DNA of 41,623 nucleotides, taken from assembly GCA_016209795.1 (NCBI GenBank), contig JACQVI010000105.1, positions 1-41,623 of the forward strand, given 5' to 3'. Positions 1-41,623 of the stretch are shown here, piece after piece (the first letter of the stretch is position 1; every line of letters begins with the position of its first letter). The notes beneath the pieces are model-generated. The model ran no database searches. It saw nothing but the letters and a program-made list of their open reading frames with translations, and had not been told where the DNA came from. This stretch comes from Ignavibacteriota bacterium. Its GTDB lineage: Bacteria; Bacteroidota; Ignavibacteria; UBA10030; SZUA-254. The position numbers were made by a program, and so were the translations under genes.

Positions 1-1456
1 AAGAATTGCATTGTGAGAGTATTGTTGGATCCACGCGATAAGGTCTCTGACTGATGAGGATTAACCCCATCCCATACTTTCGACCTTCTGTTGCAATACG
101 ACGAATTACTGGAAGGGATGGTACATCTTTTTCGCCCTCCATACGACTTGGAATAAAGTTGTGTGATTCTTCAACTACAGTGAGGAATCTTGGGATATTG
201 TCATCGATCCGATCCTCGATTAATTGACCGAGAATAGACGCTACTAGACCACGACGAATTTCATCACTATAACCCTCGAAATTCACAATGCTAATATGAT
301 CAAGCGAAATGAGTTCTTTCGAATTTTCCCCACTAGGCAAAGGTTTGGTTTTAAGTTTGCTACTAAGTGCGCGATTAGCCTTTTGCATAGCATAAAATTG
401 CTTACCAGCCCGGTTGCATTTTCGGATTAACGGTCCAACAATACGACTATCGAAAGTTGCTAGTTGAGGAGCATTTTGAGCAAGCCAGGGTTGATGAGTT
501 GTAGGCCAATTTTGGGTATCTTGTTTGAGTTTGTACAACAGCAACTGACCTAATCCCATTAATGCCCAGAAATGTTTTGCACTCAGATCAAGTTCAGGTA
601 AACTCTGCCCACCTATTCTATTTGATAATTGTCGAAGGGCATCTCGTACCACCTGGTTCTTTAGTGATTCTATCATTCGATTCAAGAAATCGGCTTGAGG
701 CCCCTCAACAGATTCACCGGACAGAGCAGAAACGAAATCTATAATGCTATCATTCTCCTCCTGAACAAGGTCTATTGTGGGATTGTAAATCACCACCTTC
801 TCCGGAAACACGTTTTGTAAGCCTATATAATCAGCGTGTGAATCAAAAATCAAGACAGGATATTTCTGTTTGAACAATTCTTCTATCACTCGACGCGTCG
901 CAACAGTCTTCCCTGCACCTGTCGCAGCAAGGATAGCTAAGTGACGAGCAACTATAGCATGGGCATCCACATAGACGGCAAACTCTGATCTTGATCGCAA
1001 GTGACCAAGATGTAACTTTCGATGTGACTCTAGATCGCCTGTTATTACTTTTTCTACGTCCTCTTTCGGAGCAATGTAAACACTTGATGCAGGCTGAAGC
1101 GGGTACGTAAGAGGCTCTATTTTTGCGCTATCACTTTCTTTACCTAGAACCGAACACTTTGCAGTTATCATTTCTCGGGATAGTGATATAACTGTATCAA
1201 AAGCACTTATACCCTGAAATGATAATTCTTGAGCAGCTTCCTCCGGAAACAACGGATTTATTCTCTCAATCTCAACTACTTTTGCCCAGACGCGAAATGT
1301 ATCCTTTTGATTTTCTCCCGTCGAGTCAATCTTGAAGGCATCAACAGCAACAAGATCTTGTAGCTGCACACGTCCAGGTGTGATCGTAAAATAGAATTCA
1401 GATGGCTTAGTTACTCCGACGACAGTTCCTACAATGTCTTTCTTGTTAGTCGGCAT
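1..1456 (-). CDS. HerA-like hexameric ATPase/helicase (DUF87), 3' end truncated by the window edge
   Basis: Not in the ORF track because it runs off the window. Minus-strand reading from ATG at 1456 gives MPTNKKDIVGTVVGVTKPSEFYFTITPGRVQLQDLVAVDAFK..., then Walker A LAILAATGAGKTVATRRVIEELFKQKYPVLIFDSHADY. Lies 11 bp downstream of a NurA-like gene. Confidence 0.85.
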   Translation of the reverse strand, partial: MPTNKKDIVGTVVGVTKPSEFYFTITPGRVQLQDLVAVDAFKIDSTGENQKDTFRVWAKVVEIERINPLFPEEAAQELSFQGISAFDTVISLSREMITAKCSVLGKESDSAKIEPLTYPLQPASSVYIAPKEDVEKVITGDLESHRKLHLGHLRSRSEFAVYVDAHAIVARHLAILAATGAGKTVATRRVIEELFKQKYPVLIFDSHADYIGLQNVFPEKVVIYNPTIDLVQEENDSIIDFVSALSGESVEGPQADFLNRMIESLKNQVVRDALRQLSNRIGGQSLPELDLSAKHFWALMGLGQLLLYKLKQDTQNWPTTHQPWLAQNAPQLATFDSRIVGPLIRKCNRAGKQFYAMQKANRALSSKLKTKPLPSGENSKELISLDHISIVNFEGYSDEIRRGLVASILGQLIEDRIDDNIPRFLTVVEESHNFIPSRMEGEKDVPSLPVIRRIATEGRKYGMGLILISQRPYRVDPTILSQCNS

Positions 1457-1467
1457 GCTATTTCCTT

Positions 1468-2886
1468 TTAGGCTTTTGGTCTCAAGTTAAATTCTCTCTG
1501 ATGCAAGTAATAAAAAAGAAGAACCCTTTCAAGTTCCTCCTGGTTCAATTGTTGATCTATAGCAAGCCTTCCAAAGTTGAACAGGACGTATTTCTTATAC
1601 GCCTCTACCATCCAAGCCGGAACTTTTGCAAACTTATCGGCTATATCCAAGCCGACAGGGAAGGCATAATTCGGGAGTAATCGAGAATATTCGTATGTTT
1701 TGCACAAGGCTCGGATTCGTGCGCTCGGTACCTGAAGAGTAGGAAATTCCACCCTTATTGCTAAAGCATTCTGCACTGGTTTCAAGTAGGTATAAGAAAT
1801 CAGAGGTAGTTTTTTCTCAAAATCAGCAAGCTCCCCAACAAAACCACTGTAGCGATCTTTAGCATCATAAAATGAAATGTATTCACCTGGATTTAGTATC
1901 AATGAAAAAAGAAAGGAATCATTATAATTCGTAGAGCGAATGATTTGCTCAGCATCAGCTTCGTAGTTGCGCAATGGACGGCCTAGGAATTTTTCAGTCA
2001 CTCCTGAATCACTCTTCAATGCTTTGACCATGATGTTATGCGTTATCTCGGTAGCCTCAGCTCGTTCGACAACGCCAATCAAATCGACGCCTCGCTTTTG
2101 TGCTACAAGAATAACCATGTTGAGCAAGAAAGAAATGAAGCAGTTAGCCTTAAGAGTATTATCGCTTCGGTGGTTATAGCACCAACAATGATGTTGCCCT
2201 CCAAAGACAACCGGACAATCTCTAAACGATTCTTCAAATTGTTGAATCAGTTCATCTGCACCCTCGGTCATAACGTCAATGTCTTTTTTATAGAACCAGT
2301 GTGGCGAATAGGCAGATAGCCGATAAAGAAGAGGTCCATGCAACATGATCAGCGAAACATCCTTATACTTTTCCTCACTAAGCACTCGTAGGATTGAACA
2401 AAGCTCAATAATGATCCGCACGACCGTGGAATAGTCATGCCGTCCTTTCTCGCCACCCTCTAGATTACCAATCAAGACTGGAAAAAACTCGAAGGTCTCT
2501 CTTCTCTGCAAATCATGTTCTCCCTCTTTTATTCTAAAGATCCCTCCCCTCACGATTAATGGAACTCGGAAAAATATCTCAGCTTCTCCTACACCTCCGT
2601 CAATAAAGCAAGTCGTGATTTGCTCTTTCCCAAGTTTTAGATCAGACTCGTGAATCACTAAACCATCCATTTCCCCTTTTTTGATCTGTTCTCTCAATAG
2701 TTCGGCGAAATCCAGCGTATTGTCAAGAAAGTTTTTTCTAACACTCGCAGCGACAGTCATTGAGCTTTGAGCAATACGAAGAAATAAGTCTGGTTCCTGT
2801 CGTATTCTGTCTTTTATGCTTGGTGTAGTCACTTGTTTTTCAGGAATTGTAGTCCATAGTGTACAAAAAATCTCGGAGGGAATCAA
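1468..2886 (-). CDS. NurA-domain nuclease-like protein
   Basis: 472 aa; NurA-like FIDGGVG acidic motif followed by FFRVPLIVRGG, C-terminal YAFPVGLDIADKFAKV segment, and direct adjacency to a HerA ATPase. Confidence 0.7.
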   Translation of the reverse strand: MIPSEIFCTLWTTIPEKQVTTPSIKDRIRQEPDLFLRIAQSSMTVAASVRKNFLDNTLDFAELLREQIKKGEMDGLVIHESDLKLGKEQITTCFIDGGVGEAEIFFRVPLIVRGGIFRIKEGEHDLQRRETFEFFPVLIGNLEGGEKGRHDYSTVVRIIIELCSILRVLSEEKYKDVSLIMLHGPLLYRLSAYSPHWFYKKDIDVMTEGADELIQQFEESFRDCPVVFGGQHHCWCYNHRSDNTLKANCFISFLLNMVILVAQKRGVDLIGVVERAEATEITHNIMVKALKSDSGVTEKFLGRPLRNYEADAEQIIRSTNYNDSFLFSLILNPGEYISFYDAKDRYSGFVGELADFEKKLPLISYTYLKPVQNALAIRVEFPTLQVPSARIRALCKTYEYSRLLPNYAFPVGLDIADKFAKVPAWMVEAYKKYVLFNFGRLAIDQQLNQEELERVLLFYYLHQREFNLRPKA

Positions 2887-2892
2887 AATTTC

Positions 2893-2939
2893 ACCTCCCC
2901 TGCGTTCCCTCCTTAGTACGGAGGGAATAAAGGGGTGGT
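2893..2939. repeat. Nested palindromic intergenic element (copy 1)
   Basis: Inner perfect stem ttccctcc(2905-2912)/ggagggaa(2920-2927) with 7-nt loop; outer near-perfect acctcccc(2893-2900)/ggggtggt(2932-2939). Confidence 0.6.
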
Positions 2940-3658
2940 CAAAACAAAGATTCTTGAGTTGACGTTGGCGTTTTTGGAATCGTTTCTCCCCTTCTCAATG
3001 CATTCACCAGCAAATGCGCCTGTCGTGTCGGCTCGGGAATGCGGTAGCCTTTTGTGCATTGCATAACAACACGAATTGCATCATCCAACGCAATCCGATG
3101 TCCAACTGAGACAAACACAGGGCTAACATTGTCTTCTGTGCGCAAGGCAACACCAATGGTTTCATCTTTATCAATCAGCGGAGAGTAACTTCCTGCCTCC
3201 TGCGGTGGCTCTTCATATTTACCAATGAGAAGACTTTTCGCACAGCCGATTGTGGGCAGATCAAGCAATAGTCCAAGATGACAAGCAATTCCAAAGCGTC
3301 GAGGATGAGCAAGTCCCTGTCCGTCAATCATCAGTGCATCAGGAGCTACGGTTAATCCTTCCCATGCCTCAAGCACTGCAGGTGATTCTCGAAATGAAAG
3401 CAATCCAGGAATGTATGGGAATTTCACTCTTGTAACAGCAGTACTATGAGCAATCTCGACAAGCTCGGGTAACTGGAGAACCACAACTCCTGCATAAACA
3501 ACGTCAGAGCCTTTGTCGAATGAAATGTCACAGCCTGCAATCGTGTGGATTGGCTTGGAGAGTTTTTCCACGATGATCTTCGAGCACAGCTCCTTCTGGA
3601 TTGCGATGGCTTGTGCGGGTGTGACGTTCCAAGAGTGGAGTTGTTGCAGTTTGGTCAT
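2939..3658 (-). CDS. nfi: Endonuclease V (deoxyinosine 3'-endonuclease)
   Basis: AGCDISFDKGSDVVYAGVVVL, FPYIPGLLSFRESPAVLEAWEGL, DALMIDGQGLAHPRRFGIACHLGLLLDLPTIGCAKSLL: characteristic EndoV motifs. Confidence 0.93.
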   Translation of the reverse strand: MTKLQQLHSWNVTPAQAIAIQKELCSKIIVEKLSKPIHTIAGCDISFDKGSDVVYAGVVVLQLPELVEIAHSTAVTRVKFPYIPGLLSFRESPAVLEAWEGLTVAPDALMIDGQGLAHPRRFGIACHLGLLLDLPTIGCAKSLLIGKYEEPPQEAGSYSPLIDKDETIGVALRTEDNVSPVFVSVGHRIALDDAIRVVMQCTKGYRIPEPTRQAHLLVNALRRGETIPKTPTSTQESLF

Positions 3659-4191
3659 TTATTCACTACCAACGTCCCCGCCATGATATCATGCAGTGCT
3701 TGCTTCTGTTGTGTAAAAGCAGCCATGATGAAGCCGATGTAGAGAATGAGTCCCGAAAGGATTTTCCCGAAATATCTGCCAGTTGCCCGACCGAACGAGA
3801 TCATACTCCCATTCATGTCGGTTACCTTGATACCAAGCGCCATCTTTCCAAGTGTTGCACCCTTGGTTGATTCCATGATCGCAAAGTAAAGCCATTGTCC
3901 GATGATAAGAACAATGATGGCACTCATATATGCGCCCAAGAAAAGCGCCAAGAAACCCGCCGATACTTCCTCATTGCCGTAATAATCGTGTGATGATGTA
4001 AATAATCCGATGCCTAACAAACCTAACAGCGGCACGATGATAATAAAACATGCGATAGAGATTATGATGCTATCGATAATGTATGCAGCGAAGCGTTTCC
4101 AAAACCCTGCATACGTTGCCATTGGATGTTGCATAGGGGTAGGTCCGATGGGCGGTTGGGTAGTAGATTGTTGCATTTTTCCCTCCTTCAA
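3655..4191 (-). CDS. RDD family membrane protein
   Basis: GFWKRFAAYIIDSIIISI N-terminal RDD signature, multiple TM segments, TLGKMALGIKVTDMNG; ATGA overlap with the endonuclease V gene. Confidence 0.85.
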   Translation of the reverse strand: MKEGKMQQSTTQPPIGPTPMQHPMATYAGFWKRFAAYIIDSIIISIACFIIIVPLLGLLGIGLFTSSHDYYGNEEVSAGFLALFLGAYMSAIIVLIIGQWLYFAIMESTKGATLGKMALGIKVTDMNGSMISFGRATGRYFGKILSGLILYIGFIMAAFTQQKQALHDIMAGTLVVNK

Positions 4192-4248
4192 TTGGTTTTT
4201 AATGAAGTTTACGAAAAATATTAGACGTGTTCAAGTTTTCAACCTTTT

Positions 4249-5364
4249 TTATCGAAGTCGTGTTGCCAAGCCCAGCGGGAAGAAATTCACACTGAAGCCG
4301 GAGACAAATCGTCCTTGCTCACCAAGTGCACAGAAGAATCCCGGGGAGAATCTCCCAAATGAAATAATGCCAGGATAGACATTGATATGAAACTTATAAT
4401 TACTGATACCTGAAAACAACACTGAAGCTAACAGTGAATTGTCACGATCGTAGAAAAATCCCACATTCCATGTCAGCGTGACGGTAAGTTTGCGGGCGTT
4501 TGTTTGTTCTTCGGTGCTTACTAATTCCTTTGCTCGAAGTCCAGCTCCAAGAGAGAAGTATTCTCCACTCTCAGTTTCATATGAGAGTCCTGATAGTCCT
4601 GTCAACCCCCAATAGTAAAAGTAACTGAGGCGCTCAGAGAATGGGAGTTTGTATTTGATCGAGAAATTTTGTCCTTGATTTTCGATGGTCCGGGCGCTCG
4701 GATTGTACGTTGGCTGAGTTGACCAGTCTGCCATGTTCAGGGTTTGAGAAAAAAACTTCTGGACACCATCGATGCTGAACAAAACAATGCTGAGTGGATT
4801 GAATACATACACATCGGCTATGGGATCGACGTTGATACCTTCAAACGCATTGTTCTCGACAATCTCGTTGAGAAAATGGTAGACAGCAATTGTGCCAAGT
4901 GCAAGCAGCGTTGGATGACTGTAGTTATGGTATCGATACCATTCTTTTACAGCAACATAACTCATGCCTCCACCGATGAGATGGTTTTGATAATTGGGCC
5001 AATACTGTGCATTCTTTTTCTTGAGGCTGCCCGGATAGATTTCGTTGCCTAGGAAATTTTTCCATCCAAATTCATTAATCGAGCGAACGGGATGGGAGAG
5101 GTTTGCAATAACATTGTTGAAACCATTCTTGTATCGGATTTCGAAGAGGTTCCTGGTTCGATTGTCATATTGCAGGATACCAAAGCCGCCGTTGATGATG
5201 AGCGCAAGTGGATTGAAAATTGACTCAGAGCCATAGTTGCGTCCATGATAGAAATAGTACTGCTCCTCTTGACTGTGGGCAACGGTCGAGAATATCATGG
5301 TAAGCAGGAAAAGTGCCTTGAGAGGAAATGAGAGACAGTATTTCTGCAGCGATTCGATGTTCAT
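4249..5364 (-). CDS. DUF3943-like hypothetical protein (probable envelope protein)
   Basis: Start refined to MNIESLQKYCLSFPLKALFLL (signal-like). NEIVENNAFEGINVDPIADVYVFNPLSI resembles DUF3943. ATGA overlap with the upstream LOG gene favours this start over 5400. Confidence 0.55.
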   Translation of the reverse strand: MNIESLQKYCLSFPLKALFLLTMIFSTVAHSQEEQYYFYHGRNYGSESIFNPLALIINGGFGILQYDNRTRNLFEIRYKNGFNNVIANLSHPVRSINEFGWKNFLGNEIYPGSLKKKNAQYWPNYQNHLIGGGMSYVAVKEWYRYHNYSHPTLLALGTIAVYHFLNEIVENNAFEGINVDPIADVYVFNPLSIVLFSIDGVQKFFSQTLNMADWSTQPTYNPSARTIENQGQNFSIKYKLPFSERLSYFYYWGLTGLSGLSYETESGEYFSLGAGLRAKELVSTEEQTNARKLTVTLTWNVGFFYDRDNSLLASVLFSGISNYKFHINVYPGIISFGRFSPGFFCALGEQGRFVSGFSVNFFPLGLATRLR

Positions 5365-5930
5365 GCCGTTTGCAAACTCTTGTTCAATAGAGTAAGACAT
5401 TCTTCCGGAGTTCGGACAAGCTGAACATACGATGTCGCATTCGTTAAGCCCTCATGAGAAAGTTCATCCTTGAGCGTCTGGACAACGGGTGACCAAAAGT
5501 CACCTAATACAATAATCGGTTTATGCCGAAGCAGTCGTTTATTCATCTGTTCCCAGACAGCAGCGAGTTCCAGCAATGTTCCTGTGCTGCCTTTCAGGAC
5601 AACATACGCATCTCCGAGTTCAATCAGCTTTAGCAAACGGTCAATGAGCGTTTTCACAACGATCTTCTGAATAATGTACGCATTTGCTTCGATACTAAAT
5701 TGCTCAGTAACGACGCCAATTGTTTTTCCACCTGCCTCTTTTGCTCCTCGAGCGCTTGCTTCCATGATACCGCCATATCCACCGTTGCAGATGATATAGT
5801 TATCTCTGGCTAAAAGCTTTCCAAGTTGGTAAGTAGATTGATATAGTGGTTCATTTGGTAGCGTTTGGGAACTACCAAAGATAGTAATGGTTCGAGGTTC
5901 GGGGTTTGAGGATTGAGTTTCAGGTTTCAT
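5361..5930 (-). CDS. LOG/TIGR00725-like Rossmann-fold nucleotide-binding protein
   Basis: ITIFGSSQT...IICNGGYGGIMEASARGAKEAGGKTIGVVTE typical of the LOG ('lysine decarboxylase'-like) family. Confidence 0.8.
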   Translation of the reverse strand: MKPETQSSNPEPRTITIFGSSQTLPNEPLYQSTYQLGKLLARDNYIICNGGYGGIMEASARGAKEAGGKTIGVVTEQFSIEANAYIIQKIVVKTLIDRLLKLIELGDAYVVLKGSTGTLLELAAVWEQMNKRLLRHKPIIVLGDFWSPVVQTLKDELSHEGLTNATSYVQLVRTPEECLTLLNKSLQTA

Positions 5931-5972
5931 AGTTCAAGTTTGATTACGGATTTCAGATTACAGCATTCAGGA
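5889..5972. repeat. Degenerate heptanucleotide-phased array (about 12 units)
   Basis: GGTTCGA GGTTCGG GGTTTGA GGATTGA GTTTCAG GTTTCAT AGTTCAA GTTTGAT TACGGAT TTCAGAT TACAGCA TTCAGGA; extends into the first codons of the LOG gene. Confidence 0.75.
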
Positions 5973-5983
5973 AATAATTAACC

Positions 5984-6011
5984 ATGTAACCACTGACTAC
6001 TCACTAGTAAC
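5984..6011. repeat. Second heptanucleotide-phased array (4 units) overlapping the TonB receptor stop codon
   Basis: ATGTAAC CACTGAC TACTCAC TAGTAAC with conserved T at unit position 4 and AC at 6-7. Confidence 0.6.
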
Positions 6012-7993
6012 TAATCCAAAAATTCCCAACTAATACTGAACCTAATCGCACGGTCAGGCATGGGATAAAATGTTGTTGTAATATACTGACGATCTAACAG
6101 ATTTTCCCAGATGAGGTGAAAGTACGCATCGCCGAGATGGGCGATTAATATGAAATCTATTGCAGCTGAAGCGGGGATATCGTCCAACGTACTTGGGAGA
6201 AAAACTTGCGCCTGCTGATTATACTCGACTGCACGGTACGAGCTAAAGGCGCGTCCGCGGAATCCGGTTTTTAAATCGAGATGGTTGTTGAAGAGCTTAT
6301 CCCAGAAGTAGATTCCGCCGGTTCCGCTCCAACGAGGAAGGAATCTGAATTCCTTGAAACCATTCGTGATCGTTATATATTGAGCGTTTCCTTCTACGGA
6401 GAAACTTCCAAGACGAAAAGCTTCTGTTGCTGTCAGGCCCTCGTGTATTCTTTTTCTGTCAAGATCTATTACATATTCACATGATGGGTCATTGAGCTCG
6501 TCATAAGTTAACTCAAGAGGATCTTCAATCATTCTGTAGAAATACTTAATCGTCATCCATCCTACGGGTTGATTCGAAAGTGTTAATCCTACTTCCGCAA
6601 GATGATGGTTCTCACGATACTCTCCAGCGATTTGACATTTTGTTGGGTCAATGTCCCAGTAGGTTTCTTGAAAGGTAGTGAAACGATATGAATTGGAATA
6701 TCCAGCAGATGCTTCCAACCAATCTAATAACTTTGCTCTCGAATCAACGCCGTATGATAAGTCTTTGTGCCCGAGGTAACTATCGAACCGTGCATAAGGC
6801 GAAAAGATAACGGTATGGAATGGTTGAAATCCTAGCCTGCTGTACGTACTCCAAAGTGTTCTTATACGTTGTCCTGTTACATCGCTTGCAATCACACCGC
6901 GTGATTGAAACTCGGCTCCAACATCAAGTTGGTGGTTTTGTATCATGGTGTGTTGAGTGAGCTTTACCCCGTACCACTGCGTTAGGTGATCTTCCTTAAC
7001 GAAAATCCCATTTGAATTCGGGCGGTTTTCTTCGTCACGGTACTCTCGGAGATTGTCAGAGAAGTAAAGCGTTACGGTGCTTATGGCATTCGTGTCGGGA
7101 AAGAACTTTGCAGCGATTCCAAGCTGCGCGTCATGTCGTGTGATTTTCTCGTAGGAATCGGTGTTTCGCATAGTTGCACGCAGGCGGTCAAATCGAAACT
7201 CGGGTGATGTCGTATCGTGGACTCCACCATTCAAGCCGAGAAAGGTCTGGTTGTACATTCCCGACGCAACTACATTCACTCGATTGCTGATGTTGTAGCG
7301 GATCTTTCCACGGACATTCCACGCATCGTAATCGCTATTGGGAAACCTTCCGTCAAAGGTATTGTGCAGTGCGCCGAGGGTGACGTTCAAACCGCGAATG
7401 ATGTCTTGACTAATCAAACCATCAACCACTCCAAAACCGTAAATCGACTCGCTATAGCGAATGCGAGAGTACGGTCGGATTGCTTTCTTACTTTTGGTAA
7501 CCATGTTTATTGTAGCGCCAGTGCCGTTTAAGCCATACAGGAATGCACGCGGTCCAGTGATCACTTCGATCCGCTCGATGTTTTCCGTTGGGTAAAGATT
7601 AGGATCGAATAAACCTGTCAGAGGTTCGTTCAGCAAGACGCCATCACTCATGAATGCAATGCTTCTCGCATCGAGCCCTTGGATCGTTAAGCCATGGAAC
7701 TGTCCCGGACTACCAAGATCACGGATGAACATTCCCGGAGTCATGCTCAGTAAATCTCCGAGGTAGCGGTAATCCATGAAGTTGATAGTGGAGTCAGGAA
7801 TGATGTACTCCGATCCAAGCGGGCGTTCGATCGAACCAACGAGTGGAATGGGTGTAATCGGCGTGCGTAGGGAATCGATCTTTTCGGTGAGTGCAGTATC
7901 ATCTTGTACAACCTGCGCATAGACTTGGTTAAGAAAAGAAAACATCGTGAGCGCAATTGCAATTCGTGAAGAGGCAAGGATGTGGCGTACCAT
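6011..7993 (-). CDS. TonB-dependent outer-membrane receptor
   Basis: Plug-domain motifs (GLTIQGLDARSIAFMSDGVLLNEPLTGLFDP, IERIEVITGPRAFLYGLNGTGATINMVTK), long beta-barrel C-terminus ending in aromatic-rich SISWEFLD. Confidence 0.9.
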   Translation of the reverse strand: MVRHILASSRIAIALTMFSFLNQVYAQVVQDDTALTEKIDSLRTPITPIPLVGSIERPLGSEYIIPDSTINFMDYRYLGDLLSMTPGMFIRDLGSPGQFHGLTIQGLDARSIAFMSDGVLLNEPLTGLFDPNLYPTENIERIEVITGPRAFLYGLNGTGATINMVTKSKKAIRPYSRIRYSESIYGFGVVDGLISQDIIRGLNVTLGALHNTFDGRFPNSDYDAWNVRGKIRYNISNRVNVVASGMYNQTFLGLNGGVHDTTSPEFRFDRLRATMRNTDSYEKITRHDAQLGIAAKFFPDTNAISTVTLYFSDNLREYRDEENRPNSNGIFVKEDHLTQWYGVKLTQHTMIQNHQLDVGAEFQSRGVIASDVTGQRIRTLWSTYSRLGFQPFHTVIFSPYARFDSYLGHKDLSYGVDSRAKLLDWLEASAGYSNSYRFTTFQETYWDIDPTKCQIAGEYRENHHLAEVGLTLSNQPVGWMTIKYFYRMIEDPLELTYDELNDPSCEYVIDLDRKRIHEGLTATEAFRLGSFSVEGNAQYITITNGFKEFRFLPRWSGTGGIYFWDKLFNNHLDLKTGFRGRAFSSYRAVEYNQQAQVFLPSTLDDIPASAAIDFILIAHLGDAYFHLIWENLLDRQYITTTFYPMPDRAIRFSISWEFLD

Positions 7994-8017
7994 ATCTGAA
8001 AATTTTCACAGAATATA

Positions 8018-8097
8018 GAGAAAAGAGAAGCGAGAAGCAATTGTACCAACATTCATCTCACCGCTCACTGCTCTAAGCTCTTTGCTCTCCGCTCAAT
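8018..8097. repeat. Two opposed heptad-phased arrays
   Basis: GAGAAAA GAGAAGC GAGAAGC (8018-8038), then GCTCACT GCTCTAA GCTCTTT GCTCTCC GCTCAAT (8063-8097), GCTC recurring at exactly 7 bp (8063, 8070, 8077, 8084, 8091). Array 2 overlaps the ispE stop codon. Confidence 0.7.
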
Positions 8098-8953
8098 CTG
8101 GCTTGAAGTGTGGTTGTGTTGTGAACACCTGATAGTTTTTGCAAAGCTCTTTGCCAGCATCGTTTGCATATTGTTCGTTGCTGAATAATCCATAGACTGC
8201 AGAGCCGCTGCCTGACAACTGAGCAAAGACGGCACCAGCATCATACAACGCTTTTTTGACTTGTGCAACGTCACGATAGGATCGAAGTATCAGTGACTCG
8301 AAATCGTTATGGAGGAAGTTCATTAACATCCGGGGATCATTGATACTCTCAAGAAGAAGCTCTTTCAAAGAGGTTTGATTTCCCCCTTTTTTCTTTTGAC
8401 TTTTTAATTGAACGTTCTGATATGCCTGTGCTGTTGAGATATGCAGGCTCGGAAAGACGACAACGATCCAGTATGGGAGATCGAGATCAAAATATTCTAG
8501 AACCTCACCCCGTCCTGTTGTGTATGCTGTTCCTCGGCGAAGAAAATATGCAACATCGGAACCAAGCTGGAGTGCTATGGAGCAAAGTTCTTTGTCTGGA
8601 ACGTTGACGTTCCACAATTCAATAAGACCTCTTAGTGTTGCCGCTCCATCTGAACTCCCTCCTCCCAAGCCTGCACTAACTGGAATATTTTTCTTCAAAG
8701 AAATGTGTACGCCTTGTCGAGAGTTACAGTGCTGTTGAAGCAATTGTGCTGCACGAATACAGAGATTGCGCTCATCAGTCGGGAGTGTGAGATCGGTACA
8801 GGTTAATGAAATTGTTGAAGAGGGTTCGAGTGCAATCTCGTCGAATAGGTTAATCCGATGAAAAATTGTTTCGATGTCGTGGTAGCCATCCTCACGCTTG
8901 CGAAGAAGGCGAAGCCCAAGATTGATTTTAGCATATGCCTTTAGTGTAATCAT
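8093..8953 (-). CDS. ispE: 4-diphosphocytidyl-2-C-methyl-D-erythritol kinase
   Basis: MITLKAYAKINLGLRLLRKREDGYHDIETIFHRI, VSAGLGGGSSDGAATLRGL, QLSGSGSAVYGLF: GHMP kinase IspE signatures. Confidence 0.95.
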   Translation of the reverse strand: MITLKAYAKINLGLRLLRKREDGYHDIETIFHRINLFDEIALEPSSTISLTCTDLTLPTDERNLCIRAAQLLQQHCNSRQGVHISLKKNIPVSAGLGGGSSDGAATLRGLIELWNVNVPDKELCSIALQLGSDVAYFLRRGTAYTTGRGEVLEYFDLDLPYWIVVVFPSLHISTAQAYQNVQLKSQKKKGGNQTSLKELLLESINDPRMLMNFLHNDFESLILRSYRDVAQVKKALYDAGAVFAQLSGSGSAVYGLFSNEQYANDAGKELCKNYQVFTTQPHFKPD

Positions 8954-9009
8954 GGTGTTCTTGAAAAGTAAGTGAAACAATGTAAAGATGCAATCCAGTG
9001 CAAAACTGT

Positions 9010-9038
9010 TTGACTTTCACGGGGATGACAGGTATATT
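9010..9038 (+). promoter_or_regulatory. Sigma70-type promoter upstream of the 9148 gene
   Basis: TTGACT (9010-9015), 17-bp spacer, TATATT (9033-9038). Confidence 0.6.
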
Positions 9039-9147
9039 CCGACATGAGAATTAACATTACTAGAGAGCAATCGATATACAGCTCAATTGGGTTTTTTAAA
9101 CTTGATGCAAGTGATGGTTACCCATCACAAGATAATCATAGGCTATC

Positions 9148-9522
9148 ATGAAGGATAACAGAACGGAAATTTTCCAAACCATCAAGCGTCTCCTCAAGGA
9201 GTACGAGCCGCCGCTTGTGGCAAAGAGCGACTTTGACTCACGGTATGAATTGTACTCGCCGAAAGGGGTGATAATAGCTGGGAGAAAGAAGAGCGAAGTC
9301 TGGTTCGCTGGCTTGATCATCCAGAGCAACTACGTCGGCTTCTACTTCATGCCCGTTTATACCAACACCGAGCTGAAACAAGTGTTCAAGAAAGAACTCC
9401 TCTCAACCCTGAAAGGAAAGTCATGTTTCCACATCAAGACGTTGGATGCCAACCTGACGAAGCAAATCAAAGAAGCCATTGAGCACGGGTACAAGCTGTA
9501 CAAGAAACGAGGGTGGATTTAA
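9148..9522 (+). CDS. DUF1801/YdhG-like hypothetical protein
   Basis: 124 aa; small conserved fold with SDFDSRYELYSPKG...VWFAGLIIQSNYVGFYFMPVY...LKGKSCFHIKTLD; family assignment by pattern. Confidence 0.55.
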   Translation: MKDNRTEIFQTIKRLLKEYEPPLVAKSDFDSRYELYSPKGVIIAGRKKSEVWFAGLIIQSNYVGFYFMPVYTNTELKQVFKKELLSTLKGKSCFHIKTLDANLTKQIKEAIEHGYKLYKKRGWI

Positions 9523-9567
9523 ACGTGAGACGGACCTCAGGGTGAGTCGCGCCTGGCTTAAGACTGT

Positions 9568-9596
9568 TTGATTTTCGCGGATGTGTCATGTATATT
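9568..9596 (+). promoter_or_regulatory. Sigma70-type promoter upstream of the M1 peptidase
   Basis: TTGATT (9568-9573), 17-bp spacer, TATATT (9591-9596); extended similarity to the 9010 promoter. Confidence 0.6.
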
Positions 9597-9666
9597 GTTG
9601 ATACGGAATAGAAACTAAGAAAAGTTATGAGACGTCACTTTACAGTTGACAAGGAGACTTTCTAAC

Positions 9667-12006
9667 TTGAGACAGTTCACGTTGATAACACTTTTCATTG
9701 CATTCTTATACTTCAGTACAGTATGTGCACAGCAACTTGATATCCCCACACTATACGATTCACTCTCTCATCCAATTCTTGATGAAAACGCAGCAGCATT
9801 ATTAACTAACCACCTTATCATCAGAGGAAGACAGGAAATTGCTTTTACGAACGGAATGCTTCGTCTTGTGGTACCAGTGAAAGGAAATGTTTTTGGAGCT
9901 GTCTATACAGGGCATGGTACATTTACACTATCACCTGCAACTCCTCTGGAGAAATCTGAGTTCGAGCGGCAAACTTTCTTGAAGTTACAAGATGGAAAAT
10001 ACATCTTCACCTTTGATCGGGCAGTGCTCTGGTTTCATGACACGCTGTTCCATGAACTTGGGCAAGGCATCCGCTACGAGCGAAAGGATATTGATCGAAA
10101 GGAACGGGAAGCTCTTGAACGCAGCTTGAGATATTGCACCGACAAAGTCAATGACAATGTACTTTACCACCTCATGACAGAAATGCTTGAGCAGGATCCA
10201 AAGCCATATCTGTTTGCGCATTTCTTTCTGCCTGAGAAAAATGAGATTTTTTTTAGCCATGACTTGCGCCGCTTTGAAGAAATAACTATTTACAAACCAC
10301 CATTTGAAGCAATTACTGGTTCGGTGTACTGGCTTCAGATGGTCAATTCCTTTCATCTCCTTGAAGAATATTCTTCAGCGACAGAGTATGAGCTTGCAGG
10401 TGAGAAAAAACAGCGGTACGATTTTCTAAGCAATACTATCATCTTATCTATTGAAAAAGGAGGAAAAACACGTGGACGTGCAAATGTTCACCTCCGCGCC
10501 ATTACTCCCTATCATTCTACTCTTACATTTATGCTAGATCCGAAACTGAGCATTGATTCTATTACTACCCCTGCTGGCGATCATGTCATCTTTCATCGAA
10601 ATGAGGAAGCTTGGGAGGGATTTCTCCAACTTCCTCAACAAGATTCTCTCGATTACTTTCTTAACTTCTCATACTCAGGTAATTTTCTCAAGCCATATAT
10701 CGGGGGTGTGTTCAGAGTACGCGAAGGCTCCTACGAAGCGCGTGATCAATTTTATGACACCCGAAAGGTAACTGGAAGTTTCTATGAACTCTCATCTTCA
10801 ACCGGGTGGTATCCAAGTCAAACACACATCGATCGAATGTTATTTGATATAACTTATCGTGTACCATCCGACATGCAACTTGTTTCTGCTGGTAGGAAAC
10901 TAAGTGAAACTACTGAACTAGGGCAGTGCGTTCTTCGCTACGTCATCAAAGAGCCGTCAATCAACGCATCGTTTAGCCTCGGCTTTTACAAGCCAAAAAC
11001 TTTTCATTTTAGCAACGATGAACCCCCCGTAACGATATATGATATCGAAGGAGGTGACCCGGAAGAGGTAGCAAAAGATCTGCATCAGTGCTACAGGCTT
11101 TACAAACATCTCTTTGGTAATACACTTGACGCCGAGCTAAAAATCGCTGCTGGGCCAAAACATCATGGAGAAGCATTTCAAGAATTTCTTCATCTGCCAT
11201 GGTTTGAAGAGTATGTTAGGAAGAAAAACTCACGTATCCCACTCGGTCGTGCACATGAAGTGGCTCACACTTGGTGGGGACATGGTGTGGGCGCGGAGAG
11301 TTATCATGATTGGTGGCTTGGAGAAGCATTTGCTCAGTATTCTGCTCTACTTTATGCACCGTTCATCCTAAAGACTGACGATCCATTTTTTGAAAAGTTG
11401 AAGGAATGGAAGCAAAAAGTCATTGGAGTTCGGCAATTTGCACTAGGCTCAGGCCCAGTACTGGGCTCTATCTGGCTTGGCTACCGAGCTTCATCGGCAC
11501 AGACTCCTAGTGATTATTCTCTATCTACCTATTTGAAAGGTGCCTGGGTGCTACACATGCTTCGCATGATGATGCTTGATCTTGCCACACTTAAAGAAGA
11601 TGCTTTCAAATCGATGATGGCAGAGTTCTATCAAACATATCGCGGCAAGGATGCATCGACAGACGATTTTCGAAAGATTGTGGAAAAGTATTTCCGCGCC
11701 GATATGCATTGGTTCTTTGATCAGTGGGTGTATGGGGCAGAAATTCCTACACTCAAGTGCAGCCGATCCATTACCAAAAAACCGAATGGAAAGTATTCTG
11801 TCTCGCTAACAATTGAGCAAAAAGATGTATCTAAACCATTCATACTTTATCTGCCTTTCGAGTTGAAATACAAGAATGGCACTACTGCACGGGCACGGTT
11901 ACTTATTGATCAGCAAAAAAAAGATTTCAACTATGAGCTTGATCAAGAACCTGAAAAGATAACGTTCAACATTATGGAATCCGTGCTCTGTACAATTGAG
12001 GACTGA
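9667..12006 (+). CDS. M1-family zinc metallopeptidase (secreted)
   Basis: HEVAHTWWG HExxH motif then WWLGEAFAQYSALL; DMHWFFDQWVYG. TTG start at 9667 with upstream AAGGAG and signal peptide MRQFTLITLFIAFLYFSTVCAQ. Confidence 0.85.
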   Translation: MRQFTLITLFIAFLYFSTVCAQQLDIPTLYDSLSHPILDENAAALLTNHLIIRGRQEIAFTNGMLRLVVPVKGNVFGAVYTGHGTFTLSPATPLEKSEFERQTFLKLQDGKYIFTFDRAVLWFHDTLFHELGQGIRYERKDIDRKEREALERSLRYCTDKVNDNVLYHLMTEMLEQDPKPYLFAHFFLPEKNEIFFSHDLRRFEEITIYKPPFEAITGSVYWLQMVNSFHLLEEYSSATEYELAGEKKQRYDFLSNTIILSIEKGGKTRGRANVHLRAITPYHSTLTFMLDPKLSIDSITTPAGDHVIFHRNEEAWEGFLQLPQQDSLDYFLNFSYSGNFLKPYIGGVFRVREGSYEARDQFYDTRKVTGSFYELSSSTGWYPSQTHIDRMLFDITYRVPSDMQLVSAGRKLSETTELGQCVLRYVIKEPSINASFSLGFYKPKTFHFSNDEPPVTIYDIEGGDPEEVAKDLHQCYRLYKHLFGNTLDAELKIAAGPKHHGEAFQEFLHLPWFEEYVRKKNSRIPLGRAHEVAHTWWGHGVGAESYHDWWLGEAFAQYSALLYAPFILKTDDPFFEKLKEWKQKVIGVRQFALGSGPVLGSIWLGYRASSAQTPSDYSLSTYLKGAWVLHMLRMMMLDLATLKEDAFKSMMAEFYQTYRGKDASTDDFRKIVEKYFRADMHWFFDQWVYGAEIPTLKCSRSITKKPNGKYSVSLTIEQKDVSKPFILYLPFELKYKNGTTARARLLIDQQKKDFNYELDQEPEKITFNIMESVLCTIED

Positions 12007-12122
12007 GAATTAGAAATGTGCAATGTCTGTCCAGCGTAGCAACCCGCGTTGGACAAGGTGCATCGCATGTTTCCTCCGCTTTCCCTTTTTCCCATGATCT
12101 TCGTATCTTAGCTCGTGTCATG

Positions 12123-12175
12123 AATCCCACCCCTTTTTCCCTCCCTTTAATAAAGGGAGGGATATGGGAGGGATT
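12123..12175. repeat. Nested palindromic intergenic element (copy 2)
   Basis: Perfect 12-bp inner stem tccctcccttta(12138-12149)/taaagggaggga(12151-12162); outer aatcccacccc/tgggagggatt. Confidence 0.65.
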
Positions 12176-12191
12176 TTCAAGGACTGCACTA

Positions 12192-14045
12192 ATGAATCCA
12201 TCATCAAGAAAAACACTGCTTCTCGTCTACGACGGCGATTGCAGCTTCTGCCGTCTCTGGATCGAGCGATGGAAACAGATCACCGGTGACAGGGTTGCCT
12301 ACGAACCGTATCAAGAGGCTGCACAGCATCTTCCAGACATTCCTGTTGAGGAATTCAAACGCTCCGTTCAGCTCATCACGAAAGATGGCGAAAGATTCAA
12401 CGGCGCAGAGGCTGTGTTTCGTTCGCTTGCACTCGTCCCTAGTAAGCGCTGGATGCTGTGGGTATACCAGCACTTGCCCGGCGGTGCGTTTGTCTCAGAA
12501 TCGTTTTATCGTTTTGTTGCAAAGCATCGCAGCGGTCTCTATAAACTCACTCGCTTTTTCTGGGGTAAAAATCTTCAGCTGCCAACCTACGTCCTCACCC
12601 GGTGGCTTTTCCTTCGATGTATTGGACTCATCTATCTTATTGCCTTTGCCTCGTACGCCTCACAACTTCTTGGCTTGATCGGAAGTAATGGAATTCTTCC
12701 TGCACAGCAGTATCTTCAGCTCATTCGCGAGAATGTTGGTACTGTGCGTTTCTGGCAGTTCCCTACGCTTGCCTGGCTCAGCACAAGTGATACTTCTCTC
12801 CAGGTTCTCTGCTGGGCTGGTGTGGGACTTTCGCTCCTTCTCATCGCTGGAATCTGGGCAAGGGTTGTTGCAGCACTGCTGTGGGTTTTATATTTGTCTC
12901 TCTATGTCGTTGGGCAAACATTCTTATCGTTTCAGTGGGACATTCTGCTGCTCGAAACCGGCTTCCTGACAATTTTCTTTGCACCAGGACAATTCCTCCC
13001 AAAGCTTGCTCGTGAGCGACTGCCATCCAAAACACTGCTCTGGCTGTTTCGTCTGTTACTGTTCCGATTGATGTTCTTCTCAGGCTACGTGAAGCTTGCC
13101 ACCAACGACCACTTCTGGCTTGATCTCACAGCACTTACCGTTCATTACGAAACACAGTGCATTCCTACTCCAATCGCTTGGTATGCGCACCAGCTTCCTC
13201 TCTGGTTTCAGAAGTTCTCCTGCGGCACCATGTTCGCAATCGAACTGGTAATTCCATTCCTCATTTTTGCTCCGCGGCGTTTGAAATTCTCCGGAGCCTG
13301 GACAATCATCTTTTTCATGCTTCTTATCATATTGACGGGCAACTACAACTTTTTCAATCTTCTTACCATTGCATTGTGTGTATTGCTTCTCGATGATACG
13401 GCTCTGAAGCGATTTCTCCCGAAGAAGTTAGTGGAGATAATCGCATTTGTTAATTCTGCTGTGACAATGAGGCGGGTCAAGCGGATAGCTTTTGCTCTGT
13501 TTGCTACTATCATCGTATATTTGAACATCGTGCAGTGGATTGCACTATTTGTGGAGTGGAAAGATATGCCAAAGCCCATTGTCGCACTTGAGCGCTGGGT
13601 AACACCTTTCAATCTCGTCAACCATTATGGCTTGTTCAGAGTTATGACAAACCCACGCTACGAGATTATTATCGAGGGAAGCAACAATGGGAGGACATGG
13701 CTTGCGTATGAGTTCAAATACAAGCCGGGCGATGTGAAGCGAGCACCGCCGTGGGTTGAGCCACACCAACCTCGCCTCGACTGGCAGATGTGGTTTGCTG
13801 CATTAGGAAGCTACCAGCAAAACCAGTGGTTTGTCAATTTCTGTGTGCGATTGCTGCAAGGCTCAGAGGATGTGATTGATCTGATTGAGAAGAATCCATT
13901 TCCGAATAATCCGCCTCGCTCAGTTCGCGCGCTATTGTATGAGTATCACTTTACTGATTTCACAAGAAGGCAAAACACAGGAGAATGGTGGAGACGGGAT
14001 TTGAAGGGCTTGTACATGCCAGCGATTTCTCTAAGGATGGAGTGA
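12192..14045 (+). CDS. DCC-type thiol-disulfide domain fused to a lipase maturation factor (LMF1)-like membrane protein
   Basis: N-term LLLVYDGDCSFCRLWIERWKQITGD (DCC, CxxC-type); C-term polytopic region with GLFRVMTNPRYEIIIEGSNNGRTWLAYEFKYKPGDVKRAPPWVEPHQPRLDWQMWFAAL (LMF-like). Start refined to 12192; the ORF-track N-terminus is read from the palindromic element. Confidence 0.85.
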   Translation: MNPSSRKTLLLVYDGDCSFCRLWIERWKQITGDRVAYEPYQEAAQHLPDIPVEEFKRSVQLITKDGERFNGAEAVFRSLALVPSKRWMLWVYQHLPGGAFVSESFYRFVAKHRSGLYKLTRFFWGKNLQLPTYVLTRWLFLRCIGLIYLIAFASYASQLLGLIGSNGILPAQQYLQLIRENVGTVRFWQFPTLAWLSTSDTSLQVLCWAGVGLSLLLIAGIWARVVAALLWVLYLSLYVVGQTFLSFQWDILLLETGFLTIFFAPGQFLPKLARERLPSKTLLWLFRLLLFRLMFFSGYVKLATNDHFWLDLTALTVHYETQCIPTPIAWYAHQLPLWFQKFSCGTMFAIELVIPFLIFAPRRLKFSGAWTIIFFMLLIILTGNYNFFNLLTIALCVLLLDDTALKRFLPKKLVEIIAFVNSAVTMRRVKRIAFALFATIIVYLNIVQWIALFVEWKDMPKPIVALERWVTPFNLVNHYGLFRVMTNPRYEIIIEGSNNGRTWLAYEFKYKPGDVKRAPPWVEPHQPRLDWQMWFAALGSYQQNQWFVNFCVRLLQGSEDVIDLIEKNPFPNNPPRSVRALLYEYHFTDFTRRQNTGEWWRRDLKGLYMPAISLRME

Positions 14046-14067
14046 CATTTGCTCAAAAGTGAAAGGA

Positions 14068-15384
<1,317 letters not shown>

Positions 15385-15428
15385 AGAAGTTCCCTTTCAA
15401 AATTACTAAATTCCTATGGCAAAACCTC

Positions 15429-15537
15429 TATGACCTCACCTATCATCCTCCCCTAAGTAAGAGAAGCTGGAATGGCTCAAATGATGGAAGACAATTCCTG
15501 TCCCTCTTCTTATGAAGAGGGGTATGGGGAGGTCATA
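15429..15537. repeat. MITE-like nested inverted-repeat element (copy 3)
   Basis: Terminal tatgacctcacc(15429-15440)/ggggaggtcata(15526-15537), 11 of 12 paired; inner stem ccctcttc-ttat-gaagaggg. Confidence 0.6.
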
Positions 15538-15554
15538 AAAAGTATTTGTATACC

Positions 15555-16232
15555 TTATAACAGAATACATTTGATTTCCTGAAATTTACTGATCGTATAA
15601 TCCGCCGCATCGGTCGATGATGGTTCTGACCAACTTTTTCCCTTGAGCCAGATCGTTGTGCAGCCAAGCTGTTTCGCTGGAACGATGTCATTTTCATATG
15701 AGTCGCCAACAACCCATGCATTTTCAGGTGTAACACTCAAATTCTTGAGTGCAAGCGACCAGATAGCCGGATCGGGCTTTCGCAACCCAACAACTGCTGA
15801 ATCTATCAAAGTGTCGAAGTATTTCACCAACCCAAGCTCTGAACAAACTTTGTTTAGGTTGCCATAGAAGTTGGATACGAGCGCTAATGTATAGCGAGGC
15901 TTCAATTCGTCCAAGACGAGACAAACTCGTTGAACAATCAGTCGTACGTCACGCAAACAAGCATCAGCCATTTCTTCTACTAATCCATCCATCGCACCCA
16001 CATCAAGCATCTTAAACTGTATGGTTAATTGCCTTTTCACCGTTTCCTTGAAGCTCATCTCGGTAATCTGAGGTTCAAGCCCAACTTGCTTATCCGATTC
16101 CAAGAATGCTGGCTCGTAGATGTTCTTGTCGACTTTTACACCAAAACGCTCATACAGTTCCCAGAGCTTCTCGCTCCAGTGAACGCCATCGGTATCGATG
16201 GTACCGCCAAAGTCAAATAATACTGCTTTCAT
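15555..16232 (-). CDS. HAD-superfamily hydrolase
   Basis: MKAVLFDFGGTIDTDG (motif I), LVSNFYG (motif II), RKPDPAIW (motif III), VGDSYENDI (motif IV). Confidence 0.9.
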   Translation of the reverse strand: MKAVLFDFGGTIDTDGVHWSEKLWELYERFGVKVDKNIYEPAFLESDKQVGLEPQITEMSFKETVKRQLTIQFKMLDVGAMDGLVEEMADACLRDVRLIVQRVCLVLDELKPRYTLALVSNFYGNLNKVCSELGLVKYFDTLIDSAVVGLRKPDPAIWSLALKNLSVTPENAWVVGDSYENDIVPAKQLGCTTIWLKGKSWSEPSSTDAADYTISKFQEIKCILL

Positions 16233-17245
16233 CCAACATCTATCATCGCATTTTTCTCAGACGCCTTATAACTCAAATCCAGCATCTTCATTACATTGAA
16301 CGCTTCACATAGAAAATCATCTGAGGTATTCTGCTCTTCAATACGCTTCACGAATTCTTTGATGAGTGCTGCATACCAGCTCACATACTGATTCTTATCA
16401 GACACATCAGGCATAGGAATTTCTTGTGTACCAGCTGAGTTTGAGAAAAGAAGTGCTTTCTCGTTGTAAAAGAGCGAGCCTTCCGTACCAACTATGTGCA
16501 GACTGTTCGCCCGCTGGTTCGCCGCCCATGTGAGATTCACCTGCATCAGCGTTTGATCATACTCGAGTGTGACAAGTGCCGTATCCTCGACATCATAGTC
16601 AACGTGTTTCAACGTGCGAAGCACAGAAAATACTCTCTTTGGAACGCCGAAGAAATACTGTGCAAGGTAAAAATAGTGCGCACCGGTATCAACCAAAATT
16701 CCCCCGCCGCTATGGTTCCGCTTCGTCCGCCAATCAGGACTCCATGCCGTCGTCCCTGAATCAGCATGAAGGCGAAAGACGTTGAATTGTGCAAGCGTCG
16801 CCGTTCCCAATTTTTTCGACGCGATAAACTCATGAATTGTCTTCCAGAGCGGAGAGTATTTGTACTGATGACACGGCACAAACACAATGTGACTCTCGCG
16901 GACGAGTTTAACAAGCCCCGATGCTTTCGCATAAGTCTCCGTCAAAGGTTTTTCGCATAGGATATGAATACCTTTCGTGGCACATCGTTGGATGTAGTCG
17001 GCATGCGTATGTGGAGGTGTACAGATATCAACAAAGTCGAGTCGCTCGTTTTCCAACATTGATAGAAAGTCGGTGTAGAACTTTGCTTCGGGGAAATATT
17101 GCCTCAGAAGCTCACGGTTTTGTCCAACAACATCCATCACAGAAGCGATCTGAACCTTAGAGCGAAGGACTTCATCGCTGAGATATGCAAGGACATGCCC
17201 CCGCACGGCAATATTGCCGAATCCTATTATTGCTCCCTTTAACAT
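16229..17245 (-). CDS. Gfo/Idh/MocA-family oxidoreductase
   Basis: MLKGAIIGFGNIAVRGH NAD-binding motif, DFVDICTPPHTHADYIQRCATKGIHILCEKPLTET. Start refined to 17245 (TAATG overlap with the upstream gene). Confidence 0.92.
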   Translation of the reverse strand: MLKGAIIGFGNIAVRGHVLAYLSDEVLRSKVQIASVMDVVGQNRELLRQYFPEAKFYTDFLSMLENERLDFVDICTPPHTHADYIQRCATKGIHILCEKPLTETYAKASGLVKLVRESHIVFVPCHQYKYSPLWKTIHEFIASKKLGTATLAQFNVFRLHADSGTTAWSPDWRTKRNHSGGGILVDTGAHYFYLAQYFFGVPKRVFSVLRTLKHVDYDVEDTALVTLEYDQTLMQVNLTWAANQRANSLHIVGTEGSLFYNEKALLFSNSAGTQEIPMPDVSDKNQYVSWYAALIKEFVKRIEEQNTSDDFLCEAFNVMKMLDLSYKASEKNAMIDVG

Positions 17246-18183
17246 TATGCTAACACCTTTCCCGAAGGGATGAATTTCCACTGTTCGTCAATCTGCTGGA
17301 GAAGCTGCGCGCTGAGTTTTTCCTGATGCGTAGTGACAAGCACCATGACCAAATTGATGCCGATAACCTCAACAGCGAAATAGAACGGCACAACATCCAG
17401 AAGAACACAGATCGCCATAACGATCATACGTGTGTTTGTTGTCAGGATTGCGTAGTATTTCATAAGCGGCTTGTTCATTTTGCGATACGCATCAGCAAAC
17501 CATTGCGGAATGTTTACGCCAAACTCTAGATCAACACGCTTGCGGAGCCTTTGGAAGTTTTTGGAAAATGCTTCTTGCTCAACCGTGTAGTTGAGGTATA
17601 CACGTAGGAGAATTTTTCGTATCGGATGTTTGAAAAACGACGTTGCAAGATATTCTGCCCGGATTTCATCTGCACCCTCAAGCTCAGATTTTGCTGGATC
17701 GACAACAAATTTAAGATAGGCATTACGATAATAATCGGCGAGTGCGCTTTGAATTGAATGACTAACACCTCCAGCCAGCGTCAACAGAAAAAACAGGGAC
17801 CAGGGGAAATCGTACGTCACTGCCATCCGAGCAAACAGATGGAGGTAAATGCTTATGAACATAATGTTGCCTCCGAGTCCATCGAGGATTCGTCCGATCT
17901 TCGAGCGATGATTGGTCATGCGAGCAAGCTGTCCATCGACACTATCGAGTGTATCTGCGATGACCCAGAGGATAATGCCATAGAGGTTCAGCGTGATGTC
18001 CCTATAATAGAGAAGGTGCCCACACGTCACACCAATGAAGATACTGACGATTGTGACAATGTTTGGTGTAATGCCAAGCCTTTGACAGCCCAAAGCTATG
18101 GCATAGCCAAGCGGACGATAGAAGTAAATATCAATCGTCTCTTCGACATCGCGCGCTTTATAAGTTTCTTCGATCCGCGACAT
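17245..18183 (-). CDS. CDP-alcohol phosphatidyltransferase family protein (paralog 1)
   Basis: DSVDGQLARMTNHRSKIGRILDGLGG matches DxxDGxxAR-x8-GxxxDxxx(D) except that the last Asp is Gly; several TM segments. Confidence 0.88.
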   Translation of the reverse strand: MSRIEETYKARDVEETIDIYFYRPLGYAIALGCQRLGITPNIVTIVSIFIGVTCGHLLYYRDITLNLYGIILWVIADTLDSVDGQLARMTNHRSKIGRILDGLGGNIMFISIYLHLFARMAVTYDFPWSLFFLLTLAGGVSHSIQSALADYYRNAYLKFVVDPAKSELEGADEIRAEYLATSFFKHPIRKILLRVYLNYTVEQEAFSKNFQRLRKRVDLEFGVNIPQWFADAYRKMNKPLMKYYAILTTNTRMIVMAICVLLDVVPFYFAVEVIGINLVMVLVTTHQEKLSAQLLQQIDEQWKFIPSGKVLA

Positions 18184-19516
18184 GAGTAAAAGCTACTTCC
18201 ATGATTTCTATGCCTTCCTCAGCTGTTGCCTCGTCAATAATCAGTGGTGGATTGATACGAATATCGGGATTATATCCCATCACGATCAAGCCACGCTTCA
18301 GGCATTCTTTAAAAAACAATTTGCACGTTTCCTTGTCAAGTTTTTCCTTCGTCTGTTTATTCTTAACAAGCTCCACACCGATCAGCAAGCCTCTGCCGCG
18401 GACATCGCCGACAAACGAAAATTTTTCTTTGAACGCCATCAATTTATTCAGCATGAAGGCACCAACACGTGCAGAGTTTTCCACCAATCCTTCATCGATG
18501 ATCGTCTTGACAGTTGCATAGGCTGCGGCAGCTGCAAGTGGATTACCACCGTAACTGGATGAACTGCCGCTTGGATTGGCAAATGGTTTTGAAAAAATAA
18601 CCTCATCACGTGACATCAGCCCTGTCATTGGATACCCACCCCCAAAACTCTTGCCAATGGTAATGATATCCGGTACGATGCCATCATGCTGGCAACCAAA
18701 CATCTTTCCCGTTCTCCCAAAGCCTGTGATCATCTCGTCCACAATCAACAATGCCCCGATTTCGTCAGCAACACGACGGATTTCTTTGAGATAACCAGCA
18801 GGAGGAACGAGATTACCATTTGTTCCTTGAATTGGCTCGACGATGATTGCCGCGATGTTGTTGGTTGTCTCGAGCTGTATTTTCTGTTTAATAAAGTCAA
18901 CACATGCCCATTCACATTCAGGGAATGTATGGTTCAGTGGGCATCGTCGGCAATTTGCGTACGGAGTATTGTAGACTCCAAATGGTAAGGGTCCTAGCTG
19001 ATGTTTAAAATCGTCTCCGATTAGTCCAAGAACACCGAGCGTTTTTCCATGAAATCCTCCCCAGAAGCCAATGACTTCTGATTTCTTGGTGTATGATTTT
19101 GCAAGTCTCAGTGCCGCTTCGACTGCCTCAGCGCCGCCGCTATAATATTGAGTGCGTCTCAAATCACCTACAGCATTCTCAGCGAGGAGTTTTGAAAGCT
19201 CAGCGCGAACTTTTGTTGCAAAGCTGCCAACATGAATTTTCGCAACCTGTTCCTGAATCGCTCTTACGTACTTAGGGTGATTGTATCCCAAACTTGAAAC
19301 GGCCACTCCTGCAAAGAAATCGATGTATCGATTGCCGTCAACATCTTGAACAACACAGCCTTCACCTTTCTCCAGGACAATCTGAGAGAGCGTAGCAATT
19401 GTCTGAATGCCCGGAGAAATATACTGCTGTTCGAGGTTGAAGATCTCTCTCGACTTTGGTCCCGGTACCTCTGTTCGGACAACTGCTTTTTTAGCCACTG
19501 GTTCCTGAAGTAACAT
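18158..19516 (-). CDS. Class-III PLP-dependent aminotransferase (GabT/ArgD-like)
   Basis: GNRYIDFFAGVAVSSLGYNHPKYV, YYSGGAEAVEAALRLAK, GFHGKTLG, LIVDEMITGFGRTGKMFGCQHDGIVPDIITIGKSFGGGYP (PLP Lys). Confidence 0.93.
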   Translation of the reverse strand: MLLQEPVAKKAVVRTEVPGPKSREIFNLEQQYISPGIQTIATLSQIVLEKGEGCVVQDVDGNRYIDFFAGVAVSSLGYNHPKYVRAIQEQVAKIHVGSFATKVRAELSKLLAENAVGDLRRTQYYSGGAEAVEAALRLAKSYTKKSEVIGFWGGFHGKTLGVLGLIGDDFKHQLGPLPFGVYNTPYANCRRCPLNHTFPECEWACVDFIKQKIQLETTNNIAAIIVEPIQGTNGNLVPPAGYLKEIRRVADEIGALLIVDEMITGFGRTGKMFGCQHDGIVPDIITIGKSFGGGYPMTGLMSRDEVIFSKPFANPSGSSSSYGGNPLAAAAAYATVKTIIDEGLVENSARVGAFMLNKLMAFKEKFSFVGDVRGRGLLIGVELVKNKQTKEKLDKETCKLFFKECLKRGLIVMGYNPDIRINPPLIIDEATAEEGIEIMEVAFTHVADRRNL

Positions 19517-20327
19517 ACTCTTGTGCCTTTCTGTAAATCACTTGTGCAATGCGTTGGCTCGCCTGCTCACGAATCGGCGCAAAGCTGGGCCAATCGTTGA
19601 TATCGATAATCGTAATGCTACCGTCTTTGCCGATGATGGCATCACCGCCGTAGACGAACAAGCCTAAAATTTCTGCCGATGCCGAAGCAAGCTCGCGGAG
19701 TCTTTTCGTATCGAACTTAACATTGTACACTCCGTTGGTGTAGTACCAGTGGAACAGATCAGACTCACGAACAGCATAGAACTTCACCGTATCGCCGTCA
19801 ACGTGTTCTTGCAAGATTGCCTGCATGATGTCTCGTGCGTGAAACTCCTTAAGAAGTGTTAACTCTTCATCGTCTGTATTCGCAAGAGTCACGTCCTCCT
19901 TGTGGACTGCGTGCACGTCACCTCGTTTGATCCAGAGTTTCGATGTTGTAAATCCTGCTTCTTTTCCATTGGTGTCAGAGTCCGTCGCTACAACAACGCT
20001 TCGCGGAAATGGAATGCCGGCTTCCGGCAGCAACTTCACCATGTTGATCCGGTAACAATTGATCACACTTCGCGGTGAATTGATAATGTATGCACCGCGC
20101 TGTTCAATCTTCATCAATGTGTTCGATCCAATGGGACCCTGAGCCATAGAAAAGACGAGTTTTTCCTTCATAGTCTCAGGCGTGATAACCCCTTCATCAT
20201 ACATTGTCACCTCCGCGCCAAGTTCTTTCAATGCCTCACCTGTTTGGTTGATGATGAGAAGATCGTTCACCACATGGTTTGGTGAAAATTCTGTTTTTCG
20301 TCGTATGCCTGCAAAATGAATTTTCAT
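19491..20327 (-). CDS. ATP-grasp domain protein (RimK/ITPK-like)
   Basis: SVINCYRINMVKLLPEAGIPFPRSVVV, LWIKRGDVHAVHKEDV, FVYGGDAIIGKDGSITIIDINDWPSFAPIREQAS: ATP-grasp arrangement with terminal DIN-x-WP motif. Confidence 0.8.
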   Translation of the reverse strand: MKIHFAGIRRKTEFSPNHVVNDLLIINQTGEALKELGAEVTMYDEGVITPETMKEKLVFSMAQGPIGSNTLMKIEQRGAYIINSPRSVINCYRINMVKLLPEAGIPFPRSVVVATDSDTNGKEAGFTTSKLWIKRGDVHAVHKEDVTLANTDDEELTLLKEFHARDIMQAILQEHVDGDTVKFYAVRESDLFHWYYTNGVYNVKFDTKRLRELASASAEILGLFVYGGDAIIGKDGSITIIDINDWPSFAPIREQASQRIAQVIYRKAQEYVTSGTSG

Positions 20328-20971
20328 GAGAATAATCTAAATAAGTATGTTAACAGCGATGGCGGATCTTCAGGTTGTGCAAATCCCATTTTGCGTTCTG
20401 CTTCACGTCGAAGCATTGCCTGCATATCAATGTCCCTCTGAAGACGATAATCAACCATGATTGTCCCGATGACAAACGTTGTTAAGTTTGCAAAAAAGAT
20501 CACATGTATTGCAAGATCAAAGCCACGAACATTGAACAGCGCCGTTGCAACATACCCAAGATAGATCATGAATCGTTTGAACCCCGGGTCAAAGTGTGAA
20601 AGCGGATGCACTACGGTAACCAGAACGATCGCAACGAAGGCGAGAATTGCAATCAAGAAGCTTGAATGACCTGCGTATGCAAGAGCCAACAAGATGGCAA
20701 GCTCATTTAAACGATCATAAATGATTTCAAGCTTCTCTCCTTTCTGTGACCGTAAATTGTATCGCCGCGCTACGCCACCATCCAAACCGTCAATAATTTG
20801 TGAAACTGCTAAACTCATCAGTCCAGTTACAACGAATCCAGCAGCAAAAAGAAGTGCAGCTATCATTCCAACCAGAAAGCCAACAGTGGAGATCTGGTTT
20901 GGTGTGAGTCCAAGTTTTTCGTGCGACACTCGAATCAACCCACTCAACACACCGTCAGTTTGACTTCCCAT
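20324..20971 (-). CDS. CDP-alcohol phosphatidyltransferase family protein (paralog 2)
   Basis: DGLDGGVARRYNLRSQKGEKLEIIYD: DxxDGxxAR-x8-Gxxx(E)xxxD, third Asp replaced by Glu; multi-TM. Confidence 0.85.
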   Translation of the reverse strand: MGSQTDGVLSGLIRVSHEKLGLTPNQISTVGFLVGMIAALLFAAGFVVTGLMSLAVSQIIDGLDGGVARRYNLRSQKGEKLEIIYDRLNELAILLALAYAGHSSFLIAILAFVAIVLVTVVHPLSHFDPGFKRFMIYLGYVATALFNVRGFDLAIHVIFFANLTTFVIGTIMVDYRLQRDIDMQAMLRREAERKMGFAQPEDPPSLLTYLFRLFS

Positions 20972-20973
20972 CG

Positions 20974-21447
20974 TCAGCTCCCGGAAAAAATATTCGTAGC
21001 AAACTCAGCGAGGTGTTCATAACCCAAGATCACAATGAACACACCACAGATCATACAGGTCAATAGTTCTTTTGCTGTATCGGAACATCTCGGGAGCAAC
21101 CCCTCAGTCGAATACGTACTAAACGGATAGAATGGCCGCTTTTCATAACTCACAAGATAATCAAGAAAGAAATGCGAGACAAAAAAAAGTGTAGGCACAT
21201 ATGTCCCAAGATAAATCGATAGCGGGATAATCCAGAGCAATGCAATCGGTTCTTGAAGTGGTGTCCGCCAATGATAATTTTTTTCATTCTTTCTTCCATT
21301 CTTTCTTAGATACAATGGTAACTTGATAGGATGATCAATAACATCAATTCCATAACCAAATGCATACGCAAAGATGATGTCCCTTCCCTCTAGACCTAAT
21401 GCCTGGATGCCGGCTGTTGTTAACAAAAGGTGAGGAATGATTGTCAT
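20974..21447 (-). CDS. Small membrane protein resembling the DUF457/YdjM putative metal-dependent hydrolase family
   Basis: 157 aa; FGYGIDVIDHPIKLPLYL, NYHWRTPLQEP, SHFFLDYLVSYEKRPFYPFS. Confidence 0.5.
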   Translation of the reverse strand: MTIIPHLLLTTAGIQALGLEGRDIIFAYAFGYGIDVIDHPIKLPLYLRKNGRKNEKNYHWRTPLQEPIALLWIIPLSIYLGTYVPTLFFVSHFFLDYLVSYEKRPFYPFSTYSTEGLLPRCSDTAKELLTCMICGVFIVILGYEHLAEFATNIFSGS

Positions 21448-21465
21448 GTCTCCAACTCTAATCTA

Positions 21466-22440
21466 TTACACTGGTTGAACACCATTGCCACTAAATCCCT
21501 TCACAAGCGTTTTAAAAAGAGAGAGCTTATCATTATCAATCTGAGATGCACGATAGACGCAGTCGACAGCGCAACCTTCTTCGCACCCTTTTTCCGTTTT
21601 CGCGTGTGTTCGAATATCATCCAAGGTATACTCAACGACTGGTTTGTTCAAACGACCACGCTGTGAGGCACAGAACTGCACCTTTCCAAATTCATCGACA
21701 TAGAGCGAGCGCGATCCAGCTCGACATATCCATGATGGACGCTCTCCTTGGAGAAGTTTTCGACTGTACTCATAATCGACCATGCTAAATCCAAAGTGAT
21801 TGGATATCTTCCCATAGTACTCGTATAATTCCAAATATCTCTCACCTGAGATCGCTATCTGCCCTACTTCGTCGTGGATCACACTAAGACTCATCGGGAT
21901 ACCAAGCTCTTGCGCTTCGTGGAGAAGATCTTTCAATTCTTCTTTTGAATGCTCGCAGAGCACTGCCGAAAGGTGCAGATCAAATTGTGCAAGCTTTTTT
22001 AGTCGAATCAGTTTCGGTCGAAGAACTTTTAAGGATTTCTGAATATAATTTGTAGGGTCCTGTTTCGATGTATCGACGCTGATCTGCATATGACTAAGCC
22101 TCGCTTCATTGAGCTGCTGAATCAGCTTCTCCGATAGAAAAAATCCATTTGTGGTGATCGAAACAGACGAATGTCGCCGAGCGTATGCAACGATTTCAGC
22201 GACCTTTGGATGCATCAACGGCTCACCACCAAGCAAACTAATGTGCACTACCCGAAGCTTATGCAGCGAATCAATCCAGCGACATATCTCGTCAAACGGA
22301 ACTGGTGCTGATGTGTTATCATATTCAAAGCAATACCCGCAGCTCAAATTACAGCGCCGTGTTACAATCAGTTGCGCCTCGATGGGTGCTTTTTTCACAA
22401 GAATGTTATAGAGCGTCCGTATGGGTCGTTCGATTTTCAA
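21466..22440 (-). CDS. Radical SAM protein with SPASM-like C-terminal cysteine cluster
   Basis: VTRRCNLSCGYCFEYD (CxxxCxxC), LLGGEPLMHP, ITTNG; C-terminal CRAGSRSLYVDEFGKVQFCASQRG...CEEGCAVDC. Confidence 0.9.
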   Translation of the reverse strand: MKIERPIRTLYNILVKKAPIEAQLIVTRRCNLSCGYCFEYDNTSAPVPFDEICRWIDSLHKLRVVHISLLGGEPLMHPKVAEIVAYARRHSSVSITTNGFFLSEKLIQQLNEARLSHMQISVDTSKQDPTNYIQKSLKVLRPKLIRLKKLAQFDLHLSAVLCEHSKEELKDLLHEAQELGIPMSLSVIHDEVGQIAISGERYLELYEYYGKISNHFGFSMVDYEYSRKLLQGERPSWICRAGSRSLYVDEFGKVQFCASQRGRLNKPVVEYTLDDIRTHAKTEKGCEEGCAVDCVYRASQIDNDKLSLFKTLVKGFSGNGVQPV

Positions 22441-22461
22441 ATGTCGTTTTCCTTACACTCA

Positions 22462-23424
22462 TTAAAACACCGAAACGCGAATATACCGATCAGGATGCTC
22501 TTTAAGATCAATAAGAAGAACATTCAAATCTTTGATGAGCGATAGCAACTGGTTATAGAAAGTACCGTCGTTGAGGAATTGTGAAACAGTGCTTGAATCA
22601 TGTGATGCTTTCTTCAACAATGTATCAGCTCGGGCAGTAATTGATGAAAGATCCATGTATAAACGATCTTCCATAATGAGTTTTCCCATCGTTCCTTTCC
22701 CCCGACTTATCTGCTCTGTGACACTTTTGAGATTTGCAGATACATCGCTTACATTCTTTGATAATACCTCATCATACACAAACTTTCCAAGGGTGCCTTT
22801 TTTATTTTCAACGGCAGCCATAACACCGTTCAATGAATGAAGGAAACGCTCCATCTCACCGGAAACGGAAGGGTGCTTGATCAACTGCCCAATCGAGCCT
22901 TCACCTCTCTCTATGGATGCGGCGATTCTTCGTGCGCTTGCCATCAATGCTGTGAAATCTGCGAGTGAGGATTTAAACTGCGGACCAGCAGTCTCAATAT
23001 CAAAAGACTCCATGAGGGGAACAAATGCCCCCTCTGCAAGCGGCTTCTCATTTGGGTTACCGATAGTAATATCGATGTATTTATCTCCTAATAATCCGAT
23101 CGTTTTAATCTGTCCGACCGAGTTGGTTGTGATCGACGAACGGTATTTCGACAAGACATCGATTGTGATCTCGACGCCGTTGGTATCGTTGCGAGAAACA
23201 AACTGCATGTCACTCACATAACCAATCTTCAATCCGCCCAACGTGATCATTGCGCCATTCACCAGACCGTGAACATTTGTCACAAACAACTTGAGAGAGT
23301 AGGTCGACGTAAAAATATTCTGCTCAGTACCAACGATACTGACGATGAACACAAACACAATGAGACCAATCAACACCACAACGCCCACTTTAAGATTTGA
23401 CCATGTCATTTGTTCGGGCTTCAC
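22462..23424 (-). CDS. MlaD/MCE-domain lipid transport protein
   Basis: N-terminal TM then LKLFVTNVHGLVNGAMITLGGLKIGYVSDMQF and GQIKTIGLLGDKYIDITIGNP, typical MCE domain; next to MlaF/MlaE. Confidence 0.92.
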   Translation of the reverse strand: MKPEQMTWSNLKVGVVVLIGLIVFVFIVSIVGTEQNIFTSTYSLKLFVTNVHGLVNGAMITLGGLKIGYVSDMQFVSRNDTNGVEITIDVLSKYRSSITTNSVGQIKTIGLLGDKYIDITIGNPNEKPLAEGAFVPLMESFDIETAGPQFKSSLADFTALMASARRIAASIERGEGSIGQLIKHPSVSGEMERFLHSLNGVMAAVENKKGTLGKFVYDEVLSKNVSDVSANLKSVTEQISRGKGTMGKLIMEDRLYMDLSSITARADTLLKKASHDSSTVSQFLNDGTFYNQLLSLIKDLNVLLIDLKEHPDRYIRVSVF

Positions 23425-23436
23425 GCTTCCGTCATC

Positions 23437-24186
23437 CTACTGCAATAATAAGTTTGCTTCTTCACGGATTTCAGAGAGGAAGCTTTCAATGAACTGATCT
23501 GTCGAGGAAACAAGATCGTGCGGCGAACCATCGATGATAATGCGTCCATCATTCATGAGAGCAAGCGAGTCACCGACGGCAAATGCGTCTCGCAGGATAT
23601 GTGTCACGACAACCGATGTGATGCCACGTTCCTTTTTTAATCTCATTATGAGTTCCGTGATGATCTTTGCATTTAATGGATCGAGACCCGTCGTTGGCTC
23701 GTCGTATAAGATGATTTCAGGATGAAAGGCGATCGCTCGTGCAATTGCCACGCGCTTCTTCATGCCGCCGCTGATTTCTTCCGGCAGTAAATCTTGTGTA
23801 TCCTGAAGGTTGACGAACTCTAAGCATTCCTTCACGCGTTCCTTAATCTCTCGAGGTGTCATCTCAGAATGCTCCTGGAGAAAGAAGCCAACATTTTCAG
23901 CCACGGTCAATGAATCAAATAATGCATTGCCTTGAAAGACCATCGACATGCGTTTGCGAATCGGCATTTTGTCACGCTCGCTCAGATCCGTAATCTCGGT
24001 ACCATCAACAAAGACTGATCCTCTGTTGGGTTTCCAGAGTCCCAAGATGATCTTCAGGAGAGAGCTTTTGCCAGCGCCGCTTGGACCAAGCATCACTTTT
24101 GTTTCACCCTGAATGACCTGACAGGAAACATCATCGAGAATCGTTCGATTCTCAAACTCTACTGTAACATGCTCGAGACGAATCAT
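23437..24186 (-). CDS. MlaF-like ABC transporter ATP-binding protein
   Basis: MLGPSGAGKSSLLK Walker A, EEISGGMKKRVAIARAIAFHPEIILYDEPTTGLDPLNAK. Confidence 0.94.
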   Translation of the reverse strand: MIRLEHVTVEFENRTILDDVSCQVIQGETKVMLGPSGAGKSSLLKIILGLWKPNRGSVFVDGTEITDLSERDKMPIRKRMSMVFQGNALFDSLTVAENVGFFLQEHSEMTPREIKERVKECLEFVNLQDTQDLLPEEISGGMKKRVAIARAIAFHPEIILYDEPTTGLDPLNAKIITELIMRLKKERGITSVVVTHILRDAFAVGDSLALMNDGRIIIDGSPHDLVSSTDQFIESFLSEIREEANLLLQ

Positions 24187-24978
24187 TTACAAAATCGACC
24201 AGACGACTTTCGTGAAGATAAAATCATTAAAGAGCACAACAACTGACGCAACCACAACGGCGTTCACCGCAGCTCGGCCTACACCGATTGTTCCACCAGT
24301 GGTCGTAAGTCCATAGTAGCAACTAATTGTCGAAATAAAAAAAGCAAACACAAACGGCTTTGCGAATCCCACAAATAAATCTTTCATCTTCAGATCATAG
24401 ATTGCAGAGTGCCAGTAAAACGATTTATCAACGTGCAGCCAGAGGTCTGACACGAACATGCCGCCAAGCAGACCAACGAGATCAGCGATAAGCGTTAGTG
24501 GGAAAAACATCACGAGTGAAGCAACAAGGCGCGGCACTGCAAGCTTTTCAATCGGATTTGTACCAAACGCACGTAGTGCATCGATCTGCTCACTCACTTG
24601 CATCGAACCGAGCTCGGAGGCGTTTTTTGCACCCGTTCGCGCTGCCATAAGTAACCCCGTAATCACAGGACCAAGCTCACGGACGAGAGCAAGTGACGTT
24701 GTTCGTCCAACAAGAAGCTTTGCACCAAAGGTCTCCAATCGATGCCCGGATTCAATCGACATGATCACACCCATGAAAAGCCCCGCAAGAAACACGATCA
24801 TAAACGCTTGTGCTCCAATCAAATACATCTGTTCCAACGTATCTTTCCGATACCGCCATACACTGGGCAACGCATACAGATTTTCAAAGACAAAAATGGA
24901 ATACTCTTGGAGACGAAACAGTGTACGTTTGAACGCACGGATAGGTATTATGACCGGTCTCGCTTCAGGCATGATCAT
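24187..24978 (-). CDS. MlaE-family ABC transporter permease
   Basis: FLAGLFMGVIMSIESGHRLETFGAKLLVGRTTSLALVRELGPVITGLLMAARTGAKNASELGSMQVSEQIDALRAFGTNPIEKLAVPR: MlaE signature. Confidence 0.94.
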   Translation of the reverse strand: MIMPEARPVIIPIRAFKRTLFRLQEYSIFVFENLYALPSVWRYRKDTLEQMYLIGAQAFMIVFLAGLFMGVIMSIESGHRLETFGAKLLVGRTTSLALVRELGPVITGLLMAARTGAKNASELGSMQVSEQIDALRAFGTNPIEKLAVPRLVASLVMFFPLTLIADLVGLLGGMFVSDLWLHVDKSFYWHSAIYDLKMKDLFVGFAKPFVFAFFISTISCYYGLTTTGGTIGVGRAAVNAVVVASVVVLFNDFIFTKVVWSIL

Positions 24979-25670
24979 GAAGCACGTAAAAACTCTTCTG
25001 CATTCTGGATATCGCGGAGATGATCCACGTCGACAATCTTCGAAAAGGGAAATGCTTCAAGTGAGTATCCTTTGTTCAAAAGATACCTTAAGAAGTTTCT
25101 TAGACGTTCGATCCCCTGTTTCACTACGGCATCCATCTCATTGAAGATCCTTGGTTGAAAAACGTAGAGCCCACCCGTAACCCATGGTGTTTGTTCAGAC
25201 TTGGAAAAGCTGTTAATGCACATTCGATCATCAACCTCAACATAAAGTGGTTTTTCATCATCAATAAAATTCGTGACAGCGAGAATAGCATCGAACGTTT
25301 GGTTTCGTTCAGCATGGTTCAGGAACTTCAAAAACTCATCCTCTGAAAAGATAGAATCGATTGTGGTAAGCAGAAACTGTCTAGTCTGCAAGTGCGGAGC
25401 TAAAGCAAACAGACTATGCATTGAGCTTGTGGTTGTCTTTACAATAAACGTTATTGGAATGTTAAACTGTTTTCCTTCAACAAACTGCTTCACAACTAGT
25501 GAATATTCATTCACGATACAAACAATCTCTGTAATGCCACCACGGATGAAGGATGTGATCAACCGCTCAATTAATGGTACGCCATTGACGGGCACCAACG
25601 GCTTATGCAGAGTAATTCCCTCCGACCGCAATCGACTACCTTCTCCTGCTGCTATGATGCCTGCCTTCAT
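24975..25670 (-). CDS. Nucleotidyltransferase (NTP_transferase; candidate inositol-1-phosphate cytidylyltransferase)
   Basis: MKAGIIAAGEGSRLRSEGITLHKPLVPVNGVPLIERLI signature loop; substrate inferred only from gene context. Confidence 0.85.
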   Translation of the reverse strand: MKAGIIAAGEGSRLRSEGITLHKPLVPVNGVPLIERLITSFIRGGITEIVCIVNEYSLVVKQFVEGKQFNIPITFIVKTTTSSMHSLFALAPHLQTRQFLLTTIDSIFSEDEFLKFLNHAERNQTFDAILAVTNFIDDEKPLYVEVDDRMCINSFSKSEQTPWVTGGLYVFQPRIFNEMDAVVKQGIERLRNFLRYLLNKGYSLEAFPFSKIVDVDHLRDIQNAEEFLRAS

Positions 25671-25785
25671 GGTAAACTACATTAGGTGTGAGTAAATAGA
25701 GTTTTCAATATTCGTTTTAAAAATATGTGAAAAGATACCAAAAATCTCAAAGATTTCCAAGCTTTTTGAAAGGAGGAAACAATGC

Positions 25786-25814
25786 TTGACATGGGCTTGA
25801 AATTTTGGTATGTT
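25786..25814 (+). promoter_or_regulatory. Possible sigma70-type promoter upstream of the VOC gene
   Basis: TTGACA (25786-25791), 17-bp spacer, TATGTT (25809-25814). The same bases also encode a short ORF. Confidence 0.45.
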
Positions 25815-25935
25815 TAGACAATTGCTTCCGGAACTGGAATGAAGAGGGTTTAATTTTTATTTTCACCCTGAACTAAGGAAACCATCTTCATCCAATAACT
25901 ATTCAACCACAATACAACGAAAGGACGATACCTGT

Positions 25936-26304
25936 ATGAAAAACATGATCAACTGGTTCGAAATCCCCGTCATCGATTTTGATCGGGCAAAGAAATTCTA
26001 TGAGAAAATTTTTGATGCCAAAATTGAAGTACAGGATATGATGGGGTTCAAAATGGGATTCTTCCCGTACTTCGAGGGCAAGGTGAGTGGTTCCCTCGTA
26101 AAGGGAGAAGGCTACACACCAAACATGAACGGTACACTTGTTTATCTAAACGGCAATCCTGATCTTAATACAGTTCTTAACCGTATCACCGGTGCTGGGG
26201 GAAAAGTACTGGTTCCCAAAACGCAAATCACGCCCGAGATCGGCTATTTCGCCATCTTCACAGATTGTGAAGGGAATAAAGTCGCACTGCATTCACAGCA
26301 ATAA
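25936..26304 (+). CDS. VOC (glyoxalase/bleomycin resistance-like) family protein
   Basis: INWFEIPVIDFDRAKKFYEKIFDAKIEVQDM...GYFAIFTDCEGNKVALHS. Confidence 0.9.
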   Translation: MKNMINWFEIPVIDFDRAKKFYEKIFDAKIEVQDMMGFKMGFFPYFEGKVSGSLVKGEGYTPNMNGTLVYLNGNPDLNTVLNRITGAGGKVLVPKTQITPEIGYFAIFTDCEGNKVALHSQQ

Positions 26305-26317
26305 TTCACAAAAGAAC

Positions 26318-26818
26318 ATGCCTATGAATGTGACAACTCGTGGTGGCATCCTGATCGGTGTCCTGTGTGGGCTCTGGACGTTTGTCATGGGCTTTACAGG
26401 ATGGTACAAAGATCCAGCACTGCTGTATGCATTCTGGCTAGTGATTCCCATCCAGATTGGAGTACTGATCTGGGGACTGAGAAAAGTTACTAGTACAGGT
26501 AAACAGTACGGTGGACTTGTTGGTGCTGGCACACTCATGTCTGCGATTGGTGGAGTAATACTCATTTTTATTTCGCTCCTCTTCACGACTGTTGTTTTCC
26601 CTGAGTACTTCAATGAGCTTCGTGCAATTCAAGAAGAGATGCTGAGGAACTCTGGACAATCGGAAGCTGAAATCGCCGCTGCACTCGAAGCGTCTTCACA
26701 GACGAATACTCCAATTATACAAGCACTCTTTGGATGTATTGGTACTGTTGTGACCGGATTTCTTGCCTCGCTGATTATTGGTGCCGTTGTAAAGAAGAAG
26801 ATAATATCTCAGCCATAA
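26318..26818 (+). CDS. DUF4199-like membrane protein
   Basis: Start refined to 26318; four TM segments, GWYKDPALLYAFWLVIPIQIGVLIWGLRK. Confidence 0.65.
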   Translation: MPMNVTTRGGILIGVLCGLWTFVMGFTGWYKDPALLYAFWLVIPIQIGVLIWGLRKVTSTGKQYGGLVGAGTLMSAIGGVILIFISLLFTTVVFPEYFNELRAIQEEMLRNSGQSEAEIAAALEASSQTNTPIIQALFGCIGTVVTGFLASLIIGAVVKKKIISQP

Positions 26819-26884
26819 TGTATCAACTTCCAGGACGATTCAACGTAGTAAATGTAATTCTCTGACTTTATCAAGGAGATATAT

Positions 26885-27481
26885 ATGCTTACAAGTAAAC
26901 TTCTCATCGCATCCCTCCTCGGAGGAGCTGTGCTGTTCATCTGGGGTGCGCTCTCGCACATGGTGCTTGGCTTGGGTGAGGCAAGCATCAAGCCGATTCC
27001 AAATGAAAGAGCAGTACTCACAGCTATGCAAGACAACATTCGAGAACCGGGATTTTATTTCTTTCCTGGCATGGAAAGCTCACCTAATATGACTAAAGAA
27101 GATCAAGAGGCTGCCATGAAGCGCTGGGAAGAAAAATACAGTGTGGGTCCGTATGGAATTCTTATCTATCATCCCGATGGGACACAACCCCTCTCACCCA
27201 AGCAATTACTCATTGAACTTCTCTCTGATATCCTCGCAGCATTCTTAGCCGCTTTTCTCTTAGCGAGAGCATTGGGAGGACTCAGTGGCTTCGGTGGGCG
27301 CGTTCTCTTTGTGACGCTGCTTGGCTTGTTCGCATGGATGGCTATTGAAATCGCTTACTGGAATTGGTACGGGTTTCCGTTTGGCTATGCATTCTCTTCG
27401 CTCATTGATCAAATCGTTGGCTTTTTCCTGGTAGGACTTGTGCTTGCTACGATGATCAAGAAGGCGCAGCCGGTAAGTTAA
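26885..27481 (+). CDS. Hypothetical membrane protein
   Basis: 198 aa; N-terminal TM with conserved-looking GALSHMVLGLGEASIKPIPNE and two or three C-terminal TM segments; AAGGAG upstream. Confidence 0.65.
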   Translation: MLTSKLLIASLLGGAVLFIWGALSHMVLGLGEASIKPIPNERAVLTAMQDNIREPGFYFFPGMESSPNMTKEDQEAAMKRWEEKYSVGPYGILIYHPDGTQPLSPKQLLIELLSDILAAFLAAFLLARALGGLSGFGGRVLFVTLLGLFAWMAIEIAYWNWYGFPFGYAFSSLIDQIVGFFLVGLVLATMIKKAQPVS

Positions 27482-27613
27482 TTCGTTCTGACTACTTTGT
27501 CCCAATGGTATAGAGATACTACTGCATTAGTAGGGGGAAGAAATTTTTCTTCTTTACGAGGAAGATGTCCCAAAGGGATAGAGAGGGCAAAACCGAAACA
27601 ACAAGGAAAAGAT

Positions 27614-28483
27614 ATGACTAAAGTAATTGTCATGGCATTGTCGTTATTTCTAACAATCGTTTTCTCTTCTTCCCAAGAAAAGAAAGAAACTTCCCTATCC
27701 ATGCGAAAACCAACATTCAATCCAGAGCTGGCGAGACTATCATTTCTCGCTGGGGAGTTCGCTACTGAAGGAAAGATTCACGAAACACCAATGATGAAAG
27801 GTGGTTCCACACAAGGTAAGTCTAAAGGATACTGGAGTTTGGACTCGTTATACCTAATGATTGACGAGGAGAATGAAATGGGAGCAATGGGAATGTTCCG
27901 CGGTCACAGCATATTAACCTACGATGCGAGAGAAAAAAAATATAGAATGTGGCACTACAATAATTTTGGAGACACACCCTATTATGAAGGCGATTTTACT
28001 GGTGATACTCTCTCGATGATAACTGAGATCAACAGTCCCGAGGGTTCGTTTAAGCAGAAAATATCATGGTATCTCGAAGGGAAGAAAATATACTTCCAGG
28101 TGATGAACTACATGGAAGGGGGTTACACGCCGGTGTTTGAGGAAACGGCGACACCAGAGATTATTAAATCTAACATCATTAATATTGGAAATGCGATTCC
28201 TGTATTCATTAAAGAATTTCATCGAGAAGTCAAAGTCAGCTATGAGGCAAAAAAACTACTTATGAATTGGCTAAGTGAAGAAACTGATTTTAACCCTCAG
28301 AATAACAAAGTAGAAGCAATTGATGAATATCCTACTCATTTTAATTTACGATTAACCACATCGATAAGAATTGAAGGACGAACATCTGGAGTACTAGGAT
28401 ACAGCATTTACAAAATTTCAAAGGATGGCAAACTATACGGATATTGCTTTTCAAAATGGTTACATGAATCCAGACATTTATAG
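27614..28483 (+). CDS. Secreted DUF1579-like protein with an extra C-terminal domain
   Basis: Start refined to MTKVIVMALSLFLTIVFSS (signal peptide); LARLSFLAGEFATEGKIHETPMMKGGSTQGKSKGYWSLDSLYLMIDEENE. Confidence 0.6.
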   Translation: MTKVIVMALSLFLTIVFSSSQEKKETSLSMRKPTFNPELARLSFLAGEFATEGKIHETPMMKGGSTQGKSKGYWSLDSLYLMIDEENEMGAMGMFRGHSILTYDAREKKYRMWHYNNFGDTPYYEGDFTGDTLSMITEINSPEGSFKQKISWYLEGKKIYFQVMNYMEGGYTPVFEETATPEIIKSNIINIGNAIPVFIKEFHREVKVSYEAKKLLMNWLSEETDFNPQNNKVEAIDEYPTHFNLRLTTSIRIEGRTSGVLGYSIYKISKDGKLYGYCFSKWLHESRHL

Positions 28484-28487
28484 ATAT

Positions 28488-29009
28488 ATGGCGAAGCAAA
28501 CTAAATGGATTGATCGTACATTCGACTTTAACTTCCCCCTTGGTGTTTTCCCTTGCATACTTGAACGCTTACGAGGAACACCTGCACGTGTGGAAGAACT
28601 TGTACGTTCATTCCAACCTGGTATCTTGATTAAACGAGTTAGTAACAGCTGGTCGATACAAGAACACGTCGGTCATCTCCTTGATCTGGATACACTGCAT
28701 GACGGGCGGATAGACGATTATCTTGCTGGGGCAACAACACTTCGTCCTGCAGATATTACGAACAAGAAGACATGGGAAGCAAATCATAACGCCCAATCGA
28801 TCGAGGAAATTTTGAAATCATTTCGTTTAGTACGAATGCATGTTGTTCATCGCCTTGAAGCACTCGATGAAGAAACACTGTCACGAACAGCCATTCATCC
28901 ACGCTTACAACAGCCTATGCGTGTGCTGGACATGGCATACTTCGTCGCTGAGCACGACGACCACCACATTGCACGTATGACACAATTAGCAAACATCCTA
29001 AAGGATTGA
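28488..29009 (+). CDS. DinB-family protein
   Basis: NSWSIQEHVGHLLDLDTLHDGRI...MAYFVAEHDDHHIARMTQL: DinB helical-bundle His motifs. Start chosen just after the upstream stop. Confidence 0.85.
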   Translation: MAKQTKWIDRTFDFNFPLGVFPCILERLRGTPARVEELVRSFQPGILIKRVSNSWSIQEHVGHLLDLDTLHDGRIDDYLAGATTLRPADITNKKTWEANHNAQSIEEILKSFRLVRMHVVHRLEALDEETLSRTAIHPRLQQPMRVLDMAYFVAEHDDHHIARMTQLANILKD

Positions 29010-29013
29010 ATTC

Positions 29014-30150
29014 ATGAAATTAATTATCCTTATCGCTCTTACAATTTCAAGTTTTCACACATACGCCCAGCGACTGGCATTTACACCCGCACCGGGTTCA
29101 CCGTTCGGAGTAGGCACAAGACCTGTGGATGTTGCCATAGGAGATTTAAATGGTGATAGGAAGCTCGATATTGTCACCGCCAATTCCACGAGCGGTGATC
29201 TCACTTTACTCTTTGGTGATGGAAAAGGCGGCTTCACTCGCAGTTCAGATACATCGCTCATCATTGGACCAACGGCACACCTTGTCACGATCGCCGACGT
29301 CAACAACGACGGTAAATCGGACCTCATTGCCACTCAGCATGACACGTACAACGTGGCTGTGTTGCTTGGCACCAGTAATGGGAAATTCACACCCGCATCT
29401 GGTTCTCCGTTCCAATACCTTAAAGCTTCTAAACCGCATAACCATGGTCTTGTCCTCTGTGATGTCAATAATGATGCAAACCTCGACATCTTGACAAGTA
29501 ATCATGGCAACAACAGCATTTCAGTGCTCTTGGGGAATAGGAAAGGTGTATTCATTGCTGCCCCAGGCTCGCCGTTTAGCGTAGGAAGAGGACCCTACCC
29601 ACTTGCCGTTGGTCATCTCGATGGAGATGGCAACTTCGACATTGCTATACCGAATCTTATGGGCAACAGTGTATCCGTTTTATTTGGGGATGGAAAAGGT
29701 GGCTTTACATCTTCAAAAGGCTCGCCATACCCGGTGAAACCTCGACCCTACAACTCCGTTATCGGTGATATCAACGCCGATGATAAATCCGACATCATCA
29801 CCTCACATGATGATATGACAAAACTTACCATTCTTTTAAATGACGGTAAGGGTGGGTTCGAGGCTGCTCCAAACTCACCGCTCGACGTTGGGCATCGTGC
29901 ATACAAAATTATCGTCATCGATATCAATAATGATGACCGGATGGATTTAGTGATGTGTGCATACCCACGCTATGTCGTTATCATGATGGGAAACGGTAAA
30001 GGTGGATTTTCACAAGCTGTTGGCTCTCCCTTCGAAGTCGGACGAGATCCCAACGGTATTGCTGTCGACGATCTCAACAACGATGGGAAATTAGACATTG
30101 TTACTTCAAACATGGGAGATAATACAGTAACAGTTATGATGAGGAAGTGA
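29014..30150 (+). CDS. Secreted FG-GAP/VCBS repeat protein (seven-bladed propeller)
   Basis: Seven repeats of about 50 aa: xPGSPFxVGxxPxxxxIGDLNxDGKxDIVTxNxxxNxVxVLxGDGKGGF. Confidence 0.9.
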   Translation: MKLIILIALTISSFHTYAQRLAFTPAPGSPFGVGTRPVDVAIGDLNGDRKLDIVTANSTSGDLTLLFGDGKGGFTRSSDTSLIIGPTAHLVTIADVNNDGKSDLIATQHDTYNVAVLLGTSNGKFTPASGSPFQYLKASKPHNHGLVLCDVNNDANLDILTSNHGNNSISVLLGNRKGVFIAAPGSPFSVGRGPYPLAVGHLDGDGNFDIAIPNLMGNSVSVLFGDGKGGFTSSKGSPYPVKPRPYNSVIGDINADDKSDIITSHDDMTKLTILLNDGKGGFEAAPNSPLDVGHRAYKIIVIDINNDDRMDLVMCAYPRYVVIMMGNGKGGFSQAVGSPFEVGRDPNGIAVDDLNNDGKLDIVTSNMGDNTVTVMMRK

Positions 30151-30203
30151 GCACCGCTGATTCTCGAGGCAGGACACCTCTCAAGAGTGCTTAAAACAAC
30201 AAA

Positions 30204-30235
30204 CCCCGCCCATTTCTAAGCGGGGACTTTTCTTT
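30204..30235 (+). terminator. Probable rho-independent terminator between convergent genes
   Basis: ccccgc(30204-30209)/gcgggg(30220-30225) stem followed by acttttctttgg. Confidence 0.6.
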
Positions 30236-30254
30236 GGTTAATAGTAGCTCCGTT

Positions 30255-31598
30255 TTACTTCCTGACGTAAATATAGAGCTCTTGACCAGGACGCACAGCA
30301 ATGGATTTGAGGAGATTCCATTTCATAACCTGCTCCACAGAAACATTATATTTCTGCGCGATACTGGTCATGGTTTCGCCGCGCTGGACGGTATGGACAG
30401 TAAGTTCTCCTTCGTCGTCAGAGGATGAGGTCTCAGTTTGGGTTCTTGCGCCTCTTTGGCCGGTTGGGGGAGGCGGTGGCACTTGAGTCCTTTGAGACTC
30501 TTGTTGCTGTGTTCTTCTTGTGGTGCGTTGTTGTCGTGGTGGCTGCGACACCGGCTGATCAGAAGCGGCAGGTTTCGGTGACTCTTTTCTTTCAGTAACG
30601 CGTGGCTGCGGAGGTACTTGCTCTTTTTCAGTTCGTACTATTTCTTCTTGGGTTGTAGGTAGCGGTTTTTCTTTTTGCACTGAAGCTACGTGCGTTACTT
30701 TTGAAAGACTGCCGGTTTGTTCAAGAGGTTTCAGTAATTGCTGAGCTGCATATTTCCCAATCACAAACAGTTGTGGGGTTGTTGATGCCTGAACATAGTA
30801 CCTTGATGAGTCCGGAAGCGACGGATATAAGTTCAACCGCAGTTGTTCATTTCCTTTAATGTCAACGGTAATTGGTAGAGAGGGAAATTTCATCGCAGTA
30901 TCAATGAAATCATCAGCTCTCAAGTTATTGAGCGAGGTTAGCAGCGGATTGATGGTGCTCAATTCGATTTCCTTCTCTCCTATTTTCCATACTGTCGTAT
31001 CCCGCTGGAGTACATATTGCTTGCTTCCATGCGTATACGTAACCATCTTGATGGAATCCGAGACTGTTGAGAAGATTGTTTTATCTCGCCAGTCTTTCAC
31101 TTCTCGATTGAGCGTCCATGAATCAATTCCTTCACCAAGATAAACATTTTTCTCGTCTGGAAGCCTAAAGTAAACCTCTGAGAATGATGGTCCCATTTTC
31201 CCGACAATCAAACTTGTCGTTTTGCCCGATCGTTCCGTGAGGATAAGTTTAGTACCTGTTGTATCGACTTGAAAAATGCTTTGCTTTTCAGGATTTGACG
31301 AAATGAGGCTGCCAACTTTAAACTTCTTCATTCCACTGATAATTTGCTTTACAGGATTCGGGTCAGCAATGACGTGGATTGGCGAGGTGATTGTCCACTT
31401 GCCTCCAATGTTTTCAATCGTGAGGGACTTTGCTTTCTGATGAATTTCAAGTTTGACGACGGAAGCAGAATCGATAGCAAATGAAACTTGAGGAACATCA
31501 TCGCTTCTTTGCCGCTCTTCTTCGGAAGGTAAGATAAAATAGGTGATTGCCCCCAGAATAAGAAGTAATCCTATGAGTATGACTGTAGAACGATTCAT
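30255..31598 (-). CDS. DUF4340-domain protein with Pro/Gln/Arg-rich linker and C-terminal LysM
   Basis: DUF4340-like GGKWTITSPIHVIADPNPVKQIISGMKKFKV; C-term VHTVQRGETMTSIAQKYNVSVEQVMKWNLLKSIAVRPGQELYIYV (LysM). Start refined to MNRSTVILIGLLLILGAITYF. Confidence 0.82.
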   Translation of the reverse strand: MNRSTVILIGLLLILGAITYFILPSEEERQRSDDVPQVSFAIDSASVVKLEIHQKAKSLTIENIGGKWTITSPIHVIADPNPVKQIISGMKKFKVGSLISSNPEKQSIFQVDTTGTKLILTERSGKTTSLIVGKMGPSFSEVYFRLPDEKNVYLGEGIDSWTLNREVKDWRDKTIFSTVSDSIKMVTYTHGSKQYVLQRDTTVWKIGEKEIELSTINPLLTSLNNLRADDFIDTAMKFPSLPITVDIKGNEQLRLNLYPSLPDSSRYYVQASTTPQLFVIGKYAAQQLLKPLEQTGSLSKVTHVASVQKEKPLPTTQEEIVRTEKEQVPPQPRVTERKESPKPAASDQPVSQPPRQQRTTRRTQQQESQRTQVPPPPPTGQRGARTQTETSSSDDEGELTVHTVQRGETMTSIAQKYNVSVEQVMKWNLLKSIAVRPGQELYIYVRK

Positions 31599-31617
31599 TC
31601 CACACCGCCCTCCGTTC

Positions 31618-33204
31618 CTACAATCCCTTTGTTTCAAGTCGTTTGCGCATTGCAGCACGCCACCGCCAACGCGCAATACCTACCAGTACGACCAGAAGTG
31701 GTGGAATTGTAAGATTAACTCCTTTAATCCATGCTCTTGTTCCCTCTGCAACTTCATCGAGTGGTTTACTCTCACTATCTCGCACTCGGATTGATGCGAG
31801 ACCGATATCATCTGCAAGCCAGTCCACTACATTGCTTGCGAACAAGAAATTATCTTTGTTTCCGCCTGAGTATTCATTCTGGAAAAAATCGCCATCTCCA
31901 ACAACCACAATCTTCGATAAGTTACCTGTGAACAACCTGTTCGTTGTGTCAATCGACGATTGAACTGTCAGATCAAGGGCAATCGGCTTGTTGCTAAAAG
32001 CGCTTGGAAACGCTCCTTCAATTGCGACAGCGAGCGGTATCCCTGATTCTTTAAACATATCTGGCGTTACAGGTGCTGTCGGATTGATAAGAAAGAAGTT
32101 CTCCTGTCTACCGCTCTTTGTTGAAGACTTCACGAGGACGTGTGGGACTAAGCCCTTCGCTTTAGCAAGACTCGTGTCAATAGAACTAGCGAAGAAAAAG
32201 ATAACTGAACCTAATCCTCTCGTAATAGGGTTCGTTTTATCGAATTCGGCCGTCCTTGGCAAATAGTAGAATGGGACTTGATTCTGGATAATCATGAAAC
32301 CAGCCTGCTGACCGATCGTTACATACGCACAATTAACATCGCGGACGAGATCGTCGTTGACGCGGACTCCATAGCTTTCGAGCATATCATCGATCTCGAG
32401 ATTGAGTGTCTTTCCCATCTGATTCTGTAAGGTAGCACTGACTTTATTCAGAAGGAATGCTACTTTACCACCCCTCATCAAATACTGATCGATGAGAAAT
32501 TTTTCCCAATTCTTAAACGGTTGTGATGGTGCAACAATCAGAAGTACTGCGATGTCAGAAGGAATTGCTTTCCCTCCCGAGAGATCGACAGTCGTGACCA
32601 GATATTGCTTTGTCAGCATTTCCTGCAATCTGCTCATCTGCTGCAGCGAAGGCTCGCCATGACCGGTCAGGAAACCGATCTTCTTCAATTCCTTCGTAGT
32701 CAATTTCTTCAGAGCAGAACTAATTTCGTATTCGAGGTTAGAGGTAGACTGGACAACTGGAACTCGTTCCTGCTTATCACCATAGAGAAAAACCAACCCC
32801 ATGTATGCTTTTTCAATTTGGAGTTTGTCCTCTTTTAGAACTTGAACCTGAACTGGCGGAATACCGTAGCGTTGTGCCTCTTGCTCAATTTCTTCTTTCT
32901 TACCGGGATCAATGAACTCATATTGGAAATTACCGCCGGCATAGGCACGATATTCATCTAACTGATCTTGCAAATAACGACGGTTGTTATTGTATGGCGC
33001 CGGAAGATCGCTGGTAAAGTATGCTTTGACAAGAAACTTGTCGTCAAGCGACTTGACCAGATTTTTGCTTGCACCCGAAAGAGTATAAATCTTGTCTGAG
33101 GTCAAATCGACACGGCTGAAAAATTGCACGGCGATGATGTTCACCAGAACGATAATCGCAAAAATAAGAAGAGTACGAACGATAGTCTGTCGTTGTTGGT
33201 TCAT
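31618..33204 (-). CDS. GldG-like ABC transporter auxiliary substrate-binding protein
   Basis: RVDLTSDKIYTLSGASKNLVKSLDDKFLVKAYFTSDLPAPYNNNRRYLQDQLDEYRAYAGGNFQYEFIDP; adjacent to GldF/GldA-like genes. Confidence 0.85.
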   Translation of the reverse strand: MNQQRQTIVRTLLIFAIIVLVNIIAVQFFSRVDLTSDKIYTLSGASKNLVKSLDDKFLVKAYFTSDLPAPYNNNRRYLQDQLDEYRAYAGGNFQYEFIDPGKKEEIEQEAQRYGIPPVQVQVLKEDKLQIEKAYMGLVFLYGDKQERVPVVQSTSNLEYEISSALKKLTTKELKKIGFLTGHGEPSLQQMSRLQEMLTKQYLVTTVDLSGGKAIPSDIAVLLIVAPSQPFKNWEKFLIDQYLMRGGKVAFLLNKVSATLQNQMGKTLNLEIDDMLESYGVRVNDDLVRDVNCAYVTIGQQAGFMIIQNQVPFYYLPRTAEFDKTNPITRGLGSVIFFFASSIDTSLAKAKGLVPHVLVKSSTKSGRQENFFLINPTAPVTPDMFKESGIPLAVAIEGAFPSAFSNKPIALDLTVQSSIDTTNRLFTGNLSKIVVVGDGDFFQNEYSGGNKDNFLFASNVVDWLADDIGLASIRVRDSESKPLDEVAEGTRAWIKGVNLTIPPLLVVLVGIARWRWRAAMRKRLETKGL

Positions 33205-33220
33205 GTGATCAGCCTCCTCT

Positions 33221-33937
33221 TTAGACCCACCGTCTTTTCTGAAGAACGATCGTTCCCATGAACAGCGCGAACCCTACTGCTGATATGTAGTAAATCATAT
33301 CGCGTGAATCGATAACGCCACGTGCAATATTAGAAAAATGATAATCAACACTGATATACTCAAACGTTGAAGCCAAATTTCCAGGAAGATAGAATAGAAT
33401 TTTATCAATCATGAAAAGTGTAAACACAATCAGGAAACTTACGATAAAGGCGACAACCTGATTCTCCGTCATGGAAGACCCAAATACACTGATCGCAAGG
33501 AACACAGCTCCGACGAACATCAGCCCCAGATAACCACCAATAATCGGACCAAGGTCAAGCTCTCCGAGAAGCGCTACCGTACCGTAATAACACAGTGTTG
33601 GTAACAGCGTAAAGAAAAAGAGAACCCATGCAGCAAGGAATTTTCCGATAATGATCTCAGATTCTTTGACTGGTTTGGTCATCAAAAGCTCAAGTGTGCC
33701 AGTTTTTTTCTCCTCGGAGATCAATCTCATCGTAATTGCTGGAGCGAAGAAGAGGAGTAAGAACGGCGTCATCTCAAAAACAGTACGCAGCGACGAGATG
33801 TTCGCAATGAAGAGATTGCTTGTGAAGAACCATCCTAAAATAACAAGGAACACAACGATCACGATATACGCTACTGGTGAATTAAAAAACGAGCGGAGCT
33901 CCTTCACAAAGATATATCTGATATTGGCAAGGCTCAT
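33221..33937 (-). CDS. GldF-like ABC transporter permease
   Basis: IFVKELRSFFNSPVAYIVIVVFLVILGWFF, SEEKKTGTLELLMTKPVKESEIIIGKFLAAW. Confidence 0.88.
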   Translation of the reverse strand: MSLANIRYIFVKELRSFFNSPVAYIVIVVFLVILGWFFTSNLFIANISSLRTVFEMTPFLLLFFAPAITMRLISEEKKTGTLELLMTKPVKESEIIIGKFLAAWVLFFFTLLPTLCYYGTVALLGELDLGPIIGGYLGLMFVGAVFLAISVFGSSMTENQVVAFIVSFLIVFTLFMIDKILFYLPGNLASTFEYISVDYHFSNIARGVIDSRDMIYYISAVGFALFMGTIVLQKRRWV

Positions 33938-34887
33938 TGCTCAGAATCGGTTGTTAATTCGCGGAAGATTTCTTCGAGACTTGTCTGCTCTCGATGGAGT
34001 TCAAGAAGACCCCACCCTTTTTCTACGCAAAGCAGGTAAAGAGCCTTGCGGACATCGATCGCTATTGAAGTCTCTATACTAAATTTCTTCACACCATTAC
34101 TTTCATCGATCAATGATACTGTTTTGACTGCGGGAATCGTTTTGACTTGGAGCGAAACCATTTCAAACGATTGCCCATCTGGTACCTCAACCTCCATGAC
34201 GATTTTTTCACCTCCATGTAGGCTACGCTGCAAATCTGCAATCGGGCCATCAGCGACGATCTTACCTCGATTAATGATGATCACTCGATTGCAGGTAGCT
34301 TGTACTTCGGGCAGGATGTGAGTAGAAAGAATAACGGTCTTTTCTTTTCCCAAGCTTTGAATGAGACTTCTGATCTCTACGATCTGATTTGGATCCAGAC
34401 CACTTGTAGGTTCGTCGAGAATTAACACTTTAGGATCGTGGATCATCGCTGCAGCAAGACCGACACGCTGGCGGTATCCTTTGGAGAGTTGTCCAATGTC
34501 TTTGTGTTTCATCTCGTCCAACCCACAGACATCAACCATTTCCCTCATGCGACGTGGAATCAATGAGTTGGAAACACCCTGAAGTTGTGCTGCGTATTCG
34601 AGATATTCTAAAACATTCATATCTAAATAGAGCGGGTTTTGCTCGGGCAAGTACCCAACAACTTTCCGCACTTCCAAGGATTCCGTTTGGATATCCCGTC
34701 CCTCTACTTTGACAGTGCCGGCACTCGGAGAGAGATAGCACGTGATAACACGCATCGTTGTTGTTTTCCCAGCACCATTAGGACCGAGAAAACCGAGAAT
34801 CTCCCCTGAATGCACCTCAAACGAGATGTCGTCGACAGCCCTGGTGTCTGCGTAAAACTTTGAAAGATTATTAACGAGAATGGACAT
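33934..34887 (-). CDS. GldA-like ABC transporter ATP-binding protein
   Basis: LGFLGPNGAGKTTTMRVI Walker A, GQLSKGYRQRVGLAAAMIHDPKVLILDEPTSGLDPNQI; ATGA overlap with the permease. Confidence 0.92.
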   Translation of the reverse strand: MSILVNNLSKFYADTRAVDDISFEVHSGEILGFLGPNGAGKTTTMRVITCYLSPSAGTVKVEGRDIQTESLEVRKVVGYLPEQNPLYLDMNVLEYLEYAAQLQGVSNSLIPRRMREMVDVCGLDEMKHKDIGQLSKGYRQRVGLAAAMIHDPKVLILDEPTSGLDPNQIVEIRSLIQSLGKEKTVILSTHILPEVQATCNRVIIINRGKIVADGPIADLQRSLHGGEKIVMEVEVPDGQSFEMVSLQVKTIPAVKTVSLIDESNGVKKFSIETSIAIDVRKALYLLCVEKGWGLLELHREQTSLEEIFRELTTDSEQ

Positions 34888-35104
34888 CGTTACATGAGGT
34901 CAATATGTTTAGGAGTAATTAACGCCGTACGTCTTAGGCTAAAAATATCAAAATTTTCCCGCTAAAATGCAAGTTTGTCAACCTACGACTGTCCCGTTGT
35001 GTCTCATTAATGTTCACTATGACCGATTTTAAGTAGAAACTGTGCAACTTTTTAACAGCTTATGTCGTCTAATAACGTGTTCATATGATTCGAAAAGATC
35101 CACC

Positions 35105-37855
35105 ATGCTCAAGATATTATATTTTCCAATCCTACTGCTTTTATCGACCTGTTTTCTTTTCGAAGTAGCAGTTTCCAACGAACTTGATACGACTCTGACG
35201 CGACCTACGGTAGTAGCTCTTCGAGTCACAAATCCGGTTACCATAGATGGCATTCTTTCTGAACAGGAATGGCAGCGTTCTGGCATTACAAGTTTTACAC
35301 AGAGAGAACCCATAGAAGGATCTCAGCCAACGCAAAAAACAGAGGTATGGGTTGCCTATGATGATGCCGCATTGTATGTTGCTGCACGACTTTACGACAG
35401 TGCACCAGACTCGATCATTAGAAGAACTGGGAGACGAGATTCCGATCTGAGTTCTGATTGGTTTTATGTCGGGATAGATTCATACCACGACCGAAGAACC
35501 GGATTTTTTTTCGGGGTCTATGCAAGTGGTTCCATTGTCGATGGCATCCTGTATAATGATTCATGGGACGATGATTCGTGGGACGGCGTATGGGACGCTG
35601 TCACGACGGTTGATGACAAAGGATGGACTGTGGAGATGCGAATTCCATATTCACAGTTACGCTTTCCAAAAAAGGATGAGTACATTTGGGGAGTGAACTT
35701 CGCTCGTCAGATTGAACGCCGCAAAGAAGAAGACTATTTTGTCATGGTTCCGAAAAAAGAAAGCGGGTGGGTCTCTCGTTTTGCAGACCTCATAGGTATT
35801 AGAGACATCAACCCTCCCCCTCGCATTGAAATTCTCCCCTATGCAGTATCCAGTTTCAAAGAGACTAATCAATTTGAGCGGAACAATCCTTTTCGGGACG
35901 GCACAACATTCTCTGGCAACACAGGCGCTGACTTCAAAATAGGATTAGGAAGTAACCTCACACTCAATGCGACCATCAATCCAGACTTTGGACAGGTAGA
36001 GGTTGATCCTGCTGTTGTTAATCTTACACAATTCGAGACGTTCTTCGAAGAGAAAAGACCATTTTTCATTGAGGGCTCAAATTTTTTTGACTTTGGATAT
36101 GGAGGAGCAAACAACAACTGGGGTTTTAACTGGGGAAGTCCGAATTTCTTTTACAGCCGCCGCATTGGACGACCACCAAGGGGCTCCGTTCAGCATGATG
36201 GTTATGCTGACATTCCAGATGGAACAACAATTCTCGCTGCAGGGAAAATTACAGGAAAGATCAAAGAGAGTTGGTCACTTGCATCTCTGCATGCCTTCAC
36301 CGAGCGAGAATATGCACAAGTAGAAGATAGCAGCGGGAAGCGTTACGATGATGTTGTGGAACCATTTGCTTCGTACAATGTTATCAGAAGTCAACGAGAA
36401 TTTAATCAAGGTCGTCAGGCAATTGGCATCATTGGAACGGCTGTGTTGAGAGATCTCAATCAGTCCTACCTCGTTGATAATTTTAACCGACGCTCATATG
36501 CCCTCGGTATCGATGGGTGGACAAATCTCGATTCCGATCAGAAGTATGTTATCACCGGTTGGTTCGCAGGAACGCGCGTTAAAGGGACATCCAAGCGCAT
36601 CCTCACGCTTCAGCAGTCACCTCTCCATTATTTCCAACGTCCCGATGCTGATCATGTCAGCATCGATCCCAACGCAACATCGCTCTCAGGATACGCAGGT
36701 CGTGTTGCCATAAACAAACAAAAAGGGAATGTACGATTCAATACTGCGCTTGGGATTATTTCTCCAGGGTTTGAATCGAACGATCTTGGATTTTTATTCC
36801 GAACTGACGTCATCAATGCCCATATAGTGATCGGGTATAGCTGGTTCCAACCTGATGGTCTCTTCCGTCGGAAATCATTTAATGTGGCAACATTCAGGAA
36901 CTACGACTTTGGAGGACATAAAATCAGTGATGGGTATTTTCTCTTTTACGGTGGACAGTTTATGAATTATTGGAGCTTCGATGGAAATCTTGTCTTCAAT
37001 CCAGCAGTACTTGATAACCGCAATACCCGCGGTGGACCAATGATGAAAACAACAAATGCATACGGTGGCTTCATGTACATGAGTACAGATGGACGAAAAG
37101 ATTTCGTCTTTAATATGGAGATTGATGGTGGGAGGAGCGAATCCGGAGGATATCGCTTCGGCTTTGGTCCGGGAATCGAGTGGAAACCCAGTACAAACCT
37201 CAACTGTAGAGTGTCTCCCTGGTTTTTTCGGGATATTACTATTGCCCAGTGGGTAACAAACCAAGAAGATGCTACTGCAACGAATACCTATGGTAGCAGG
37301 TACGTCTTTGCAAAACTCGATCAGAAGGAATTTTCCAGCAGTATCCGAGTGGACTGGACGTTCACACCAAAACTCAGCCTGCAGCTATATCTCCAACCTC
37401 TCATCTCAGCAGGTTTATACAATGAATTCAAAGAACTGAAACAGCCGGGGACGTACACGTTCAACCGGTATGGAGAAGATAACGGCTCTACAATTTCACA
37501 AGCCGACCACGACTACTATTTATATCCCGATCCTAATGATCTGACAGATTCGATTAAAATCTCCAAAGGTGATTATGTTGTCGATGCAGATGGCGTAGGT
37601 CTATCACTTCCATTTAAAATTTCAAATCTGAATTTTAATTTCAAATCGCTTCGTGGAAATGTCGTCTTACGGTGGGAGTACCTTCCCGGCTCGACTGCGT
37701 ACCTCGTCTGGACGCAAAGCCGAACTAATCTTGATAATCCCGGGGAGCTTAAATTCGGAAGAGACTTTAGACGACTTCTTTTAGCGCCAGACCATGAAAA
37801 TGTCTTTTTGATTAAGATTGCGTACTGGCTTAATCCTTCCACGTTACGATTTTAG
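35105..37855 (+). CDS. Outer-membrane protein: CBM9-like domain plus DUF5916-type barrel
   Basis: NPVTIDGILSEQEWQRSG...WVAYDDAALYVAARLYDS, then NATINPDFGQVEVDPAVVNLTQFETFFEEKRPFFIEGSNFF. Start refined to MLKILYFPILLLLSTCFLF. Confidence 0.88.
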   Translation: MLKILYFPILLLLSTCFLFEVAVSNELDTTLTRPTVVALRVTNPVTIDGILSEQEWQRSGITSFTQREPIEGSQPTQKTEVWVAYDDAALYVAARLYDSAPDSIIRRTGRRDSDLSSDWFYVGIDSYHDRRTGFFFGVYASGSIVDGILYNDSWDDDSWDGVWDAVTTVDDKGWTVEMRIPYSQLRFPKKDEYIWGVNFARQIERRKEEDYFVMVPKKESGWVSRFADLIGIRDINPPPRIEILPYAVSSFKETNQFERNNPFRDGTTFSGNTGADFKIGLGSNLTLNATINPDFGQVEVDPAVVNLTQFETFFEEKRPFFIEGSNFFDFGYGGANNNWGFNWGSPNFFYSRRIGRPPRGSVQHDGYADIPDGTTILAAGKITGKIKESWSLASLHAFTEREYAQVEDSSGKRYDDVVEPFASYNVIRSQREFNQGRQAIGIIGTAVLRDLNQSYLVDNFNRRSYALGIDGWTNLDSDQKYVITGWFAGTRVKGTSKRILTLQQSPLHYFQRPDADHVSIDPNATSLSGYAGRVAINKQKGNVRFNTALGIISPGFESNDLGFLFRTDVINAHIVIGYSWFQPDGLFRRKSFNVATFRNYDFGGHKISDGYFLFYGGQFMNYWSFDGNLVFNPAVLDNRNTRGGPMMKTTNAYGGFMYMSTDGRKDFVFNMEIDGGRSESGGYRFGFGPGIEWKPSTNLNCRVSPWFFRDITIAQWVTNQEDATATNTYGSRYVFAKLDQKEFSSSIRVDWTFTPKLSLQLYLQPLISAGLYNEFKELKQPGTYTFNRYGEDNGSTISQADHDYYLYPDPNDLTDSIKISKGDYVVDADGVGLSLPFKISNLNFNFKSLRGNVVLRWEYLPGSTAYLVWTQSRTNLDNPGELKFGRDFRRLLLAPDHENVFLIKIAYWLNPSTLRF

Positions 37856-37954
37856 ATTTGTTCTACGCCAAAGCATGAACGTAGGGAACCGTCAGTAAAA
37901 GGATTTGGAGTGAGGGAGGAATTTTTAATCCGGGTAGCCTGATTGTTCGAATTC

Positions 37955-38425
37955 TTAGCGCTCGTATATCCCCGTGATCTTCGCTGAGGTGATTACTTTT
38001 CCCTCAAGAGCTTTTTTGAAAGCGTTGAGGCTCGCATTTGCAGAGAGATCTAGTTTCTCGACGTTAAGCGCATAAAGTGTCACCTCATACGGATGAGGTC
38101 CTGAGCCTTTCGGTGGCTGTGGTCCACCATAGCCCATCGTCCCATAGGAGTTGTACAATTCCTTTGATCCGGCAGGCATACTTGCGCCCGATGCTCCCTC
38201 AGCGAGAGATGTTGCGTCCTTTGGAATGTTAATGACAAACCAATGCACCCAGTTGTTTGCTATCGGATGTGGATCAACAATGGAGAGTGCAAAAGATTTT
38301 GTCTCTGCAGGGACACCGCTCCACGAGAGTGGAAGGGAAACATTTTGTCCGCCTGTTACGCCATGATACGCATGCTTTGTGGGTATGGGCTTCCCATCTT
38401 GGAATATGGAAGAGGAAAGTTTCAT
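37955..38425 (-). CDS. YbhB/YbcL family Raf kinase inhibitor-like (PEBP) protein
   Basis: LSWSGVPAETKSFALSIVDPHPIANNWVHWFVINIPKD...YGGPQPPKGSGPHPYEVTLYAL. Confidence 0.93.
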   Translation of the reverse strand: MKLSSSIFQDGKPIPTKHAYHGVTGGQNVSLPLSWSGVPAETKSFALSIVDPHPIANNWVHWFVINIPKDATSLAEGASGASMPAGSKELYNSYGTMGYGGPQPPKGSGPHPYEVTLYALNVEKLDLSANASLNAFKKALEGKVITSAKITGIYER

Positions 38426-38454
38426 TGCTGGAATCTCACCTTTGAACAGTTTTA

Positions 38455-38802
38455 CTATGGTTTTGTTTTGAAGCTTGATAAAGCTCGTTCAACCGTTTCG
38501 TACGTATCGAACACTTTCACAAGCTGCGTGATGACAAAGAGGTTCTTGACCTTGTCACCAACCCGAGCAAGACGAAGGTCACCGCCGGCATTCCGCGTCG
38601 TGGTAAGGGCAGCGATAAGTGTTCCAAGCCCCGAACTGTTTAGGTAATTCACCCCCCCCAGATCGATTACGACTTTTTTGACATCATCACCGACAAGGCT
38701 ATGGATTTTGTCCTTTACCTTAGAGGTATCAGGCTCGCCAAGGAGATCACCTTTCAAGGTCAGAACCGCGACGTCGTTTTCCATTTTCTCTTTGATCTGC
38801 AT
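38455..38802 (-). CDS. STAS-domain anti-sigma factor antagonist-like protein
   Basis: VAVLTLKGDLLGEPD...VVIDLGGVNYLNSSGLGTLIAALTTTRNAGGDLRLARV with conserved Ser; start refined to 38802. Confidence 0.88.
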   Translation of the reverse strand: MQIKEKMENDVAVLTLKGDLLGEPDTSKVKDKIHSLVGDDVKKVVIDLGGVNYLNSSGLGTLIAALTTTRNAGGDLRLARVGDKVKNLFVITQLVKVFDTYETVERALSSFKTKP

Positions 38803-38884
38803 AGAACTCCTTCCGAAATGGTTCATAATGAGGTGGTTAGAAAGCTAATGTTCCATCATACAAAAGTCTAGACAAAAAATCAAC

Positions 38885-40066
38885 TTATGTGGGTTGTGTG
38901 AACAGCTCAACGTACTTGTACCCTGACCCCGTGTTAAAAACAGTTACCGTGTCAGAATCAGCAACAAATCCTATTTCAATTAATTGACGAACTGCAACAA
39001 CAGCTGCGGCACTTTCTGGACATAGGAAAATACCTTCTTTAGCAGCAACATGCTTCATTTCTCTAATGAGATCGTCGTCCGAGACTGCTATGGCAGTACC
39101 ACCGCTTTCGTACAAAGTATCAAGGATAAGTGTATCAGCGAATGCTTTTGGCACTCGAAGCCCCGATGCAACTGTTGTGGCGTTTTCCCAGCAATGAGAT
39201 ACTCTTTGTTTCTCACGAAATGCCTTTACAATTGGTGCACATCCTAAGGTTTGCACAGAAACCATCTTTGGTTTCTTTCCCGATATCCATCCGAGTTCTT
39301 CCATCTCACGAAATGCTTTCCACATACCGATTAGCCCAGTACCTCCGCCAGTTGGATAGACTATCACATCAGGAAGTTTCCACCGAAATTGTTCTGCAAG
39401 TTCATAGCCCAGAGTCTTTTTCCCTTCAAGTCGATACGGCTCTTTCATGGTCGACATATCGAACCAATTCTTCCCCCGTCTCATGTCATTCATCTTCTTC
39501 GCAGCATCGCTAATCACTCCCTCTACTAAATAGACTACACCACCATACATAGAAACTTCTTTGATATTGACCACAGGTGTGTCCTTTGGAATGAAGACGT
39601 GAGTTTTGATTTTCGCTTTTGCAGCATAGGCTGCAAGTGCACCGCCAGCATTGCCCGCTGAGGGCATAGCGACCTCTGTAATCCCAAGCTCACGCGCTTT
39701 TGAAACTGCGAGACATAGCCCACGCGCTTTGAACGAACCTGTTGGATTTAAACCTTCATCTTTGAGATACAGGTTTGGAAGTCCAAGTTCTTTTCCGAGT
39801 TTTTTCATGTGCAGCAACGGTGTCCATCCTTCTCCCAACGAAATAATCGATGCATCATCAAACATTGGCAGGAGTTCACGATAGCGCCAGAGCGTTCCCT
39901 CACGGCTGGCGAACAATCCTGGCGTTACATATTTCTTTGCACTGGCAAGGTCATATTCTGCAAGTAAAGCCTTGCCGCACTTTTGGCATGTAGTCTGCAC
40001 CGACTCCGGAGAGTAAGTTTGATCGCAGTAATTGCAACGGAGGTGAGTGAAGAATGTTTTACTCAA
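38885..40066 (-). CDS. thrC: Threonine synthase with N-terminal zinc ribbon
   Basis: CNYC..CQKC ribbon; LGEGWTPLLHMKKLGKELGLPNLYLKDEGLNPTGSFKARGLCLAVSKA; PTGGGTGLIGMWKAF. Confidence 0.88.
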   Translation of the reverse strand: MSKTFFTHLRCNYCDQTYSPESVQTTCQKCGKALLAEYDLASAKKYVTPGLFASREGTLWRYRELLPMFDDASIISLGEGWTPLLHMKKLGKELGLPNLYLKDEGLNPTGSFKARGLCLAVSKARELGITEVAMPSAGNAGGALAAYAAKAKIKTHVFIPKDTPVVNIKEVSMYGGVVYLVEGVISDAAKKMNDMRRGKNWFDMSTMKEPYRLEGKKTLGYELAEQFRWKLPDVIVYPTGGGTGLIGMWKAFREMEELGWISGKKPKMVSVQTLGCAPIVKAFREKQRVSHCWENATTVASGLRVPKAFADTLILDTLYESGGTAIAVSDDDLIREMKHVAAKEGIFLCPESAAAVVAVRQLIEIGFVADSDTVTVFNTGSGYKYVELFTQPT

Positions 40067-40175
40067 GTTAATCCTTTAAATGATGTGCTAATATACTCGC
40101 TGATTTTGTTAGAAGCAACGTGTTCGATTTTTTCCCAAGAATTTTGTAGATTCACACAACAATGAACAGCAAAGC

Positions 40176-41327
40176 ATGACAGGCAAAACAATCCTTATCC
40201 TCGGCGGAGGCATTGGCGGCATCGTTGCGGCACGCGAGCTACGAAAACACCTTGCTGCTCATCATCGCGTTATTCTCGTCGATAAGTCTGCAATTCACTC
40301 ATTTCCTGCCTCATTTCTTTGGGTCATGGTGGGATGGCGTAAACCCTCGGCGATTCAAAAGCCGCTTGCTTTGCTGGAAAAGTATGGGATTGAATTCCAC
40401 CATGCAACTGTTCAATCGATCGATGTCGATCACCGCACTGTTGAAACTGATCGGGCAACAGTTCACTTTGATTATCTCATCATAGCACTTGGTGCTGAAC
40501 TTGCCCCACAGAATGTCCCGGGACTACATGAATGTTCACATTCATTCTACACGTTAGAATCAGCAGAGAAACTTGCCAGCACCCTCACCACGTTTTCAGG
40601 CGGAACGATTGCCATTGTTGTGTCGAGTATTCCATATAAATGTCCCCCCGCACCTTATGAAGCGGCATTTCTATTGGAGTCATTCTTTTCACAAAAGGCA
40701 CCAGGAAACGTAGAGATTAAGATATTCACCCCAGAACAAGCTCCACTTTCAGCTGCCGGTTCGCAGGCAAGTCAGATGCTTCAGGAACTGCTCCGTACAC
40801 GCGGCATAGCATTTTCAACACAGTGTAACATCATGTCAGTCAATCCCTTAAGCAGACAGCTTACCTTTGAGAATGGATCAACCGCTTCATTCGATCTGCT
40901 CATTGCAATTCCTCCGCATCAGGCCCCTCGCGTCGTTCAAACGGCTGGTCTGATGAACGAATCCGGTTGGATTGCAGTTGATGAACGAACGTTGCGGACA
41001 TCGCATTCAAACGTCTTTGCCTTGGGGGACGTTACGACTATACCACTTGTAAGTGGTTTTTCACTTCCAAAAGCAGGTGCGTTTGCTGTCGGTCAGGCGG
41101 AAGTCGTTGCACACAACATCGCAACAGAAATCAATTATAAAGGAATCTCAAAACAATTTCTTGGCACCGGGTACTGTTTTCTCGAAACAGGCAGCGGGAG
41201 AGCTGGCTACATCAGTGGAAATTTTTATGCCAAACCAGTACCTGAAATAACATTTCATGAACCGAGCGTAAAGTACCATTGGGCAAAGGTCGTATTCGAA
41301 AAATATTGGCTCTGGAGATGGTTCTAA
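40176..41327 (+). CDS. NAD(P)/FAD-dependent oxidoreductase, sulfide:quinone reductase-like
   Basis: TILILGGGIGGIVAARELRK, DYLIIALGAEL, YKCPPAPYEAAFLLE (Cys), NVFALGDVTTIP. Confidence 0.85.
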   Translation: MTGKTILILGGGIGGIVAARELRKHLAAHHRVILVDKSAIHSFPASFLWVMVGWRKPSAIQKPLALLEKYGIEFHHATVQSIDVDHRTVETDRATVHFDYLIIALGAELAPQNVPGLHECSHSFYTLESAEKLASTLTTFSGGTIAIVVSSIPYKCPPAPYEAAFLLESFFSQKAPGNVEIKIFTPEQAPLSAAGSQASQMLQELLRTRGIAFSTQCNIMSVNPLSRQLTFENGSTASFDLLIAIPPHQAPRVVQTAGLMNESGWIAVDERTLRTSHSNVFALGDVTTIPLVSGFSLPKAGAFAVGQAEVVAHNIATEINYKGISKQFLGTGYCFLETGSGRAGYISGNFYAKPVPEITFHEPSVKYHWAKVVFEKYWLWRWF

Positions 41328-41440
41328 CATCTTTCTGTCGTGACAAGGCATAGCTCTGAGTTTTTATGGAACCGTGAAAATTTGTATATTGTTATAAGTA
41401 TTGAGACTCATCCTCCTATGTTGGTTAGTGAGATGGTGGA

Positions 41441-41503
41441 TTAGATATGGTGGAATAGGTTAAGGGTGAGCATAGGGGCCGCTACAGCCAATAAATAATT
41501 CAT
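41441..41503 (-). CDS. Possible 20-aa hydrophobic small protein
   Basis: Minus strand ...AGGGAGGATACC-ATG encoding MNYLLAVAAPMLTLNLFHHI-stop; strong SD. Not in the ORF track because of length. Confidence 0.3.
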   Translation of the reverse strand: MNYLLAVAAPMLTLNLFHHI

Positions 41504-41535
41504 GGTATCCTCCCTGTAGCGGCTTTCCTTTTTAT
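41478..41535 (+). terminator. Candidate rho-independent terminator (long-loop hairpin)
   Basis: Perfect 10-bp stem gccgctacag(41478-41487)/ctgtagcggc(41514-41523), then tttccttttta. Confidence 0.55.
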
Positions 41536-41623
41536 TGTCTGTTCATCACTCAGCTTCTCACTATTAAAGAGTCTGTGCTGGGGATATATTCCTGCACAAC
41601 CGTTTTCTTTGCTTATCTGACAA

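Follow-up and report, generated by a model that had tools for sequence, protein, structure and literature searches.

CDP-alcohol phosphotransferases (CDP-APs) carry the signature D1xxD2G1xxAR...G2xxxD3xxxD4. In solved members D1 to D3 bind one metal (Mg-1), D3 and D4 bind a second (Mg-2), and the role of base has been proposed for D4 (PMC4634129, PMC6506517). Replacement of D4 by Asn in the PIP synthase of M. tuberculosis (D93N) nearly abolished activity, and substrate binding was retained (PMC4634129). In the cholinephosphotransferase CHPT1, mutation of any one of the four Asp residues to Ala left less than 20% activity, and the proton acceptor proposed there is a His133/Glu129 pair on TM3 rather than D4 (PMC10182977). 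The residue that follows D4 (D4+1) is Arg94 in PgsA1, where it lies near the acceptor phosphate (PMC6506517). Among open-licence papers, we found no literature on CDP-APs that lack D4 or on a tested alternative cluster, and no study in which a D4-less member had been assayed or knocked out.

Among described systems, the closest is the "putative alternative inositol lipid cluster" (MIPS, NTP transferase, CDP-AP, and HAD) of Bacteroides vulgatus and Prevotella, predicted by Heaver et al. 2022 (PMC9246714). These authors proposed that CDP-inositol and diacylglycerol give PI-DAG and then PI-DHC, with functions that were predicted and not confirmed. They report that B. vulgatus makes the inositol sphingolipid PI-DHC without homologs of BT_1522/23/25, and their PHI-BLAST search used a pattern containing D4. 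A different CDP-AP operon has been described in Parabacteroides (PMC11300592).

The window analyzed here is a stretch of 41,623 nucleotides from an Ignavibacteriota genome. It contains 13 minus-strand genes, running from 25670 to 14068, many of which overlap their neighbors by a few bases. From strand and spacing we infer a single operon, with the following gene order.

24975..25670, minus strand, NTP transferase, candidate CTP:inositol-phosphate cytidylyltransferase (PF00483)
24187..24978, minus strand, MlaE-like permease (PF02405, 3e-72)
23437..24186, minus strand, MlaF-like ABC ATPase (PF00005, 4e-34)
22462..23424, minus strand, MlaD-like lipid transport protein (PF02470)
21466..22440, minus strand, radical SAM protein (PF04055, 1e-20)
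20974..21447, minus strand, small membrane protein (weak YdjM similarity, E 0.001, below cut-off)
20324..20971, minus strand, CDP-AP 2, CDP-alcohol phosphotransferase with Glu82 at D3 and an Asp at D4 followed by Arg (PF01066, 42.9 bits; 215 aa)
19491..20327, minus strand, ATP-grasp protein, weakly resembling RimK ligases as well as inositol-phosphate kinases (E 3e-6 to 0.005 for its profile hits on ATP-grasp ligases and ITPK in the PDB)
18158..19516, minus strand, class III aminotransferase (PF00202, 3e-98)
17245..18183, minus strand, CDP-AP 1, CDP-alcohol phosphotransferase without D4 (PF01066, 39.7 bits; 312 aa; AF2 model, pLDDT 85)
16229..17281, minus strand, Gfo/Idh/MocA dehydrogenase (nearest curated model is inositol 2-dehydrogenase, with a score below cut-off)
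15555..16232, minus strand, HAD phosphatase (PF00702, 2e-17), homologous to the HAD adjoining CDP-AP 1 in Bacteroidota
14068..15384, minus strand, MIPS, myo-inositol-1(3)-phosphate synthase (PF07994, 7e-110)

NTP transferase, CDP-AP, and HAD homologs near MIPS are common to this operon and the cluster of PMC9246714. The window operon differs in adding MlaEFD, the aminotransferase and Gfo/Idh dehydrogenase, the radical SAM protein, and CDP-AP 2. The main text of PMC9246714 cites the four-Asp motif and mentions neither the absence of D4 nor the ATP-grasp gene in the alternative cluster. A Pfam search with the ATP-grasp protein returned no match. The NTP transferase has a profile match to the CTP-inositol-1-phosphate cytidylyltransferase 2xme (E 9e-10), although several other sugar-phosphate nucleotidyltransferases outscore it. 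A second point of comparison is the IPCT-DIPPS and archaetidylinositol phosphate synthase family, in which the IPCT domain resembles the NTP transferase and the DIPPS/AIPS domain resembles CDP-AP 2, both far below curated cut-offs. The NTP transferase scores 54 bits against the curated IPCT-DIPPS model, a fusion protein with a cut-off of 580, and the best NCBIfam model for CDP-AP 2 is the archaetidylinositol phosphate synthase NF040950 (62.5 bits, cut-off 180). Unlike the fusion, the window has separate genes, and D3 of its CDP-AP 2 is Glu.

Both CDP-APs exceed the PF01066 gathering score of 22 bits, and each carries seven of the eight signature residues. In CDP-AP 1 the missing residue is D4: its signature is DSVDGQLARMTNHRSKIGRILDGLGG (DSVDGQLAR...GRILDGLGG), with Gly105 at that position (codon GGC at 17869-17871, minus strand) followed by Asn106. 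In CDP-AP 2, whose signature is DGLDGGVARRYNLRSQKGEKLEIIYD (DGLDGGVAR...GEKLEIIYD), D3 is replaced by Glu82 (codon GAA at 20726-20728, minus strand). An initial annotation of this DNA had given the two ORFs with their substitutions and codon positions, and all were exact. It had named displacement of the fourth Asp by an indel as one finding that would refute it. Such a displacement in CDP-AP 1 was ruled out by alignment to the solved CDP-AP AF2299, which is free of gaps across the D3-D4 segment. The host genome encodes eight PF01066 proteins, and the six besides these two keep all four Asp residues.

The AF2 model of CDP-AP 1 has the helical CDP-AP fold. AF2299 is its best PDB match, and each of the 19 highest-ranking PDB entries is a CDP-AP, most of them at a Foldseek probability of 1.00, yet the best E value is 2e-3 and the TM score 0.45. 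Fold and the motif D1xxD2GxxAR...GxxxD3 are shared with the class I CDP-AP AF2299 and with the PIP synthases PgsA1/RsPIPS. In contrast to these proteins, CDP-AP 1 lacks D4 and is about 310 aa long, with extra helices beyond the fourth long helix, and CDP-AP 2 has Glu at D3. Homology of CDP-AP 1 to the family is clear, and we regard it as a relative by descent that is a variant rather than a canonical member. Relative to orthologs in the window's family, its gene is under purifying selection (dN 0.16-0.24, dS 2.8 or saturated).

Two surveys, one of 396 genomes of the phylum and one of 301 genomes of a single gut family (f49, which includes B. vulgatus), were used to follow both substitutions. 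In 69 distinct CDP-AP 1 homologs read directly, the residue at D4 is Gly in 61, Ser in 1, and Asp in 7. The other seven signature residues (D1, D2, G1, A, R, G2, and D3) are kept in all 62 D4-less homologs across the Bacteroidota, and Gly occupies D4 in every CDP-AP 1 ortholog from Ignavibacteria, Sphingobacterium, Dysgonomonas, Muribaculaceae, and Prevotella. Glu at D3 is likewise found in 7/7 CDP-AP 2 orthologs. The substitutions thus persist in orthologs, the check that the initial annotation had proposed, and their fixation rules out sequencing error or drift as the cause. Confidence that both substitutions are real and conserved is very high. The CDP-AP 1 family is present in 237 of the 301 sampled f49 genomes, and the D4-less clade is present in most sampled gut Bacteroidaceae.

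The genomes that carry the seven D4-intact sister genes all belong to one order. In the two sister neighborhoods examined (L096 and L102), the gene lies outside the inositol cluster and the genome has no NTP transferase. A maximum-likelihood tree computed without the D4 column places 35 D4-less rows and two D4-intact sisters in one supported clade (100/95). On the best tree the state of D4 has to change twice, but D4 loss may still have had one origin.

The NTP transferase, ATP-grasp protein, CDP-AP 1, HAD, and usually MIPS form a recurrent core in Ignavibacteria, Sphingobacterium, and Bacteroidales. We take one surveyed genome (G719, locus L134) to be B. vulgatus ATCC 8482. The NTP transferase, CDP-AP, HAD, and MIPS of the window all match this presumed B. 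vulgatus locus at 38-57% identity, and the gene order there (NTP transferase, ATP-grasp, CDP-AP, membrane protein, HAD) agrees with the locus tags BVU_RS13095/13105/13115 given in PMC9246714. With high confidence, gene content and homology place CDP-AP 1 in the alternative inositol lipid cluster. The signature of the CDP-AP of the presumed B. vulgatus genome is DSADGQLARLTGQKTQWGRMLDGFAGDIWF, without D4. That genome encodes two PF01066 proteins, this one and another with four Asp residues, which we call PssA-like from a reading of its motif.

These observations raise two questions: (i) whether a CDP-AP without D4 is active and (ii) which group would then accept the proton. Addressing the first, we consider CDP-AP 1 probably to be an active phosphotransferase that works without D4 and serves as the headgroup-transfer enzyme of the Bacteroidota alternative inositol-lipid pathway. 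MIPS would form inositol phosphate, which the NTP transferase would convert to CDP-inositol. CDP-AP 1 would then move phosphoinositol onto a lipid alcohol (diacylglycerol or ceramide) and release CMP. D1, D2, and D3 would hold the metal site beside CDP, and the proton of the acceptor hydroxyl would be taken by a group other than D4: His142, a repositioned Asp, Asn, or Glu at D4+1, or the substrate itself. Activity of CDP-AP 1, CDP-inositol as its donor, the acceptor, and the base are all steps that we infer. The logic of a CDP-headgroup and a lipid alcohol is possibly shared with CHPT1/CEPT1. CHPT1, however, keeps D4 and has His133/Glu129 in TM3, where CDP-AP 1 has Gly102 and Arg98.

Loss of D4 is probably compatible with catalysis, because the D4-less protein and the PssA-like protein are the sole CDP-APs of B. 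vulgatus, an organism that makes an inositol sphingolipid (taking the genome as that of B. vulgatus). The tie between the D4-less gene and this lipid is correlative. Activity is also supported by the seven signature residues retained in every D4-less homolog, by purifying selection, and by the inositol cluster neighborhood, as well as by the consistent occurrence of Asp, Asn, or Glu at D4+1 and by the His133/Glu129 precedent for a base other than D4. Against it stand the M. tuberculosis D4-to-Asn and CHPT1 Ala mutants described above (PMC4634129, PMC10182977). One D4-less gene (G391) from a genome without the NTP transferase also counts against the proposed role. On balance, our confidence that the D4-less enzyme is active is moderate. 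The initial annotation had listed use of another base or action on another substrate among its options for CDP-AP 1, and of those options these fit best.

Potentially addressing the second question, the residue at D4+1 in the 62 D4-less proteins is Asp in 41, Asn in 20 (including the window), and Glu in 1, the Glu belonging to the lone variant with Ser at D4. The seven D4-intact sisters have Asn, Ser, Gly, or Ala there. Positions 47, 76, and 90 also vary with D4, although kinship among the sequences inflates such counts. A simple shift of the Asp by one residue is only partly viable as an explanation, as 42/62 proteins have Asp or Glu at D4+1 and 20/62 have Asn, which could not act as a base. 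Two residues, His142 and Gln145, do not vary in either the D4-less proteins or the D4-intact sisters, and both may have acceptor-side roles; the presence of His142 in the sisters counts against it as the replacement base. The lack of Arg at D4+1 in CDP-AP 1 fits a neutral acceptor, by analogy with PgsA1.

The initial annotation had suggested that CDP-AP 1 may be inactive. As a pseudoenzyme it would bind a CDP-alcohol and regulate or scaffold, leaving the chemistry to another protein such as PssA or the HAD. It has lost a residue that is essential in studied members, and D1 to D3 alone could bind metal and nucleotide, as the tuberculosis D93N protein still binds substrate (PMC4634129). We nevertheless find inactivity unlikely: the rest of the signature is strictly conserved across the phylum, CDP-AP 1 is the sole recognized membrane transferase in most such clusters, and the presumed B. 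vulgatus genome shows no other CDP-AP beyond the PssA-like one. A change of substrate could also have made D4 dispensable, if the acceptor were already a good nucleophile (a phosphate, a carboxylate, or an amine-bearing group) and needed no general base. D4 loss does map to the lineage with the MIPS/NTP transferase cluster, with D4 retained in sisters outside it, and the presence of aminotransferase and ATP-grasp genes may point to headgroup chemistry of an unusual kind. However, D4 is also absent in core clusters without the aminotransferase, and the known B. vulgatus product, PI-DHC (PMC9246714), has a lipid alcohol joined through a normal phosphodiester, so that we consider a nucleophilic acceptor quite improbable.

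Judged from gene distribution alone, it is very unlikely that CDP-AP 1 and CDP-AP 2 form an obligate heterodimer with mutually complementing defects, which the initial annotation had raised. The two genes share an operon and co-occur in 7/7 CDP-AP 1-bearing genomes of the window's family, and solved family members are dimers (PMC6506517). However, relatives of CDP-AP 1 occur widely in genomes that lack CDP-AP 2. At E 1e-15, a search of the 396 genomes of the phylum recovered CDP-AP 2 from 7 of the 15 genomes of the window's own family and from none outside it. The nucleotide/metal site and the acceptor pocket have been described as formed by TM1-3 and TM4-6 (PMC4634129), so that partners would not be expected to trade one Asp for another across the dimer. 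CDP-AP 1 and CDP-AP 2 are also distant relatives. To call them paralogs is loose, since similarity is limited to the 70-residue signature region (hhalign 94%) and each matches different relatives. Complementation as a general rule is thus unlikely on distribution, and there is room for a lineage-specific interaction of CDP-AP 1 with CDP-AP 2 within the window's family.

We propose instead that CDP-AP 2 acts as an enzyme in its own right, encoded in the same operon but confined to one lineage, with Glu in place of the D3 metal ligand. Arg87 directly follows D4 in 7/7 orthologs and matches R94 of PgsA1, which suggests, by analogy, a phosphate-bearing acceptor such as inositol phosphate. The structure model of CDP-AP 2 came from a six-sequence alignment (pLDDT 55) and was set aside.

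More broadly, we lean slightly toward a large active clade that lacks the "absolutely conserved" D4, uses another proton acceptor perhaps tied to D4+1, and supplies the inositol-lipid synthase of many gut Bacteroidaceae. If so, not every member of the family follows the general-base mechanism described for it, and searches with a four-Asp motif will overlook an enzyme that gut bacteria use in the alternative inositol-lipid pathway. A natural D4-less clade in culturable B. vulgatus would make the role of D4 directly testable. The closest named relatives of the host of the window are uncultured Ignavibacteria genomes. In some relatives, a YbhN/HpnL-like membrane protein occupies the slot of the radical SAM gene.

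The genes of the window considered here are the following:

12018-14045, strand opposite to the operon, lipase maturation factor (LMF1) homolog
16229-17281 (-), Gfo/Idh dehydrogenase
18158-19516 (-), class III aminotransferase
19491-20327 (-), ATP-grasp gene
21466-22440 (-), radical SAM gene, between MlaD and a YdjM-like gene
22462-24978 (-), MlaE, MlaF and MlaD genes, within the inositol operon

In the inositol clusters read, the aminotransferase and the dehydrogenase are always either present together or jointly missing. Besides the window, the loci listed for this pair are L089, L091, L092, L095, L098-L101, L103, L104 and L039-L043. The pair forms an optional module, with an amino-inositol headgroup as a candidate product. 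Several clusters that bear the module have two ATP-grasp genes.

The ATP-grasp gene, with weak similarity to inositol-phosphate kinases and RimK ligases, adjoins CDP-AP 1 (the phosphotransferase with Gly at the fourth signature Asp, D4) in nearly all clusters; the paper that described the cluster (Heaver et al. 2022, PMC9246714) makes no reference to it in its main text. Together, the ATP-grasp protein and the HAD phosphatase could shift the phosphate on inositol.

The inositol operon includes MlaE, MlaF and MlaD throughout the window's family, as do several further clusters from its class, and this placement suggests that the product lipid is carried between membranes. At the position separating MlaD from the YdjM-like gene, the window and L043 have a radical SAM gene, whereas L039 (5700-6800), L042 (5600-6800) and L104 (5250-6350) have one for a YbhN/HpnL-like membrane protein. 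The LMF1 homolog adjoining the operon has a DCC1-like domain at its N-terminal end.

CDP-AP 1 occurs twice in genome G395; the second copy, at a distance of 15 kb (L085, match at 18195, +), has Ser at D4 and Glu at the following residue. Two adjacent CDP-AP genes of ~330 aa that retain D4 occur in the window's own genome at L005 (G000, contig C250), and this pair was found again in family members.
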